From Bacillus sp. ISL-45 (GTDB taxonomy: Bacteria; Bacillota; Bacilli; Bacillales; Cytobacillaceae), in contig NZ_JAGGQQ010000008.1 in the NCBI RefSeq assembly GCF_018613195.1, positions 248,001-312,000 on the forward strand: a stretch of DNA of 64,000 bases, written 5' to 3'. Below, one piece after another: positions 1 through 64,000 of the stretch. The first letter of the stretch is position 1. The number at the start of each line of letters is the position of its first letter. The translations under genes and the position numbers were made by a program. The notes beneath the pieces were generated by a model that made no database searches, was not told where the DNA came from, and saw nothing but the letters and a program-made list of their open reading frames with translations.

Positions 1-8
1 AGTGAATC

Positions 9-1427
9 ATGAGAACCTTGCAGCCGATTGTATCCCCTAAAAATATTGCCATCATAGGTGCTTCAGAAAGATTCCATCAAAATGCCGGGCGTGTAATGGT
101 GAATCTTCAGAAATCTAACTATTCCGGGGAGATCTTCCTGGTTAATCCCAACTATGAAAGTATCTCGGGAATTCCATGTTATCCGAGCGTACTTGAAATT
201 AAAGATGAGATTGACCTTGTATGTATAATAGTTCCCTACTTACATACCCCGAAAATTTTAAAAGAATGTGTAAAAAAACAGGTGAAAAGTGTCGTCATTA
301 TTAGTTCAGGCTTTTCTGAGAGCGGACCGGATGGGGTTATCAGGGAGGAAGAGCTGAAAGAAATTATAAGAGGGACTAATATAACCGTTTACGGTCCAAA
401 CTCACCTGGTTTCTATCATTTTATTGGTAGTTGGGGAATCTCTTTTTCTCCCCGTTTCGAGCCGAAAAACTTCCGGAAAGGATCTGTAGGCCTAATTAGT
501 CATGGAGGCAGTATAGGACGGGCTGTACTCGATGCAAATGAAAAAGGACTTGGGTTTTCGTATTGGCTTTCTCCCGGCAACGAGATGGATATCAACATGA
601 ATGATTGTTTTGAATTTTTAATTGATGACCCTTCAACCGAAACCATTCTATTGATCATTGAATCTATTTCAGAAGAAGAACGTTTTTTTCGACTCCTGCA
701 TCAGGCCTATATCAAGCAGAAGCCAGTTATTCTGCTCCCAATCGGTCATTCAGAAATTTCCCGGATCGCAGTAAAGCATCACCTTGGAAGAAATAATGAC
801 TATGCAATTCCATGGGATATGGTGACTCATCCCGGGTTATTAAAAGCTGAAAGCATCGACGAGGTAGTATCCATATCCTGGATGTTTGATTCGTTTAAAA
901 AATCAAGAGGAGAGCGTACAGTTATCTTTTCATGGGCAGGGGCGACCTCCATTTACTTGGCTGATTTATGCGACAAATACGGAATTCCGCTTCACCCTTT
1001 GTCAGCAGAAATCCAGCAGAAAATCATTGAGATTACTGGGATTAACAAGTCATTTATGAATCCATTGGATCTTACGACGATTGTTTATGATGACTTATCT
1101 AAGTTGACTTCTTGTTTGGAGGTTCTATATGAATCGGGAGAATTTGATAATATTATTGTCCCTTTTCCCTTTCAGGTAGACTATCAAAATGAAATTCTTT
1201 CAGGACATATCAAAAAAATAATGAATGAAAGTGATTGTCTATTTATTCCTATCTTTATGTCTCAAGGCTATCAGGATGAACTAGCTATTGAGATATTAAA
1301 AGAAACTAAGAAACCTTATTTTTTCAATGAAAGTACCGCAATTAAGTCGCTTTCTGCCTATGTGAAATATTCAGCCTGTCAAAAACAAAAGGAGGATTTA
1401 AATGGAAAAATTATTAAATCCAGCTGA
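9..1427 (+). CDS. Acetyl-CoA synthetase (ADP-forming) alpha-like CoA-binding protein
   Basis: The 472-residue protein has an N-terminal CoA-binding Rossmann domain (IIGASE near residue 15, residues about 1-130) followed by succinyl-CoA-ligase-like flavodoxin domains (ISHGGSIG near residue 165). This is the domain order of the alpha part of NDP-forming acyl-CoA synthetases. No ATP-grasp (beta) domain is present, so it would need a partner, possibly encoded upstream of the window, or it has another CoA-related role. The ATG at 9 lies at the very edge and no good ribosome binding site is visible, so the start is not certain. It overlaps the next gene by 26 bases, which indicates translational coupling. 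Family assignment is firm; substrate is unknown. Confidence 0.75.
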   Translation: MRTLQPIVSPKNIAIIGASERFHQNAGRVMVNLQKSNYSGEIFLVNPNYESISGIPCYPSVLEIKDEIDLVCIIVPYLHTPKILKECVKKQVKSVVIISSGFSESGPDGVIREEELKEIIRGTNITVYGPNSPGFYHFIGSWGISFSPRFEPKNFRKGSVGLISHGGSIGRAVLDANEKGLGFSYWLSPGNEMDINMNDCFEFLIDDPSTETILLIIESISEEERFFRLLHQAYIKQKPVILLPIGHSEISRIAVKHHLGRNNDYAIPWDMVTHPGLLKAESIDEVVSISWMFDSFKKSRGERTVIFSWAGATSIYLADLCDKYGIPLHPLSAEIQQKIIEITGINKSFMNPLDLTTIVYDDLSKLTSCLEVLYESGEFDNIIVPFPFQVDYQNEILSGHIKKIMNESDCLFIPIFMSQGYQDELAIEILKETKKPYFFNESTAIKSLSAYVKYSACQKQKEDLNGKIIKSS

Positions 1428-2088
1428 TGCTTTAAAGCATATCAACAGTGGTGACACTTTGCTGGTTGGAGGATTTGGGCTTTCGGGAACACCTTTGACC
1501 CTAATTGATGAATTGGCTGTTTCAAATAAACAAGACCTTACAGTCATTAGCAATAATTTAGGTGAAGAAGGCAGGGGATTAGGAAAGCTCCTGCTGGAGG
1601 GCAAATTAAAAAAAGCAAAAGGTTCCTATTTCACGACTAATCGAGATGCTGTTAAAGCCTGGTCAAAGGGCGAGCTGGAAATTGAATTGATTCCTCAGGG
1701 AACATTGGCGGAAGCCATCCGCAGCGGTGGAGCAGGGATCGGTGGCTTCTTTACTAAAACCGGAGCTGGAACAAAACTTGCTGAAGGAAAAGAGGAAAAA
1801 GTAATTGATGGCGAAACTTACATCTTTGAAAAAGCCATCAAAGGGGATGTGGCGATTATCAAAGCACTTAAAGCTGACACTCTTGGGAACCTAGTTTATG
1901 ACAAAACGGCAAGGAATTTTAACCCAGTTATGGCAACGGCAGCGAAAATTGTAATTGCTGAGGTAGACGAAATTGTAGAAGCAGGAGCTTTTGCTCCGGA
2001 AGAAGTGGTTACGCCGCATCTATACGTCGATTTCATGGTTCTAAACCGTTATGTGAAAAAAGGAGGGAGATACGTTGAGTCGGTCTGA
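1402..2088 (+). CDS. 3-oxoacid CoA-transferase subunit A
   Basis: This 228-residue protein is a typical family I CoA-transferase A subunit, with the glycine-rich GGFGLSGTP segment near residue 23 and GGAGIGGF near residue 111. With the B subunit it would move CoA from a donor such as succinyl-CoA or acetyl-CoA to a free carboxylic acid. The start ATG at 1402 follows AGGAGG at about 1390 and lies inside the end of the preceding gene. It overlaps the B-subunit gene by 14 bases. In this operon it most likely activates the acid imported by the TRAP transporter encoded downstream. The acyl substrate cannot be read from sequence. Confidence 0.9.
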   Translation: MEKLLNPADALKHINSGDTLLVGGFGLSGTPLTLIDELAVSNKQDLTVISNNLGEEGRGLGKLLLEGKLKKAKGSYFTTNRDAVKAWSKGELEIELIPQGTLAEAIRSGGAGIGGFFTKTGAGTKLAEGKEEKVIDGETYIFEKAIKGDVAIIKALKADTLGNLVYDKTARNFNPVMATAAKIVIAEVDEIVEAGAFAPEEVVTPHLYVDFMVLNRYVKKGGRYVESV

Positions 2089-2731
2089 AAGGATTAAAAT
2101 CGCCAAGAGGGTGGCAGAGGAATTAAAAGAGGGTGAAGTCGTCAATTTGGGAGTCGGCATTCCTACTATAATTCCAGATTATCTTGGTGATAAAAAAGTG
2201 TACCTACAGTCTGAAAACGGCCTTTTGGGAATGGGGCCGACACCTGCTGATGAAGACATTGATATGGATTTGATCAGTGCGAGTAAAAAACCGATTACCA
2301 TGGATGTCGGTGCCTCACTCTTTGACAGCTCAGATTCCTTCTTGATGATTCGTGGCGGACATATTGATGCTGCAGTCCTCGGTGCTTTGCAGGTGGATGA
2401 AACCGGGGAAGTTGCTAACTGGGCAGTACCTGGTGAAACGATTCTTGGAGTAGGCGGAGCCATGGATTTAGTTGCTGGAGCTAAGCGTATGATCATTGCT
2501 TCCATGCATTTATCTAAGGATGGTAGCCCAAAAATTGTAAAAGAGCTTTCCTTTCCAAGCAGCGGAGCAAGAAAAGCTGACATGATTGTAACAGAACATG
2601 CTGTATTCAGGTTTATCCAAGGAAAAATGTATCTTGTCGAAATTCTCTCCGATATCTCTGTTGAGGAATTACGTGAAATAACAGATGCTGACTTTTCCAT
2701 AATTGAAAAAACAAAAATAAAAGCAAATTAA
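2075..2731 (+). CDS. 3-oxoacid CoA-transferase subunit B
   Basis: The 218-residue B subunit carries the catalytic glutamate motif SENGLLGMGP near residue 47, where family I transferases form the glutamyl-CoA thioester. The start is TTG at 2075, nine bases after AGGAGG at 2061-2066, inside the A-subunit gene, so the two subunits are translationally coupled. Later motifs (GGHIDAAVLGALQVD) match the family. It pairs with the A subunit to activate a carboxylate as its CoA ester. Whether acetoacetate or another acid is the real substrate is open. Confidence 0.9.
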   Translation: MSRSERIKIAKRVAEELKEGEVVNLGVGIPTIIPDYLGDKKVYLQSENGLLGMGPTPADEDIDMDLISASKKPITMDVGASLFDSSDSFLMIRGGHIDAAVLGALQVDETGEVANWAVPGETILGVGGAMDLVAGAKRMIIASMHLSKDGSPKIVKELSFPSSGARKADMIVTEHAVFRFIQGKMYLVEILSDISVEELREITDADFSIIEKTKIKAN

Positions 2732-2741
2732 GGGGGATTTA

Positions 2742-3743
2742 ATGATGAAGAAGTTCTTGGCAGTTTTAGTTGCATTTATGTTGGTGGTTTTAACAGCTTG
2801 TTCTTCAGATGAGACAGGAAGCAGCCAGAGTGGAAAAGAAAAGCAGGAAGCAACTGGTGCTCCAAAAGATATGGCTTTTGGATCCGCCACAGTTGGCGGC
2901 TTCTGGTATACATTGTCCGGAGCAATGGGCGAAAAAATGAAGGAAGTATATCCTGATTCATCTGTCACAGTAGTAGAGGGCGGCTCTGTTTCCAATCTTT
3001 TAGGGCTAAGCCAGGGCACGTTCGCGCTTGGATTCAGTAATGGCCAAACGGTCCCGGAAGCATTGAATGGAATTAACTCGTTCAAAGAAAAGGTGGACAA
3101 TGTCAGCACGGTTGCAACCCTATATCCAAATGTATTCCATATCGTTGTTCGTGCCGATTCTGATATCAAATCCGTTAAAGATTTAAAAGGGAAGAAAGTC
3201 AGCCCTGGAATTAAAGGTTACAGCGGAGAGTTAGCTTTCATTGATATTTTGGATCTAAATGGCATGAGTTATGACGATCTTGGAGGAATTGAGTATATCG
3301 GTACAGCTGATGGAGCAGACCTTCTTCGTGACGGGCATATCGATGCAATTGTAGGAATGGTTTCAGCTCCGGTTTCCACTTTCCAGGAACTTGATACAAC
3401 TCTTGGTATCAGATTGATTCCTTTAGATGATGAAACTGTTAAAGGGCTTCATGAGAAAAATGAAGGTTACCTTGAATATACGATTGAAGGTGGAACATAT
3501 TCAAATGTAAAAGAGGATGTAAACACTGTCGCTGGATACACTGTTTTACTGGTTAACGATGATTTAATGGACGAAGACACGGTTTATAAGCTTACAAAGA
3601 TGATGGTAGAAGAAAAAGACACTTGGGCAACATTATCACCAATCATGAAAGATTTTAGTGCTGAATATTCAGTGGAAAATAACGTAGGCAAGCTTCATCC
3701 AGGAGCAGAGAAATATTACAAGGAAGTTGGGGCACTTAAATAA
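2742..3743 (+). CDS. TAXI-family TRAP transporter solute-binding lipoprotein
   Basis: This 333-residue extracytoplasmic binding protein starts with a lipoprotein signal (lipobox VVLTAC, Cys20) after an AAGGGGG ribosome binding site. The mature part has the TAXI-type TRAP receptor pattern: FGSATVGGFWYTLSGAM near residue 46, then a Ser/Gly-rich ligand region and a periplasmic-binding-protein fold. It should bind a carboxylate outside the cell and hand it to the fused permease encoded immediately downstream. Its place between the CoA-transferase and beta-oxidation genes suggests that the imported acid feeds this operon. TAXI receptors are poorly characterised, so no ligand is proposed. Confidence 0.9.
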   Translation: MMKKFLAVLVAFMLVVLTACSSDETGSSQSGKEKQEATGAPKDMAFGSATVGGFWYTLSGAMGEKMKEVYPDSSVTVVEGGSVSNLLGLSQGTFALGFSNGQTVPEALNGINSFKEKVDNVSTVATLYPNVFHIVVRADSDIKSVKDLKGKKVSPGIKGYSGELAFIDILDLNGMSYDDLGGIEYIGTADGADLLRDGHIDAIVGMVSAPVSTFQELDTTLGIRLIPLDDETVKGLHEKNEGYLEYTIEGGTYSNVKEDVNTVAGYTVLLVNDDLMDEDTVYKLTKMMVEEKDTWATLSPIMKDFSAEYSVENNVGKLHPGAEKYYKEVGALK

Positions 3744-3782
3744 GACCAACTCATGACATCCCATGAAAAAGAAGGTGAAATT

Positions 3783-5750
3783 ATGTCTAAGCAAGATATA
3801 GCAGACTTGGAAGCATCAAAAATTGTAACTGAATATGATGAAGATGGAAATCTTAATAGCAAGCTGCGCCTTTTAAAGGGCGCAGCTGCAAAGGTCATCT
3901 CGATTGTTGCTGTCTTAATGTCACTGTTCCATTTATATACGGCTTTCTTTGGGGTATTTGAGTCAATTCTACAGCGGTCTGCCCATCTGGCATTTGCACT
4001 TGTTTTAACATTTGCAATCTACAAGCCGTCCAAAAAAGCAGTAAAGGATGAGAGCATCCCTTGGTATGATTGGTTATTTATGATCTTATCAATCGTGTGT
4101 TATTCGTATTACGTCATGAATGCTCAGGTCATATCTTCTCGGATGAGTTATATTGAGCAGCTGACAACAATGGAAATTGCAATCGGGATTGTGTCTGGCT
4201 TGTTGTTAATCGAAGCGACACGGCGTGTGATTGGCAATACGCTTGTGATTATCATTTTTATTTGTATCGTTTACGGTGTTTGGGGACACCTGATTACCGG
4301 CCCTCTTTCCCATCGTGAATTTACCATCATGTGGATTGTTGATCACTTGTTCTATACAGTAACAGGAATATTCAGTACTCCTCTTGGGGTATCAGCCACA
4401 TTTATTTTTCTGTTTATATTGTTTGGAAAGTTTCTTGAGGTTTCAGGAGCCGGGCAATTTTTCATCGATCTTTCAGTTGCCGGCATGGGGAAATATCGTG
4501 GGGGTCCAGCGAAAACGGCAATCGTTGCCAGCTCCATCTTGGGTACGATTTCAGGGAGTGCTGTTGCCAACACTGTAACAACTGGTGCCTTCACTATTCC
4601 GTTAATGAAGAAAACCGGTTATAAGCCCCATTTTGCAGCAGCGGTTGAATCGGTTTCCTCTACAGGCGGGCAAATTATGCCTCCGATTATGGGAGCATCT
4701 GCATTTATCATTGCATCCTATTTGGGTGTTCCTTATATGGACGTAGCCGTAGCCGCTATTATTCCAGCAGTCCTTTATTACGCCTGTTTATATTTTCAAG
4801 TTGATATGAGGGCGAGACGTTTAGGATTGGTCGGTTTAAAGAAAGAGGAGCTTCCAAAAGTTTTAAGTGTTTTGAAAAATGGATTCATGTTTTTTATCCC
4901 GCTTGTGGTGATAGTAGTCATGCTCAGCTCGGGTTCTTCACCTATGAAGGCAGGCCTCTATTCTATTGGGGTAACCATATTGGTAGCCGCGTTGAAAAGT
5001 GTAACTAGACTATCATTCGCGAAAATTTTCAAGGCACTTGATTTAGGAGCCAGGGCAGCAATTGAAACTGCAATTGCCTGTGCGGCATCGGGATTTATTA
5101 TCGGGATTATTGGGCTGACAGGCATTGGACTGAAATTCAGCAGTCTAATCATTGATTTATCTGGCGGTATTCTAATCGTTACGCTTATTTTCACTATGAT
5201 TACCAGTATCATTCTCGGAATGGGCCTTCCTACGGTGGCTGCTTACATAGTGCAGGTTCCGCTTACGATTCCGGCATTAATAGAACTGGGTGTATCACCG
5301 CTTGCTGCACATATGTTTGTATTCTATTTTGCAGCCTTATCCGCTATTACTCCACCAGTAGCTCTTGCTGCTTTTGCTGCTGCAGGGCTTGCTGGATCAG
5401 ACCCAATGAAAACAGGGTTAACAGCAGTGAGGCTAGGCCTTGCCGCCTTTATTGTTCCGTATATGTTCGTTTATGGGGAGACCTTGCTTCTTGTTGGGGA
5501 CGTTCAGCATATTATTCTTTCTGTTGTAACATCCATTATCGGAATAATAGGAATTGCTTGGGCTGCTGAAGGCTGGCTGTTCCGCCATTCCTACTGGTAT
5601 GAAAGGGTAATCCTTTTTATCGGCTCTCTTTTGATGGTTAATCCAGGATTTGTATCAGATTTAATTGGATTTGCGATCCTGGCAGTTGTGTTTTTATATC
5701 AAAAGTTAATGCCAAAAGGGACACCAGTTGAAAATACGATCTCAAACTAG
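3783..5750 (+). CDS. TRAP transporter fused permease (DctQM type)
   Basis: The 655-residue membrane protein has an N-terminal four-helix DctQ-like part and a large DctM-like part with many hydrophobic helices and conserved stretches such as SGSAVANTVTTGAF and GLPTVAAYI. This is the usual partner of TAXI receptors. I place the start at ATG 3783, after GAAGGTGAA, rather than at the in-frame ATG at 3753, which lacks a ribosome binding site. It uses an ion gradient to import the ligand of the preceding lipoprotein. The stop is followed directly by the ribosome binding site of the next gene. Confidence 0.9.
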   Translation: MSKQDIADLEASKIVTEYDEDGNLNSKLRLLKGAAAKVISIVAVLMSLFHLYTAFFGVFESILQRSAHLAFALVLTFAIYKPSKKAVKDESIPWYDWLFMILSIVCYSYYVMNAQVISSRMSYIEQLTTMEIAIGIVSGLLLIEATRRVIGNTLVIIIFICIVYGVWGHLITGPLSHREFTIMWIVDHLFYTVTGIFSTPLGVSATFIFLFILFGKFLEVSGAGQFFIDLSVAGMGKYRGGPAKTAIVASSILGTISGSAVANTVTTGAFTIPLMKKTGYKPHFAAAVESVSSTGGQIMPPIMGASAFIIASYLGVPYMDVAVAAIIPAVLYYACLYFQVDMRARRLGLVGLKKEELPKVLSVLKNGFMFFIPLVVIVVMLSSGSSPMKAGLYSIGVTILVAALKSVTRLSFAKIFKALDLGARAAIETAIACAASGFIIGIIGLTGIGLKFSSLIIDLSGGILIVTLIFTMITSIILGMGLPTVAAYIVQVPLTIPALIELGVSPLAAHMFVFYFAALSAITPPVALAAFAAAGLAGSDPMKTGLTAVRLGLAAFIVPYMFVYGETLLLVGDVQHIILSVVTSIIGIIGIAWAAEGWLFRHSYWYERVILFIGSLLMVNPGFVSDLIGFAILAVVFLYQKLMPKGTPVENTISN

Positions 5751-5760
5751 GAGGAAGAGA

Positions 5761-6606
5761 ATGAAAACCATCACAGTAGTAGGTTCGGGTGTAATGGGAA
5801 AAGGAATCGCTTATACTTGTGCCGTTTCAGGATTCCAAGTCTACTTAAATGATATTAATGAAGAAGTACTGGGAAAAGCGAAGAACGAGATCTTCGCTCT
5901 TCTGGATAATAGTTTTCAAAAAGGGTTTATTTCTGAAGATCAATACGGAAAAGCAAAGGAACATCTTTTTTTTGAAACAGATTTGGGAATTGCAGCAAAA
6001 GATGCTGATTTAGTGATTGAAGCAGTTCTTGAAAAAATAGAGTTGAAGATTGATATCTTTAAAAAGCTGGACGGCATCTGTTCTCCAGAAACAATTTTGG
6101 CTACAAATACGTCGACCATGAGTCCAACAGAGATTGGAGCTCAAACTTCCCGCCCGGATAAAGTAGTCGCAATGCACTTCTTCAATCCGGTTCACAAAAT
6201 GAAGTTGATTGAAGTCATTCGCGGGTTGGAAACTTCAGATGAAACGGTACGTGCAGTCAAGGAAGTTGGAGAAAGATTGAAGAAAGAAACAGTTGAAGTC
6301 AATGAGTTTCCTGGCTTTGTTACTTCCCGAATGAACTGCCTCATTGGCAACGAGGCCATGAACATGCTGATGGAAGGTGTGGCATCGGCAGAAGATATTG
6401 ATAAAGCGCTAAAGCTTGGGCTCAACCATCCTATGGGTCCTCTGGAGCTGGCAGATCTGGTTGGCTTGGATACTCGATTAAGGAATATGGAGTATTTGCA
6501 CCAAACGCTTGGTGAAAAGTATCGTCCGTGCCCGCTTTTAAGTAAATATGTAAAAGCCGGGCGGTTAGGGAAAAAAAGCGGCAGCGGCTTCTACCAATAT
6601 TCCTAA
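5761..6606 (+). CDS. 3-hydroxyacyl-CoA dehydrogenase
   Basis: This 281-residue enzyme has the N-terminal NAD-binding motif VGSGVMGKGIA and the catalytic segment MHFFNPVHKMKLIEV, followed by the NEFPGFVTSRM segment that opens the C-terminal dimerisation domain. Length and motifs fit 3-hydroxybutyryl-CoA dehydrogenase. It should oxidise 3-hydroxyacyl-CoA to 3-ketoacyl-CoA with NAD, the third step of the beta-oxidation sequence encoded here. The start is ATG 5761 after AGGAGGAAGAGA; an upstream in-frame ATG at 5728 lies inside the permease gene and is unlikely. Chain-length preference is unknown. Confidence 0.92.
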   Translation: MKTITVVGSGVMGKGIAYTCAVSGFQVYLNDINEEVLGKAKNEIFALLDNSFQKGFISEDQYGKAKEHLFFETDLGIAAKDADLVIEAVLEKIELKIDIFKKLDGICSPETILATNTSTMSPTEIGAQTSRPDKVVAMHFFNPVHKMKLIEVIRGLETSDETVRAVKEVGERLKKETVEVNEFPGFVTSRMNCLIGNEAMNMLMEGVASAEDIDKALKLGLNHPMGPLELADLVGLDTRLRNMEYLHQTLGEKYRPCPLLSKYVKAGRLGKKSGSGFYQYS

Positions 6607-6619
6607 GGAGGTGGAGAAT

Positions 6620-7399
6620 ATGCATCAATACGAAAATCTCCTAGTTCAAATTGAACAGGGAACCATGTGGCTTACGATAAACCGTCCTGACTACAGAAAT
6701 GCATTGAATCAGGAAACACTTCAGGAGCTTGACGATGCTTTTCAATGGGCTGAAGCAAATGATGCCGTGAAGGTCATCATCCTGCAAGGCTCTGGGGAGA
6801 AGTCCTTCGCAGCGGGAGCTGATATTAAGCAGCTGCATGAAAGAAAAATGCTAGAGGCCCTTATACCAGGAATGCAGGGACTTTATAAAAAAATTGAGCA
6901 ATCAGGCAAAGTAACAATCGCCGCTGTCAGGGGCTACGCTCTGGGTGGAGGTTGCGAACTTGCCTTGGCCTGTGATATACGTATCGCTACTAAAAAAGCA
7001 AAGTTCGGATTGCCTGAGTTAAACCTGGGCATTATTCCTGGAGCAGGCGGAACACAGCGTTTGTCCAGAATTGTAGGCAAAGGTAAAGCGCTGGATATGA
7101 TTCTTACTGGCAAAATCATTGATGGGGAAGAGGCAGAAAGAATTGGTCTTGCTTCTTATCTAACTGAGGAAGAGGAATTGGAGCAAAAGGCAGAAGAGAT
7201 AGCCTATCAAGTTATGAAAAAGGGACCTGTGGCTATTAAACTGGCAAAGCTAGCGATACATAAAGGCTATGACGCAGATATTGAAACTGCCATGCTGATC
7301 GAAAAGCTTGCACAGGCTGTCGCGTTTGGAACAGAAGATAAAAAAGAGGGAACCCAAGCATTCTTGGAAAAGAGACCAGCGGAATTTAGCAATCGATAA
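6620..7399 (+). CDS. Enoyl-CoA hydratase
   Basis: The 259-residue crotonase-fold protein has the oxyanion-hole segment AAGADIKQL, the second oxyanion motif [13 protein letters not shown] and the catalytic [13 protein letters not shown] segment with both expected acidic residues. It should hydrate 2-enoyl-CoA to 3-hydroxyacyl-CoA, linking the acyl-CoA dehydrogenase and hydroxyacyl-CoA dehydrogenase of the operon. ATG 6620 is preferred because AAGGAGGT (6605-6612) is well spaced for it and would overlap the GTG at 6611. Family is certain, substrate range is not. Confidence 0.92.
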
Positions 7400-7415
7400 A
7401 AAAGGAGAGATAGAA

Positions 7416-8576
7416 ATGGATTTTAGTTTTTCTGAAGATATTCAGTTTTTAAGAAGTAATGTACGCAGGTTTATTAAAGAAGAAGCAGAACCATTAGCAA
7501 TGGAGATTGAAGAAAAGGACATGATACCTGAGAAGCTGGTTGAGATGTCAAAGGAAATGGGCCTATTCGGTTTAAGCATTCCTGAAGAATATGGCGGTCT
7601 TGGACTCGATATGGTCGGGAAATGTGCAATATATGAAGAGCTTGGAAAAACACATAATGGTTACACAACATTGATAGGAGCACACACTGGAATCGGGTCT
7701 GTTGGAATTGTTGAGCTGGGAACAGAAGAACAAAAACAAAAGTATTTGCCAAAAATGGCTACAGGTGAATGGATAGGTGCTTTTGCTTTAACAGAGCCGA
7801 GCGCTGGCTCAAATGCTGCTGCATTGAAAACCACTGCCGTAAGAAAAGGTGACAAATACATTCTGAATGGCTCCAAGCACTATATTACAAATGCAGTTGA
7901 CGGACATGTCTTTACAGTGATGGCTGTAACAGATCGTGCCAAGGGAGCAAAAGGTATTACCTCTTTTATAGTAGAAAAAGATTTCCCTGGTTTTGTCCTT
8001 GGAAACGTCGAACAAAAGATGGGTTTAAGGGGCTCCCACTCTGCTGAGCTGTTCTTTGAAAATATGGAGGTTCCTGCAGAAAATGTTCTTGGCACAGAAG
8101 GACAGGGCTATATCAATGCTTTAAAAATCCTTGCAAATGGCCGTGCCGGTCTGGCTGCAAGAAATCTGGGATCATGTGAGAAACTCCTGGAGCACTGCTT
8201 GCAATACACCCAGGAACGGGAGCAATTCGGAAAGCCGATTATCGAAGTCCAGGCTGTTCAGCATATGCTTGCTGAAATTAGCATGCAGATCGAGGTTCTT
8301 AGGTCTATGACGTATCGCGTTGCATGGATGACCGATCAAAAAATGAGAGTCGTGAAGGAAGCGGCCATCGCGAAATTGTTTGCTTCAGAAGTATACAACA
8401 AGGTCGCCGATTTAGCGGTACAAATTCACGGTGGAATTGGGTATATGAGGGACTATCCAATTGAACGTTACTTCCGTGATGCGAGAATTACGAAGATTTA
8501 TGAAGGAACGTCCGAAATTCAACGCAATATTATCGCAAATGAACTGAAGCGTGAATCTTCCTATGTGGGGGTGTAA
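7416..8576 (+). CDS. Acyl-CoA dehydrogenase
   Basis: This 386-residue flavoprotein has the N-, middle- and C-terminal acyl-CoA dehydrogenase domains, including the FAD-contacting [13 protein letters not shown] and the C-terminal [13 protein letters not shown], whose glutamate is the usual catalytic base of short/medium-chain enzymes. It should form 2-enoyl-CoA and pass electrons to ETF, which is not encoded in the window. The start is ATG 7416, after AAAGGAGAGA; in-frame upstream codons lie within the hydratase gene. It begins the oxidation sequence after CoA activation. Confidence 0.93.
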
Positions 8577-8579
8577 GGT

Positions 8580-9770
8580 ATGAATCAGCCTTATATTGTT
8601 GAATCTGTTCGTACAGCTATTGGAAGAATGGGTGGCACGATCAAAGATGTGACGGTGGACCACCTTGCTGAGAAGGTGATACGAGAAGTATTGAATCGCT
8701 CCAATTCTGAAGTGACAGTCGATGAAGTTATTCTTGGCCAGGCCAAGCAAAGCGCGGATACTTCCAATCTTGCCCGTCTTGCTGCATTAAGGGCGGAACT
8801 GCCAATTGAAGTAACCGGTTATACTGTCCATCGTCAGTGCGGTTCTGGCCTTCAAGCCATTAATAATGCCGATATGCAAATCAGGCTGGGATACTCCGAT
8901 GTAGTGGTAGCTGGAGGTGCGGAAAGCATGAGCACAGCCCCCTACTATATCCGTAATGCCCGCTATGGTTTTCAAGTAGGAAATGCGCAGATTCTGGATC
9001 CGAATACGGAAAGCCAGCCTTGTTCCCAGCCAATCGAAAAATACGGCAACCTTACCATGGGACTGACTGCCGAGAATCTTGCAGAAAAATATACTATTTC
9101 CAGGACAGAACAGGATGAATTTGCGCTCCGCAGCCAGGAACTTGCACATGCAGCAATCGAATCTGGCCGTTTTGAGAAGGAAATTGTCCCGGTTGAGTAT
9201 AAGCAGAAAAGGGAAACACAATTATTCAGTGTAGACGAACATCCTCGCATCACTACAATCGAAAAACTCTCAAAGCTAAAGGCTGTTTTCAAAGGAAACG
9301 GCACTGTGACAGCTGGGAATGCAAGCGGCCGAAATGATGGAGCTTCAGTCGTATTGATGATGAATGAACATAAAGTAAATGAATATGGTTTAAAGCCAAA
9401 AGCAAAAATCATCGCCCAGGCTGTGAGCGGAGTTTCTCCAGAGATTATGGGGATTGGTCCTGTGACCTCTACATTTAAGGCCTTAAAGCAATGCGGCCTG
9501 TCCATGAATGATATTGGACTGATTGAGCTTAATGAAGCATTTGCAGCTCAGGCACTTTCAGTAATCCGTGAATCAGGAATGGACATAAACAAGGTGAATG
9601 TAAACGGCGGAGCCATTGCTTTAGGTCATCCAATTGGGGCTACAGGAGCAATCCTTATGACAAAGCTGATTCACGAGATGGAACGCAGAGGCGAAAAGTA
9701 TGGCTTGGTCACGCTTTGTATTGGCGGAGGCCAGGGAATATCGACAATCATTGAGAACCTTCAAGTCTAA
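8580..9770 (+). CDS. Acetyl-CoA C-acyltransferase (thiolase)
   Basis: The 396-residue thiolase has the nucleophilic cysteine in HRQCGSGLQA near residue 84, the GGAIALGHPIGATGA histidine motif near residue 343 and the C-terminal LCIGGGQG cysteine. It should cleave 3-ketoacyl-CoA with CoA and release acetyl-CoA, or propionyl-CoA from branched substrates, completing the beta-oxidation spiral of this operon. It starts four bases after the dehydrogenase stop, so both are clearly cotranscribed. Degradative rather than biosynthetic use is inferred from its neighbours. Confidence 0.92.
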   Translation: MNQPYIVESVRTAIGRMGGTIKDVTVDHLAEKVIREVLNRSNSEVTVDEVILGQAKQSADTSNLARLAALRAELPIEVTGYTVHRQCGSGLQAINNADMQIRLGYSDVVVAGGAESMSTAPYYIRNARYGFQVGNAQILDPNTESQPCSQPIEKYGNLTMGLTAENLAEKYTISRTEQDEFALRSQELAHAAIESGRFEKEIVPVEYKQKRETQLFSVDEHPRITTIEKLSKLKAVFKGNGTVTAGNASGRNDGASVVLMMNEHKVNEYGLKPKAKIIAQAVSGVSPEIMGIGPVTSTFKALKQCGLSMNDIGLIELNEAFAAQALSVIRESGMDINKVNVNGGAIALGHPIGATGAILMTKLIHEMERRGEKYGLVTLCIGGGQGISTIIENLQV

Positions 9771-9798
9771 CTGGTTTTGCCAAAAAGGAAGTGTTGAG

Positions 9799-10809
9799 AT
9801 GAGGAAGCCTCATATTGTTCAAATTCTCCCCATGTATCATCCAGATGGGGAGGATATCCTGAACAAACGTGCTGAAGTGAAGAAGTTTACTGAATTTAAA
9901 GAGACGGAAATATGTGATTATCTCCTGAATAATAAGGTTGATGGAATAATCCTTAGGGCCCCAGCAAGGATCACGTCAGCTATTTTAGACAACTGCCATC
10001 AAGTAAAGGCTATTTCAGGAGCAGGAGTGGGACTTGATAATATCGATGTAGGTTATGCAACTGAAAAAGGGATTCCTGTATTGCATGCCCCAAAGCTCAA
10101 TAGTACGGCAACCGCAGAACATGCAGTGAGTCTTCTGTTAGCAGTGATGAAAAAAACTGCCTACTTTGATAGGGAAACAAGAAGCGGAAACTTTCAATCA
10201 AGGGATGGAGCCTACACTCATGAACTGCAAGGTAAGCAGCTGGGGCTCGTTGGCTTTGGAAGTATCGCACAGAAAGTCGCCAGGATTTTAGTCCATGGTT
10301 TTGGCATGAGGGCACTGGCTTATGTCAGAAATATAAATGAAGAAAAACAGCAAACAGCCGAACGAATAGGGGTAGAGTTAACCACTTCTATGGATAAGAT
10401 TTTTTCTGAAAGTGATGCAGTGAGCTTACATATTCCATTAACTAAAGAAACAGATCAGCTTGTTGACAATAAATTGCTGTCGCTTATGAAAAACAACGCA
10501 GTGCTCATTAACACTGCCCGTGGCGGTGTTATCAATGAACAGCATTTAGTCCAGGCACTGAGGCAAAATCAATTACTAGGTGCAGGGATAGATGTATTTT
10601 CTGATGAACCACCCCCTGCTGATCATCCATTTTTTCAACTAGAGCAAGTAACGATGAGCCCGCATATTGGAGGAATCAGTCTTGAGGCAGCGAGGCAGAC
10701 ATCAACCCTAATTGCAGAGAATCTTCTGCGAGTTATAAATGGCGAAAAGCTGTCGGTCATTGCCAATCAAGCTGAACTTGCAGAAACAGGAAAGGGGGCT
10801 TTTTCATGA
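9799..10809 (+). CDS. D-isomer-specific 2-hydroxyacid dehydrogenase
   Basis: This 336-residue protein has the NAD-binding motif VGFGSIAQKVA near residue 151, the catalytic arginine segment NTARGGVIN and the histidine segment SPHIGGISLEA. It would interconvert a 2-hydroxyacid and a 2-ketoacid and resembles phosphoglycerate or hydroxypyruvate dehydrogenases. ATG 9799 follows AAGGAAG; the longer reading frame starts inside the thiolase gene and is rejected. Its stop overlaps the next start by four bases. A 2-hydroxyacid step is not part of plain beta-oxidation, so the substrate may carry an alpha-hydroxy or alpha-keto group. Confidence 0.85.
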   Translation: MRKPHIVQILPMYHPDGEDILNKRAEVKKFTEFKETEICDYLLNNKVDGIILRAPARITSAILDNCHQVKAISGAGVGLDNIDVGYATEKGIPVLHAPKLNSTATAEHAVSLLLAVMKKTAYFDRETRSGNFQSRDGAYTHELQGKQLGLVGFGSIAQKVARILVHGFGMRALAYVRNINEEKQQTAERIGVELTTSMDKIFSESDAVSLHIPLTKETDQLVDNKLLSLMKNNAVLINTARGGVINEQHLVQALRQNQLLGAGIDVFSDEPPPADHPFFQLEQVTMSPHIGGISLEAARQTSTLIAENLLRVINGEKLSVIANQAELAETGKGAFS

Positions 10810-11219
10810 AAGTAGAAAAATTACAGAAAGTAAGAGCAGAATTTGAAAATAGCCCATTTTGGAATTTTATTGGATTGCAATTAAAAGAATTAAAAGAAGG
10901 ATATGTTTTATTGGCACTTCCAATCAAACAGGATTTCATTAATGTAAGAAATACAGTCCATGGTGGCATTTATGCGTCCGTATTGGATACAGCAATGGGG
11001 ATGGCGGGCAAGTCATTGGGATATGATGGGGCAGCCACACTGAATTTAAACATCCAATTTCTGAAGTCTGTTATTGATGGAGTGGTTTATTCAGAGGCAG
11101 AGATCATCCATCAGAACCGGAATACCGTATTCGTTGAGGGCAGGCTTAAAAATGCCGACGGTGAACTGCTTGGCCATTGCACAGGAACTTTTAAGGTCAC
11201 TAAGGGTGATGGCTCATGA
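10806..11219 (+). CDS. PaaI-type hotdog-fold thioesterase
   Basis: The 137-residue protein has the hotdog-fold core NTVHGGIYASVLDTAMG, a typical PaaI/YdiI catalytic pattern with HGG and an acidic residue on the central helix. It probably hydrolyses acyl-CoA esters and may release CoA from dead-end intermediates. It is coupled by ATGA overlaps both to the gene before it (10806) and to the gene after it (11216). Substrate is unknown. Confidence 0.85.
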   Translation: MKVEKLQKVRAEFENSPFWNFIGLQLKELKEGYVLLALPIKQDFINVRNTVHGGIYASVLDTAMGMAGKSLGYDGAATLNLNIQFLKSVIDGVVYSEAEIIHQNRNTVFVEGRLKNADGELLGHCTGTFKVTKGDGS

Positions 11220-12172
11220 GGAATACGGCAATAACAAAAATGTTCGATATCCAATATCCTATTATCCAGGGAGGGCTGCAAGGGCTTGGAACATCGCCTC
11301 TTGTCTCAGCTGTATCCAATGCAGGAGGACTTGGATTGATCACAGCTGGCAGTTTTTCTTCGAAGGAAGAGATGATGAAGGATATTGAGGAGACAAAAAG
11401 GCTTACTGCAAAGCCTTTTGGCGTAAATATTGCAATTGGTATTCGCAAGCCGATGGATGAATTTTTCGAAGGTGCGATTGAAGCAAGAGTTCCGGTTATT
11501 TTTACCTCAGGTAACAATCCCGAAAAATATATCAAAGGTTTAAAAGCAAACGGTATGAAAGCAGTTCATGTCGTCCCTTCTGTGAGATTTGCAAAAAAAG
11601 CAGAGGCAATTGGATGTGATGCAGTTGTTGTAGTCGGCTATGAGTGCGGAGGCCATCCCGGCAAAGATGATGTGACAAGCTTAACTTTGATTCAGAAGGC
11701 CGTTGCGGAGCTTTCAATACCGGTCATTGCAGCAGGTGGATTTTCAACAGGGAAATCTGCACTTGCTGCTTTTGCTTTAGGAGCCCAGGGTGTACAGATG
11801 GGGACAAGGTTTTTAGCTTCAAAGGAAGTCAGCCTGCATCACTCAATTAAAGATAAATTAAAAGAGTTACAGGAGACGGATACTGTAATCGTAAAGAAAT
11901 CAATAGGAAAAGCCATGAGGGTTATGAAAACACAACGTGCAATCGAGCTATTGAAAAAGGAAGAAGCAGGAGCAACGCTGGAGGATATTTTTCCTTATAT
12001 TAGCGGTGAATCCTATCAGGAATATATTGATACGGGGGATGAAAACTCGGGTGTTATCTCACTCGGACAGACAATCGGCCTGATTAATGAAATTAAAAGT
12101 GCAAAAGACATTATTCAAGATATTGTGAAGGAATACGAACTGCAGCTTGAGCGATTGAGCAGAAATCTATAA
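11216..12172 (+). CDS. Nitronate monooxygenase / FabK-like flavoprotein
   Basis: This 318-residue TIM-barrel protein belongs to the NMO/FabK family: N-terminal YPIIQGGLQG, the central EC-GGHPGKDD segment with the conserved histidine, and the FMN-phosphate segment AAGGFSTGKS followed by GAQGVQMGTRFLA. Family members are FMN-dependent nitronate monooxygenases or enoyl-ACP reductases. In a beta-oxidation operon it could act on an unsaturated acyl thioester or a reactive side product; sequence alone does not decide. The start is ATG 11216 overlapping the thioesterase stop. Confidence 0.8.
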   Translation: MRNTAITKMFDIQYPIIQGGLQGLGTSPLVSAVSNAGGLGLITAGSFSSKEEMMKDIEETKRLTAKPFGVNIAIGIRKPMDEFFEGAIEARVPVIFTSGNNPEKYIKGLKANGMKAVHVVPSVRFAKKAEAIGCDAVVVVGYECGGHPGKDDVTSLTLIQKAVAELSIPVIAAGGFSTGKSALAAFALGAQGVQMGTRFLASKEVSLHHSIKDKLKELQETDTVIVKKSIGKAMRVMKTQRAIELLKKEEAGATLEDIFPYISGESYQEYIDTGDENSGVISLGQTIGLINEIKSAKDIIQDIVKEYELQLERLSRNL

Positions 12173-12188
12173 AAGATTGGAGCCAACT

Positions 12189-12950
12189 ATGTTTAGCTTG
12201 GAAAATCAAGTAGCCGTTGTCACTGGGGCAAGTAGGGGGATAGGAAAAGCAATATCCAAAAGGCTTGCCTCGGAAGGTGCTTATGTATACTTAGTCGATA
12301 TAAATGTAGATGCATTAAATGAATCTTGCCAGCAATTGGCCAGTATGGATCTTTCCGTGGAGGCAGTAGTTGCTGATATCACTAATGAAGAAGAAGTTAT
12401 AAGGCTTTTTGAACGAGTGGAAGAGAAGCAAGGGAAGATCGATATCCTGGTGAATAATGCCGGAATTATCCGTGATAACCTATTCTATAAGATGAGTGCA
12501 GATGATTGGGATAATGTAATGAATGTCCATATGAAAGGGACTTTTCTATGCAGTAAATATGCCCAGAAATTAATGGTTAAAAATCAGTATGGAAGAATTA
12601 TTAATCTATCCTCCGTTTCAGCTTTGGGTAGCAGAGGCCAGGCTAATTATGCTGCAGCCAAAGCTGGTATACAGGGCTTTACAAAAACTCTCGCCATCGA
12701 GCTTGGTAAATATAATATTACAGTCAACTCGATTGCACCAGGGTTTATTATGACAGATATGACAAAAGCCGTAGCAGAACGGCTCGGAATTCCATTTGAG
12801 CAACTAATAGAGACAAAAGTAAAACAAATTCCGGTCAATAGGGCGGGGAATCCAGAGGATATCGCACAGGCTGCAAGCTTTTTCGCAAGCCCCTCGTCTT
12901 CCTTTATAAATGGCCAGGTTTTATATGTTGCCGGCGGACCGAAGGCATAG
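12189..12950 (+). CDS. SDR-family oxidoreductase (FabG-like)
   Basis: The 253-residue short-chain dehydrogenase has the TGASRGIGKA cofactor motif, NNAG near residue 87 and the catalytic Ser-Tyr-Lys set in LSSVSALGSRG and YAAAK. It resembles 3-oxoacyl reductases. ATG 12189 is chosen because GGAG at 12179-12182 is well placed; the upstream TTG at 12177 overlaps that site. In the operon it probably handles a hydroxy/keto interconversion not covered by the hydroxyacyl-CoA dehydrogenase. Substrate is unknown. Confidence 0.85.
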   Translation: MFSLENQVAVVTGASRGIGKAISKRLASEGAYVYLVDINVDALNESCQQLASMDLSVEAVVADITNEEEVIRLFERVEEKQGKIDILVNNAGIIRDNLFYKMSADDWDNVMNVHMKGTFLCSKYAQKLMVKNQYGRIINLSSVSALGSRGQANYAAAKAGIQGFTKTLAIELGKYNITVNSIAPGFIMTDMTKAVAERLGIPFEQLIETKVKQIPVNRAGNPEDIAQAASFFASPSSSFINGQVLYVAGGPKA

Positions 12951-12962
12951 GAGGTACTTAAG

Positions 12963-14042
12963 ATGAAACATTGGAAAATTGCCCTCATCCCTGGGGATGG
13001 AATTGGGCCTGAAGTCGTTTCAGAAGGTGTAAAGGTTTTAAAAATGATTGAGGAATTAGATCCGGGTCTATCGTTCTCTTTTACCGAGTTTCCGTGGGGT
13101 TGTGAATATTATTTAAATGAAGGAAAAATGATGGATGATGACGGCATTGAACAATTAAAAGAGTTTGATGCAATCTATTTGGGAGCAGTAGGGTATCCTG
13201 GTGTTCCTGATCACATTTCATTATGGGATTTACTTTTGAAAATCAGAAAAGAATTCGATCAGTATGTAAACATTCGGCCTATTAAGCTGCTGAACTCTGA
13301 ATTAACTCCTCTTAAAAATCGGGAAGAGATAGATTTTTTGGTAATCAGGGAGAATAGTGAAGGGGAATATGCAGGAGCAGGAGATTGGCTTTTTAAAGGA
13401 AAACCGGAAGAAGTAGTTCTACAGACAGGCGTTTTCTCTCGTAAAGGGACGGAACGTATCATTCGTTATGCTTTTGAAGAAGCCCGTAAACAGAAAAAAT
13501 CACTTACTAGCATTAGCAAGGCGAATGCCCTCAATTATTCTATGGTATTTTGGGATGAGGTATTTGATGAAGTAGGAAAAGAATATCCTGATGTAAAAAC
13601 CAGCTCTTTTCTCGTAGACGCAGCGAGTCTTTATTTTGTTCTGCAGCCGGAGCGATTTGAGATTGTTGTTACTTCAAATTTATTTGGTGATATCTTGACT
13701 GATTTAGGCGCTGCTATTACAGGCGGTCTTGGATTGGCAGCGGGGGCCAACATTAATCCAGAGCGTGAGTTTCCTTCTATGTTTGAGCCAATTCACGGTT
13801 CTGCTCCTGACATCGCTGGAAAACGCATTGCCAATCCTCTTGCTGCAATATGGTCCGTAAGCCAGATGATGGATTACTTTGGGGAAGAGGAGTGGGGTAG
13901 TGCGATCCTGGATGCGATGAAGGAACTGCTCACTGACAAGAAAGTCCTAACTTCTGACCTTGGCGGAAACGATACTACAGAACAAGTCGGAAAAGAATTT
14001 ATTAGGTTGCTTAGAAGCAAGGCTCCTAGTGGAAGGAAGTAG
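12963..14042 (+). CDS. Tartrate/D-malate/isopropylmalate dehydrogenase family enzyme
   Basis: This 359-residue protein starts with LIPGDGIGPEVV and contains the SKANALNYS and HGSAPDIAGK motifs of the isocitrate/isopropylmalate dehydrogenase family. The segment EFPWGCEYY and overall length fit the tartrate dehydrogenase/D-malate decarboxylating branch better than LeuB, and no leucine genes are nearby. It would oxidatively decarboxylate a 2-hydroxy-dicarboxylate with NAD and a divalent metal. With the 2-hydroxyacid dehydrogenase upstream, it points to a hydroxylated or dicarboxylic intermediate. Exact substrate is inferred, not shown. Confidence 0.75.
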   Translation: MKHWKIALIPGDGIGPEVVSEGVKVLKMIEELDPGLSFSFTEFPWGCEYYLNEGKMMDDDGIEQLKEFDAIYLGAVGYPGVPDHISLWDLLLKIRKEFDQYVNIRPIKLLNSELTPLKNREEIDFLVIRENSEGEYAGAGDWLFKGKPEEVVLQTGVFSRKGTERIIRYAFEEARKQKKSLTSISKANALNYSMVFWDEVFDEVGKEYPDVKTSSFLVDAASLYFVLQPERFEIVVTSNLFGDILTDLGAAITGGLGLAAGANINPEREFPSMFEPIHGSAPDIAGKRIANPLAAIWSVSQMMDYFGEEEWGSAILDAMKELLTDKKVLTSDLGGNDTTEQVGKEFIRLLRSKAPSGRK

Positions 14043-14095
14043 CCTCTTGTCTTGAATTAATTAAATATGTTAAAAAGACAGAGAGAAGGGACAAA

Positions 14096-15442
14096 ATGAT
14101 ACGTTTTTCTCTCGTATTGAGTATGTGCTTGTTTTATATTCTTTATGCTTTTATCCCGAGCGTACCAATTTATCTGATTTTTAATCTCGTGGCTGTTGCT
14201 GTATTCTTTGCCATGGTTCCATTATTGGAGCGAAAAGGCAGGGTCTTCACTCTAAGTTTGTTTATTGCAGGAATGATCATACACTTTATGGTTGGTGATC
14301 TCGGAATCCATTTAATCGAGGGAATCACTCAGAATCTTGCGCTGCTTTCCATCCTCATTTTAGCGCCATTATTATCTGTTCCTTTAAGAAGAGAAGGATT
14401 TATTGATACAGTAGTGCTTTATTTAAATGAGCTGAAAAGTAATCCGAGAAATACATTTTATGGCATAAGCTCTTTTATGTTAACCTTGGCTCCTATCTTA
14501 AATATGGGTGCGTTGAGGATTGTACATGGTTTTGTGGAAAGCATACAATTCCCTTCTAAATATTTGTCCCGATCGTATTATGTAGGGTTTACCCCAGCAG
14601 TCATTTGGTCACCATTTTTTGCGTCTGTAGGAATTGTACTTTTTTATTTAGATATCACTTACTTGTCCTATGTGGCTGTAGGTGTTTTGTTCGCCATAAT
14701 GCAAATGGCAGTGGGAATCTTTTTCTTTCGGCCGGGAACAATTGTGGAGGAGGCAGCTGCACTTGAGGAGAAAAAGGCGATTTCATTAGTGGGTTTTAGT
14801 CGTAAGAGGGATATATATGCTTTAATTGGATTCGTATTCGGACTTATACTGCTTCTTATCATAATGGAGCAGGCCACTCAAAAATCGATGTTGTTACTGG
14901 TAAGCATTGTTTGTATTATTGTCCCGGTTGGATGGATTATTGTAAGGAATAAAAGGAAGTTAATAAAAGAAGAACTCTCGCTGTATAAGAGCAAGATTTT
15001 ATCTCAGAAAATGGAGATTTGCCTTTTCTTGAGTGCTGGATTATTCGGTAATGCAATATCTCATACTCCTGTAAAACAGCTTTTGGAAAAGTCCATGCAA
15101 TGGTCAGCGACACAATCTATAAGTATATTGTTTTTATTTATCATCCTGTTTGTGACCTTTATGGCCTTTTTAGGGGTACATCAAATCATTGTAATTCCAC
15201 TGATCCTCACTTCATTAAACTTTGCCCAGATGCCAGATATATCTGTTGTCAGTGTGGCCTTTATGTGTATCTTCACCTGGATGCTTTCTTCCGCCATTTC
15301 TCCTCTTAATGCAATGAATATTATCATTAGCCAGTGTGTCCAAAGAAATGGTGTGACAGTTGCTTTTAAGTGGAATGGATTGTATTTTTTATCAGTAACC
15401 ATCATGGCTTTTGTTTATATTTATATGTTAAGTTGGATTTAA
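14096..15442 (+). CDS. Polytopic membrane protein, probable transporter of unknown type
   Basis: The 448-residue protein is almost entirely hydrophobic, with roughly ten to twelve predicted membrane helices and a charged cytoplasmic loop around residues 280-310. It has the general look of ion-transporter-superfamily permeases (a repeated Ser/Pro-containing helix hairpin such as SAISPLNAMNII), but I do not recognise the family with certainty. It follows the dehydrogenase gene by 53 bases on the same strand and could export or import an intermediate of the pathway. ATG 14096 follows GAAGGGAC. Confidence 0.6.
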   Translation: MIRFSLVLSMCLFYILYAFIPSVPIYLIFNLVAVAVFFAMVPLLERKGRVFTLSLFIAGMIIHFMVGDLGIHLIEGITQNLALLSILILAPLLSVPLRREGFIDTVVLYLNELKSNPRNTFYGISSFMLTLAPILNMGALRIVHGFVESIQFPSKYLSRSYYVGFTPAVIWSPFFASVGIVLFYLDITYLSYVAVGVLFAIMQMAVGIFFFRPGTIVEEAAALEEKKAISLVGFSRKRDIYALIGFVFGLILLLIIMEQATQKSMLLLVSIVCIIVPVGWIIVRNKRKLIKEELSLYKSKILSQKMEICLFLSAGLFGNAISHTPVKQLLEKSMQWSATQSISILFLFIILFVTFMAFLGVHQIIVIPLILTSLNFAQMPDISVVSVAFMCIFTWMLSSAISPLNAMNIIISQCVQRNGVTVAFKWNGLYFLSVTIMAFVYIYMLSWI

Positions 15443-15451
15443 TGTACAAAT

Positions 15452-15510
15452 GGACGGTTTGAACATCTCCAAAAGAGAATATGTAAAGTTTTAAAATAGG
15501 GGAACCGTCC
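15452..15510. repeat. Inverted-repeat element, GGACGGTT/AACCGTCC family
   Basis: GGACGGTT at 15452-15459 is the reverse complement of AACCGTCC at 15503-15510, separated by an AT-rich loop and followed by TATGTCCCAC. It begins just after the stop of the membrane-protein gene. It has the same general design as the other two short palindromic repeat families in the window. Confidence 0.55.
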
Positions 15511-15582
15511 TATGTCCCACCTGACTCATGTTCATTCTTTGTGGTTAAACGTGTATTATGGCGCTTCATAGTAAAATGTCGA

Positions 15583-15619
15583 AAAAGGCACCTTCCTGAG
15601 AATGGAAGATGCCTTTTGT
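15583..15619. terminator. Bidirectional intrinsic terminator
   Basis: AAAAGGCACCTTCC and GGAAGATGCCTTTT form a stem with one mismatch and a seven-base loop, flanked by A-runs on one side and T-runs on the other. It lies between the convergent membrane-protein and formate dehydrogenase genes and could stop transcription from both. Confidence 0.8.
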
Positions 15620-15704
15620 TATACTTTGAAGGATACGAAAATGCAATATTTGTCATAACGTGTTTTATAAAACTGAAACGTCCCGAATTTACAATTCACT
15701 TCTA

Positions 15705-17756
15705 TTAAACTGGCTTCTGTACTTGCTCAATCTTCACCGCACACGCCTTAAACTCAGCGGTTCCAGCTAAAGGGTCAGTTGCGGAATTGGTTAATACATT
15801 GGTGCTTGCCTGGTCGGGGAAGTGGAAGGACATGAAGACTAAGCCCTTTGGCTGTTTTTTGCTGATGTTGACTTTGGTAATGAGGCTTCCTCTTCTTGAG
15901 CTTACTCTTACTTGATCTCCGTCTTGTAATCCATATTTCGCTGCATCCTCGGCATGGATCTCTAAAGCTTCTTCTGCATTTTTCATTTTCTTATAATCTC
16001 TTGTTTGCACGCCTGTATTATAAAATTGTAGCCTGCGGCCGGTTGTCAGCATCAAAGGAAACTCTTCATCCGGCTCCTCGGCAGGAGGCTGGTAATGGGT
16101 TGGCACGAATTTCGCCTTCATTCCCACCTCTTCTGACCAGAGACGGCTATGGAGAAATGGAGTCCCTGGATGATTTTCATCAGGACATGGCCATTGAAGG
16201 CCGCCATCTTTGTCAATCCGTTCGTACGTTACACCGGCAAAATTAGGTGCAAGCTTGCGGATCTCCTCCCAAACTTCCTCCGCTGATTGATAAGTCCATT
16301 TTTCTCCCATTTTATTGGCGATATCCTGAACGATTTCCTGGTCATGCCTGGACACACCTGGTCCTTTTAGAGCGGGCCGGACGCGTTGAATCCTGCGCTC
16401 AGAATTAACCAGTGTCCCGTCGTTTTCAGCCCAGCCCGTTGCCGGAAGGACGACATCCGCAAGTATCGCTGTTCTTGTCATTAAAATGTCCTGGACAACG
16501 AGGAAATCGAGGTCTTTAAAAATCTTTTCCACCTGATTCCCATTGGCATCCGATTGAACCGGATTTTCGCCAAATACATAGACTGCCTTGATTTCTTTTT
16601 TCTCCATTGCCTCGAGCATCAAGGTTTGATGCTTTCCGATTTTTTCAGGAACCGGGGTGCCCCATACTTGTTCATGCAGTTTTCTTCCTTCAGGATCATC
16701 ATAATTCCAGCCGCCGACAAGCCTGTTCGGCAGGGCGCCCATGTCTCCGCCGCCCTGGACATTGTTTTGGCCCCTCAGCGGATTCAGTCCAGAGCCATAC
16801 TTCCCGATATGACCGGTCAATAAGGCTAAATTAATCAAAGCAAATACATTTTCGGTGCCATTATGATGTTCTGTAATCCCCAGCGTCCAGCAAATCGTTG
16901 CTTTATCCGCATTCGCATAAAGCAGGGCGATTTCCCGGATATCTTCCGCTGGGATACCGGTGACCTTTTCCGCGAATTCAGGGGTGTATTTTTTGACCTC
17001 TTCCTTATACTTATCAAACTGTTCTGTCGCCTTTTCAATAAACCCCTTATGAACTAAGTCCTCTTCAATGATGACATGGCCCATCGCATTTGCCAGGGCA
17101 ATATCGGTTCCGACCCTGACTGGCAGCCACTTGTAGGCCAGTTTCGTCTGGTCAATCTGACGGGGGTCAATGACGACCATTTTTGTCCCATTTTTTATCC
17201 CGCGTCGCATATGGTTAAAAATAATCGGGTGGCATTCCTGGGTATTGCTTCCCCAGACCAGAATGACATCGGTGTCCTCAAGTTCGTCATAAGAACCCGT
17301 GGCAGCACCTGTACCAAACACAGTCACCAGACCGGTGACGCTTGGAGCGTGTCAGGTTCGGTTGCAGCTGTCAATATTATTGGTGCCGATGACCGTCCGC
17401 ATGAATTTTCCAGCGAGATAATTTAATTCATTGGTTGATCTCGAAGAGCTGAAACAGCCAAAGGCATCTGGCCCATGTTTTTCTTTGATGTCAGAAAAAT
17501 TATCCGCAATGAGGGTCAGTGCTTCTTCCCAGCTGGCGGGTGTCAACTCTCCATTTTTTCTGATCAGCGGCTGGGTCAGCCGTCGGTCGCTATGGAGATA
17601 TCCCCAACCCATTGCACCTTTTACACAGGTTTCCCCATGGCTCGAAGGGTTTTCCTTGTATCCTTTTACTTTGCTAATCTTGTTATCTTCTGTTTCGACG
17701 ACAAGACCGCATCCTGTACCGCAAAAACCGCATATCGTTTCCACTTGATCCTGCAT
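15705..17756 (-). CDS. fdhF: Selenocysteine-containing formate dehydrogenase alpha subunit (UGA recoded)
   Basis: Read through one in-frame TGA (17352-17354), this is a 683-residue molybdopterin oxidoreductase, close in size to E. coli FdhF. Residues 9-16 carry the 4Fe-4S motif CGFCGTGC, with the fourth cysteine in GETCVKG. The TGA falls at residue 135 in NNIDSCNRT-U-HAPSVTGL, where FdhF enzymes have selenocysteine or cysteine before H-x-P-S. The frame is the same on both sides and the downstream part has all expected domains. ATG 17756 follows TAAGGAGGTA, which overlaps the fdhD stop. It would oxidise formate to CO2 using a Mo/W-bis-MGD cofactor. No electron-transfer subunit is encoded nearby. 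A plain nonsense mutation is the alternative, but the SECIS-like hairpin argues against it. Confidence 0.88.
17322..17351 (-). promoter_or_regulatory. Bacterial SECIS-like hairpin after the UGA codon
   Basis: Immediately after TGA the coding strand has 18 bases and then a loop GGTCT closed by the perfect six-base stem GTCACC/GGTGAC (17339-17323). The E. coli fdhF SECIS, as I recall it, also has a GGUCU apical loop 18 bases after UGA. Such a hairpin recruits SelB for selenocysteine insertion. Confidence 0.8.
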
Positions 17757-17773
17757 GCCGTTTTTATACCTCC

Positions 17774-18574
17774 TTAATCTATTACTTCCACAATCCGATC
17801 TGGCCTCGTATAAACATTCAAAGCATTGTTCCGAATAAAGCCAACCGTCGTCATTCCCAGCTCTTCTGCAAGCTCCAGTGCCATTTCTGTCGGTGCGGAT
17901 TTTGATAACACCACTTCACAGCCGATTTTTGCGACTTTTGTGACGATCTCAGAGGAGATCCGTCCGCTAAACACGATGATTTTATCTTCCAAAGAAACTT
18001 GATGCCGCAGACAGTGGCCATATATTTTATCCAGGGCGTTATGGCGTCCAATATCCAGGCGGGACAGCAGGACACCGTCTCTTGTACATAGTGCTGCATT
18101 GTGGACCCCGCCTGTTTCCTGGAAAACTGCTGAACGACTTTGCATCTCTTCCATTAATCGAAAACAATCTTGATAGGTTAATCGGACATTCACCTGCTTA
18201 AAATGGTGGGATAATCTCGCATCGTTAAAAAAGACGAATCCCTGCCTGCTTTTGCCGCAGCAAGAGGTGATATAACGTTTTGAGTGAAATTTTTCATAAA
18301 AGGAATTGGTATAGTGTGTTTTCACATGAACAAATCCTTCTTTTTCCTGGATCCATAAATCATCAATATCGGCGAATTTTCTGATTACACCTTCTGAAGC
18401 TAAAAACCCGATGACCATATCCTCAATGTATTCCGCTGTACAGACTAAAGTAGCAAACTCTTTTTCATTCAATTTGATCGTAAACGGTTTTTCAGTCGCA
18501 ATAGTGTCTTCAACTTTTTCGGTGATCCCATGTACATAACGGGTAATGGTTCGTTTTGTACTTGTCTTCGTCAC
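17774..18574 (-). CDS. fdhD: Formate dehydrogenase accessory sulfurtransferase FdhD
   Basis: The 266-residue protein is FdhD, which transfers sulfur from IscS-type desulfurases to the molybdenum cofactor of formate dehydrogenase. It contains TSCCGKSR near residue 109, carrying the functional cysteine pair, then GGVHNAALC and the DIGRHNALDK motif. The likely start is GTG 18574, seven bases after GGGGGAGGAA; the longer frame from ATG 18616 has no ribosome binding site. It is sandwiched between the formate transporter and the formate dehydrogenase gene, whose ribosome binding site overlaps its stop codon, so it matures that enzyme. Confidence 0.93.
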   Translation of the reverse strand: MTKTSTKRTITRYVHGITEKVEDTIATEKPFTIKLNEKEFATLVCTAEYIEDMVIGFLASEGVIRKFADIDDLWIQEKEGFVHVKTHYTNSFYEKFHSKRYITSCCGKSRQGFVFFNDARLSHHFKQVNVRLTYQDCFRLMEEMQSRSAVFQETGGVHNAALCTRDGVLLSRLDIGRHNALDKIYGHCLRHQVSLEDKIIVFSGRISSEIVTKVAKIGCEVVLSKSAPTEMALELAEELGMTTVGFIRNNALNVYTRPDRIVEVID

Positions 18575-18622
18575 GATATTTTGTTCCTCCCCCGTACGCA
18601 AACAAAATAGGGACATTTAAAT

Positions 18623-19883
18623 CTAGGCGGTTATTTCTGATTCATTTTGTTTACGAAGCTTAGCCATATCCACTCTGATCAGCAGAGAAATAACGAATGC
18701 TGCGACAAATAACCCTGCAAACACTGATAAGCTGCCGGCATACGATCCGGTTGTATCTTTTATATAGGCGGCAAACATTGGTCCCACCAGACCGGCCGCT
18801 GCCCATGCTGTCAGGATGTAGCCATGGATGGCGCCGAGCTGTTTTGTGCCGAATAAATCGCCGATATAGGCAGGTATGGAGGCAAATCCCCCTCCGTAGC
18901 ACGTATAAATGACCGCAAGCATTACCTGGAAAAGCAGGGCATTGGTCGTGTGCGGAAGTATGAAAAACAATCCGATTTGCAGGATGAAGAATGTTGTATA
19001 CGTATTCGGACGGCCAATGAAATCTGAAATGGAGGCCCAGCCAATCCGGCCCAGCCCATTGAAGATCCCAATTGCTCCAACAAGCGCAGCAGCTGCCGCT
19101 GTCCCAATGCCGATCGACTCCATCGCAAGCGGTTTCGCCACTGCTAAAATCGCAATCCCGCATGTGACATTGATGAACAGCATCAGCCATAAATACCAGA
19201 AACGGGTCGTTTTTACCGCTTCGTTCGCCGTTAGCTGTGAAAGGTCCATTACTGGCTTTGCGGCACCAGATTCAACTTTTTCCTTAAAGCCCTCCGGCAT
19301 CCATCCTTCAGGCGGCTTTTCCAGATACAAAGACGATGCGGTCATTAAAATTAAGTAAGCGCTTCCTAAAATGAAGAACGTGTTCGCGACTCCTACACTT
19401 TCAATCAAACTATTCATGATTGGGCTGGAAATGGCTGCGGCAAAGCCAAAGCCCATAATCGCAAGGCCCGTAGCAAGCCCGCGCCGGTCTGGGAACCATT
19501 TTACCAACGTAGAAACCGGTGCAATATAGCCAACACCAAGACCAATCCCGCCTAACACCCCGTAAAACAGATAAAGGAGTATTTTTGAGCCCAATAGAAC
19601 GGCAAGACCGGAACCGGCAATCCCGATTCCAAAGAAAGTCGCCGCAAGCAATCCAGCCTTCCTAGGACCATGCTTTTCCACAAAATGACCCAAAAACGCA
19701 GCAGCAAGACCAAGGAACAAGATAGCGATACTAAAGGTAAGAGCCACTTCCGAATCGGACCAGCCAAACAAATTTTTCAACGGGTTCGTGAAATTACTCC
19801 AAGCATAAACAGAACCAATCGAGATATGAATCCCAACAGCGGCGGCAGCAATCAACCAACGATTTTTTCTTTGTTTCAGCCAT
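18623..19883 (-). CDS. OFA-family oxalate/formate antiporter-like MFS transporter with N-terminal frameshift
   Basis: About 410 residues of a 12-helix MFS transporter of the oxalate:formate antiporter family (VGIHISIGSVYAWSNF at the start, GHFVEKHGPRKAG loop). It probably moves formate for the adjacent dehydrogenase. The natural start is ATG 19883 after AGGAGG (19895-19900), giving MAETKKK, but an A6 run (T6 at 19863-19868) puts this one base out of frame with the body; removing one A restores KKNRWLIAAAAVG. Otherwise initiation must use TTG 19855 or CTG near 19879, both poorly spaced. Sequencing error, mutation or slippage on A6 are all possible. Confidence 0.85.
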
Positions 19884-19922
19884 TAACACTATTTCCTCCT
19901 TTTAATCTTGTTTACAAGCTCT

Positions 19923-19951
19923 GTTATACTTTATGACAGTAAAAGTTACAA
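19923..19951 (-). promoter_or_regulatory. Sigma-A-type promoter of the formate operon
   Basis: On the minus strand TTGTAA (19951-19946) and TATAAC (19928-19923) are separated by 17 bases, upstream of the transporter start at 19883. A short palindrome, CTTGT-TT-ACAAG (19907-19918), lies just downstream and could be an operator. Confidence 0.6.
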
Positions 19952-20237
19952 AATTCTGACATTTTTAAATTTCTATCGGGAAACGAAAGGAAAGGAGGGT
20001 ATGAACATTTCCAGGGTATTAAAATGCTACTTCAAAATAATAGTTAGAGGAAAAATTAAGTGATCATATGATTTTTAAAAAGAGGCTGATAGAATTGAAG
20101 GGATATGATTAAAGTAATAAATCATTAATAACTTGTGATGAATGCGGCCATGTAGAGTAAGGACGTAATGATGAGACATATAAAGCCACTTTTAAGAAAT
20201 AATAAAAGTATTCCAGCGCTTTTAAAGGAGAATTAAA
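19952..20237. other. Intergenic region without a supported gene
   Basis: This AT-rich stretch separates the divergent formate operon and the SRPBCC gene. I see AAAGGAGGGT followed by a 20-codon frame at 20001-20063, but the spacing to its ATG is too short to support it. Nothing else is recognisable. Confidence 0.4.
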
Positions 20238-20702
20238 ATGCCTGTCATTGAGCATCAACAATTTATTCGTGCACCAATCGAGGTATGTTTTGACCTCGCG
20301 AGGAACGTAGAGATCCATACTCAGACAACTTCCAATACCATGGAACGAGTTATAGGCGGAGTGACAGAGGGATTATTAGAGGAAGGAGATACGGTTACTT
20401 GGGAGGCCGTTCATTTTGGTTTGAAACAAAGATTAACGGCCAAGGTGACATATATGGAAAAGCCAAATGAGTTTGTTGATATTATGGTTAAGGGGGCCTT
20501 CCATTCCTTTGTTCATACACATCAGTTTCTTGAAAAAGGAGAAGGCACCATAATGATTGATAAATTTCAGTATAAGTCACCATTAGGCCCAATTGGCGTT
20601 TTAGCCGATATGTTGTTTTTAGAAAGGTATATGCGAAAATTCATTGTTTCTCGTGCAGAGGCACTAAGAAATATTGCCGAAAAGGTTGATCTCGGAAATT
20701 AA
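20238..20702 (+). CDS. SRPBCC-family (START-like) protein
   Basis: The 154-residue protein has the SRPBCC pattern of a helix-grip ligand-binding fold: an N-terminal strand HQQFIRAPIEVCFDLARN, a middle beta-sheet and a long C-terminal helix (FIVSRAEALRNIAEK). Bacillus relatives are annotated as cyclase/dehydrase or cell-division-inhibitor-like proteins with unknown ligands. ATG 20238 follows AAAGGAGAATTAAA. It stands alone, with no operon partner on the same strand. No specific function can be assigned. Confidence 0.75.
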   Translation: MPVIEHQQFIRAPIEVCFDLARNVEIHTQTTSNTMERVIGGVTEGLLEEGDTVTWEAVHFGLKQRLTAKVTYMEKPNEFVDIMVKGAFHSFVHTHQFLEKGEGTIMIDKFQYKSPLGPIGVLADMLFLERYMRKFIVSRAEALRNIAEKVDLGN

Positions 20703-20803
20703 GCCGCTAGAGACAAATATGGTCCTCAGTCAAATCCACCATAAAAGTGTATTTTTTTGCACCGGCAGACACTGCCCCTTGCGCCGGTTCAACAGCCCGA
20801 ATT

Positions 20804-21145
20804 TTATTTTAATATGATGAGAAAGGTCGCTTCATTTTGGCTAGGGGCAGAAGCATTTGTTTTACCATCCGAAAACACACTTACATTTTGGGCGACTTCG
20901 AGCTTTTCTTTAACAAAGGAAGGGATACGATCGGTGTCGTAGTTTGTTCCTTTGAACTTATAGATTTCTTTTAATTTCTCTTCCGTTTTTCCTTGGATGT
21001 TTTGCTCATTGTCCCGAACCAGCCAGATATCCTTTTCTGTTACACTGATAATATAGCCAGTATCTATGTGATTGGCTTCGGTGAAAATGAATGCAGCAAT
21101 ACCAAGCATGGCAATGAAACTGGTTATTATTAATAACCTTTTCAT
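20804..21145 (-). CDS. DUF3221 (YobA-like) small secreted or anchored protein
   Basis: The 113-residue protein has an N-terminal hydrophobic segment (RLLIITSFIAMLGIAAFIF) and then GYIISVTEKDIWLV, the start of a small DUF3221 beta-barrel domain, which is found in Bacillus YobA-like proteins. ATG 21145 is chosen because GAGAGGTG precedes it; the in-frame ATG at 21160 is too close to that site. It is coupled to the lipoprotein gene upstream (stop at 21157). Function is unknown; the two products are probably exported and act together at the envelope. Confidence 0.7.
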   Translation of the reverse strand: MKRLLIITSFIAMLGIAAFIFTEANHIDTGYIISVTEKDIWLVRDNEQNIQGKTEEKLKEIYKFKGTNYDTDRIPSFVKEKLEVAQNVSVFSDGKTNASAPSQNEATFLIILK

Positions 21146-21156
21146 AGCTGCACCTC

Positions 21157-21672
21157 TCAATTTTCCGTGCCGACATTTATTGTATGGGCTAGTACCACAT
21201 CTTTTTGGCCTTTCTCTTTCGCCTTCAGGACCTTTATTAATCTATATTTTCCTTCTTCGGATATCATTTCTTTCAACATATTGTTTTCAATTTTCTGGTG
21301 GTAACCCCCGCCAGGACCAATGAATTCAGTTTCTCCTTCAAAAGATGCTTCTCTTGGGATTAAAACCTCATACCAGGCACCATCAATAAACTTTTCAACA
21401 GTGAGTTCAGAATCAGCTAAAAATGTAAGAGAGCCTTTATTATAGATTTCAAGGATCGAAAATTCTGGTGCCGGATTTATTGGTTGCATCATTAATGCGA
21501 ACCCTAGGTTATTGTGTTTATCCTCATGCGTCAATTCACCGTACTTTGATTTGTTTTTTTGAACTGAGGTTTCACTTATTTTCTTCATACTATGATTCGA
21601 ATTGGTGTCTTCATATGCAGCACAGCTGGTCAGTACAAGCGAGCCTGCCAGCAAAAAGGCAGCTATCTTCAT
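21157..21672 (-). CDS. Lipoprotein with YobA/Big-type Ig-like domain
   Basis: The 171-residue protein begins with a lipoprotein signal (LLAGSLVLTSC, Cys17) after AGGAGGGATAATTT. Residues about 70-165 resemble the Ig-like domain of Bacillus YobA-type proteins (LTVEKFIDGAWYEVLIPRE, then GKYRLIKVL). It would sit on the outer face of the membrane. It forms a two-gene unit with the DUF3221 gene downstream, a pairing also fused in some relatives. Molecular role unknown. Confidence 0.7.
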   Translation of the reverse strand: MKIAAFLLAGSLVLTSCAAYEDTNSNHSMKKISETSVQKNKSKYGELTHEDKHNNLGFALMMQPINPAPEFSILEIYNKGSLTFLADSELTVEKFIDGAWYEVLIPREASFEGETEFIGPGGGYHQKIENNMLKEMISEEGKYRLIKVLKAKEKGQKDVVLAHTINVGTEN

Positions 21673-21965
21673 AAATTATCCCTCCTATAAAGCTTAGACG
21701 GAATTCTACAGGAAAGGTTTTACTGCAATTTACAAAAGTGACTTTTGGCCTGCATGATTTTCTCTGACCACAACACAAGTACTCATATCCTTTTACGCGG
21801 ATCATACTAATTCAAGAATCCTGACGGTTTAAATAATTTAATAATGGATGTGTCTCTCCCATATCGCGAATCTATTAAAAGTAAGAAAATTTTATAAACT
21901 CAAACAAAATCCCTGCACAGCCTGGTTTCCTTTTTTATAATAAGAGAAAAGGAAGGAGTGGTTTC

Positions 21966-22868
21966 ATGGTACATACCATTGCAAAGGAACAATATTTCTA
22001 TGCTTTCAGCAAGGAAAATAAAACAGCGCTAAAGGTGCCTTCTGGTTCACAGGTGGTGATTGAAACGTACGATTGTTTCCAAAACCAGATTCAGAGCAAT
22101 GATGCAGCCTTCAATTCAATTGACTGGAATCAGATTAACCCGGCTACTGGTTCAATATATGTAGAAGGTGCCCAGCCAGGCGATATACTTAAGGTGAAGA
22201 TCGACAATATTGAATTGGGCAATCAGGGAGTGATGGCAACCGGACCCGGACTTGGTGTCATGGGCCATCGAATCGATGAGTTTCAGGTTAAGATGATCCC
22301 GATTGAAGATGGCAAGGCTGTCTTTAATGAAAAGCTCCAGCTGCCTTTGAATCCGATGATAGGTGTCATTGGTGTGGCCCCTGAAGCAGATCCTGTTTCG
22401 TGTGGTACTCCAGGGGCTCACGGAGGGAACATGGATACGACATCTGTCACGACTGGTGCAACGCTTTATTTCCCGGTATTCCAGGAAGGAGCCTTGTTTG
22501 GCCTGGGAGATTTGCATGCAGCGATGGGAGACGGAGAAATTGGCGTTTCAGGCATTGAGATTCCTGGAAAAGTAACCGTCACGCTCGAAGTTGTCAAAGG
22601 AACATCGATTTCTTACCCATTCCTTGAAAATGAAGAAGGGATGGCTGTTCTAGTTTCAAAAGAGACGCTTGATGAAGCGGCCAAAGCAGCTGTGGAGATT
22701 TTTATTGATACTTTGCAGCCGCATACAGATTTGAGTCTGGGGGATCTGACCATGCTTATGAGTGCCGTTGGCCAGGTCCAGGTATCGCAAATCGTCGACC
22801 CACTTTTGACAGCCAGGTTTTTCGTTCCAAGATATGTGCTTGATGCCTATCAAGTAAAGTTATTCTAG
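21966..22868 (+). CDS. Acetamidase/formamidase family amidohydrolase
   Basis: The 300-residue protein belongs to the FmdA/AmdA family, with the conserved GVMATGPGLG, PGAHGGNMDT and GLGDLHAAMGDGE segments that form the metal-binding active site. These enzymes hydrolyse short amides such as formamide and acetamide to ammonia and the acid. ATG 21966 follows GGAAGGAGTGG. It is a single-gene unit closed by a terminator. The formate genes lie about 2 kb away, but no operon link exists, so a formamide-to-formate route is only a guess. Confidence 0.88.
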   Translation: MVHTIAKEQYFYAFSKENKTALKVPSGSQVVIETYDCFQNQIQSNDAAFNSIDWNQINPATGSIYVEGAQPGDILKVKIDNIELGNQGVMATGPGLGVMGHRIDEFQVKMIPIEDGKAVFNEKLQLPLNPMIGVIGVAPEADPVSCGTPGAHGGNMDTTSVTTGATLYFPVFQEGALFGLGDLHAAMGDGEIGVSGIEIPGKVTVTLEVVKGTSISYPFLENEEGMAVLVSKETLDEAAKAAVEIFIDTLQPHTDLSLGDLTMLMSAVGQVQVSQIVDPLLTARFFVPRYVLDAYQVKLF

Positions 22869-22930
22869 GGGGGGGAAGATTAGCTGGCTATTGCAAATTT
22901 AGCTATGATTCTTGAACTTACAAATAAAAT

Positions 22931-22970
22931 GAAAAGCCAGTGTCTATAAGTGGGACACTGGCTTTTCATT
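22931..22970. terminator. Bidirectional intrinsic terminator
   Basis: GAAAAGCCAGTGTC and GACACTGGCTTTTC form a perfect 14-base stem with a nine-base loop and T/A-rich flanks, between the amidase gene and the convergent membrane-protein gene. Confidence 0.85.
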
Positions 22971-22989
22971 GCCGTTTTTCAAGGAAGAA

Positions 22990-23292
22990 TTATTTTTTCA
23001 GCAATATGGTCCTTGTGAAAAGACGAATGAGTAACACTCCGATCAGCATAACAATACCAGTTGATATAATCACGAAATTCCTTCCAAAAGGGTTAAACCA
23101 AGAAGGATTTGGAGGAGTGATAAACTCTGTCCCCCAAAAAACTGATATTAATATAGTGACAATGTTAGTCAAGATAATCACTGGAAATTTTATTTTTATA
23201 GATAATAGACCTGCTGTAATTACCAATAAAAACGTGCCTGACTGCAGAATAGCAGGTCGTGGGGAAAGAGCAATTTCAAGATAATGAAACAA
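22990..23292 (-). CDS. Small hypothetical membrane protein
   Basis: A 100-residue frame with three hydrophobic segments and a basic C-terminus (RLFTRTILLKK). The only standard start is TTG 23292, which lacks a ribosome binding site. The open frame extends upstream to a stop with AGAGGGGGA at about 23344-23352, as if the true N-terminus (NPIKSLWFLVSLFPSP) began from a non-standard codon such as ATC near 23340, or had lost its ATG. No family recognised. Confidence 0.45.
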   Translation of the reverse strand: MFHYLEIALSPRPAILQSGTFLLVITAGLLSIKIKFPVIILTNIVTILISVFWGTEFITPPNPSWFNPFGRNFVIISTGIVMLIGVLLIRLFTRTILLKK

Positions 23293-23414
23293 AAATGGAC
23301 TAGGAAATAACGAAACTAGGAACCATAAAGATTTGATAGGATTTCCCCCTCTTTAAGTAATTATAGCGACCGTGCAAAATAGAAAGTGAGCGTGAACTTG
23401 GGGCCCCTCATTTG

Positions 23415-23801
23415 TTAAAGCTCGTGAAAGTCCTCAATTTCTCCATTTTTTAAAAAACAGAAGCTCCCTAACGGATATTTGGCTTCTTTTTTGGCTAAAT
23501 CGAGTGACATATTTTTATGCATTCCAAAAACATCTACTTCATTTTCGGATCTGTCATATACATATTCATATCGAATCTCTGGATCATCATTGTAGTAAAC
23601 CATTTTAGACCAGCCACTTTTATAATTGAAAAAGCTATTCTCTACTTTATCTTCAGAAATATTTACTTTCTGAAATTCCATTGCTTTCGTAATCCGGTTG
23701 TCAGCTGTTTTTTCATAGTGGAACATATTGATCTTAAAAATGAGAAACCCTGCGAAAAATACGATTGTAAAATAGGTTAGGACAATCAAGACACTTTTCA
23801 T
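23415..23801 (-). CDS. Small membrane-anchored hypothetical protein
   Basis: The 128-residue protein has one N-terminal membrane helix (residues 4-23) and a soluble outer domain. The sequence vaguely resembles DUF3139-type Bacillus proteins, which have the same layout, but I would not rely on that. It stands alone on the minus strand, with ATG 23801 preceded by AAGGAGCTT. Function unknown. Confidence 0.55.
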   Translation of the reverse strand: MKSVLIVLTYFTIVFFAGFLIFKINMFHYEKTADNRITKAMEFQKVNISEDKVENSFFNYKSGWSKMVYYNDDPEIRYEYVYDRSENEVDVFGMHKNMSLDLAKKEAKYPLGSFCFLKNGEIEDFHEL

Positions 23802-23948
23802 TGTAAGAAGCTCCTTAAAGTGTAAATTTACACTTTAAATATAAATTTTTCCATTGGTTTAGTCCAATATGTATTAAGGGGGACAACGTGATTTTATCTT
23901 TTTTTACAGGCCAACATGGCATAAAGTTTTGGCTTTATCGATAAAAAA

Positions 23949-23999
23949 ACTGCACCTCCAATTGTTAAGTGTTGTTAACAATTGGGGTGCAGTTCTCTT
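23949..23999 (-). terminator. Intrinsic terminator of the SLH protein gene
   Basis: AACTGCACC and GGTGCAGTT, extended inward through CCAATTGTTAA and TTAACAATTGG, form a long stem with one bulge just downstream of the stop of the SLH protein gene; a T-run follows on the minus strand. Confidence 0.85.
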
Positions 24000-24011
24000 T
24001 TCTACATACTG

Positions 24012-26422
24012 CTATTTCACTTTGAATCTATCCTCAAGGGCTCTCGCGACAAAAGCGGAAAAGTCGGACCGAATGAGGAGTCCGTTTGGCCGGTAGGTTC
24101 CGTCTGCATAGCCGGTGGTGATTCCAGCAGCCAGTATTCTTTTAATATAAGGGTATGAGGATGTTCCCTCTTTTACATCTGTGAAGGAAGCATCAGCTTC
24201 AGCGGATAGGCTGAATGCCCTTGCCAGGAAGATGGCCATTTGTCCTCTCGTTACAGGTGCATCGGGGCGGAAGGTGCCATCCGCATATCCGGTGATGATT
24301 CCTCTCTCCACAGCAGATGCAATATAGCCTGAAGCGACGGATGCAGGGTCGACGTCCTTGAAGGTAGTCTGCCTTTTCGTTCCGTCGAGTTCCAATGCTC
24401 GGCCAATCATAATCGCTGCCTGTGCACGAGTTACTGCATTTCCAGGACGGAAGGTGTCGTCTGCATATCCTGTTATAACTTTCCGTCCTACCAGGTAGTT
24501 GATTTCATGATAAAACCGATGGCTAGTGCTGAGATCAGTGAAGGAAACAGAGACTGGTTTTTCTACAGTTGCTTTATACACTTCACTAATCAGTCCGGCT
24601 GCATCTGTAGCCGTGATTTCAAAGGTGGTTCCTGCTGCCTGGGATTCTGTTAATTCAACAAGGAATATGCCGTCATTCTGGGTTACGGCTGAAGCCAGGA
24701 CAGAACCATTCTTAAGTACAGTTATTTTTGCACCAGGCTCTGTCATCCCATAAAAGCTTGTTGCTTGATCTAAAATTGGGCTGACAAATTTGATGACAGG
24801 AGGTGTTACATCCCTTACAGTAACTTTAACTGGTTCACTGTAAAGTTCTCCATTCTTCGCTATGATTTCAAGCATGGTCCCTGGCTTTTGTTTTTCAATA
24901 CTAACCGAAAAGACCCCATTCTGATTCACAGCAGCCGTTCCGATGGTCGTACTTAGTGACTTCACCAGAATGGTCGTTCCAGGTTGGCCCGTTCCGCTAA
25001 TGGAAACGGTTTGGTCCGTAATATCCATCGTGCTTAGGACAGGTTTTGCAGGCGGAGTTACATTTTTAACCGTTACAGTCACTGAAGGACTGATATTATT
25101 CGCAGCATCCTGGCTGATAACTGTAAGGATTGTCCCGGCCGGCTGTTTTGCGATTAAGGTAGCTTCAAAGGTTCCATTCTGATTTGCTATTGCGCTGCCA
25201 ACCGTTTCGCTCCCTTTTCGTACTGTAACGGTTGAACCAGTCTCTGCTGTCCCGGTTACTTTAGTTGACTCATTCGTTACTTCATGGACTTGCGGAGCTG
25301 CAGGAGCGGTCTTATCCTCGACAGTTACCACTGTTTCCTGGCTCACTCTTCCGTAGCTGTCTACTGCAGTCACGCGCAGCTGACTTCCTGCAGAAGGACG
25401 CTGGATCGCAATGTTAAATGTGCCCGATGGTCCCGAATATCCGTCACCAAGTTTTTGTGAACCGGAATAAACGGATACCAGGCTGTCTCCATCAGTCAGC
25501 CCGCTGACAGATGAATCCGCATCCGAAACTTTATTCACTTTAGGAGCACCAAATACTCCTAGAGGGTAGCCATTATGAAATGGTTTTGAAGCTATGGAAG
25601 AAATATCAAGTTGGTCCCGGAAGTTAATATTGTCGTTGGCGTCGACAATTCCTTGATTAATGAATACCGGGTCGGTTGTGCCCCAGTAGTTGTCGAGACC
25701 GTTAAATGTAATGCGATTATATCCGTCCAACCTAACTTTCATTTTATTAAAACCGAAAAAATTATTTCTATTAATGAAGACATTGGGCGTTCCGCCATCA
25801 GGATCCCTGCTGAGTACGAAAATATCCTCAATGCTGTCTCCCTCGTTTAGAAATGTATTACCCTGGATTGTGACTCTGCTTCTCCCGTTTTGTACATCAA
25901 TCCTTGCCCGGTTTGAAAATGAGTTATTTTCAACTGCAATGTCACTGTACTGGGGAGAAAGGGAGACTTGGCCATTGGAGAACCGATTATGGCGAAGCGT
26001 GACCGCCCTTTTTAGAGAGGATACAAGATATCCCCCATTAAAAGTATCATGTGACAGATCTGTATATTCAAGGTGGATGGAACTATTGATAAAATCCCAG
26101 CCTTTGACGGTTACATCCTTTAATAAAATTCGTTCAGAAGATGTACCAATAGCTTCTAGTTGTCCTTTCACATCAAACCAAATACCGCTCGAGGCAATGA
26201 CTTCAACCCCTGGCTCAATCTTAAGCTTAACACCAGGATAAACCGTAACGCTGCCAGACATCCTGTACGGTGAATTAGCCTTCGTCCAGGTGGGTTTTCA
26301 GTTATAGGACCTGATACCACTGATCCCGCAGCACTCGCCTTATCAAAGCGGAGCGGAAATAAAGACAAAATTAAAGAAAATACGACCAGAACCTTAAAAA
26401 ATAATCCTAATCTACACTGCAA
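24012..26422 (-). pseudogene. Secreted beta-helix / Ig-like repeat protein with three SLH domains, apparent N-terminal frameshift
   Basis: The main frame (749 codons from 26261) encodes a right-handed beta-helix-like region (residues 1-230), four Ig-like Big_6-type repeats (about 250-560, each ending DKTAPAAP or DVTPPVIK-like) and three SLH domains (about 565-745, each with ITGYADGTFRP-like cores) that attach it to the cell-wall polymer. Its signal peptide lies in another frame: TTG 26422, after GGGGGAAGA, gives a signal sequence ending KASAAGSVV. One base is missing near 26288-26296 between ITEN and TWTKANSPYRMSGS. This is either a disrupted gene or a sequence error; apart from this the coding region is intact. 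Labelled pseudogene because of the frame break only. Confidence 0.75.
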
Positions 26423-26566
26423 TGAATCTTCCCCCATTATTTTAAAATTTAAAAATATTAACCTTGTTATATTTTAGGTAGATTAGAAATTAAATACAAT
26501 GGGAAAGAATGGGTGTTTTAGTGGCATAAGGGGGGAGGGTGAAACTATTTAACACTGTAAAGCGCC

Positions 26567-26619
26567 GGGGGTCAGACCCCCAAGAGATTAAAGCGGTAAA
26601 GCGGTGGGGGTCTGACCCC
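26567..26619. repeat. GGGGGTCAGACCCCC palindrome pair
   Basis: GGGGGTCAGACCCCC at 26567-26581 and GGGGGTCTGACCCC at 26606-26619 are two palindromic cores separated by AGCGGTAAAGCGGT-like sequence. They lie just after the stop of the LCP gene. The core is shared with the palindrome at 32643-32697. Confidence 0.8.
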
Positions 26620-26622
26620 GTT

Positions 26623-27558
26623 CTATTGAACTTCTAAATGATCCTTCAGCTCACTTTGAACTTTTTGTCTTTCTTCTTCATTTACAATGAGATAGTAAAT
26701 CTTATTAATCTTTGTTCCTGTTCCGTTCAATTGGAGCTGTTGTACATCTTTGCCTGCATTTTTATAGTGTTTTTGAACTTCAGTCATTTCTTGGAATGTC
26801 ATATTTGTTTTAACGTTATTTCCAAGTGCTTCGAATATATCGTCAAATTTAGTTAGTGAGCTTAGGCTCGCGCCTTTTCTAATAACACCCTGGATTACTT
26901 GTCTTTGTCTTTGCTGGCGGCCGAAATCGTTATTCGGGTCTTGTTTTCTCATTCTGACGTAGGAAAGAGCTTCCTTGCCGTCAAGCGTGATTTCACCTTC
27001 CGGGTAGCTGTGTCCGCCCTCGCTAAAGGCTAGATTATTGTTAACCTCAACTCCGCCTACGGCATTTACGATGTCTTCAAAGCCCTCCATATTAACTTGC
27101 ATGTAATAATCTATAGGGATATCAAGGAATTCCTCAACCGTGTCCATTGACATTTCAACTCCGCCAAAAGCATAGGCATGATTGATTTTATCCTCAAATC
27201 CTTTTCCGACAATTTCGGCTCTTGTATCACGGGGAATGCTCAACATTTTTGTCGAATTAAGTGCAGGATTTACAGTCAGCACAATCATTGTATCTGACCG
27301 GCCTTTATCTCCTGGCCTTTCATCTACCCCTAGCATTAGAACAGAGAATGGCTCTTTGTTTTCAAAAGTAACTTCCTTTGTCCTCTTGCTGGATTGATCC
27401 CTGTCAATCGGCTGGTGCATCGTTTCCACTGCATTTGTGAGGGAAGAGTAAACATTATAGATGTACGCACCAATTGCAATCATTAACAAAAGGAAAACAA
27501 CCCCGGTAATTCTCAGCCATTTTCTTTTTTTCTTACCTGAATGTTTTTCTGCTCTCAT
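26623..27558 (-). CDS. LytR-CpsA-Psr (LCP) family cell-wall polymer ligase
   Basis: The 311-residue protein has a short cytoplasmic basic start, one membrane helix (residues 17-35) and an extracellular LCP domain with the conserved SVLMLGVDERPGDKGRSDT, IPRDTRAEI and NHAYAFGG motifs that bind polyprenyl pyrophosphate. LCP enzymes attach teichoic acids or other anionic glycopolymers to peptidoglycan. ATG 27558 follows GGGGGTTAAG. It is very similar to the second LCP protein at 56804-57733, apparently by duplication. It is a single-gene unit, so the polymer it attaches is unknown. Confidence 0.9.
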   Translation of the reverse strand: MRAEKHSGKKKRKWLRITGVVFLLLMIAIGAYIYNVYSSLTNAVETMHQPIDRDQSSKRTKEVTFENKEPFSVLMLGVDERPGDKGRSDTMIVLTVNPALNSTKMLSIPRDTRAEIVGKGFEDKINHAYAFGGVEMSMDTVEEFLDIPIDYYMQVNMEGFEDIVNAVGGVEVNNNLAFSEGGHSYPEGEITLDGKEALSYVRMRKQDPNNDFGRQQRQRQVIQGVIRKGASLSSLTKFDDIFEALGNNVKTNMTFQEMTEVQKHYKNAGKDVQQLQLNGTGTKINKIYYLIVNEEERQKVQSELKDHLEVQ

Positions 27559-27588
27559 GACTTAACCCCCATATTATCTTGAACCCCA

Positions 27589-28101
27589 CTAATTCTTTAA
27601 TGGCACGCTAGTTTCTGTACCACCTTCAACAATTATAACGCTCTCTAAATTTTTGGCTTCTTCTTTATCTATCTGGATGACAAATGTTCTCGGTGTTGCA
27701 TCTGCAGTGCAATTACCGTCTGGGTGTGCGATGGTTATTGTTGTGTTGTCCGCATTGGATTCTACATTTTCAATCTCGGATGGACAGCTTCCGGATTCAT
27801 AGACTCCTATAAAGAAAACACTTTTCGTCTTAAAGTCTATTTCAGGTGCTTGTTTTTTAAATCCATACAAGCTCCAAAAATTTTCAAAGTCTGCTTGGTT
27901 ATCTGACATCCTCACTAAATATTGATAACGAGGCGTTTCTTCTCGTTGGAATGCCAGTTCATGCATGTTCGCAGGCAAGTTTTTTTCACTAGCGACTATG
28001 TCGAAGTTTTGTTGATTATTCTCAGGATCATTGCTGCAGCCATATAACAATAATAGTGACGAAATTAAAGTCAATAGAAGTGGCAGCTTGATTGTTTTCA
28101 G
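27589..28101 (-). CDS. Small lipoprotein of unknown function
   Basis: If started at CTG 28101, six bases after AAAGGGTGA, the 170-residue protein begins MKTIKLPLLLTLISS and has a clear lipobox LLYGC. The only other start in frame is TTG 28074, which truncates the signal peptide. The body has no recognised family; two cysteines (SCPS and GNCTAD) could form a disulfide. It ends 31 bases before the LCP start and may be cotranscribed with it. Confidence 0.6.
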   Translation of the reverse strand: MKTIKLPLLLTLISSLLLLYGCSNDPENNQQNFDIVASEKNLPANMHELAFQREETPRYQYLVRMSDNQADFENFWSLYGFKKQAPEIDFKTKSVFFIGVYESGSCPSEIENVESNADNTTITIAHPDGNCTADATPRTFVIQIDKEEAKNLESVIIVEGGTETSVPLKN

Positions 28102-28350
28102 TGTACATCACCCTTTCTAATTAAATTAGACGGTAAAAAACACTAAAGGTTTCTCATTTTTCAAACACAAAACGTTCTGTTGTAAAAGGATTGGGAATGT
28201 CATGGGGTTAGCAATATCGACAGTTTCTTTTTCTAAAAGCTTGAAAGACATGAGGTATTCTTCTTCATTCTTAAATGTATGAAAAAGAACTTCGGTAATT
28301 GCTACTATTGAGCAGAAGATTAAAATTAAGTTGTGCTTTATTAAGAATGA

Positions 28351-29088
28351 GTGGGGGAGGATACTATAATTCTTACAAAGAAAATTGCCAGTATATTGCT
28401 GGCTGGAACGTTGCTGGCAGGCTTGCCTGGCGGTGCATTTGCAAAGCCGGAAAAGAAAGTGGCAGATTTAGCGGTATTGGGTGATTCTTTAGCTGCGGGC
28501 TGGACACCTTATGGTAAAAAAGGTCCAGGATATGGGGAATTTTTAAAAGCAAGGTTTGAACAATCTCAATACAAAGGTGATTTAAATAATCATGGTTTCC
28601 CAGGCTATGATTCCAGTCAGTTATTAAATGATGTGCTGACAAACACCGATGTCATACAATCTATAGAAGATGCAGAAGTCATCGTGATGGACATTGGGGC
28701 AAATGATCTTTTAAGGGCATTGTCATCGAAAAATCCTGGGGTAATACAAGGAGCTTTGTTCGGGGTGAATGAAAATTTAAACCGAATTTTAAAAACAATA
28801 GATGAATTAAACCCAGATGTCGATGTCTATGTAATGGGGTATTACAACCCATTTCCTTACTTGCAGGAGGAGCAGCAAGCTTCCTTGATGCCATTGCTAG
28901 AGAATTTGAACCAAACGATTGAAAAAGCTTCCGAAGATAACGGTGACACTTATGTTCCAACTGAGAAAATAATCGCAAAACATTATGAAGAATACCTTCC
29001 TAATCCAGCTGATATACATCTTAGCGAGGAAGGCTATAAAATAGTGGCGAAAGAGTTTTGGAAAGCGATTGATGATAACCTGAAATAG
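28351..29088 (+). CDS. Secreted SGNH/GDSL-family esterase
   Basis: The protein (about 239-245 residues) has a signal peptide (IASILLAGTLLAGLPGGAFA) and the SGNH hydrolase blocks: GDSLAAG with the nucleophilic serine, DIGANDLL (block III) and DIHLSEEGY with the catalytic Asp and His. It likely removes acyl groups from a lipid or polysaccharide outside the cell. The start is unclear: GTG 28351 overlaps the GGGGGAGG ribosome binding site, whereas the ideally placed codon is ATT (28369), a rare start. No operon partners. Confidence 0.82.
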   Translation: MGEDTIILTKKIASILLAGTLLAGLPGGAFAKPEKKVADLAVLGDSLAAGWTPYGKKGPGYGEFLKARFEQSQYKGDLNNHGFPGYDSSQLLNDVLTNTDVIQSIEDAEVIVMDIGANDLLRALSSKNPGVIQGALFGVNENLNRILKTIDELNPDVDVYVMGYYNPFPYLQEEQQASLMPLLENLNQTIEKASEDNGDTYVPTEKIIAKHYEEYLPNPADIHLSEEGYKIVAKEFWKAIDDNLK

Positions 29089-29094
29089 CTTGAG

Positions 29095-29125
29095 TGCCTG
29101 GCTTTAGACGGCCAGGCATTTTTTG
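29095..29125 (+). terminator. Intrinsic terminator after the SGNH esterase gene
   Basis: TGCCTGGC and GCCAGGCA form an eight-base stem with an eight-base loop, followed by TTTTTT. Confidence 0.85.
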
Positions 29126-29174
29126 TGCATTTTTTTAAGTATATTTAAAGATCGAATTTGATCTTTATTTTAAC

Positions 29175-29845
29175 TCACTGGTTGTACTTTGAATTGTTAG
29201 AATAATAGGTCTTAATGTGATAGATGATCGTTCCATCCGCTTGAACCGTATAGTCAATGTCCTCTGTTTCAAATATCCCTATTAATTTATTCCTCTCCAA
29301 TTGCTTTTTTACATTCAGTTCATTTATATGCTGGGTGAGTTCACCGTTATAAGGGCTATTTGTCTTTTTAGTATTTCAAGGTAGGTGATAATGAATAGTC
29401 GTTTCTCCATGGCCTCCAAAAATGATTGTTTATGGGATTTGAATGCGGAAGGGACCTTTAACTTTTCAGCTTCCAGCAGAAGGACGTTAAGGGAGGTTTT
29501 ATCTTGCTGTAAAGAAGCCAAGTCAACAGCTGAAGGAAATGGTGTTGCGGTTAAATATTGATTTAAAAGAGCGTCACTTTTCTCCGTATATTCGCGGTGT
29601 GCCTCCAGGTACTTGAAAATTTTATCATGTTTATTAACGATCAAGTCACTGTAAATCTTTGTTGGTATAGTAGAAAACATAATGGCAAAAAGGATGATGC
29701 CGGCCAAGCTGTAGGTCCACCATGGCCTATTACTTTTCTTTCTTCTATTACCGGGATAATATATGCTTTCCTGTTCAAAATTCAAGCCGTCCCGGTTAAG
29801 CTTATTCATTTCCTTTTTAAAATGTTTCTGTGCAGGAGTAGCCAT
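29175..29845 (-). pseudogene. Single-pass membrane protein of unknown function, frameshifted near the C-terminus
   Basis: The first frame (173 codons from ATG 29845) encodes a basic cytoplasmic start, one membrane helix (about residues 45-62) and an outer domain. It then ends abruptly as ALITVNSPSI. A single added base near 29333 would instead continue as GELTQHINELNVKK, then IDYTVQADGTIIYH, to a TGA at 29175, about 55 further residues with sensible composition. I read this as one gene of about 225 residues broken by a one-base deletion or a sequence error. No family recognised. Confidence 0.55.
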
Positions 29846-29989
29846 CTAAAACACCCTTTGGATAATCTTTCTAAACTCACTTTATTTTAATCCTTATGGG
29901 GGTATTACTCAATAAAAAATTGTCGAATTTTACCTATCTCACTTGAGTTTGTCGTATTGACCCAGAAACGGAGACGAAGTAATAATATC

Positions 29990-30051
29990 CTGTTTTGAGA
30001 GGGAATTACTAACAGGGCTTCCGATCTCTCAGGCAAAATGGTCTTTGAGAG
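29990..30051 (+). promoter_or_regulatory. Possible structured leader with glycine-riboswitch-like core
   Basis: CTCTCAGGCAAAA (30026-30038) matches the 3' core of Bacillus glycine riboswitches, and GAGAG elements at 29997-30001 and 30047-30051 could pair with it. The 5' parts of a glycine aptamer are not convincing and the downstream VanZ-like gene has no glycine link, so this is a weak call. Confidence 0.2.
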
Positions 30052-30123
30052 TTACTAATCTAATTCCTGCACTGATTATCAACCGCTCACTTTGGCTAGG
30101 CTGAAGGTAAAGAGGTGATCGGG

Positions 30124-30570
30124 TTGCTGGATTTTCAACTGATATCCGGGCTGGATAAGCTTATGCATTTCTTGGGTTTTGCAGGTGTTTCAGTGTCAAT
30201 AGGAATATTCCTTTTAATAATCTCAGGTCCTGACGGTGTGAAACAACAGCTGAAGATTGTATGGTTAGCCCTGGTGACGGTCGGAATCATTGAGGAGTAC
30301 CGACAGTTCCTGGATCCTGGCAGAAGTGCTGAGTTTCTGGATGCAGTGGCAAATATGGTAGGGGTAAGTGTGGGGGTTGGTATTACATTAGGATTATTTT
30401 ATTTAGTTGCTAATAAGCAGCGAATATTTTCAAGTGTATTTCGACTTTACCCAATGTTCCTGATGATGCTGTTATTAGGATTGCTATACATAAACGAAAG
30501 GCCTTTTTTAAAGGAGGAAGTTTCCTTTCAAGAACGGGTCAGGAGCCTGGCTACTTTGATCGGATTTTAG
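30124..30570 (+). CDS. VanZ-like membrane protein
   Basis: The 148-residue protein has four hydrophobic segments and the VanZ-family layout: LDKLMHFLGFAG near the start and EEYRQFLDPGRSAEFLDAVAN in the middle. VanZ relatives are small envelope proteins, one of which gives low-level teicoplanin resistance, but most are uncharacterised. TTG 30124 is preferred because AGAGGTGATC precedes it; the GTG at 30115 is part of that site. Confidence 0.75.
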   Translation: MLDFQLISGLDKLMHFLGFAGVSVSIGIFLLIISGPDGVKQQLKIVWLALVTVGIIEEYRQFLDPGRSAEFLDAVANMVGVSVGVGITLGLFYLVANKQRIFSSVFRLYPMFLMMLLLGLLYINERPFLKEEVSFQERVRSLATLIGF

Positions 30571-30577
30571 GGAACAT

Positions 30578-30612
30578 GAAAAAAGCGGGGGACTCATTCC
30601 TCCGCTTTTTTC
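30578..30612. terminator. Bidirectional intrinsic terminator
   Basis: GAAAAAAGCGGGGGA and TCCTCCGCTTTTTTC form a strong stem with a five-base loop between the convergent VanZ-like and M14 carboxypeptidase genes. Confidence 0.9.
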
Positions 30613-30618
30613 ATAATC

Positions 30619-31830
30619 TTATAGCCCTGGTGAATAGGCAGTTTTCGGGATGTTATCATAATCAGCTGAGTCCAGCGTCTCCACTGAACCATCAACCACT
30701 CCGTTGACGATTCCATAAAGGCCGGTTTCAACAGCTTTAACCAGCTGTCCTTTTTTCTTTTGCCCTAAGGAGTGCGATTGGCCTCTTACTTCGAAAAGAA
30801 CTGTGCCGCTTCCGTTCAAAGCAAAGCTTCCAAGTGCAGTTCCAGGAAGGTCCAGGTCTTGTTGATATAGGGTGATGTTGTTGAATGGTGAGTTTTCACC
30901 AAGTGATTGCAGCGCATTGTAGGCGGCAAGATTCAGTTGCTTGGAAAACTCGAAATTATAGTTGTCCTTATACTCAGCGTACTTAGCACCTTCTGTTGTG
31001 TTCGGGTCCGGTACAAAGTCCGCTGATAGGGACATAGTGACAAGGTCGTCTGTGCCTTCAACATAATATTGACCCTGGTGGTGAAGGTCGATGAAGACAT
31101 CCACTTTGCCGAACTCTGCCTGGAGCTTCTTATACACATCGCGCACGGTTTGTGATTCAGGCGTGATGTACCAGCCAGCTTGACTTGATGTTCCAGGGAA
31201 ATCTTCTGCCTGCGGAACATAATCAAGGTCTGGATTAAAGTCCCGGTTTACGTCAAATCCAGGGCGGCCATTGTAATCTCTGTCCTGGATAATGCGGTTG
31301 TTATAGTAATTCCAGGCAGGAGACGCTGCATCTGCAAGCTGAGGGAAATCTTCGACGACTTCTTCCCATGACATATCATTGCCGCGGCGGTCCAACTCGG
31401 ATGCATCAGGGTTCATTTTTGGCAAAGTAACGAGAGTGATTTCCTCGCGGATTTTTTGGGCTTCAGGCGAATTGCTTGAACCCAGATATTGAAGCATGCT
31501 AAGCAAAGCTTCTGTTCCAGTGCTCTCATTGCCATGGATCTCGCTTTCAATCAGGACTACTTTTTCGCCAGTCCCGACTCTCGCCTGATAAATATCCCTT
31601 CCCTGGTTTGATTGGCCGACAACCTCCAATGCGACTTTACCCTGGCTGTTCGCTTCGATCTGCTGAAGACGTTTGACCATTTCAGCATAATCAGTATATC
31701 CGTTGACCGAATAAACCTGATTTTCGTTGTAGAGTTTCCCGTTTGGCGAGTTGGTTGCCAGTGTTGGCGTCGCAAGGGCAGTGCATAATGCTAAAACACT
31801 TAGTCCGGTGATTACTTTGCTTTTCTTCAT
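30619..31830 (-). CDS. Secreted M14-family zinc carboxypeptidase
   Basis: The 403-residue protein has a signal peptide (VITGLSVLALCTALATPTLA) and the M14 metallocarboxypeptidase motifs: zinc ligands in EIHGNEST (H-x-x-E), the third ligand in DLHHQG, and the catalytic glutamate in LFEVRGQS. It should remove C-terminal residues from peptides, possibly cell-wall peptides, outside the cell. ATG 31830 is well spaced from AAAGGAG; the ATG at 31836 is too close. It has no operon partner. Confidence 0.9.
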   Translation of the reverse strand: MKKSKVITGLSVLALCTALATPTLATNSPNGKLYNENQVYSVNGYTDYAEMVKRLQQIEANSQGKVALEVVGQSNQGRDIYQARVGTGEKVVLIESEIHGNESTGTEALLSMLQYLGSSNSPEAQKIREEITLVTLPKMNPDASELDRRGNDMSWEEVVEDFPQLADAASPAWNYYNNRIIQDRDYNGRPGFDVNRDFNPDLDYVPQAEDFPGTSSQAGWYITPESQTVRDVYKKLQAEFGKVDVFIDLHHQGQYYVEGTDDLVTMSLSADFVPDPNTTEGAKYAEYKDNYNFEFSKQLNLAAYNALQSLGENSPFNNITLYQQDLDLPGTALGSFALNGSGTVLFEVRGQSHSLGQKKKGQLVKAVETGLYGIVNGVVDGSVETLDSADYDNIPKTAYSPGL

Positions 31831-31836
31831 CGACAC

Positions 31837-32223
31837 ATCGCTCCTTTAACTAGTAAAAGTAATTTCCTAGCTATTTTAATAGGGTTAATAGAGAAATGTT
31901 GACGCAATTTGTCGAATATTTCGATTTCCGAAATAAATGAGAGAAAGGGACTAGGCTGCCTAGGGAGATTGGTAGTTTTGATTTAGAAACAAGAGAATTA
32001 GAGGGTATATCTATTTTCCTGTATTTTTGAATTGGAGCAACATAGGGTGAATATATGTCTTTTAGGGAATCAAGTTTTTTATTGGAGAGAGGGTTGGCAG
32101 GGTGTAGACGAGTATCACTTGAAATTTTGTCAGAAGAGGTGAAGTTATTTTATATAAGACCGGTTTCGCCAACTTCTGTGGTAAGTCATAATGGAATAGA
32201 ATGGGAGAACTTTGTAGGGAGGA
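31837..32223. other. Intergenic region between divergent genes
   Basis: This 387-base AT-rich stretch holds the promoters of the M14 carboxypeptidase gene (minus) and the DUF3221 gene (plus). A 64-codon frame starting at 32055 overlaps the next gene, has no recognisable domain and is not supported. No repeats or RNA genes are evident. Confidence 0.4.
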
Positions 32224-32634
32224 ATGAAGTTGAAGCTAAAAGGCTTTGAGATTGTAATAGTAATTATGACAATTATCATCTTTGGTGTTTCTGTATTCAT
32301 TGCTTTTAGGTCTACTATTGACCTGTTCTATGATAAGTACGAAGGATATGTGGCATTTACTGAAGTAGAGGACGATCGTTATATTGTGCTAGTGATTAAA
32401 GATATAACAAGGGAGGAAATTGAAACATATTCGGATGCAGCCGAATTAGATTATATAGCTCAGCAAGATGCGAGGGATTATGGAACAAGAGGCAATTACT
32501 TTTCAATAAATCAAAGAGATTTCAAGAAACTTAAAAAAGGACAAAAAGTCGAAATCTACTATAAAGAACAGGCAGCAGCAGATATATGGGGAGCTGCCAT
32601 AAAAGCTTCGAAAGTTAAGATTATAGAAGAGTGA
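32224..32634 (+). CDS. Small membrane-anchored protein of unknown function
   Basis: The 134-136-residue protein has one N-terminal membrane helix (IVIVIMTIIIFGVSVFIAF) and an outer domain starting GYVAFTEVEDDRYIVLV, reminiscent of the DUF3221 protein at 20804. TTG 32230 is slightly better spaced from GGAGG than ATG 32224; both are possible. It is followed within 10 bases by a long palindrome. Function unknown. Confidence 0.6.
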   Translation: MKLKLKGFEIVIVIMTIIIFGVSVFIAFRSTIDLFYDKYEGYVAFTEVEDDRYIVLVIKDITREEIETYSDAAELDYIAQQDARDYGTRGNYFSINQRDFKKLKKGQKVEIYYKEQAAADIWGAAIKASKVKIIEE

Positions 32635-32642
32635 GTTGAAGA

Positions 32643-32697
32643 CTTTACCACACCACCGCACTGGGGGTCTGACCCCCAGTGCGGTGGTGTGGTAAAG
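32643..32697. repeat. Perfect 55-base palindrome with GGGGGTCTGACCCCC core
   Basis: The left arm (32643-32669) is the exact reverse complement of the right arm (32671-32697), 27 bases each around a single central T. The centre reads GGGGGTC-T-GACCCCC and the outer arms begin CTTTACCACACC. It follows the DUF3221-like gene and belongs to the same repeat family as 26567-26619. As RNA it would form a very stable hairpin on either strand. Confidence 0.95.
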
Positions 32698-32839
32698 GTT
32701 AAAAGTATGGTTCCTTCTGGTTATGCTTATTGGTTTTGTTGTTGGAAATCAAGATTCGGATTTGGGACTGTTTCTTTGTCATTGCGCTTTTCTTCCGGGT
32801 ATGCTATGTATGAAGGGAAGGAAAGAACGGGTGATTAAG

Positions 32840-34501
32840 ATGATTAAAGTGTTATTTATTGCGCCATATCCTGCGATGGCTGTACTGATCGATGAATGTA
32901 AAACAGATGCTGAGGATTTGGATGTTACGGTAAAGACCGGAAATCTGGGCTCTGCGGTCCCGCTGGCTAAAAGGGCGGAACAGGATGGTTTTGATGTAAT
33001 CATCAGCCGCGGAGGAACTGCTAAATTGATTGAAGAAGTGACCAATTTGCCGGTTATTGATATCCATGTTTCTGGTTATGATATGCTGCGTGTGCTTACT
33101 CTGGCGAATGAGTTTCCAGGCAAGAAGGCGATTGTTGGCTTCTCTAACATTACATTGGGGGCAGAGACAATCACTGATATATTGGAATTTCCAATTGAAG
33201 TATTTACTGTTGAAAGAGCAGAAGAAGTCGGACCACTTATTAAGGACCTTAAGGATCAGGGGTTTAGTGTCATTATGGGGGATGTTGTTACTGTCCATAA
33301 TGCTGATCGGTACGGGATGGAAGGGATTTTGATTCAATCAGGGCGCGAGGCAATCTTTGACGCTTTCCAGCGAACCAGGACCATTTATTCCTTTTACCAG
33401 AAGAAACAGACAGAGATTGAATTGATGAAAGCTATGTTGGATACAGCAGCATCAGACTTTGTCGTCATTGACTCTGATGGTGGTATTGTTTACGAACAGT
33501 GGAAAACAATTTCATCATCATTAATAGATTTAACTGAATTACCCGAAGACGGGAGTCTGAATTCCCAGGGGGTTATAACAACAGGCAATGAAATGTACAA
33601 GGTAAAACCATCTGTGCTGACTAATGGGGGCAGGAAACACTATCTGTATTCTTTTTCTAAGCTAGAACAATCAATGGATGAATCATTGATAAAAGTGGAG
33701 CATGTATCTCAACTTCCTTTAATCATTCAGGAAAGCGAGCAGATGAGGAATTGCATTTCCTCGATAGGAGCAAATATTAAAAGGTGCAAATGGGCGTTGA
33801 TTGGCGAAAGAGGTACTGGCAAGGGTTTGATTGCAAGGTATATCCATTATATGAAGCATGGAGGAAATGGGCTTTTTGCAGTAGTAGAGGCTAGGGATTT
33901 TTTAAAGAATTCTGAAGCGGATAAGGACATCAAGACGATTTATCTTCAGTGTATTGATGCTTTGGATGCCTCTGAACAACAGAGACTGCATCGGGTGGCT
34001 GATCATTATTGCAGCTTAGGTATCGATGTCATCTTTTCTGTTCAAGTGGAAAATGAAGGAGTCTTTGATTCCAATGTTGCAAGAATCTACTTGCCGCCTT
34101 TGCGGAACCGGTCTTGTGATATAAGGGCGCTTGCCGCATATTTAATTGCGGATTCGAATCAGCGCTTTGGGACATCGCCGATCAAGATTAAAGAGGAAGC
34201 TCTCGACCTTTTGGAAAAGTATCATTGGCCTGGCAATGTAGCAGAGTTGAAAGCTGTCTTGCATGACGCCGTTGCTGCAGAAAAGGGTTATGTTTTAGGT
34301 ACGGAAATGATTGGTCCTATGCTGGAATTGAAGATTACAAGCGAATTATCAATTCCGGACGATTTTTTACAGGGAACATTAGAAGATATCGAGAAGAAAA
34401 TTATCCTTGCAGTCATGGAACAAGAGGACGGGAATCAGACAAGAGTGGCGAATAGGCTGAATATCAATCGTTCCACATTATGGAGAAAGCTGAAGAATTA
34501 A
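32840..34501 (+). CDS. PrpR-type regulator with degenerate sigma-54 AAA+ domain
   Basis: The 553-residue protein has an N-terminal PrpR_N sensor domain (about 1-175), a linker, an AAA+ region (about 290-470) and a C-terminal Fis-type helix-turn-helix (TRVANRLNINRSTLWRKLK). The Walker A motif GERGTGKG remains, but the GAFTGA loop that contacts sigma-54 is absent and the Walker B position reads LQCIDAL rather than FLDEI. It is therefore unlikely to activate sigma-54 polymerase. ATG 32840 follows GGGTGATTAAG. It lies directly upstream of, and on the same strand as, the four-carbon acid-sugar operon, which it probably controls; the effector may be an acid or its phosphate. Confidence 0.82.
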   Translation: MIKVLFIAPYPAMAVLIDECKTDAEDLDVTVKTGNLGSAVPLAKRAEQDGFDVIISRGGTAKLIEEVTNLPVIDIHVSGYDMLRVLTLANEFPGKKAIVGFSNITLGAETITDILEFPIEVFTVERAEEVGPLIKDLKDQGFSVIMGDVVTVHNADRYGMEGILIQSGREAIFDAFQRTRTIYSFYQKKQTEIELMKAMLDTAASDFVVIDSDGGIVYEQWKTISSSLIDLTELPEDGSLNSQGVITTGNEMYKVKPSVLTNGGRKHYLYSFSKLEQSMDESLIKVEHVSQLPLIIQESEQMRNCISSIGANIKRCKWALIGERGTGKGLIARYIHYMKHGGNGLFAVVEARDFLKNSEADKDIKTIYLQCIDALDASEQQRLHRVADHYCSLGIDVIFSVQVENEGVFDSNVARIYLPPLRNRSCDIRALAAYLIADSNQRFGTSPIKIKEEALDLLEKYHWPGNVAELKAVLHDAVAAEKGYVLGTEMIGPMLELKITSELSIPDDFLQGTLEDIEKKIILAVMEQEDGNQTRVANRLNINRSTLWRKLKN

Positions 34502-34542
34502 ATCTTTGGCTTTTTTTATTTGTGTTTAATAATGCAACAGTT

Positions 34543-34567
34543 TTGTTGTGTAATAATTTTACAACAA
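34543..34567 (+). promoter_or_regulatory. Candidate operator of the PrpR-type regulator
   Basis: TTGTTGT (34543-34549) and ACAACAA (34561-34567) are perfect inverted repeats with an 11-base spacer, located just upstream of the promoter of the permease gene, a typical activator position. An overlapping CAACA at 34535 adds a further half-site. Confidence 0.45.
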
Positions 34568-34586
34568 ATATTTTGTGAAAAAACTA

Positions 34587-34615
34587 TTGCAAAAATAAAA
34601 CGTTTTCACTAAAAT
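34587..34615 (+). promoter_or_regulatory. Sigma-A promoter of the four-carbon acid-sugar operon
   Basis: TTGCAA (34587-34592) and TAAAAT (34610-34615) are separated by 17 bases. No TGGC-N8-TTGC sigma-54 element is seen in this region. Confidence 0.6.
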
Positions 34616-34620
34616 GAAAC

Positions 34621-34635
34621 ATGTAAGCGATTACT
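34621..34635 (+). promoter_or_regulatory. CcpA cre site
   Basis: ATGTAAGCGATTACT matches the cre consensus WTGWAANCGNWNNCW at every position. It starts about six bases after the -10 element, where bound CcpA would block transcription, so the operon should be repressed by preferred sugars. Confidence 0.8.
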
Positions 34636-34678
34636 AAATCGTTTAAATTTGAAACATTATAAAAGGGGATGCTAGAAT

Positions 34679-35671
34679 ATGAGAATAAAGGCAGGTTTAG
34701 AAAGAATTCCTGGTGGAATGATGGTTGTCCCGTTGCTTATTGCAGCAACACTAAACACCTTTGCACCAAACTTGCTTCGTATTGGTAACTTTACAGAGGC
34801 GCTGTTCGTAAATGGCGCAGGTACTTTAATTGCACTTTTCCTATTGGCGACTGGTGCACAAATAAATGTTAAATCTTTCGGTGTTTCGGTTGGTAAAGGT
34901 GCGACACTGCTTGGAATCAAGTGGATTGTCGGTGCCGCTGTCGGACTTATTGCTTACTTATTTGCTGGTGACAACGGATTGTGGTTAGGGCTGGCGCCAA
35001 TCGCGATCATTGCCGCAATGACAAATAGTAATGGTGGATTATTCGTTGCTTTAGTTGGTCAATACGGAAATAAAGAAGACCGCGCTTCTTATTCACTGCT
35101 TGCATTGAATGATGGTCCTTTCTTAACGATGGTTGCACTATCAATCTTCGGTGCAATGGGCTTTGTTGACGGAATGTTCTCTATCCAATCATTCATTGCT
35201 GTATTGCTGCCAATCCTTGTTGGTATGGTGTTAGGTAATCTTGATGAAGAAATGCGTGAATTCCTTGATAATGGAAGTTCAATGCTGATTCCATTCTTCG
35301 CTTTCGCACTTGGTATGGGTATCGATTTTGGAGCAATCGTTGCAGGTGGATTAACAGGAGTTCTATTAGGTATTATGACAGTTCTATTCACAGGTACTGC
35401 AGGTTACTTTGTGTTCAAGGCTTTCAAGTGGAATCCTATCGTAGGTGCTGCGGAAGGCTCAACAGCGGGTAATGCGGTTGCTACTCCTGCCGCGATTGCT
35501 GCCGCAAATGCAAGCTTCTCACAATATGCTGAGCTGGCGACTGTCCAGGTAGCTGCATCGACTGTTACAACAGCAATTCTACTGCCGCTATTCATCGCTT
35601 TCCTTGTTAAACGACTTGAGAAAAAGGGGTACGCGTTCAAGCAGGGAAATGTCATAAAAGTGGATAATTAA
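34679..35671 (+). CDS. KdgT-family 2-keto-3-deoxygluconate-type permease
   Basis: The 330-residue membrane protein belongs to the KdgT family, with about ten helices and conserved segments such as FLLATGAQINVKSFG, AAMTNSNGGLFVALVGQYG and AEGSTAGNAVATPAAIAAA. Classical KdgT imports 2-keto-3-deoxygluconate with protons. Here it is followed by an acid-sugar kinase and PdxA2, so it more likely imports D-threonate, D-erythronate or a related four-carbon acid. ATG 34679 follows AAAAGGGGATG. It is the first gene of a three-gene operon. Confidence 0.88.
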   Translation: MRIKAGLERIPGGMMVVPLLIAATLNTFAPNLLRIGNFTEALFVNGAGTLIALFLLATGAQINVKSFGVSVGKGATLLGIKWIVGAAVGLIAYLFAGDNGLWLGLAPIAIIAAMTNSNGGLFVALVGQYGNKEDRASYSLLALNDGPFLTMVALSIFGAMGFVDGMFSIQSFIAVLLPILVGMVLGNLDEEMREFLDNGSSMLIPFFAFALGMGIDFGAIVAGGLTGVLLGIMTVLFTGTAGYFVFKAFKWNPIVGAAEGSTAGNAVATPAAIAAANASFSQYAELATVQVAASTVTTAILLPLFIAFLVKRLEKKGYAFKQGNVIKVDN

Positions 35672-35683
35672 GGGTGTGATCAC

Positions 35684-36982
35684 ATGGGTGAAAAAATCGG
35701 AATCATCGCAGACGACTTAACAGGTGCCAATGACTCTGGAGTACAATTGGCTAAAAAAGGGTTTTCTTCAACCGTAGTGTTCAATCTAGAAGGTATTAAA
35801 GAAGCAGGCTCAACCCCTGATGTCCTGGTTGTCGATACTGACAGCAGGGCAGTTCCTGGGGAGAAAGCGCATGAAGCAGTGGTTAAAGCTGCTTCTCTTC
35901 TTTTTCAGAATGGGTATTCACATGTCTACAAGAAAATCGATTCTACTTTACGTGGGAATGTAGCGGTTGAAATCGCTGCAACCGCCAGTGTTTGTAAGCC
36001 AGAGGCAGTTGTGATTGTGCCAGCTTTTCCGAAGGTGAACAGGACTACAGTCAATGGCCTTCATTATGTAAATGGCACACTGATTACGGAAACGGAGTTT
36101 GGGCGCGATCCGAAAACTCCAGTTACAGAAGGGTTTATCCCGGATTTGCTAAAGAAGTCTGTGGAAGAAGATATTGCTTTAATTGATCTTGATTTGATTC
36201 GTGGGTCAGAGGATCAGTTAGCGGAATTCGTCGATAATTCAATAGACGGCGGGCAATCCTGGTTCGTTTGTGACAGCGAGACAGAAGAAGATCTAAAGGC
36301 AATCGCGGCATTTTTTGCAAAATTGGGCAAAAGGATTATTTGGGCTGGGTCTGGCGGATTAATTGAGTATCTTCCTGCTGAATTGGCGATTTTCCCTCAG
36401 TCAGGACAAAATATGAAAAAGACCTCCATCGATCGGACCCTTACCGTATCCGGGAGCCTTTCTAAGGTGACGAAAAATCAGCTTGAGAGCCTAAAGGGGT
36501 TAAAGGAAGTTAAGTTTATAGAAATAAATCCAGTTCAATTGGTTGAAGATACACTTGAGGCGAGTAACTTGGCAGTAAACAAAGAAGCCAATCATTATGT
36601 TCTTTATGTTGATTCATCTGAAGCAAACAGAGTGGCTGCGCGTGAAGTTGGCGACAGATTGGGCTATAACAGCAACCAGGTGAGTGAAGCGATTGCCTCC
36701 GGACTGGCGAAGGCCGCAAAAGTTTTCCTCCAGCAGGTCCAGAATATCGGCGGGCTGGTTTTAACAGGTGGTGACACTGCGAAAGCTGTTTGTGGTGAAT
36801 TAGGTGTGAATGAAATGGAACTCCACTCTGAGGTCGAATCCGGACTGCCGTTTGGCAGGATCAGGAGCGGGGAAAAGGACTTCTGGGCAATTACAAAGGC
36901 TGGTGGCTTCGGAAACGAAGGCTCGCTTGTAAAAGCAGTGGAATACATGACAGGAAAGGTTGGGCAATATGAAACAAACTAA
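35684..36982 (+). CDS. Four-carbon acid-sugar kinase (DUF1537)
   Basis: The 432-residue protein has the N-terminal DUF1537 motif IADDLTGANDSG and the HVYKKIDSTLRGN segment, plus a C-terminal nucleotide-binding domain (LVLTGGDTAKAVC). Family members phosphorylate D-threonate, D-erythronate or 3-oxo-tetronates at O4 with ATP. Paired with PdxA2 and lacking the otnC/otnI and denD-type genes, it most resembles the D-threonate kinase route. It follows the permease by 12 bases and overlaps the next gene by 14. The exact epimer cannot be read from sequence. Confidence 0.88.
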   Translation: MGEKIGIIADDLTGANDSGVQLAKKGFSSTVVFNLEGIKEAGSTPDVLVVDTDSRAVPGEKAHEAVVKAASLLFQNGYSHVYKKIDSTLRGNVAVEIAATASVCKPEAVVIVPAFPKVNRTTVNGLHYVNGTLITETEFGRDPKTPVTEGFIPDLLKKSVEEDIALIDLDLIRGSEDQLAEFVDNSIDGGQSWFVCDSETEEDLKAIAAFFAKLGKRIIWAGSGGLIEYLPAELAIFPQSGQNMKKTSIDRTLTVSGSLSKVTKNQLESLKGLKEVKFIEINPVQLVEDTLEASNLAVNKEANHYVLYVDSSEANRVAAREVGDRLGYNSNQVSEAIASGLAKAAKVFLQQVQNIGGLVLTGGDTAKAVCGELGVNEMELHSEVESGLPFGRIRSGEKDFWAITKAGGFGNEGSLVKAVEYMTGKVGQYETN

Positions 36983-37973
36983 ACCAGTGGTCGGAATAAC
37001 AATGGGTGACGCAGCAGGTGTCGGCCCGGAAATCATTTTAAAGACCCTTGCAAATGAAGAAATCTATAAGATCAGCAATCCTTTTGTCATCGGTGACAGC
37101 AAAATCCTTGAACGTGCCAAAAGCTTTGTCGGCAGTGAATTGGAAATCCAGTCTGTTACGGCGGATGGGTTAGGGGAGATTGAATATAAGCTTGGGACTG
37201 TTCATTGCCTTGACTTAAATCTTCTTCCTGCTGACCTGCCAGTCGGAGAGGTTTCTCCCGATGCTGGACACGCAGCTTTTGAATACTTGCGTACAGCAAT
37301 CGAGCTTGCCAATGAACAGAAAATCGATGCGATCTGTACGGCTCCTTTAAATAAAGAAGCGCTTCAGAAGGGTGGCCACAAATATCCTGGCCATACTGAA
37401 ATTCTTGCGGACCTTACCGGAACACAAGATTACTCGATGATGCTTTCTGCTCCTAACCTGCGCGTAATTCATGTTACGACGCATGTAGGAATCATCGATG
37501 CAGTTAAAATGATTAATCCAGAACGTGTATACCATGTCATCAAGCTTGCACATGATACATTGCGCAAAGCAGGAATTGAAGCTCCGAAAATCGCGGTTTG
37601 CGGTATCAATCCGCACGCTGGTGAAAATGGATTATTCGGTTATGGTGAAGAAGACGAGAAGGTCGTTCCAGGTGTAGAAAAAGCTCAGGAAGAAGGAATC
37701 GCTGCGGTTGGACCGCTTCCAGCTGATACACTATTTTTCCGTGCTGTTCGCGGAGACTTTGACATTGTCGTTGCTATGTACCATGACCAGGGCCATGGTC
37801 CGGTAAAGGTTTTAGGCTTGGATGCGGGCGTCAACATCACGGTTGGGTTGCCAATCATCCGCACAAGCGTCGATCACGGTACAGCATTTGATATCGCTGG
37901 TAAAGGCATTGCCGACGAAAAGAGCTTGATTGAGGCTATGAGACAGGCGGTTGAGCTTGCGCCTAAAAGATAG
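36969..37973 (+). CDS. pdxA2: PdxA2: 4-phospho-D-threonate/D-erythronate 3-dehydrogenase
   Basis: The 334-residue protein is of the PdxA family (ITMGDAAGVGPEIILK; metal ligands in YPGHTEIL, YHDQGHGPVK). It lies beside a DUF1537 kinase rather than in a pyridoxine gene context, which marks it as PdxA2. PdxA2 oxidises the 4-phosphate of D-threonate or D-erythronate, and the product decarboxylates to dihydroxyacetone phosphate. ATG 36969 is preferred over TTG 36960; the start lies inside the kinase gene. The operon ends with a terminator 40 bases downstream. Confidence 0.88.
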   Translation: MKQTKPVVGITMGDAAGVGPEIILKTLANEEIYKISNPFVIGDSKILERAKSFVGSELEIQSVTADGLGEIEYKLGTVHCLDLNLLPADLPVGEVSPDAGHAAFEYLRTAIELANEQKIDAICTAPLNKEALQKGGHKYPGHTEILADLTGTQDYSMMLSAPNLRVIHVTTHVGIIDAVKMINPERVYHVIKLAHDTLRKAGIEAPKIAVCGINPHAGENGLFGYGEEDEKVVPGVEKAQEEGIAAVGPLPADTLFFRAVRGDFDIVVAMYHDQGHGPVKVLGLDAGVNITVGLPIIRTSVDHGTAFDIAGKGIADEKSLIEAMRQAVELAPKR

Positions 37974-38012
37974 AGTGGCTTTTACTGATTAATTTTACGG
38001 ATAAAGTCTATT

Positions 38013-38046
38013 AAAGGTATTTCCTTAAGGGGAAATGCCTTTTTTA
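38013..38046 (+). terminator. Intrinsic terminator of the four-carbon acid-sugar operon
   Basis: AAAGGTATTTCC pairs with GGAAATGCCTTT around a short loop and is followed by a T-run. Confidence 0.8.
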
Positions 38047-38095
38047 GTAGGGTTTTAACAACATATTTCCATTTATTAGAGAAATTCTATACAAC

Positions 38096-38139
38096 CTTAG
38101 TCAATCGATTAGACAAACAGAAGAAACGATTGATAAGAT
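38096..38139 (+). promoter_or_regulatory. Degenerate XylR operator with promoter
   Basis: CTTAGTCAATC-N3-AGACAAACAG (38096-38120) keeps the layout of the XylR operator before xylA, with a degenerate left arm. TAGACA (38110) and TAAGAT (38134) form a promoter with an 18-base spacer. A hairpin AAAGTG-GCTA-CACTTT followed by T6 (38216-38238) lies in the long leader. Confidence 0.5.
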
Positions 38140-38298
38140 TAGGGTGAATTTACTTTTATCTTAGTAAATTTGCTTTTAAACTGGCAGACCGCATGGACTA
38201 GAGATGTTTGCCATTAAAGTGGCTACACTTTGTTTTTTACTATCTTTTTTTATAAGTATTAATCTAATTCTCAAGATTGCACTATGGGAGGAAAGCTA

Positions 38299-39288
38299 AT
38301 GAGGAAAATTATATGGGGTATTTTAAGTACCGCGAACATTGCTCAAACACAGGTCATTCCTGCGATTCAAAGGTCGGCTTTTGCAGAGGTTGAAGCGATT
38401 GCCAGTTCTAGCGGCAAAGCGGCGGAGGTGGCCGCGAAGCTGAATATTCCAAGAGTATATGATACATACGAAGAGCTTTTGCTTGATCCGAATATCGATG
38501 CTGTTTATATTCCTCTGCCTAACAGCCTCCACCGCAAATGGGTTCTCGAAGCAGCTAAACACGGAAAGCACATTCTATGTGAAAAGCCTGCGGCGTTAAC
38601 AGCCGAAGAAATGGTTGAGATGGACAGGTACTGTAAGGAACAGGGTGTCTTATTCATGGAAGCCTTTATGTATCAATTTCATCCTCAACATGAGCGTGTC
38701 AAGGAGATCATCGCCTCTGGAGAAATTGGCGAGGTAAAACTGATGCGAAGCAGCTTCTCTTTTTTCATGGAAGACCGTGACAAGAACATCCGCATGGATA
38801 AAAGCTTGGGCGGGGGAAGTATTTATGATGTTGGCTGCTATTGCATCCATAGCTTGCGGTTTATTTTAGGAGCTGAACCTGTGAAAGTCCATGTACATGC
38901 TAAACTCGATTCAGAGTCAGGTGTAGATGTTTCAGCTGTGGCTTGTCTGGAATTCGACCAGGGTATTCAGGGTGTTTTTGATTGCAGTTTTGAAGCAACC
39001 TTCAGACAGGAGTATGAGGTAGTGGGCACTAAGGGGAGGATTCTGGTACCCAGAGCTTTCCGTCCGGATGTATGTGGGGATGTTGGGCTGGTAACGGTTG
39101 AATCTAATGGCCAGCAACGAACCGAGCAGGTGGAAGGCGATATCTATTTACTTGAAGTAGATCATCTTTCCGAAGCGATTCTTGAAAAGAAACCCCTAAG
39201 CTATCCAGCAGAAAAGACCATCGCAAATATGCGTGTCATTGATGCCTGCTATTCATCTTTAGAAAAGAAAGAAGAAGTTACTATATAA
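38299..39288 (+). CDS. Gfo/Idh/MocA-family oxidoreductase
   Basis: The 329-residue protein has the N-terminal NAD(P) domain (WGILSTANIAQ, then HILCEKPAALTAEE with the conserved EKP motif) and a C-terminal GFO_IDH_MocA domain (GGGSIYDVGCYCIH). Family members oxidise sugars or polyols; the closest-looking group is the D-xylose/dihydrodiol dehydrogenases. Its position in the xylose locus behind an operator-like site suggests that it acts on xylose or a related pentose. ATG 38299 follows GGGAGGAAAGC; the ATG at 38284 precedes this site and is rejected. A 5' leader of about 150 bases carries a terminator-like hairpin. Confidence 0.85.
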   Translation: MRKIIWGILSTANIAQTQVIPAIQRSAFAEVEAIASSSGKAAEVAAKLNIPRVYDTYEELLLDPNIDAVYIPLPNSLHRKWVLEAAKHGKHILCEKPAALTAEEMVEMDRYCKEQGVLFMEAFMYQFHPQHERVKEIIASGEIGEVKLMRSSFSFFMEDRDKNIRMDKSLGGGSIYDVGCYCIHSLRFILGAEPVKVHVHAKLDSESGVDVSAVACLEFDQGIQGVFDCSFEATFRQEYEVVGTKGRILVPRAFRPDVCGDVGLVTVESNGQQRTEQVEGDIYLLEVDHLSEAILEKKPLSYPAEKTIANMRVIDACYSSLEKKEEVTI

Positions 39289-39353
39289 GCAGCCAAAATC
39301 AGAAAGTTACTAGAAACAAGAAAATCCGTCCTTTTTTTGTCTCCGCAAGAAAA

Positions 39354-39397
39354 GTTAGTTTAATCGGTATACAAAGTAGATAGGCTTCGTTTATAAT
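39354..39397 (+). promoter_or_regulatory. XylR operator and promoter of the GH43 gene
   Basis: GTTAGTTTAATCGG-TATACAAAGTAGA (39354-39380) is a partly symmetric XylR operator. TATACA (39368) and TATAAT (39392-39397) form a promoter with an 18-base spacer, so the operator covers the -35 region. Confidence 0.6.
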
Positions 39398-39434
39398 TTG
39401 AATAGATCTTAATATGAACATGGAGGTTATCAGT

Positions 39435-40418
39435 GTGAAAAATTCTAAGCAGAATGAACCTTTAGTTACGCATATTTTTACGGCAGATCCTTCCGCGCAT
39501 GTTTTTGAAGGGAAGCTTTATATTTATCCTTCACATGATCTTGATCATGATGAGCCTTCTAATGATAATGGGGACCAGTATAAAATGGAGGATTACCACG
39601 TCCTTTCCATGGAAAATGCCGATGCTCCATGTATTGACCATGGGGAAGTGCTTCATCTAAAAGATATCCCTTGGGCAAGCAAGCAGCTATGGGCTCCAGA
39701 TGCTGCTTATAAAAACAATACGTATTATTTATTTTTCCCGGCGCGGGACCAAGAGGGGATTTTCAGAATTGGTGTGGCAACAAGCCAAAGTCCTGCAGGG
39801 CCTTTCAAACCGGAGCCAAATTATATTCCTGGCAGCTTTAGCATTGACCCGGCAGTGTTAGTGGATGAGGATGACAGAGCTTATGTTTATTTTGGCGGCC
39901 TCTGGGGAGGACAGCTGGAAAAGTGGCAGACAGGCACGTTCATACCTGATGCTGAAGGCCCAGCACCGACGGAACCTGCATTAGGGCCAATCGTTGCTGA
40001 ATTAACCGATGATATGCTGAATTTCAAAGTTGAACCACAGGAAATCTCCATCGTCGATGAAGAGGGCAATCCGATTCTAGCAGGTGATGAGGACCGCAGA
40101 TATTTTGAGGGGCCATGGGTTCATAAGTACAATGGTCTTTACTATCTTTCTTATTCTACCGGCACGACTCATAAAATTGTTTATGCTGTCAGCGAGAATC
40201 CGCAGGGGCCATTTGTATATAAAGACACGATTCTTACACCTGTCAGCGGCTGGACAACCCACCATTCGATTGTTGAATTCAAAGATAAGTGGTATTTGTT
40301 CTATCATGACTGCTCGATGTCTGGCGGCGTGAACCACAAACGTTCTGTGAAATTCACCGAACTAAAATATAATGAAGATGGAACGATCCAAACAATCGAT
40401 CCTTATGCTGATCGATAA
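39435..40418 (+). CDS. Intracellular GH43 beta-xylosidase/arabinofuranosidase
   Basis: The 327-residue five-bladed beta-propeller enzyme has no signal peptide. The general base is in FTADPSAHVF (Asp18), the pKa-modulating Asp in SIDPAVLVD and the acid Glu in YFEGPWVHK, the usual GH43 triad. It would split imported xylo-oligosaccharides or arabinose-substituted ones in the cytoplasm. The start is GTG 39435, eight bases after GGAGG; the ATG at 39414 lies before this site. It is preceded by a XylR operator and followed by a strong terminator shared with xylR. Confidence 0.88.
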   Translation: MKNSKQNEPLVTHIFTADPSAHVFEGKLYIYPSHDLDHDEPSNDNGDQYKMEDYHVLSMENADAPCIDHGEVLHLKDIPWASKQLWAPDAAYKNNTYYLFFPARDQEGIFRIGVATSQSPAGPFKPEPNYIPGSFSIDPAVLVDEDDRAYVYFGGLWGGQLEKWQTGTFIPDAEGPAPTEPALGPIVAELTDDMLNFKVEPQEISIVDEEGNPILAGDEDRRYFEGPWVHKYNGLYYLSYSTGTTHKIVYAVSENPQGPFVYKDTILTPVSGWTTHHSIVEFKDKWYLFYHDCSMSGGVNHKRSVKFTELKYNEDGTIQTIDPYADR

Positions 40419-40431
40419 AATTTACAGAGAA

Positions 40432-40466
40432 AAAACCCGATTCAAAGCTGAATCGGGTTTTCTCTA
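40432..40466. terminator. Bidirectional terminator between GH43 and xylR
   Basis: AAAACCCGATTCA and TGAATCGGGTTTT form a perfect 13-base stem with a four-base loop. Confidence 0.92.
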
Positions 40467-41618
40467 TTCTTCTCCTGCTTTTATAAAATGGTCAACGACA
40501 AAAGCGGAAACACCCAGAGCAGTTGAATATTTTCCAAGCTTTGAGAACTCCAGTTGCATCTCCTTTTGGTGGTAGGCAAGTGTATGATTCTCAATCGTTG
40601 TTAGGATTGGCTCCTCAATCCATTCTCTTAACAGAGCTAAACGGTTTCCGATGATCACCTGGTCAGGATTGAAGGTATTGATGATGTTATTGATCCCGAA
40701 CCCTAAGTACTGTCCAATCTTTTCAAAAAGCTCGATTGCGGATTTTTCTCCATTTTTAGCATGCTCGATCAAGGACTCCAATGAGTCAATATTCTCTCCG
40801 GCCATTTCCAGGAGGGCATTTTCAGAGGCGTAGGCTTCCCAGCACCCTCTGCTGCCGCAGTTACAGCGTTTGCCGTTCAATTCTATAATCATATGGCCCA
40901 TTTCACCTGAAAATCCACTTTTCCCCTGGTACAGCTCTTTGTTTAAAATAATTCCGACACCAATCCCGATTCCCGCACTGACATAAAGGATGTTTTGATA
41001 GTCCTGGCCTGCGCCAAATTGCTGCTCGCCGACAGCTCCGGCATTTGCTTCATTTTCGATGATGATAGACACGTTAAAGATTCTTTCCAGGTCCTCTTTT
41101 AATTGGATATTTGTCCATCCTAAATTTGGAGCTAGCAGGACGGATCCCTCTTTGTTCACAATTCCAGGGACACCTACTCCAATTCCGACAATGCCATATC
41201 TGCTGTTAGGCATCTCATCCATCAGGGATTGGATCATTGTTTGGACAGTGCTGATAATGGAAGAATAGGAGGTCCGGTTTACATTTTGGCTTTTCTCAAC
41301 GATAATCTTTCCTTTTAAATCTGTTAACACTGCGAGGACATAGTTGACGCCGATATCAACACCGATCGCATAGCCAGTATTCCTGTTGAAATGGAGGATG
41401 ACCGGCCGCCTGCCGCCGCTTGAGATCCCCGGGCCGGATTCGTAAATCAGTTCATCCTCTAATAATTCAGTGACTAAAGAAGAAACGGTGGTCTTATTCA
41501 AGCCTGTTACATTGGCGATGTCTGCTCTGGAAATCGTCTCTTTTTCAATAATCAAACTCAGGACAAGTGCTTTATTATTTTTTTTTACAACATGCTGATT
41601 CCACGTTAAGATTCCCAC
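40464..41618 (-). CDS. xylR: ROK-family xylose repressor XylR
   Basis: The 384-residue protein has an N-terminal winged helix-turn-helix (ISRADIANVTGLNKTTVSSL), then a ROK sugar-kinase-like domain with the NEANAGAVGEQ and GEMGHM motifs and the zinc-binding CNCGSRGCWEAY. It should bind the palindromic operators found around this locus and release them on xylose binding. GTG 41618 follows AAGGAG. It is divergent from xylA, and operators occur both near its own start and at the xylA promoter, which indicates autoregulation. Confidence 0.93.
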   Translation of the reverse strand: MGILTWNQHVVKKNNKALVLSLIIEKETISRADIANVTGLNKTTVSSLVTELLEDELIYESGPGISSGGRRPVILHFNRNTGYAIGVDIGVNYVLAVLTDLKGKIIVEKSQNVNRTSYSSIISTVQTMIQSLMDEMPNSRYGIVGIGVGVPGIVNKEGSVLLAPNLGWTNIQLKEDLERIFNVSIIIENEANAGAVGEQQFGAGQDYQNILYVSAGIGIGVGIILNKELYQGKSGFSGEMGHMIIELNGKRCNCGSRGCWEAYASENALLEMAGENIDSLESLIEHAKNGEKSAIELFEKIGQYLGFGINNIINTFNPDQVIIGNRLALLREWIEEPILTTIENHTLAYHQKEMQLEFSKLGKYSTALGVSAFVVDHFIKAGEE

Positions 41619-41663
41619 TGATTTATAGCTCCTTATTTAATAGTAATTTTATTTTACCACAAT

Positions 41664-41690
41664 CTTAGTTTGCCAAGCATACAAACTTCG
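41664..41690 (-). promoter_or_regulatory. XylR operator upstream of xylR
   Basis: CTTAGTTTGCC-N6-ACAAACTTCG has the same symmetric layout as the operator at xylA, with one degenerate end. It lies about 45 bases upstream of the xylR start and suggests autoregulation. Confidence 0.65.
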
Positions 41691-41806
41691 GAGGATAGGT
41701 TAGAAATCGTAGATAGTGGAACTTATATTTAACTGCGAGTTCTAGGTTAGTAAAAGAAAACTGAAGGGATTTATCTGTATTATATCTAAATCTTTCTTCA
41801 TACAAT

Positions 41807-41849
41807 CTTAGTTTATCAGATAGACAAACTAAGATTTTAGTGCTATAAT
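41807..41849 (+). promoter_or_regulatory. XylR operator overlapping the xylA promoter
   Basis: CTTAGTTT-N11-AAACTAAG (41807-41833) is perfectly symmetric. The promoter TAGACA (41821-41826), 17 bases, TATAAT (41844-41849) is near consensus and its -35 lies inside the operator, so XylR binding would block polymerase. Confidence 0.88.
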
Positions 41850-41891
41850 TTGATTTGTAACAGGAAAAAAGATATTTTATATAACAAAATT

Positions 41892-41906
41892 TTGTAAGCA
41901 TTTACA
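41892..41906 (+). promoter_or_regulatory. cre-like CcpA site in the xylA leader
   Basis: TTGTAAGCATTTACA matches the cre consensus except for A in place of the central G, and is nearly palindromic. It lies about 36-40 bases downstream of the expected transcription start, where carbon catabolite repression of xyl operons usually acts. Confidence 0.6.
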
Positions 41907-41945
41907 TGAATGAGTTCTAAACAAAATTCAGGGAGGAATTACGGC

Positions 41946-43262
41946 ATGGCTTATTTTGAATCAGTGAACAAAATCCAATTTGAAGGTCCACGCTCCAACA
42001 ATCCTTTTGCATTTAAATATTATAATCCGGAAGAAAAAATCAATGGAAAAACAATGGAGGAACTTCTTCGTTTTTCTGTAGCCTACTGGCATACATTCAC
42101 GGCTGATGGCACAGATCCATTTGGTGTTGGGACGGCAATCCGTTCTTGGGACCGTTTCGATGGCATGGATCTGGCAAAAGCACGAGTTGAGGCTGCATTT
42201 GAACTTTTTGAAAAATTGAATGTGCCGTTCTTCGCTTTTCACGATGTGGACATTGCTCCTGAGGGCAGCACTTTAAAAGAAACAAACGAAAACCAGGACG
42301 CAATTGTTTCCATGATTAAAGATTACATGAAAACAAGCAAGACGAAATTGCTCTGGAACACGGCTAACATGTTCACGAATCCAAGATATACGCATGGTGC
42401 CGCGACTTCTCCAAATGCTGATGTTTTTGCATACTCTGCAGCAAAGGTGAAAAAAGGCCTTGAAGTAGCGAAAGAACTTGGTGCACAAAACTATGTATTC
42501 TGGGGCGGCCGTGAAGGCTATGAAACACTTCTTAATACAGATATGAAGCTTGAGCAGGACAACCTGGCACGTTTCTTCCATATGGCAGTCGATTATGCAA
42601 AAGAGATCGGCTTGAATGTACCATTCCTGATTGAGCCAAAACCAAAAGAGCCTACTAAACACCAATACGACTTTGATGTTGCTACTGGTCTAGGATTTTT
42701 GCAAAAATACGATCTGACAGACTACTTCAAATTCAATATTGAAGCGAATCACGCTACACTTGCCGGCCACACTTTTGAGCACGAACTAAGAACGGCACGC
42801 ATTAACGGAATGCTAGGTTCAGTAGATGCGAACCAGGGAGATACACTGCTAGGCTGGGATACAGATGAATTCCCAACAGATTTGTATACTAATACACTGG
42901 CAATGTATGAAATCCTGAAAAATGGCGGCTTGGGAAGCGGCGGCTTGAACTTCGATGCTAAAGTAAGAAGAGGTTCTTTCGAGCCGGAAGATCTTTTCCA
43001 CGCACACATTGCAGGGATGGATGCATTTGCAATCGGCCTGAAAGTAGCAAACAAATTAATTGAAGATAAGGTTCTTGATAGCTTCATTGAAGAACGCTAC
43101 AGCAGCTATACAACAGGAATCGGCTTAAAAATTGCAGAAGGTAAAACAAACTTCCGTGAACTTGAAGAATACGCTCATCAGTTAACCGAAATTAAAAATC
43201 AGTCTGGCAGAACAGAACGCTTAAAAGCAGTAATCAATCAATACCTTCTGGAAACACTTTAA
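41946..43262 (+). CDS. xylA: Xylose isomerase
   Basis: The 438-residue protein is a typical class II xylose isomerase, with [16 protein letters not shown] and [16 protein letters not shown] motifs that carry metal-binding and catalytic residues (Glu and His). It converts D-xylose to D-xylulose. The start is ATG 41946 after GGGAGGAATTACGGC; the ORF extends upstream, but without a ribosome binding site. It is the first gene of xylA-xylB-galM-AKR and is controlled by the XylR operator and cre-like site upstream. Confidence 0.96.
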
Positions 43263-43293
43263 TTCGTAAAAGTATAATTCAAACATAAGCATT

Positions 43294-43358
43294 GGGGTTG
43301 TCTAAATAACGAAGGTGGTAAATCCTCACAGTGAGGACCAGCCCTGTTAGACAGCCCC
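43294..43358 (+). repeat. 65-base nested inverted-repeat element between xylA and xylB
   Basis: GGGGTTGTCTAA (43294-43305) pairs with TTAGACAGCCCC (43347-43358) as a 12-base stem with one G-U pair. Inside, GGTGGT pairs with ACCAGCC (one bulge) and CCTCA with TGAGG. This could be a small inserted element or an RNA structure that tunes xylA versus xylB expression. No T-run follows, so it is not a standard terminator. Confidence 0.7.
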
Positions 43359-43383
43359 ATTTCTATAGAATAGGAGGATCTCG

Positions 43384-44883
43384 ATGAAATACGTCATCGG
43401 AGTGGACCTGGGCACAAGTGCCGTTAAAATACTGCTGGTCAATCAAAATGGAGAAGTATATAAGGAAGTTTCTAAATCCTATCCGCTTATCATTGAAAAG
43501 TCTGGTTATAGCGAACAGAACCCTGAGGAATGGGTAGAAAAAACCACTGAGGGCCTTGCTGAACTATTAGAGCAATTTGATGGAGATGCCGCTGAAATTG
43601 AAGGCATCAGCTTTTCCGGGCAAATGCACGGGCTTGTTTTATTGGACGAAAACCATCAGGTGTTACGGAATACGATTTTATGGAATGATACAAGAACAAC
43701 GCAGCAATGTGAGGAGATTTACACTGTTGTGGGCAAGGAGAGGCTTTTAGAGGTAACGAAGAACCCTGCATTGGAAGGATTCACCTTGCCAAAGATCCTC
43801 TGGGTAAAAGAAAATGAACCGCAACTATTTGAACGTGCCAGCACTTTTTTGCTGCCTAAGGACTATTTGCGCTTTCGTATGACCGGGGAGATTCAGATGG
43901 AATACTCGGATGCTGCCGGGACTTTGTTGTTGAATGTGGCTGAGCGTCAATGGAGCCAGGAAATCCTCGATGCATTTGGTCTTTCTCCTGATTTCTGTCC
44001 TCCGTTGGTGGAATCCCATGAATTCGTTGGCAGTCTTTCACCTGAATTTTCGAAGGCAACCGGATTAATGGAAGGAACAAAAGTATTTGCTGGCGGTGCA
44101 GATAATGCATGCGGCGCGATTGGCTCCGGGATTTTATCGGAAGGAAAAAGCTTATGCAGTATCGGGACCTCAGGTGTTATTCTATCTTATGAAGCAAGAA
44201 ATGACCTCGATTTTGCAGGTAAGGTTCATTATTTCAACCATGGGGAAGAGAATGCTTATTACACAATGGGCGTGACGCTGGCAGCCGGTTACAGCTTAAG
44301 CTGGTTCAAGGATACCTTTGCAAAACAGGAAGCTTTTGACCAGTTCTTAGAGGGAGTGAATGAAGTACCATCAGGCAGCAATGGCCTGTTATTTACTCCT
44401 TATATCGTCGGGGAGAGAACGCCGCATGCTGATTCAGCCATTCGCGGCAGCTTTATTGGCATTGATGCTTCACATGAGCGAAAGCACTTTGCACGCGCGG
44501 TGCTTGAGGGAATCACCTTCTCATTGAATGAATCGATTGAGATTTTCAGAAGCAGCAGAAAGACGATTGATTCCATCATCTCCATCGGCGGCGGAGCTAA
44601 AAACGAAACATGGCTGCAAATGCAGGCCGATATTTTCAATGCGAAAATTGAAAAGCTGGCAAGTGAACAGGGACCTGGAATGGGAGCGGCCATGCTCGCT
44701 GCATATGGCTGCGGCTGGTTTTCATCATTGAAGGATTGCGCAAAAGCATTCATTCAAGTCTCTAAAACCTACGAGCCAATTCCAGAAAATGTTGAACAAT
44801 ATAAGAAGTTCTTTTCGATTTATCAGGATGTATACACACAGACCAAGACGCTCAATGAACAGTTAAAAGAATTCAGGAGATAA
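43384..44883 (+). CDS. xylB: Xylulokinase
   Basis: The 499-residue FGGY-family kinase has the N-terminal phosphate motif GVDLGTSAVKILLVN, the GQMHGLVLLD substrate segment and GGADNACGAIGSG in the second ATPase domain. It phosphorylates D-xylulose to xylulose 5-phosphate for the pentose phosphate pathway. ATG 43384 follows TAGGAGGATC. It is 121 bases behind xylA, separated by a structured element, and in one transcription unit with it. Confidence 0.95.
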   Translation: MKYVIGVDLGTSAVKILLVNQNGEVYKEVSKSYPLIIEKSGYSEQNPEEWVEKTTEGLAELLEQFDGDAAEIEGISFSGQMHGLVLLDENHQVLRNTILWNDTRTTQQCEEIYTVVGKERLLEVTKNPALEGFTLPKILWVKENEPQLFERASTFLLPKDYLRFRMTGEIQMEYSDAAGTLLLNVAERQWSQEILDAFGLSPDFCPPLVESHEFVGSLSPEFSKATGLMEGTKVFAGGADNACGAIGSGILSEGKSLCSIGTSGVILSYEARNDLDFAGKVHYFNHGEENAYYTMGVTLAAGYSLSWFKDTFAKQEAFDQFLEGVNEVPSGSNGLLFTPYIVGERTPHADSAIRGSFIGIDASHERKHFARAVLEGITFSLNESIEIFRSSRKTIDSIISIGGGAKNETWLQMQADIFNAKIEKLASEQGPGMGAAMLAAYGCGWFSSLKDCAKAFIQVSKTYEPIPENVEQYKKFFSIYQDVYTQTKTLNEQLKEFRR

Positions 44884-44889
44884 AATTTG

Positions 44890-44915
44890 AATCCCCACTT
44901 AATGTGGGGCTTTCT
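44890..44915 (+). terminator. Terminator-like hairpin between xylB and galM
   Basis: CCCCAC and GTGGGG form a six-base stem with a five-base loop, followed by CTTTCTTTT. As it lies inside the operon it may reduce expression of the last two genes rather than end transcription. Confidence 0.6.
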
Positions 44916-44937
44916 TTTAAAAGAGTGGAGGATCTGC

Positions 44938-45972
44938 ATGGAAGTTTTGAAAGAAAAATTCGGACAGATTGGCAGCCAGCCTGTGCATTCCTTTACTTTG
45001 AGAAATGACCATGGCATGGAAGTGACCGCCATTAATTATGGCTGTATTATCACGAAAATGATTGTTCCCGATCGAGATGGGAAATTTGAGAATATTGCTC
45101 TCGGCCATGACACACTTGATGAGTATTTGAACGACCCTTACTTCCTCGGTGCTGTTGTCGGGAGGGTGGCAGGACGCCTCAAAGGCGGCAGTTTTGAACT
45201 GGATGATAAGAGTTTAACTCTGGCCCAAAACGATAACACTAACCATCTCCATGGCGGATTGAAGGGCTTTGACAAGGTGGTATGGGATGCAAAGGTCATT
45301 GACGACGGTGTTCTGTTCTCCTATTTAAGCAGGGACGGAGAGGAAGGCTATCCTGGAGATCTGTACATAGAAGTAACTTACAGACTGAAAAACGACAATG
45401 AATTATCGATCCAGTACCGGGCGCAAACGGATCAAAAAACGCTGCTTACTGTTACCAACCACTCTTATTTTAACTTAAGCGGCAATTTGAAACGGGATGT
45501 TTTGAATCATTCCTTGCATTTAAAAAGTTCCCGTTTTCTTGAGCTGGATGATGAATTCCTGCCGACCGGCAGTATTTTGAATGTCAAAGATACACCCTTT
45601 GATTTTACAAACGGTGGTACTGTAAAAGCGGGAGCTGAATCGGATCACCCCCAAAATGTTCTCGTAGGAAATGGATATGATCATCCATTTCTATTAGATG
45701 ATAACCATGATAATGAAATTGTTCTGAAGGACTCTGAAAGCGGGCGTACCCTGACGGTTGAAACAGACGAACCTGCTGTTGTCGTATACTCGGGGAATTC
45801 TCTAAAAGCGGAAGGGAACTTCAGAGGTGTACCTTCCAGAAAGTATTTGGGAATCTGTCTGGAAACACAAACCTTTCCTGATAGCATCCATCACCCACAT
45901 TTTCCATCGATGGTTCTGGACAAAGGGGAGATGTACTCGTCTATCACGAAGTATAAATTTGGATTGGAATAA
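44938..45972 (+). CDS. galM: Aldose 1-epimerase
   Basis: The 344-residue protein has the GalM fold motifs LGAVVGRVAGRL, NHLHGGLKGFD with catalytic His, NHSYFNLSGN with the second His and the C-terminal LCLETQ-type glutamate (GICLETQTFPDS). It interconverts alpha and beta anomers of aldoses, here probably xylose, to supply XylA. ATG 44938 follows GGAGGATCTGC; the longer frame from 44887 runs through the hairpin and is rejected. Confidence 0.92.
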   Translation: MEVLKEKFGQIGSQPVHSFTLRNDHGMEVTAINYGCIITKMIVPDRDGKFENIALGHDTLDEYLNDPYFLGAVVGRVAGRLKGGSFELDDKSLTLAQNDNTNHLHGGLKGFDKVVWDAKVIDDGVLFSYLSRDGEEGYPGDLYIEVTYRLKNDNELSIQYRAQTDQKTLLTVTNHSYFNLSGNLKRDVLNHSLHLKSSRFLELDDEFLPTGSILNVKDTPFDFTNGGTVKAGAESDHPQNVLVGNGYDHPFLLDDNHDNEIVLKDSESGRTLTVETDEPAVVVYSGNSLKAEGNFRGVPSRKYLGICLETQTFPDSIHHPHFPSMVLDKGEMYSSITKYKFGLE

Positions 45973-45984
45973 GGAGATGATGAA

Positions 45985-46968
45985 ATGAATTACCGTGAAT
46001 TAGGAAATACCGGGATCAAGATCAGTGAAGTGAGCTTTGGGACATGGGCAATCGGCGGATCATGGGGAAAGACTAATGATGAAGAAGCATTAAGATCCCT
46101 GGAGTACGCGATTGACCAGGGTGTCAATTTCTTCGATACAGCCGATGTTTATGGTGATGGCCATAGTGAAGAGTTGTTAGCGAAGGCCACTAAAGGCAAG
46201 GAAGATCAGATTCATATCGCAACAAAGTTCTGCCGTCAGGGTGACATCTTTGACCCGAAAAACTACAGCTATGAAACAGTCAGGTCTTATTGTGAAGATA
46301 GTCTTCGCCGATTGAACAGGGAAGCAATTGATTTGTATCAAATCCATTGCCCGGCTACTGAGATTTTGAGGGATGGCAGCGTGTTTGAAGTTCTCGACCG
46401 TCTTCAAGCAGAAGGGAAAATCCGTCACTATGGAGTCAGTGTCGAAACGGTGGAAGAAGGGCAGATCAGCCTCGAGAACCCAAATGTCAAAAGCCTGCAG
46501 ATCATTTTTAATATGTTCCGCCAGAAGCAGCTGGAAACATTGATTCCTCAAGCCTATCAGAAAGGGGTAGGACTGCTGGTGAGACTGCCGCTTGCAAGCG
46601 GGCTGCTGACTGGTAAATTTACGGCAGGGCATGTATTTGAAGAGGATGACCACCGCCGCTTCAATGAAAATGGAGAGGCGTTTAATGTCGGAGAAACATT
46701 TGCCGGCCTTGGGTTCAAGAAGGGTGTTGAACTGGCCGACCAGCTGAAGTGGATTGCAGAAGGACGCCAATCAATGGCGAGCGCAGCACTGCGATGGATT
46801 CTCGACCAAAAAGAGATTACCTGCATCATTCCTGGCTTTAAAAACATTGATCAAGTAAAGGATAATCTCCAGACACTGGAAACAAAGCCATTCACAGAAG
46901 AAGAACTTCAGGCAATCCAGCTTTTTTATCAGGAGAATGTAAAGGGATTTATCAGAGGTCCTTACTGA
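45985..46968 (+). CDS. Aldo/keto reductase
   Basis: The 327-residue TIM-barrel protein has the AKR motifs FFDTADVYGDGHSEELLAK (catalytic Asp and Tyr), HIATKF with the catalytic Lys, and an IPGFKN cofactor segment. It would reduce an aldehyde or ketone sugar with NADPH. As the last gene of the xyl operon it may act on xylose, xylulose or sugar-derived aldehydes. It follows galM by 12 bases and is closed by a terminator. Confidence 0.88.
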   Translation: MNYRELGNTGIKISEVSFGTWAIGGSWGKTNDEEALRSLEYAIDQGVNFFDTADVYGDGHSEELLAKATKGKEDQIHIATKFCRQGDIFDPKNYSYETVRSYCEDSLRRLNREAIDLYQIHCPATEILRDGSVFEVLDRLQAEGKIRHYGVSVETVEEGQISLENPNVKSLQIIFNMFRQKQLETLIPQAYQKGVGLLVRLPLASGLLTGKFTAGHVFEEDDHRRFNENGEAFNVGETFAGLGFKKGVELADQLKWIAEGRQSMASAALRWILDQKEITCIIPGFKNIDQVKDNLQTLETKPFTEEELQAIQLFYQENVKGFIRGPY

Positions 46969-46982
46969 TCATTAAAGATTTG

Positions 46983-47013
46983 AAGCACAAATATAAAGTT
47001 TGTGCTTTCTTTT
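46983..47013 (+). terminator. Intrinsic terminator of the xyl operon
   Basis: AAGCACAAA and TTTGTGCTT form a nine-base stem, followed by TCTTTTGATTTT. Confidence 0.85.
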
Positions 47014-47179
47014 GATTTTGGGCGGTGGACGCTTAGTTAAACTGTTTTATAATGTTAGGAAGGGCTTAACCGAATAAGAATACTGATTAGTCTCTTTCCC
47101 TGAAGTTGGTACTGTTGGTGTACTGGAAAGGGATATATAAAGGAATTACATGCTAAGGGTTTTGGATGGAGGGGATTGG

Positions 47180-47803
47180 ATGAATACACTGGCAAACCGG
47201 GCTTATGCAGCTACGGAATGGATATCGAAATTTGCCTATATAAATATTCTATGGATTGGGTTCTCACTAGCGGGTGTCATTATTCTGGGGTTTTTCCCGG
47301 CGACGATTGCGATGTTCACAATCATTCGCAAATGGCTGAAAGGAGAAACAGAAATCCCGATTTTTCGGACCTTTTGGACAACCTGGAAGTCGGAGTTATT
47401 CCGCAGTAATGGATTGGGATTGCTCGTAGCTGCAGTCGTTGGGCTTATTGTTTTTAACCTGGTCTTCGTAGAAAGGTCAGTGATCGGTCTTGTAAGTGTC
47501 ATTCAGATCCCAATCTATCTGTTTATGTTTGCTGCCATCATGACTATACTCTATCTATTCCCGGTATATGTCCATTTTGAATTGAAGTGGTTCCAGATGA
47601 TTAAAAACTCATTCCTGATAATGCTGATCAGCCCGATTGAAAATATCGTGATGATCGCAGGCATCGTTTCAGTACTATTCGTCGTAAAATTCATCCCTGC
47701 ATTAGGCTTCTTCTTCGGCGGCAGTCTCATAGCAGCCATCATTATGTCCGCAGCCTATCTCGTTTTCGGCAAGATGGACAGGAAAAGAAGTCTAACTGAG
47801 TAA
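47180..47803 (+). CDS. DUF624 (YesL-like) membrane protein
   Basis: The 207-residue protein has five hydrophobic segments and the DUF624 layout (TEWISKFAYINILWIGFSL, then FFPATIAMFTIIRKW). These proteins are often encoded next to YesMN two-component systems and sugar ABC importers, as here, but their role is unknown. The start is ATG 47180 after GGAGGGGATTGG; the ATG at 47150 lies before this site. Confidence 0.8.
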   Translation: MNTLANRAYAATEWISKFAYINILWIGFSLAGVIILGFFPATIAMFTIIRKWLKGETEIPIFRTFWTTWKSELFRSNGLGLLVAAVVGLIVFNLVFVERSVIGLVSVIQIPIYLFMFAAIMTILYLFPVYVHFELKWFQMIKNSFLIMLISPIENIVMIAGIVSVLFVVKFIPALGFFFGGSLIAAIIMSAAYLVFGKMDRKRSLTE

Positions 47804-47813
47804 ATGAAAAGGG

Positions 47814-47842
47814 CCCAATGACACATTGGGTTCTCTTTTTTT
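47814..47842 (+). terminator. Intrinsic terminator of the DUF624 gene
   Basis: CCCAATG-ACA-CATTGGG is followed by TTCTCTTTTTTT. Confidence 0.8.
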
Positions 47843-47853
47843 AACCGCATAAA

Positions 47854-47895
47854 AAAAGACAGATTACAAAAGGATCCTTTTGTATCTGTCTTTTC
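47854..47895 (-). terminator. Intrinsic terminator of the ABC transporter operon
   Basis: AAAAGACAGAT and ATCTGTCTTTT, extended by ACAAAAGG and CCTTTTGT, form a long stem just beyond the last permease stop. Confidence 0.85.
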
Positions 47896-47900
47896 CCATA

Positions 47901-48794
47901 TCAACCCTTAACAGATCCAGCTGCCATCCCCTCAACAATCTTGTCACTCAAGAACAAGAAAGCCAGAAGGATTGGTACGATACTGATTACTAGAGTTGCT
48001 CCGATTGCTCCCCAATCTGTTAAATATTGTCCTACGAAGTTATTGATTCCAACCGTCAGTGTCTTCCAGTTATCTGAACTGATGAAGGTGTTAACAAACA
48101 CGAACTCATTCCAGTTATAGATCATATTGATGATGGCGGTTGTTGATAGAACAGGTACGGTCATCGGCAGGGTAATCTGGAAGAAAATCCTGTGGACAGA
48201 GCATCCATCCATGACCGCAGCTTCTTCAATCTCCCGCGGGAAGGTTCGATAAAAACCTAATAGAATCATAATCGTCAAAGGCAGGTTGAATGCCGTATAT
48301 GATAAGACGATCGATACAGGGCTATCAATTAGATTTGCACTGTTATACATATTAAACAAAGGTATTATGGTTGAATGCAATGGAATCATATAAGCGACTA
48401 AGAATAAGCCAAGAACTAGGCCGCTAAGTTTCCAGGTCATACGTGTAACAGCAAATGTCACGAAACTGGCCAGGATGATCGTAAGGGCAACGGATAAAAC
48501 GGTGATCCATACACTGTTGAAGAAATAGACTCCGATATTGCCTGACGTCCAGGCCTTTGTATAGTTGCCCCATTGCGGGTCTTGCGGCAACGAGAATGGT
48601 GACATCCCGAATACTTCCTGATTGGTTTTTAATGAAAAGAACAACAGCCATACTAATGGGTAAATTTGAATGACAGCAAATAACCCTAATATTAGATAAA
48701 GAAATCCAAATCCGATTTTGTTCAAGTAAGATTTCTTTGTTTTTTGGGGTGCGGAAAGGGTCGTTGCTGCTGGTTGTGTGCTAACCTCACTCAT
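47901..48794 (-). CDS. Sugar ABC transporter permease (MalG type)
   Basis: The 297-residue protein has six membrane helices and the EAA loop REIEEAAVMDGCSVHRIFF, where the ATPase docks. It is the second permease of a CUT1-type importer. The neighbouring GH10 and GH43 genes and the YesMN-like regulator point to xylo-oligosaccharides, as in Geobacillus XynEFG. No ATPase gene is present, so a shared MsmX-type ATPase encoded elsewhere is expected. Confidence 0.9.
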   Translation of the reverse strand: MSEVSTQPAATTLSAPQKTKKSYLNKIGFGFLYLILGLFAVIQIYPLVWLLFFSLKTNQEVFGMSPFSLPQDPQWGNYTKAWTSGNIGVYFFNSVWITVLSVALTIILASFVTFAVTRMTWKLSGLVLGLFLVAYMIPLHSTIIPLFNMYNSANLIDSPVSIVLSYTAFNLPLTIMILLGFYRTFPREIEEAAVMDGCSVHRIFFQITLPMTVPVLSTTAIINMIYNWNEFVFVNTFISSDNWKTLTVGINNFVGQYLTDWGAIGATLVISIVPILLAFLFLSDKIVEGMAAGSVKG

Positions 48795-48808
48795 TATGTT
48801 TCACTCCC

Positions 48809-49687
48809 TTAAAATTGAACATCGTCTTTAGATTTCGTTAGTTTCGAAATTAACCAGGTCATGAAGAGTGCGATCACTAATAGTCCAAAACCGATGGCAC
48901 TGCCATAACCGAAATTATTCAATTTAAATGCTTCTTTGTACATATAGGAAGCCATTACTTCACTGGCTCCGTTAGGCCCTCCGCCGGTCATAACATAAAT
49001 CAAGTCAAAATATTTCAGTGAACCCACTACTGCGAGCATGATTGTCACCTTGAAAATTCCGGATATCAGGGGGAGTTTTATTTTATAAGCAATCTGTAGT
49101 GAGCTGGCTCCATCAATTTTCGCCGCTTCAATGATTTCATCGGGCACATTCTTTAGTGCAGCATAATAAATAAGAATGTAAAATCCTGCATACTGCCAGA
49201 TAACCGGGATGAAAATCGCATATAGTGCGATGTCAGGGTCTGCCAGCCAAATTGGTGTATTTTCCACACCAAACATTTCAAGTAATGTATTCGCCATACC
49301 GTTGGTTGGATCGAAAATCTTCATCCAGAGCTGGGCGATGGCAACAGAGGATAAGAGCATTGGGATTAAATAAATCTTCCTTAATAAATCCGAACCTTTG
49401 ATTTTACTGGCTAAAACCAGGGAAATGGCCAGATACAGCAGCAAGCTCGCTGTAGAGAAAATAGCTAAAAGAAAAGAGTGATAGGTACTTGTCCAGAACA
49501 TTTTATCCTGAACGAGGGTGATATAGTTATCCAACCCAATAAATGTCATCTCACCGATTCCATCCCAGTCCATGAAACCGTAATAGCCTGATAATACAAT
49601 GGGAATATAGATTAGGGTGAGTATGAGAAGCAGTGCTGGAAGCGTATAAAGGGCAATTACGTATTTATTCGACATAACATTTTTCAT
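48809..49687 (-). CDS. Sugar ABC transporter permease (MalF type)
   Basis: The 292-residue protein has six membrane helices and the EAA loop DEIIEAAKIDGASSLQIAY. It pairs with the downstream permease 14 bases away. I start it at ATG 49687 (MKNVMSNKYVIALYTLPALL); a longer frame from 49765 adds a charged segment without a ribosome binding site. It forms the membrane channel for the probable xylo-oligosaccharide importer. Confidence 0.88.
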   Translation of the reverse strand: MKNVMSNKYVIALYTLPALLLILTLIYIPIVLSGYYGFMDWDGIGEMTFIGLDNYITLVQDKMFWTSTYHSFLLAIFSTASLLLYLAISLVLASKIKGSDLLRKIYLIPMLLSSVAIAQLWMKIFDPTNGMANTLLEMFGVENTPIWLADPDIALYAIFIPVIWQYAGFYILIYYAALKNVPDEIIEAAKIDGASSLQIAYKIKLPLISGIFKVTIMLAVVGSLKYFDLIYVMTGGGPNGASEVMASYMYKEAFKLNNFGYGSAIGFGLLVIALFMTWLISKLTKSKDDVQF

Positions 49688-49897
49688 GTTGGTGAGCCGC
49701 CTTCCTTTCCTATAAGGCTCTTTTCGTAAACTTGTTGCTTTTTCAACGAAAGTAAAAACCGGCACCAGGGTTATTACGAGTTTTAAGTGAAATTTAGTTC
49801 AGAGTTCTCTTCGAAAAGAGCCCCGATACCCCTATAGATGCGGATCATATTACTTGTTCGAAATGCAACAATCAATGCGAGAACAGCCTTCTATAAA

Positions 49898-49932
49898 GAA
49901 GAGGGCATATTCATCAGCAATATGCCCTCTTT
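49898..49932 (-). terminator. Hairpin between binding-protein and permease genes
   Basis: AAGAGGGCATATT and AATATGCCCTCTT form a perfect 13-base stem. Partial termination here would give more binding protein than permease, as is common in such operons. Confidence 0.8.
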
Positions 49933-49943
49933 CTAAGCAAGTA

Positions 49944-51251
49944 TTATTTCTCAGCAGCAAGTGCTTCTTCTTGCGTTTTTGCAAACTTTTCTGGGGTTGT
50001 TTGTCCGCCGAATAATGCTTGGATCTGGTTCAAGTGAACATCTGCTACGCTGGCAGACATCTGAACATCTGCATATAGAGTCAGGTTCGTTGCGTTTCCT
50101 AAGTCATTCAGGATGTCAATGTACATTGGGTGAAGCTCGCCATTGGATGTATCAACGACTGTAGCAGGAATGACTCCAGCATCAACAACGGAACGCTTGC
50201 CCCATTCTTCTACCAGGTAGGAGACAAATTCTTTCGCTTCGTCTTTAACCTTTGATTGTTCTGATACGAACAGACCAACACCAGGTCCCCCTACATAGCT
50301 GTCAATATCGCCTTTTCCGCCTTCATAGGTAGGGAACTTGAAGTAACCAACTTTGTCCTTGAATTCCTGGGAAACATCAGGAGTTGTTGTATAGTTTGGA
50401 AGCTCCCATGTTGCCATCATGTACATAGCAGCTTGTTCATTCATAAAGTAACCTTTTGCTTCATCGTTGGAAAGACCGTTGTAGCCTTTGACGAATGCAT
50501 TCATCTTAACAAGCTTTTCAATTTCTTCAGCTGCCTGGACAAGAGCTGGATCTTCAAAGCTTCCAGAGCGGTTGATTGCATTGTTCAATGCTTCAGGTCC
50601 GCCAATGCGGTCAGCAAGGTACATATACCACATGGATCCAGTCCAGCGGTCTTTGTTTCCTAGAGTGATTGGAGTAACCTTGTTATCAGCAAGTGTTTTA
50701 ACGACATTCAGGAACTCATCATATGTCTTTGGAGCTTCTAAATTATATTTCTCAAAAATTTCTTTATTGTAATATACCGGGGTGATGTTCAATTCAAGAG
50801 GTACAGCATATGGCTTTTCGTCAACTGAGAAAGCATCAAGCGTACCAGCAACGAAATTGTCTTCCTTAGCAATGTCATCTAATGGAGCAAACATCTTTCC
50901 ATCAACGAAAGGCTTCATATATCCTGCGGCCCAGGTGATCCCAACATCCGGCAGTTCATTTGAAGCAGATAATACTTTGATTTTTTCCTTGTACTGCTCA
51001 TTGCCTAGAATTTCGGTCTGGATGTCTACATCTGGATGGTCCTTTTCATATGCATTGATAATGTCATCCACAATAGTGTATTGTGCATTTGAACTTCCTT
51101 CTGGCCATAGATGCATCATTTTCACGACAGTTTTATCTCCGCTGGACGCCTTTTCATCGCCCGAGGAACCAGTAGAGGAAGAACAGCCTCCCAAAATCAG
51201 TCCGCCTGCCAATGCAAAGGTCATTACAGAGGAAAACGCTTTCTTTTTCAT
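49944..51251 (-). CDS. Sugar-binding lipoprotein of the ABC importer
   Basis: The 435-residue protein has a lipoprotein signal (FALAGGLILGGCSSS, lipobox LGGC) and the fold of family 1 solute-binding proteins (LWPEGSSNAQYTIVDDIINA, later GYFMNEQAAMYMMATWELPN). It would capture xylo-oligosaccharides made by the secreted GH10 xylanase. ATG 51251 is the main start; a TTG codon precedes it directly. A weak XylR-like half-site (ATAGACAAAC, about 51276-51285) lies upstream. Confidence 0.9.
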   Translation of the reverse strand: MKKKAFSSVMTFALAGGLILGGCSSSTGSSGDEKASSGDKTVVKMMHLWPEGSSNAQYTIVDDIINAYEKDHPDVDIQTEILGNEQYKEKIKVLSASNELPDVGITWAAGYMKPFVDGKMFAPLDDIAKEDNFVAGTLDAFSVDEKPYAVPLELNITPVYYNKEIFEKYNLEAPKTYDEFLNVVKTLADNKVTPITLGNKDRWTGSMWYMYLADRIGGPEALNNAINRSGSFEDPALVQAAEEIEKLVKMNAFVKGYNGLSNDEAKGYFMNEQAAMYMMATWELPNYTTTPDVSQEFKDKVGYFKFPTYEGGKGDIDSYVGGPGVGLFVSEQSKVKDEAKEFVSYLVEEWGKRSVVDAGVIPATVVDTSNGELHPMYIDILNDLGNATNLTLYADVQMSASVADVHLNQIQALFGGQTTPEKFAKTQEEALAAEK

Positions 51252-51360
51252 CAATCCAAAACCCCCTCAATTGTTTGTTTGTCTATGCCTTACAGTTAAA
51301 GTCTAACACCAGGGGGGAGACCAAAAAAGGCAACTATGATTAGGAAAAATACTACTATTT

Positions 51361-52146
51361 TTAGAAAGCCCTTTCATTTCCTGTTTTTCGATAAGCACTC
51401 GGTGTCATACCCTCTATTTCTTTGAAAATCTTAATGAAGTATTTTGCGGTTTTATAGCCGACTTCCTCTGCTATTTCATTAATCGGAAGGGTAGTCGAAA
51501 GGACTAATTCCTTTGCGCGCTGAATCCTTCTTCTGGTCACATATTCACTGAAATTAAGGTCGACTTGCTCCTTGAACAATACGCTAAAATAACTGGGGTT
51601 CAAATGGACATGGGCTGCAACATCTTTCAATGTGAATTCTTCCTTTAGATTGCGGTCAATATAAATGATCGCCTTGCGGATTGTATCTTTGGTTGAATTC
51701 ATCTTGTTGCTGGCATCGACTATTTTCTCGTCGACCACTTTTTCGATCAATCCGGCCCTTTCTTGTTTCTCCATGACCTTCACAGCATCTTCGACAGCTT
51801 CGATCAGCTTCTTTTTCCCAATTGGTTTCAAGAGATAATTGATGACACCGAGCTTTAATGCTTGCTGTGCGTACTCAAATTCGGAATAGGCGGATATGAC
51901 AATTACTACTGGCCGCATTCCTTTTTCCTTCAGTGTCTTTAATAACTGGAGACCTGTCATTTCCGGCATCCGGATATCAGATAGTAAAATATGAATCTTC
52001 ATTTCCTTGGCAATGCGCAGGACATCCTCACCGCTTTCGGCAGTGAGGATGGCGTATTCACCGTTGTTCCAGCTTTCTAGTGTTCTTTGCAAGCCTTGTC
52101 TCGTTCTGGGTTCATCATCCACAATCAAAATATTTTTAGACAACAT
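51361..52146 (-). CDS. YesN-type response regulator (receiver plus AraC HTH)
   Basis: The 261-residue protein has an N-terminal receiver domain (ILIVDDEPRTRQGL, phosphoacceptor Asp in LLSDIRMPEM, Lys in YLLKPIGKKK) and a C-terminal AraC-type double helix-turn-helix (DVAAHVHLNPSYFSVLFKE). It probably activates the sugar importer genes located just downstream on the same strand, like Geobacillus XynD. ATG 52146 follows AAGGAGGCG and overlaps the kinase gene by 11 bases. Confidence 0.92.
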   Translation of the reverse strand: MLSKNILIVDDEPRTRQGLQRTLESWNNGEYAILTAESGEDVLRIAKEMKIHILLSDIRMPEMTGLQLLKTLKEKGMRPVVIVISAYSEFEYAQQALKLGVINYLLKPIGKKKLIEAVEDAVKVMEKQERAGLIEKVVDEKIVDASNKMNSTKDTIRKAIIYIDRNLKEEFTLKDVAAHVHLNPSYFSVLFKEQVDLNFSEYVTRRRIQRAKELVLSTTLPINEIAEEVGYKTAKYFIKIFKEIEGMTPSAYRKTGNERAF

Positions 52147-53890
52147 TCTTTTCGCCTCCTTCAATCGGTAGTTCGAACGTAATCCGAGTTCCCTGGTCTA
52201 ACTCACTCTCGATCAAAAGGTCTGAGTGTGAAATGCCCTGGTAATATAGTTTTAAGCGCTTATAGACATTTGAAATGGCCATCCCTTTTCCGTTCGCAGA
52301 GGAGGTACCGCCATCTTCAATGTTCTGGATAATCTGTGACAGCCGCTCTGCGTCCATCCCGGATCCATCATCTTTTACGATGATACGAATCCGATTTTGG
52401 TTTTCAACTTTGACGGGTTCTACGGTTACGGAAATCTGGCAGTTTCCTGTTTTATTTCCAGCTCCATGGAGGGCTGCGTTTTCCACCAGAGGCTGTATGA
52501 TTAGTTTTGGAATCCTCACATGCTCATATTTTTCCAGGACTGAGACATGCCATTTCAGCCTGTTGCCAAAACGCATTTTCATGATTTCCATATAGTCGCT
52601 GATGTGCTTGATTTCATCCTTTAGGTACACCCAATCATCATCGGTTTCTTTTGTAATGGTATAACGGAATAAATCAGACATGGCCACTACCAGTTCAGCA
52701 AGCTCTTCCTCATCTTTTTCATCCAGTGACCAATGAAGCGCATCTAGCGTGTTGAATAGGAAATGAGGATTGATTTGCGCCTGAAGCGCTTTCAATTCAC
52801 TTTGGCTTCTTAAGATCTCCTTCTGATAAACAATCTGCATCAAATGGTTCGTTTCTTTTACCAGTTGGTTATAGGTACTGTTTAATTCATTGATTTCATT
52901 TACGGAATACACTTCCGGATTCAGTGTTAATGAACCATCACCGGCTCGCTGCATGGTTTTTGTCAATCTCAATATCGGGCTTGTAATCAAGGTAGATAGA
53001 AAGAAAGAACTGATGGAGAAAATGATGAGGCCGACCACTCCAGACAAAATGATGCCGTTCCTGATCCAGGACATGCCCTCAGTCAGCTCACTGACAGGTG
53101 TTAAAATGAAGACAGTCCACCCTGTAAGGCTTGATGTTTGCTGTGTTACAATATAGTCCCGCTCATTAAGCTGTACGGCGTTTTCTTCACTTTCAATGAT
53201 GCTATTGATATCTCCGGTATAATTTTGGATGATCGGATTTTGATATTGATCCAAAAGAATCGAATATTGGTCGTTTTCATATTTTTCATTCGCAAAATGA
53301 AAATGATTACGGTTAATACTGATTAAGAGATAACCGCCATTTCTATATTGTCTTTCCATTAAATTAACTCTCCGGATGGCCAGGAAGTAGTTTTTATCAT
53401 TTGGATCTTCACCAATCCAAACGATCCGTCCTCTTGCTTGATATGCTTCATCAATCCACTTATTGCCGATTCGGTTTATTAATTCATCCTCATCAAGGGG
53501 GAGGATCCGCTGCTTTTTATCAGAAAAGAGCTGAAAGGAAAAAATCCCATCCGTATTCCCGATAATCCGGTTGATATGCCCCATTAATTGCTGCCTGTCG
53601 CTAAAAGATACTTGTTTTTCGTCATGGACATCCGTTAAGATTCTTTGAACTCCTTCATCTGTTATGACAAGCTTTGAATTCATATTGATCTGCTCGTAAA
53701 GAGATTCGATTCGTCCATTGGCTTCAATCGCTACTTGCTGTATTTGCTTTTCGGCGTTGTTCTGCAGCAGTGCCGAAACTTGTCCTAATGTTAGAAGACT
53801 GACGATCAATAATACAATGACCATGACAATCAAAAAGATAAATAGAATCTGGTTGCGTAATGTGTTCCACTTTTTTAGTTGTTTCAGCAC
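52136..53890 (-). CDS. YesM-type sensor histidine kinase
   Basis: The 584-residue membrane kinase has two membrane helices (about 15-37 and 277-300) flanking an extracellular Cache-like sensor, then HAMP, a His_kinase domain (QAQINPHFLFNTLDALHW, phosphorylated His) and an ATPase domain (IQPLVENAALHGAG, DDGSGMD, GKGMAISNVYKRL). With the response regulator it should sense extracellular xylo-oligosaccharides directly or through the binding protein. GTG 53890 is the start, after AAAGGCG. Confidence 0.92.
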   Translation of the reverse strand: MLKQLKKWNTLRNQILFIFLIVMVIVLLIVSLLTLGQVSALLQNNAEKQIQQVAIEANGRIESLYEQINMNSKLVITDEGVQRILTDVHDEKQVSFSDRQQLMGHINRIIGNTDGIFSFQLFSDKKQRILPLDEDELINRIGNKWIDEAYQARGRIVWIGEDPNDKNYFLAIRRVNLMERQYRNGGYLLISINRNHFHFANEKYENDQYSILLDQYQNPIIQNYTGDINSIIESEENAVQLNERDYIVTQQTSSLTGWTVFILTPVSELTEGMSWIRNGIILSGVVGLIIFSISSFFLSTLITSPILRLTKTMQRAGDGSLTLNPEVYSVNEINELNSTYNQLVKETNHLMQIVYQKEILRSQSELKALQAQINPHFLFNTLDALHWSLDEKDEEELAELVVAMSDLFRYTITKETDDDWVYLKDEIKHISDYMEIMKMRFGNRLKWHVSVLEKYEHVRIPKLIIQPLVENAALHGAGNKTGNCQISVTVEPVKVENQNRIRIIVKDDGSGMDAERLSQIIQNIEDGGTSSANGKGMAISNVYKRLKLYYQGISHSDLLIESELDQGTRITFELPIEGGEKNVV

Positions 53891-54058
53891 GGGCGGTTCG
53901 CCTTTCTTTTCTATGAGTATTTGTACTTACTATTATATCTCCTTTCTTAATAGCTGTTGATATGTCTATTTCAGGTAAAATGTACAAAAATTCAGGATGC
54001 AAATGGCTTATGTTCCATCTAGTCATATTTTATCATTTTTAGAGAAAACTTTAAATTA

Positions 54059-55406
<1,348 letters not shown>

Positions 55407-55449
55407 AAATTTAGATTAATAGTTGCATTTTATGATGTCCTTGGGAATT

Positions 55450-55490
55450 CCTGCATCCACTTTGTTGTTTATAACAACAAAGTGGATGCA
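55450..55490 (+). other. Perfect hairpin between xynA and the deacetylase gene
   Basis: CTGCATCCACTTTGTTGTT pairs with AACAACAAAGTGGATGCAG across a very short loop. No T-run follows, so it may protect the xylanase mRNA 3' end or act as a processing site rather than a terminator. Confidence 0.6.
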
Positions 55491-55510
55491 GCTAAAAATA
55501 GGAGGGAACG

Positions 55511-56278
55511 GTGCGGATGAAAAAATTTAAAGGACTGTTTATGGCTTTGATCCTATTACTAATTGCGAGTACTCAATACCAGCTGCCAGCCAGCGCTACA
55601 CAAACTGAACAGGTTGAAATTCCTGTCCTGCTTTATCATGTCGTGAAACCTGATCCAGACCCGAATAATCCCTATCAATTCAGTCTAGAAGAATTCGAAA
55701 AACATATGGCTTATCTTCATGAAAATGGCTACCGCACTTTAACAATGAAGCAATATTTTAACATCCTTGATAAGAAAGCGGCCATGCCAAAGAAGCCAAT
55801 CCTCCTGACATTTGACGATAATTCAAATGATTTTTATCCGTATGTCTATCCATTACTGCAGAAATATGGGATGAAGGCGACTCAATTCACGGTGTCCAAT
55901 TGGGTGAATGGAAGCTGGAATATGACTTCAGATGAACTTCTAACCGTAATGGAGAACGGGATAGATATCCAAAATCATTCAGTAACACACCCAGCTCTTG
56001 CCGATCTAACCAGGGAGCAGCAATACACAGAAATCAATGAAGCAACAAAAGCCCTTAAAGAGTTAACAGGAAGAACAACGAATACCTTCGCCTATCCATA
56101 TGGAAGCTATAATGCCGATACAACCTCCGTTTTAGAGGAATTAGGGTTTAAAGGCGCATTCAAAGTGGGCGGCGGAATCAGCACAGATCAAAGTGACCGA
56201 TATGAACTGCCTCGGATTATGATCCTGCAAGAACATACTTTAGAGGACTTTGTCAGAATGGTAGAGACGGGGTATTAG
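55511..56278 (+). CDS. Secreted CE4 polysaccharide deacetylase
   Basis: The 253-255-residue protein has a signal peptide (GLFMALILLLIASTQYQLPASA) and a NodB domain: LLTFDDNSND (metal Asp), HSVTHP (H-x3-H metal ligands) and YPYGSYN. The usual TFDDG reads TFDDN here, which is unusual. GTG 55511 is optimally spaced from AGGAGG (55500-55505); ATG 55517 is also possible. It may deacetylate PNAG (the PgaC/PgaD genes are nearby), peptidoglycan or acetylated xylan; its position just behind xynA fits the last idea but does not prove it. Confidence 0.82.
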   Translation: MRMKKFKGLFMALILLLIASTQYQLPASATQTEQVEIPVLLYHVVKPDPDPNNPYQFSLEEFEKHMAYLHENGYRTLTMKQYFNILDKKAAMPKKPILLTFDDNSNDFYPYVYPLLQKYGMKATQFTVSNWVNGSWNMTSDELLTVMENGIDIQNHSVTHPALADLTREQQYTEINEATKALKELTGRTTNTFAYPYGSYNADTTSVLEELGFKGAFKVGGGISTDQSDRYELPRIMILQEHTLEDFVRMVETGY

Positions 56279-56301
56279 CAGCAAATGAGAATTATAGAGT
56301 T

Positions 56302-56341
56302 AAAGGTCGGACATAGGTGTTATCCTGTGGCCGGCTTTTTA
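56302..56341 (+). terminator. Terminator after the deacetylase gene
   Basis: AAAGGTCGGACATAGG and CCTGTGGCCGGCTTTTT form an imperfect stem with G-U pairs and a T-run. Confidence 0.55.
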
Positions 56342-56431
56342 TGTTTGAATCATTAGACATGGATGAAGAAAATACGAAGCTAAGTTGAGGGAGCTCGCAT
56401 TGAAAAGGCTTCAGGAGGTTTGATTAATAAT

Positions 56432-56460
56432 GAAAAAGTACCTGGCATCAGTCAGGTACT
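56432..56460 (-). terminator. Terminator of the small membrane-protein gene
   Basis: On the minus strand AGTACCTG and CAGGTACT form an eight-base stem with an eight-base loop, followed by TTTTTCA. Confidence 0.7.
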
Positions 56461-56472
56461 CAATAAATGTAT

Positions 56473-56613
56473 TTACATTTGGTTAGCAGCTATGGTAACG
56501 ATAGCGCTTAACAAAACGGAAAGAAGGATTAAAGCACCATACATGATAGTCTGTTTCCTTCTTTTCTTTTTTTGCTTGGCTTCAGGCGTAAGCCATTGAT
56601 ATTCTGTTGACAT
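56473..56613 (-). CDS. Small single-pass membrane protein (46 residues)
   Basis: From ATG 56613, after GGAGATCATTTG, the peptide has a lysine/arginine-rich cytoplasmic half (AKQKKKRRKQ) and one C-terminal membrane helix (about residues 25-43). It has its own terminator. Function unknown; it could be an envelope or stress peptide. Longer in-frame starts lack a ribosome binding site. Confidence 0.7.
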   Translation of the reverse strand: MSTEYQWLTPEAKQKKKRRKQTIMYGALILLSVLLSAIVTIAANQM

Positions 56614-56803
56614 CAAATGATCTCCTTTATCTATTTTGATGGCAGCTGGCAGGCTTTGTCTGTGACAGAGGCCCCTATAGCTTTGCGTCATTACTTTTCA
56701 GTAATTTTGCTCTTTTTTATTATATAAATTTTTTGAATAATAGTACTATAGGTAATAGATACCCTTTTATTTACAGAAAATGGCACCCTTTTAGCTTTGT
56801 GTG

Positions 56804-57733
56804 TTATTCCATTTCCAGGTGTTCTTTTAACGCTTGCTGTAATTTTTGCTTTTCTTCCTCAGATACGATGTAGTAATAAACACCATCGATTTTCGTGCCG
56901 TTACCAGTTGCTTCCATCTGTTGTATGCTTTTTCCTGCATCCTTATAATTCGATTGAATATCTACCATTTCATCAAACTTCATGTTGGTTTTGATGTTTT
57001 TTCCTAATGCTTCAAAAATTTCATCAAATTTTGTCAGTGTTGAGAAACTTGCGCCTTTACTGATTACACCCTGGATAATTTGGCGCTGGCGAGATTGACG
57101 CCCAAAATCTCCGCGTGGATCCTCATATCGCATCCGGGAGTATTTCAGGGCTTTTTCACCATTTAACGTGATTTCACCTTTTGGAAAGTGTTCCCCTCCA
57201 TAGTTGAAATCAAGATCATTGTTCACAGTTACTCCGCCTACAGCATCGACAATATCCTGAAAGCCTTCCATATTGATTTGCATATAATAATCAATCGGTA
57301 TATCAAGGAAGTTTTCGACTGTATCCATTGACATTTCGACTCCGCCAAAAGCATAAGCATGGTTGATTTTATCGTCAAAACCTTTGCCTATAATCTCGGT
57401 TCTAGTATCACGGGGAATACTAAGCATCTTGGTTGTTTTTGTTTGAGGATTCACAGTTAGGACGATTAGTGTATCGGAACGTCCACGATCACCTTCACGC
57501 TCATCCACACCCATCATTAGCACAGAAAAGGGCTCTTTTTTATCGAGAGTTATCGGTTCCGACCGCTTCTCCGACTTATCCCGCTCAATCGGCTGATGCA
57601 TCGTATTAACCGCGTTAGTCAATGAGTTATAAACATAAAACGCATAACCTCCCACAGCAACAAAGAGGACAAGAATAGTTATTCCTATAACCTTAAGCCA
57701 TGCAGGCTTTTTCTTACTCTTATTCGATCTCAT
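56804..57733 (-). CDS. LytR-CpsA-Psr (LCP) family cell-wall polymer ligase
   Basis: The 309-residue protein has one N-terminal membrane helix and the LCP motifs SVLMMGVDEREGDRGRSDT, IPRDTRTEI and NHAYAFGG. It is a close paralogue of the LCP protein at 26623-27558; both share MSMDTVE-FLDIPIDYYMQ. It should join a lipid-linked glycopolymer to the wall. ATG 57733 follows GGAAGGGAAAAAG. The gene lies next to exopolysaccharide synthase genes on the same strand, separated by a repeat. Confidence 0.9.
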   Translation of the reverse strand: MRSNKSKKKPAWLKVIGITILVLFVAVGGYAFYVYNSLTNAVNTMHQPIERDKSEKRSEPITLDKKEPFSVLMMGVDEREGDRGRSDTLIVLTVNPQTKTTKMLSIPRDTRTEIIGKGFDDKINHAYAFGGVEMSMDTVENFLDIPIDYYMQINMEGFQDIVDAVGGVTVNNDLDFNYGGEHFPKGEITLNGEKALKYSRMRYEDPRGDFGRQSRQRQIIQGVISKGASFSTLTKFDEIFEALGKNIKTNMKFDEMVDIQSNYKDAGKSIQQMEATGNGTKIDGVYYYIVSEEEKQKLQQALKEHLEME

Positions 57734-57817
57734 ATCTTTTTCCCTTCCAGAATTAGAAAATTTCACACTAATCCCTATATTAGCAAATTTTTATCCAAGA
57801 GAGAATCTATTTTTTGA

Positions 57818-57855
57818 GTGACAGGCACCATCCAATTATGGATGGTGCCTGTCAC
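57818..57855. repeat. GTGACAGGCACC inverted-repeat element (copy 1)
   Basis: GTGACAGGCACCATCC (57818-57833) and its exact complement (57840-57855) flank a six-base loop. The right edge supplies the TGA stop of the PgaD-like gene. Confidence 0.9.
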
Positions 57856-58220
57856 TTTCTATCAATATAATTACTTTCTCGAATGTTCATATGTTCATCC
57901 TCGGTCACCTGAAAATACTCAGCCATTTCTTTCCCACACGCCTGTGGTGGGAAGGTCCTCCTTTTGAGCGCCCCGTATTTGCACCTGTTATATGAACTCC
58001 ACCAGCTGAGGAAAGCGGCACTTATGATTACCACAAGGATGGTGATCAGCATGATTGAATTCGCATTGGCTAAATTCAGTTCAAGAAAAGTGAAATCCAG
58101 GGTACCTTCGAAATAAGTAATAATGTTATACAGGAACAATGCGAGAAATGCCCAGCCGAACAAGGTGAAAAGCAGGTCGATGATTTTTCGCGGTCTTGAC
58201 TGCTTGTTGTTAATAATCAT
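57852..58220 (-). CDS. PgaD-like membrane subunit of exopolysaccharide synthase
   Basis: The 122-residue protein has two membrane helices and the PgaD-like start RPRKIIDLLFTLFGWA. In Gram-negatives PgaD supports PgaC in making poly-N-acetylglucosamine; here it follows the PgaC-like gene by nine bases. ATG 58220 follows AAGGAGAACAT. The stop codon TGA (57852-57854) belongs to the repeat element, so the original C-terminus may have been longer or different. Confidence 0.75.
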   Translation of the reverse strand: MIINNKQSRPRKIIDLLFTLFGWAFLALFLYNIITYFEGTLDFTFLELNLANANSIMLITILVVIISAAFLSWWSSYNRCKYGALKRRTFPPQACGKEMAEYFQVTEDEHMNIRESNYIDRK

Positions 58221-58229
58221 ATGTTCTCC

Positions 58230-59468
58230 TTATAGATGGAGTCCACGGTCAGGACTTTCCCATGTGGCGAATTGGTTTTTGTTTTTCTTGAGGATCTTTA
58301 GCCCTCTTGGGAGCGCTCTGATCACAAGCAGGGCATTGATATGCCAGTAAAGGATTGGGTACCAGATTCCCCAGAGCATGTATTTCAGGATTCCTTTTTC
58401 ATACTTCCTCTCTATGTAGAGGGCAACGAGGAATTGCAGCAGACAAATGATAGATAGATAGTTTCCAATCCACAAAGTCGGCAAGATGAATTCCTGATGG
58501 AAAAAGTATTTGTACAGCATAATGAGCAGCGAGACAAACCAGGTGATTGACCAAAGGACGCTGAGAACCTGTTCGAGATAGACAGGGTACAACCTCCGCT
58601 GCCGCCAGTCGAGAAAGATATCCATATGGCGCAGGGTGACTTCGATGCCGCCCTGGGTCCACCTCAGACGCTGCTTCCAGATTCCCCTCAATGTTTCAGG
58701 GACGAGCATCCAGCATAATGCTTTCGGTTCATAGCGGACATCCCAGAATCTCCTTTGCAGCTTCCATGTAATCCCGATATCGTCAGTGATCAGGTCAGTA
58801 TCCCACATCCCCGCGTCCAGGAGGGCTTTTTTACGGAAAACGACAAACACTCCGGAAACCGTCATCACTTTCCCGAGCACTCTTTGCGTCCTTTTTATCA
58901 GACCGATGATGCTGGCGTATTCCACGAGCTGGATTTTCGCAAGCAGGCTTGTCCGGTTGCGGATCCTTGGATTGCCGGTAACCGCTCCTACTCTTTCCCC
59001 ATTATTAGGCGTGATGAAATGAGGGACGATATGGTGGAGTGCATCCTTGTCAAGAATGGCGTCACTGTCAATTGTCGCGATGAGTTCACCCTTCGATGCC
59101 AGCACACCCTGTTTCAGGGCATTCGCTTTGCCTTTGTTATTTGTGACGTTGACGACACGCAACTTAGGGTTTAGGCCCAATAGTGATTTCAGGATCTCAA
59201 GGGTCCGATCCTTGCTGCCATCATTGATGACAATCACTTCATAATCGGGATAGTTGAGATTTGATGCGTACTCCACTGTTTCCTCAATTGTCTGTTCCTC
59301 GTTGTAGGCGGGAATCAGCAGGGAAACGAAGGGGAAATCGTCCGTTCTATGTTCAAGGTAGCGATCCTGCTTTTCTTTTTTTACAAAATAAATTAGACTT
59401 CCCGTAATCCAAACAATTCCCATAACAAGTGGATAATAAAACAAAAACAGAACCAAAAAGTTAGCCAA
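58230..59468 (-). CDS. PgaC/IcaA-like poly-N-acetylglucosamine synthase
   Basis: The 412-residue membrane GT2 enzyme has LIPAYNEEQ, VINDGSKD, the DSD motif in ATIDSDAILD, the TDD motif in DLITDDIG and the QRLRWTQGG motif typical of processive synthases, with hydrophobic helices at both ends. It should polymerise UDP-GlcNAc or a similar sugar into an extracellular polymer. The likely start is TTG 59468 after AGGACGG; an ATG nearby (59475) is in another frame. The PgaD-like gene follows directly. Confidence 0.88.
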   Translation of the reverse strand: MANFLVLFLFYYPLVMGIVWITGSLIYFVKKEKQDRYLEHRTDDFPFVSLLIPAYNEEQTIEETVEYASNLNYPDYEVIVINDGSKDRTLEILKSLLGLNPKLRVVNVTNNKGKANALKQGVLASKGELIATIDSDAILDKDALHHIVPHFITPNNGERVGAVTGNPRIRNRTSLLAKIQLVEYASIIGLIKRTQRVLGKVMTVSGVFVVFRKKALLDAGMWDTDLITDDIGITWKLQRRFWDVRYEPKALCWMLVPETLRGIWKQRLRWTQGGIEVTLRHMDIFLDWRQRRLYPVYLEQVLSVLWSITWFVSLLIMLYKYFFHQEFILPTLWIGNYLSIICLLQFLVALYIERKYEKGILKYMLWGIWYPILYWHINALLVIRALPRGLKILKKNKNQFATWESPDRGLHL

Positions 59469-59646
59469 ATTTGCATCCGTCCTATTAAAAAATTTCAGTT
59501 GTATTAAGATGATATTACTTTGCTGGATTGCAGATTAGCAATCTTTAATATTTGGTAGTATTTGGAGCGGTTTGACCGGAGGATTTGGCTGTAATTTTAA
59601 TGGAAATTTCCGATATAAAATAAAAAGCAATTATCAGGAGGTCTAT

Positions 59647-60480
59647 ATGAGTTACCTGGGAAAATACAAGCAAATGCCAGCTGCATTTGAAAAGTTGCTA
59701 GTGTTGGAAAAAGAACTAGAAAGCCATGGCTATTCTCTCGACCGGGAGTTAAGTTTAGTACTTAGGTCTGACTTCTTTGCTTACAATGTGACGCCGTTTG
59801 ATGTCATAACCTTTGCTGATACTGGATCTGATGGTATCCATTTTGGCTTTTTGACTGACTTTGGGATGGTTACGGATTTAGACAATGCTTTCATTGTTTG
59901 TGTGAGCCCGATGGATTTTGGCTGTCATATAAAAATAGTTGCGCGGAATTTACAGGAATTTTTAAATTTGTTGTACACGATGAAAAGTGCAGTAACGATT
60001 TCGAATTTTGTTCAGTTAAGCAGCGAGGACGAGGAGCAATACAAAAAATTAAAACTTGATTTAGAAAAAGAAGAAAAGGATAACCCTAAATTTTTTGAGA
60101 GAGCAGACTTTGTTGTTGAGAAGTTGCAGTCAGCATTGGAATGCCAGCTCATCGATAATATTTACGAATATATTGAGAACACTGTTGCAGATGACAGGAA
60201 GAAGCAAACAGTATTAACCACACGGGATGGAATAGGGGTTGTCCCTTTAAGCCCTGACAGTGGCGAACATGGGAACTTTCACCCTGAAAAGGGGAATTCA
60301 AAGGATGTCTCAGTATTTTTTGACCAGGCAACAACAGAAAGTAAACTTGCATTTATCAGAGACGCTCAATTTACGAATCAAATCCAGGATGACATAGAAC
60401 TACAAGAATTAGTGATCAGTGAAATGAAAAAGCTAGGATTCCATGATGAAGCACACCGAGCTGCTGAGTGTTTAGAGTGA
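59647..60480 (+). CDS. Hypothetical cytoplasmic protein
   Basis: The 277-residue acidic protein has no signal or membrane segment. The first half (FDVITFADTGSDGIHFGFLTD) is somewhat like SMI1/KNR4-type domains; the second half is helical. I do not recognise the family. ATG 59647 follows CAGGAGGTCTAT. The stop TGA is part of a GTGACAGGCAC repeat, so the C-terminus may have been trimmed by insertion. Confidence 0.65.
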   Translation: MSYLGKYKQMPAAFEKLLVLEKELESHGYSLDRELSLVLRSDFFAYNVTPFDVITFADTGSDGIHFGFLTDFGMVTDLDNAFIVCVSPMDFGCHIKIVARNLQEFLNLLYTMKSAVTISNFVQLSSEDEEQYKKLKLDLEKEEKDNPKFFERADFVVEKLQSALECQLIDNIYEYIENTVADDRKKQTVLTTRDGIGVVPLSPDSGEHGNFHPEKGNSKDVSVFFDQATTESKLAFIRDAQFTNQIQDDIELQELVISEMKKLGFHDEAHRAAECLE

Positions 60481-60522
60481 CAGGCACTTGCCAGATACAG
60501 GGAGGTGACAGGCACCTTCCAG
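60477..60522. repeat. Two direct partial copies of the GTGACAGGCACC repeat
   Basis: GTGACAGGCACTTGCCAG (60477-60494) and GTGACAGGCACCTTCCAG (60505-60522) lie in direct orientation; the right complementary arm is missing. The first copy contains the stop codon of the upstream gene. Confidence 0.8.
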
Positions 60523-60553
60523 TTAAAGGTAAAAAACCTTCCAGGTAAATAGA

Positions 60554-60604
60554 AAAAGCAGACTCACTCAGATCCGTGTATTTGGACCTGGTGAGCCTGC
60601 TTTC
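60554..60604 (-). terminator. Terminator of the SLH protein gene
   Basis: AAAGCAGACTCAC and GTGAGCCTGCTTT form a stem with one mismatch just downstream of the SLH stop. Confidence 0.75.
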
Positions 60605-61648
60605 TTATTCTTCATCGACAGTGTCAATCGTGCGTGTATCAACGGCTGCCCAGATGAATTCACGCATGAAGTTCTGGTATTGTTGATGTTCGTGCAGGAA
60701 TACAAGATTCACTCTTTCTAACAGGACTCTATAGGCATCTTCCTTTGTCCTTGTGAGAACATAGATATCGTAGTCTGTGTCCCAATAGTCCAGGATGAAC
60801 ATGATTAGTTCCTTTTTTTCGGTACTGTTCATCGCTGCCCAGTCGTATCCGTCCATCTCATCGAGAGAATAGTAATGGTAGTTCCACCACAGTTCGTCAA
60901 GGAATATCTCAACTTGATCGTCTTCCACTGTACCATCGGTATAGGTGACCTTCATCTGGTTGTCGCCCAGATAGACCACTTTTTCAATATTTTCATAAAC
61001 TTCTAAAGCAATGCGGTTCAACGCTAATTCGAAGTATTTATGTTCTTCGATTGTAAAGCGATAGGTCAGCTTGGCGAATGCTTCACGTGTGGTCGCATCC
61101 TGTGGGAAATAGAGTTTGCCATTTCCATCCGCAAAACCAATGTCCTTCAGGAAGAACACATGTGGTTTGGCCCAGCTTGAAATCTTGCTGGAGTCGGCAA
61201 ATGGATGATTGTAGTCTAGCATGTAAACAAACTCTTCAAGACCCATGGCGCGGACGAACATTACGGCCATTTCCTGTCTAGTAATAAAGTCATTTCCGCC
61301 AAAAGACGTCTTGGATTTGCCATGGGAGATTCCGGCTTTCACCAACGCCCCGACATATGGCCTTGACCAGTCAGCCAGGTCGGTAAACTGTCTGGCAGCA
61401 TTCGCATCCGGAGACAGTCCCATCGCAAGCGCAAGCATTTTCGCGTATTGAGCCCTTGTTACCTTCTCCTTTGGCCTGAACGTTCCATCCGAGTAGCCAG
61501 TTATGATCCTTTCCTGTGCAAGCCGTTCAATATGCGGCTTCATCGGTGATGAATCAATATCGGTAAACGCATTAGCAGCTGCTGGTGTGCCCCCAAAAAC
61601 CCCCAATAACATAGCAGCAGAAACAAAAGAAATTATCGTATTTTTCAA
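60605..61648 (-). CDS. Secreted protein with three SLH domains
   Basis: The 347-residue protein has a signal peptide (FVSAAMLLGVFGGTPAAANA) and three SLH domains (about residues 27-205, e.g. ITGYSDGTFRPKEKVTRAQ) that bind pyruvylated wall polymer. The C-terminal 140 residues are acidic, aromatic-rich and unlike any family I know. It is attached to the cell surface; function of the C-terminal part is unknown. A second, partial SLH gene lies at the end of the window. Confidence 0.88.
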   Translation of the reverse strand: MKNTIISFVSAAMLLGVFGGTPAAANAFTDIDSSPMKPHIERLAQERIITGYSDGTFRPKEKVTRAQYAKMLALAMGLSPDANAARQFTDLADWSRPYVGALVKAGISHGKSKTSFGGNDFITRQEMAVMFVRAMGLEEFVYMLDYNHPFADSSKISSWAKPHVFFLKDIGFADGNGKLYFPQDATTREAFAKLTYRFTIEEHKYFELALNRIALEVYENIEKVVYLGDNQMKVTYTDGTVEDDQVEIFLDELWWNYHYYSLDEMDGYDWAAMNSTEKKELIMFILDYWDTDYDIYVLTRTKEDAYRVLLERVNLVFLHEHQQYQNFMREFIWAAVDTRTIDTVDEE

Positions 61649-61947
61649 GTTTTCACCTCAGAAGTTTTTCTATGAAAAGTATAAAGGAAATAGGAGGGGA
61701 AATCCCGTGGCTTTGGGACTAATTAGGCAGTTAAGCAATGGAATAAATAGCTGAAATGCATGGCAGATATAAAAAAATAGACTGATAGATAAAAAGAGAC
61801 AGACAACAATTTTTAGCTTATGTTAAAATAAGTAAAAATAACTAATTTATTTTAAGATTGAAAATATTATATTGTAGGCGCTCTTGCGCTGTGTCTGCTC
61901 CTTAAACAAGAGAATAATGTCACTAGATGATGAAGGTAGGGGTTTAT

Positions 61948-62499
61948 ATGCACTCATTAAACATCAGTAAAATAACCATTCCTTATGATCCGAATTTGTT
62001 GCATAAGTGGAAACGACGGGATCCTGGAATTGTTCCTGCTTTTCTGCTTGGCCGTAAAGGGCCAGGGATCAGCAATGGGTACGGTTTTGGCGAATGGCAT
62101 GCCGAGCAGTATTTCCGCAGTCATGGGTATCATGTTTTTACAGATGAGTTCAATTTCCTTTCGCAGAAATCGATGTTTGACCCCTATAACCGAATGATTG
62201 CGACCCTTATAGGTCAAGAAAGAATCTCAGCATTTAAGCAGGAAGCGGCCCGGCTGATCGAAGGAAATGTTCTAATTGAAAACCCGGATCTGTTCGTCTA
62301 CAACTTGGATTCTATCTTTTTTGCTGAAGTAAAAAAGGAAAGAGACCATCTAAGAGAATCCCAACTGCGCTTTATGTATCTTGCTAAAGAGTACCTTGGA
62401 ATTGAGAGTGTCTTAGTTTACCTTTGTGACCGAACCATCGAAGTTGAAGTGGAAGAGATTGAGGAACAGTTTTCAATGAATGAACTTCAAGAGGTATAA
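61948..62499 (+). CDS. VRR-NUC-like PD-(D/E)XK nuclease
   Basis: The 183-residue protein ends with a VRR-NUC-like block: NPDLFVYNLDSIFFAEVKKE, with the D and E-x-K catalytic pattern, then DHLRESQLRFMYLA. The N-terminal half (GFGEWHAEQYFRSHGYHVF) provides the upstream helix and glutamate. VRR-NUC nucleases cut branched DNA or act in restriction and phage settings; this one is solitary, without a helicase or methylase partner. ATG 61948 follows AAGGTAGGGG; earlier ATGs at 61927 and 61930 have no site. Confidence 0.65.
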   Translation: MHSLNISKITIPYDPNLLHKWKRRDPGIVPAFLLGRKGPGISNGYGFGEWHAEQYFRSHGYHVFTDEFNFLSQKSMFDPYNRMIATLIGQERISAFKQEAARLIEGNVLIENPDLFVYNLDSIFFAEVKKERDHLRESQLRFMYLAKEYLGIESVLVYLCDRTIEVEVEEIEEQFSMNELQEV

Positions 62500-62503
62500 A
62501 ATC

Positions 62504-62544
62504 GGTGACAGGCACCATCCAATTTATGGATGGTGCCTGTCACC
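62504..62544. repeat. GTGACAGGCACC inverted-repeat element (copy 3)
   Basis: GGTGACAGGCACCATCC (62504-62520) and its exact complement (62528-62544) flank a seven-base loop. It starts four bases after the nuclease stop and ends 18 bases before the amidase start. Confidence 0.9.
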
Positions 62545-62562
62545 TAAAGGGAGAATGCAGGG

Positions 62563-63258
62563 ATGAATGGGAGAGTTCTGCTGGTGCTTCTGGTTTTTTT
62601 GCTGATAATGGGTGGTTGTTCTGGTCAAGTTCATGAGGAGGTTGTGGCCAAAGCTGAGACGAAGAAGAGCAGGGATGTTTACACAGAAATTCAAATCCCT
62701 GTCATCAAGGATTTTATGCCAAGGCTTAATTATGTGCCGAGGAGTAATATTCAAACCCATGTTGTGCTCCATTTTATCAGCAATGCGGCAATGAATCCTG
62801 AAAATCCATATATATATGAGGATATCCGGGAGATTTTTGTGAATTATGATGTTTCTCCTCACTATATGATTGATCGCGAAGGGAAAATCTATTATTTGTT
62901 GCCGGAAACCAGGGCTGCCCGGCATGCCGGCAAAGGCGAGCTGCCAGGGTATCCTGAATATAAAGATGATTTGAATGACTATTCCATCGGGATTGAGCTT
63001 ATGGCGATTGGGACTGAAGCGGAAATGGGAACAATCCTCTCCGGAGAAGCCTATAAAAAAATCCCTCAAGAGCATATTGGTTACACAGATGCCCAATATC
63101 AATCACTGAACCGGCTGCTTGAAGACATCCTGGGCAGGAATAAAAAGATTGGGCGGAATAGAGAGCATATTATTGGGCATGATGAATATGCTCCTGAACG
63201 GAAGGATGATCCCGGAAGCTTGTTTGACTGGTCGAAGATAAATATTGAAGGAGAATAA
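62563..63258 (+). CDS. N-acetylmuramoyl-L-alanine amidase lipoprotein
   Basis: The 231-residue protein has a lipoprotein signal (VFLLIMGGCSG, lipobox MGGC) and an Amidase_2 domain: zinc ligands in VVLHFISNAA, GHDEYAPERK and the DDPGSLFDW end. It cleaves the bond between muramic acid and L-alanine in peptidoglycan and would be membrane-anchored outside the cell. The start ATG 62563 follows AAGGGAGAATGCAGGG. Confidence 0.9.
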   Translation: MNGRVLLVLLVFLLIMGGCSGQVHEEVVAKAETKKSRDVYTEIQIPVIKDFMPRLNYVPRSNIQTHVVLHFISNAAMNPENPYIYEDIREIFVNYDVSPHYMIDREGKIYYLLPETRAARHAGKGELPGYPEYKDDLNDYSIGIELMAIGTEAEMGTILSGEAYKKIPQEHIGYTDAQYQSLNRLLEDILGRNKKIGRNREHIIGHDEYAPERKDDPGSLFDWSKINIEGE

Positions 63259-63260
63259 AT

Positions 63261-63377
63261 ATGAGGCTCCATCATTTTATTTTTAAAATTGAAACAGTAC
63301 TTACTGCTGGGGTGATAATTTTAGTAGGTGCATTCACTATCTGGCTGATAGCTAAAAGTATGAAGAAAAATGTATAA
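63261..63377 (+). CDS. 38-residue membrane peptide
   Basis: ATG 63261 follows GAAGGAGAATAA, which overlaps the amidase stop. The peptide has a basic start, one membrane helix (about residues 13-31, TVLTAGVIILVGAFTIWLI) and a basic tail (KSMKKNV). It is coupled to the amidase gene and may modulate its product. No homologue recognised. Confidence 0.55.
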   Translation: MRLHHFIFKIETVLTAGVIILVGAFTIWLIAKSMKKNV

Positions 63378-63410
63378 ATTGGAGTGCACAGTTAATGACC
63401 ATTGCAGGAT

Positions 63411-63544
63411 ATGTTAAAAGAAATCATTAAGGATAGTATTGCCCCTCTATTCAAAGCCAAGGGTTTAAAAAGAGAGGGAATAACTTTGCAAAGGATTGTG
63501 ACGGATTTTCTTTGACGGTGAATATCCAGTCCTCAAGGTATTTA
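63411..63544 (+). pseudogene. DUF4304 gene remnant cut off by a repeat
   Basis: The first 23 codons give MLKEIIKDSIAPLFKAKG and then LKREG; after a one-base gap near 63477 the frame continues as NNFAKDCDGFSLTVNIQSSR, which fits the DUF4304 family start (GFKKKGNxF ... VNIQ). It then runs into the GTGACAGGCACC element at 63545, where coding similarity stops. This looks like a gene whose 3' part was replaced or lost at the repeat. Confidence 0.6.
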
Positions 63545-63583
63545 GTGACAGGCACCTCCCAATAAAAGGGAGGTGCCTGTCAC
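63545..63583. repeat. GTGACAGGCACC inverted-repeat element (copy 4)
   Basis: GTGACAGGCACCTCCC (63545-63560) and its exact complement (63568-63583) flank a seven-base loop and are followed by TTTTTCT, so it may also act as a terminator. Confidence 0.9.
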
Positions 63584-63653
63584 TTTTTCTATATTGGCTT
63601 TTAGAATAATCTGGTAAAATGTATATAGGAAAAAAGTAGGAGGTTCTGTGATA

Positions 63654-64000
63654 ATGAGAGGGGAAATGAGATTCATAGTTTCGATGGTTTTGATGGTAGT
63701 GCTAATAAGTTTTGTTACTGCTGGTCCTGGGTTTGCTAAAACTAAATTTGTAGATGTGAATAGTTCCTATTGGGCGTCGGAGGAAATCAGTTTTTTGGTT
63801 GAAAAGGGTGTGATTGGCGGTTATAAGGACCAAACGTTCCGTCCGGGGGAAAACATTACCCGAGGGCAGGCTGTCATCATGATTGCAAGGGCCTTTAAGC
63901 TGGATGGTTCCAAGTATAAGGATCCTGGGTTGAAGGATGTCGGTAAAACAAGTCCATATTATATGCCGGTAAAAGTTCTGATTGGTGAAGGTATTTTGAC
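63654..64000 (+). CDS. SLH-domain protein (partial, runs off the window)
   Basis: The visible 115 residues have a signal peptide (FIVSMVLMVVLISFVTAG) and a first SLH domain (KFVDVNSSYWASEEISFL, then GGYKDQTFRPGENITRGQ), with a second beginning near residue 85. AGGAGG (63638-63643) serves ATG 63654; GTG 63648 is also possible. The protein is anchored to the cell wall; what else it carries lies beyond the window. Confidence 0.8.
   Translation, partial: MRGEMRFIVSMVLMVVLISFVTAGPGFAKTKFVDVNSSYWASEEISFLVEKGVIGGYKDQTFRPGENITRGQAVIMIARAFKLDGSKYKDPGLKDVGKTSPYYMPVKVLIGEGIL

Follow-up and report, generated by a model that had tools for sequence, protein, structure and literature searches.

Does a TGA codon inside a formate dehydrogenase frame end translation, or is it read as selenocysteine (Sec)? 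The question is raised by a frame on the reverse strand of a 64,000-nucleotide stretch of DNA from Bacillus sp. ISL-45 (contig NZ_JAGGQQ010000008.1, positions 248,001 to 312,000), called here the window and numbered from its first letter. The internal stop is very probably read as selenocysteine to yield a formate-oxidizing enzyme: we put at about 0.96 the probability that this fdhF is a working selenoprotein gene whose UGA is decoded as Sec by way of a hairpin.

A predicted formate dehydrogenase with an internal TGA codon

15705..17756, reverse strand: gene for a predicted fdhF-like selenoprotein formate dehydrogenase, 683 aa (frame, TIGR01591 and Pfam)
17352..17354, reverse strand: TGA codon, predicted selenocysteine residue 135 (TGA in 97 of 97 motif-bearing loci)
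17769..17775, reverse strand: AAGGAGG upstream from fdhF, resembling a ribosome-binding site (sequence)

The 683-residue frame opens with ATG, 12 nt from the 3′ end of the AAGGAGG element, and closes with TAA. Its single in-frame stop falls at residue 135, within the motif CNRT-U-HAPS, and the frame is intact on both sides, as the original prediction had it. The product scores 797.2 bits against the formate dehydrogenase alpha/FdhA model TIGR01591 (cut-off, 666.25) and comprises a 4Fe-4S domain (residues 5-55) followed by molybdopterin domains (59-481 and 568-673; Pfam PF04879, PF00384, PF01568). In an alignment with E. coli FdhF (gene taken from NC_000913), 266 of 679 positions are identical and residue 135 aligns with Sec140. 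The Sec, the His next to it, an Arg, a Lys and the four Fe-S cysteines of the E. coli enzyme are all matched, with Sec135, His136, Arg328 and Lys46 corresponding to E. coli residues 140, 141, 333 and 44; we take the Lys, the Sec/His pair and the Arg to be the catalytic residues of FdhF. Also as anticipated, the gene comes out split in a bacterial-code ORF listing, as pieces of 134 and 540 aa. Since plain listings split genes of this kind, formate metabolism and selenium demand in Bacillaceae may be underestimated.

A hairpin conserved downstream from the TGA codon

17323..17339, reverse strand: apical hairpin of bSECIS type, GTCACC-GGTCT-GGTGAC (438 of 438 pair cells, 73 distinct sequences)
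17329..17333, reverse strand: loop of the hairpin, GGTCT, 18 nt past the TGA (GGTCT in 71 of 73 distinct sequences)

The GGTCT loop and its 18-nt spacing had been likened to those of E. coli fdhF, and inspection of the E. coli K-12 gene (NC_000913) bore this out. Published limits for bSECIS elements are a loop of 3-9 nt, a stem of 4-16 bp, a spacing of 16-37 nt, a G within the first two loop bases and an energy of at most -7.5 (PMC13188914). The window hairpin lies within all of them (loop 5, stem 6, GG, 18 nt, -9.4 kcal/mol). Folding of the single sequence was weak (z of -1.46, -1.97 and -0.50 for 40, 49 and 61 nt), the stability of the window hairpin alone being not clearly better than that of shuffles, and an Rfam search of positions 17200-17500 at E up to 10 returned no SECIS, its sole match being a chance microRNA on the opposite strand.

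Because the single-sequence fold is weak, the hairpin was compared across related loci. We opened 101 such loci, 97 of which carry the active-site motif; as some genomes were represented twice, from two collections, the material was reduced to 73 distinct 48-mers. All six stem pairs are standard in each of the 73, while a control in which the 3′ partners were shifted by 1 or 2 bases gave only 54-172 paired cells out of 438. This comparison is decisive in placing the hairpin above chance. The two sequences departing from the GGTCT loop carry AGTTT. Both-sided changes occur at four of the six pairs, or at two when the Sulfobacillus sequence L145 is left out; these counts refer to sequences and not to evolutionary events, and the change of one pair from A-T to G-C, which largely splits two clades, may represent a single event. 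Among 669 codons compared in 16 orthologues of the window type, GTC ACC GGT CTG GTG is the only run in which at least three successive codons are invariant, and synonymous change elsewhere in these genes is high (dS from 0.34 to saturation).

The last codon of this run, an in-frame GTG in the 3′ arm of the hairpin (17325-17327), could in principle serve as the start of a separate 540-aa product made alongside the full-length protein. Being one of the hairpin's five invariant codons, however, this GTG owes its conservation to a cause other than restart, and the product would have neither the Fe-S domain nor the Sec residue. We regard such a second product as very improbable.

A bulged U in the upper stem is needed in SECIS elements of the E. 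coli type. It is absent from the window hairpin, whose stem is an unbroken 6 bp, so that we infer binding by the local SelB from conservation. The pairing may also constrain the protein. Thr at the sixth position after Sec is always accompanied by Val at the ninth (17 of 73 distinct sequences, A-T pair), and Ala or Val at the sixth by Ala or Thr at the ninth (56 of 73, G-C pair); the two residues would be linked through the pairing of their codons in the SECIS stem, a relationship that may rest on few evolutionary events. We would give about even odds to a broader reading of these sequences, in which the SECIS shapes protein as well as RNA and the family of Mesobacillus, Neobacillus and Robertmurraya is a broadly selenium-using lineage with a SECIS of the E. 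coli kind minus the bulge. If true, this spore-former lineage would be represented here by a genome with three Sec formate dehydrogenases. The family supplies many natural SECIS variants that preserve pairing, a useful resource for defining the requirements of SelB in Gram-positive bacteria.

Distribution of the TGA codon among relatives

A nonsense mutation or a sequencing error would leave a real stop and a broken gene, and the 134-aa and 540-aa pieces of the ORF listing are what such a gene would show. Against this, all 97 motif-bearing loci have TGA at this codon (50 of 50 in one set, 47 of 51 in another), including loci from Acidimicrobiia and a Sulfobacillus MAG; the four loci without the motif are three distant matches (29-32% identity) and one match of 54 residues. 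Purifying selection past the TGA equals that ahead of it, dN/dS being at most 0.073 on both sides wherever computable among 15 orthologues in the window's family, with several dS values saturated; downstream values of 0.18-0.72 for L140-L142 were set aside as products of a comparison without gaps, in which indels had probably shifted the alignment. With the pairing of the hairpin conserved as well, the chance that the gene is broken seems negligible.

Protein matches at E up to 1e-150 were found in 148 of 193 genomes of the window's family. A TGA-containing homologue with at least 49% identity is present in 129 of the 193 (139 rows) among the matches listed, a count that records a TGA in the match, its place having been read in the loci opened. 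Some of these 139 rows contain an additional stop, TAA or TAG, and two (G155, G158) contain two TGA codons; in four rows with an extra stop (L022, L023, L025, L046) the frame ends there, 544-548 codons past the Sec codon. The window type (at least 74% identity) occurs in 16 family genomes, 10 of which also have a second type, among the matches listed. Its loci come from Bacillus, Mesobacillus, Neobacillus and Robertmurraya, plus one filed under Chryseobacterium, probably mislabelled. In 19 of the 148 matching genomes the best match is of a 39%-identity type, with TGA in 0 of 10 among the matches listed. Over the whole order the TGA type is sparser than in the family: at E up to 1e-190 there are matches in 33 of 397 genomes, including 11 from the window's family, and TGA is present in 35 of 35 order-wide rows among the matches listed. 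The original prediction had held that most Bacillaceae formate dehydrogenases use cysteine. A Cys type does exist, but the 129 genomes just described go against the Sec type being unusual here, and predicted Sec formate dehydrogenases are common, not rare, in the window's family.

In a maximum-likelihood tree of 60 proteins, the window type and the Evansella and Salipaludibacillus copies form one clade (100/100), adjoining the Sec formate dehydrogenases of Acidimicrobiia and Sulfobacillus (96/93); the second FdhF-like type forms a separate clade spanning Bacillales families. Because long branches were flagged (including L145 and two outgroups), the root and the Sulfobacillus placement are unsure.

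Selenocysteine machinery

The original prediction had staked itself on the presence of selA, selB, selC and selD, and all four were found. The genome has selA and selB (both on contig C25), selD and a tRNA-Sec gene (C19, anticodon tca), each above its family cut-off; selD adjoins selA (TIGR00476, 401.1 bits against 125), carries an in-frame TGA and also ends with TGA. Although an open frame alone is silent on the residue inserted, selenium-free readthrough of UGA, as tryptophan or through a general code change, has next to no probability, given that TGA terminates the neighbouring frames 9700-10809 and 10806-11219 as well as selD, that the fdhF TGA stands at the E. coli Sec position, and that selA, selB, selD and tRNA-Sec are all present.

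Within the family, tRNA-Sec was detected in 172 of 193 genomes: 128 of the 129 with a TGA-containing formate dehydrogenase and 44 of the 64 others, TGA status being that among the matches listed. The one exception (G161) is an assembly 85% complete, in 570 contigs. Conversely, 44 of the 172 genomes with tRNA-Sec have no TGA-containing formate dehydrogenase among the matches listed (for example G009, G010 and G033-G037). In these genomes SelD, a SelW-like protein or an FdnG-type enzyme may be what retains the Sec machinery. A regular-expression search of 31 selA loci found a TGA-containing SelD in 18 and a SelW-like frame with TGA in 5, the remainder showing no match to the motif in their 1.5-kb flanks. 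One SelW-like hit (L056) was discarded as spurious, its stop being TAG.

Behind the tRNA-Sec gene of the Bacillus sp. ISL-45 genome comes a gene for a phage-type integrase (PF00589; G000:C19, L175 3261-4680). Two relatives have two complete tRNA-Sec genes 16-19 kb apart (L178 1067-17515, L179 289-19336), and in L178 an integrase gene lies beside each copy. It seems that selC is a site used by mobile elements and that these carry in a complete copy of the gene. No second tRNA-Sec 3′ end was found in the pieces of contig C19 up to the contig end.

The case for Sec insertion is as good as sequence alone allows, and we infer actual incorporation of selenocysteine at residue 135. In the proposed pathway, SelA and SelD would produce Sec-tRNA(Sec) on the genome's tRNA-Sec, and SelB would bind the hairpin just past the UGA and deliver Sec. 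The product would be the 683-residue molybdopterin formate dehydrogenase and not the 134-residue fragment alone. Sec135, together with His136, Arg328 and Lys46, would serve in ligation of Mo or W and in conversion of formate, the predicted substrate, to CO2, one 4Fe-4S cluster passing the electrons onward.

Genes adjacent to fdhF

17774..18616, reverse strand: fdhD, sulfurtransferase for formate dehydrogenase, immediately upstream from fdhF and in the same direction (TIGR00129, 221.9 against 140.9 bits)
18623..19855, reverse strand: MFS transporter, leading the three-gene cluster (L-lactate MFS model NF049980 fits best)

Of the two flanking genes originally proposed, fdhD and a formate transporter, the former was borne out by TIGR00129; FdhD would supply the sulfido ligand of the enzyme. 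The latter is an OFA-like MFS protein that exceeds the cut-off of the L-lactate transporter model NF049980 (448.3 bits against 320) and falls below the oxalate/formate antiporter cut-offs (TIGR00890, 206.8 against 374.85; TIGR04259, 169.1 against 335). Since the best fit is to the L-lactate model, transport of formate is conjectural; the probable cargo of the carrier is formate or another monocarboxylate. Of 16 window-type loci, 12 preserve the gene order MFS-fdhD-fdhF, which ties the MFS carrier to the formate dehydrogenase. One locus (L139, a 5.5-kb contig) has fdhD downstream from fdhF, and in the Evansella, Salipaludibacillus and Bacillaceae MAG loci neither fdhD nor the MFS gene was found next to fdhF. 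No electron-acceptor or partner subunit was recognized in the three-gene cluster. Elsewhere in the window lies a c-di-GMP-I riboswitch (56638-56721, reverse strand; 64.2 against 35 bits).

Other formate dehydrogenases and predicted selenoproteins of the genome

At least five selenoproteins are predicted in this genome: the window enzyme, a second FdhF-like formate dehydrogenase, a third of FdnG type, SelD and a SelW-like protein. The second FdhF-like gene (G000:C3:273515-275560) has TGA at the motif and scores above the TIGR01591 cut-off (774.6 bits). Found in Bacillales, this type resembles the window enzyme in sequence (52% identity), in its TGA and in having the same hairpin with paired base changes; it differs in belonging to another clade and in its 9-kb locus, where no fdhD or MFS match was found. 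The FdnG-type gene (G000:C17:97753-105000; L166, L173), also with TGA at the motif (TIGR01553, 1305.1 against 814.2 bits), encodes a TAT signal and is accompanied by genes for Fe-S and cytochrome b subunits, FdhD, MobA-like and MoeA proteins and by a weak FdhE match. By eye, its hairpin, GGTTGCC-GGTCT-GGCACC, seems to contain the bulged U missing from the window hairpin. The SelW-like TGA frame lies between selA and selD (Rdx, PF10262, 75.4 against 22.6 bits). The genome also has a Cys-type formate dehydrogenase (YrhE/YjgC-like; G000:C3:291326-293353, codon TGC), presumably YrhE by name; TGC or TGT stands in all five loci of this type that were opened.

Comparison with known systems

Among bacterial selenoproteins, FdhA is described as the most widespread (PMC5029168, PMC13188914), and Zhang et al. 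tabulated three selenoproteins in three families for Firmicutes/Bacillales in 2006 (PMC1794560). In a literature search that left most subscription journals outside, we found no paper pairing selenocysteine with Neobacillus or Mesobacillus; absence from print is not claimed.

In nine loci from actinobacteria, mostly Acidimicrobiia, and in one from a Sulfobacillus MAG (L144-L147, L149, L153, L155-L158; for example L146, 4001-5884 and 7592-8533), the frame of the Sec formate dehydrogenase is missing most or all of the N-terminal 4Fe-4S domain. In 10 of 10, a 4Fe-4S domain match lies about 2.5 kb downstream; in L146 it is PF04879 at residues 258-309, the C-terminus of a NuoG-like Fe-S protein. 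This arrangement is a split of the usual FdhA. Actinomycetospora chiangmaiensis, according to the account in PMC7176365, has a cytoplasmic Sec enzyme, FDH3, and removes formate in a selenium-dependent manner; the subunit sizes given there (640/614/316 aa) point to a catalytic subunit that lacks the N-terminal Fe-S domain, and by size alone they resemble the Acidimicrobiales locus L146.

The FdhF of the hydrogen-dependent CO2 reductase forms part of a complex with a hydrogenase. This FdhF-type protein (PDB 7qv7) is, by sequence, the best solved relative of the window enzyme (E 2.4e-194); in contrast, no hydrogenase was recognized beside the window gene. The YrhE/YjgC-type enzyme of Bacillaceae (PDB 8rqz) belongs to the same superfamily but differs in its 36% identity, its open frame of 998 residues and its Cys codon, TGC.

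Compared with E. coli FdhF (formate dehydrogenase H, 715 aa, PDB 1aa6), the window enzyme has 39% identity, an uninterrupted hairpin stem of 6 bp around a loop of 5 nt, in contrast to the bulged U in the E. coli fold, and no recognized hydrogenase gene in its cluster. The two share the aligned UGA, the GGTCT loop 18 nt past it, a single 4Fe-4S domain and the lack of a fused diaphorase. The enzyme belongs to a known kind, Sec formate dehydrogenases decoded by way of a bSECIS being already well known.
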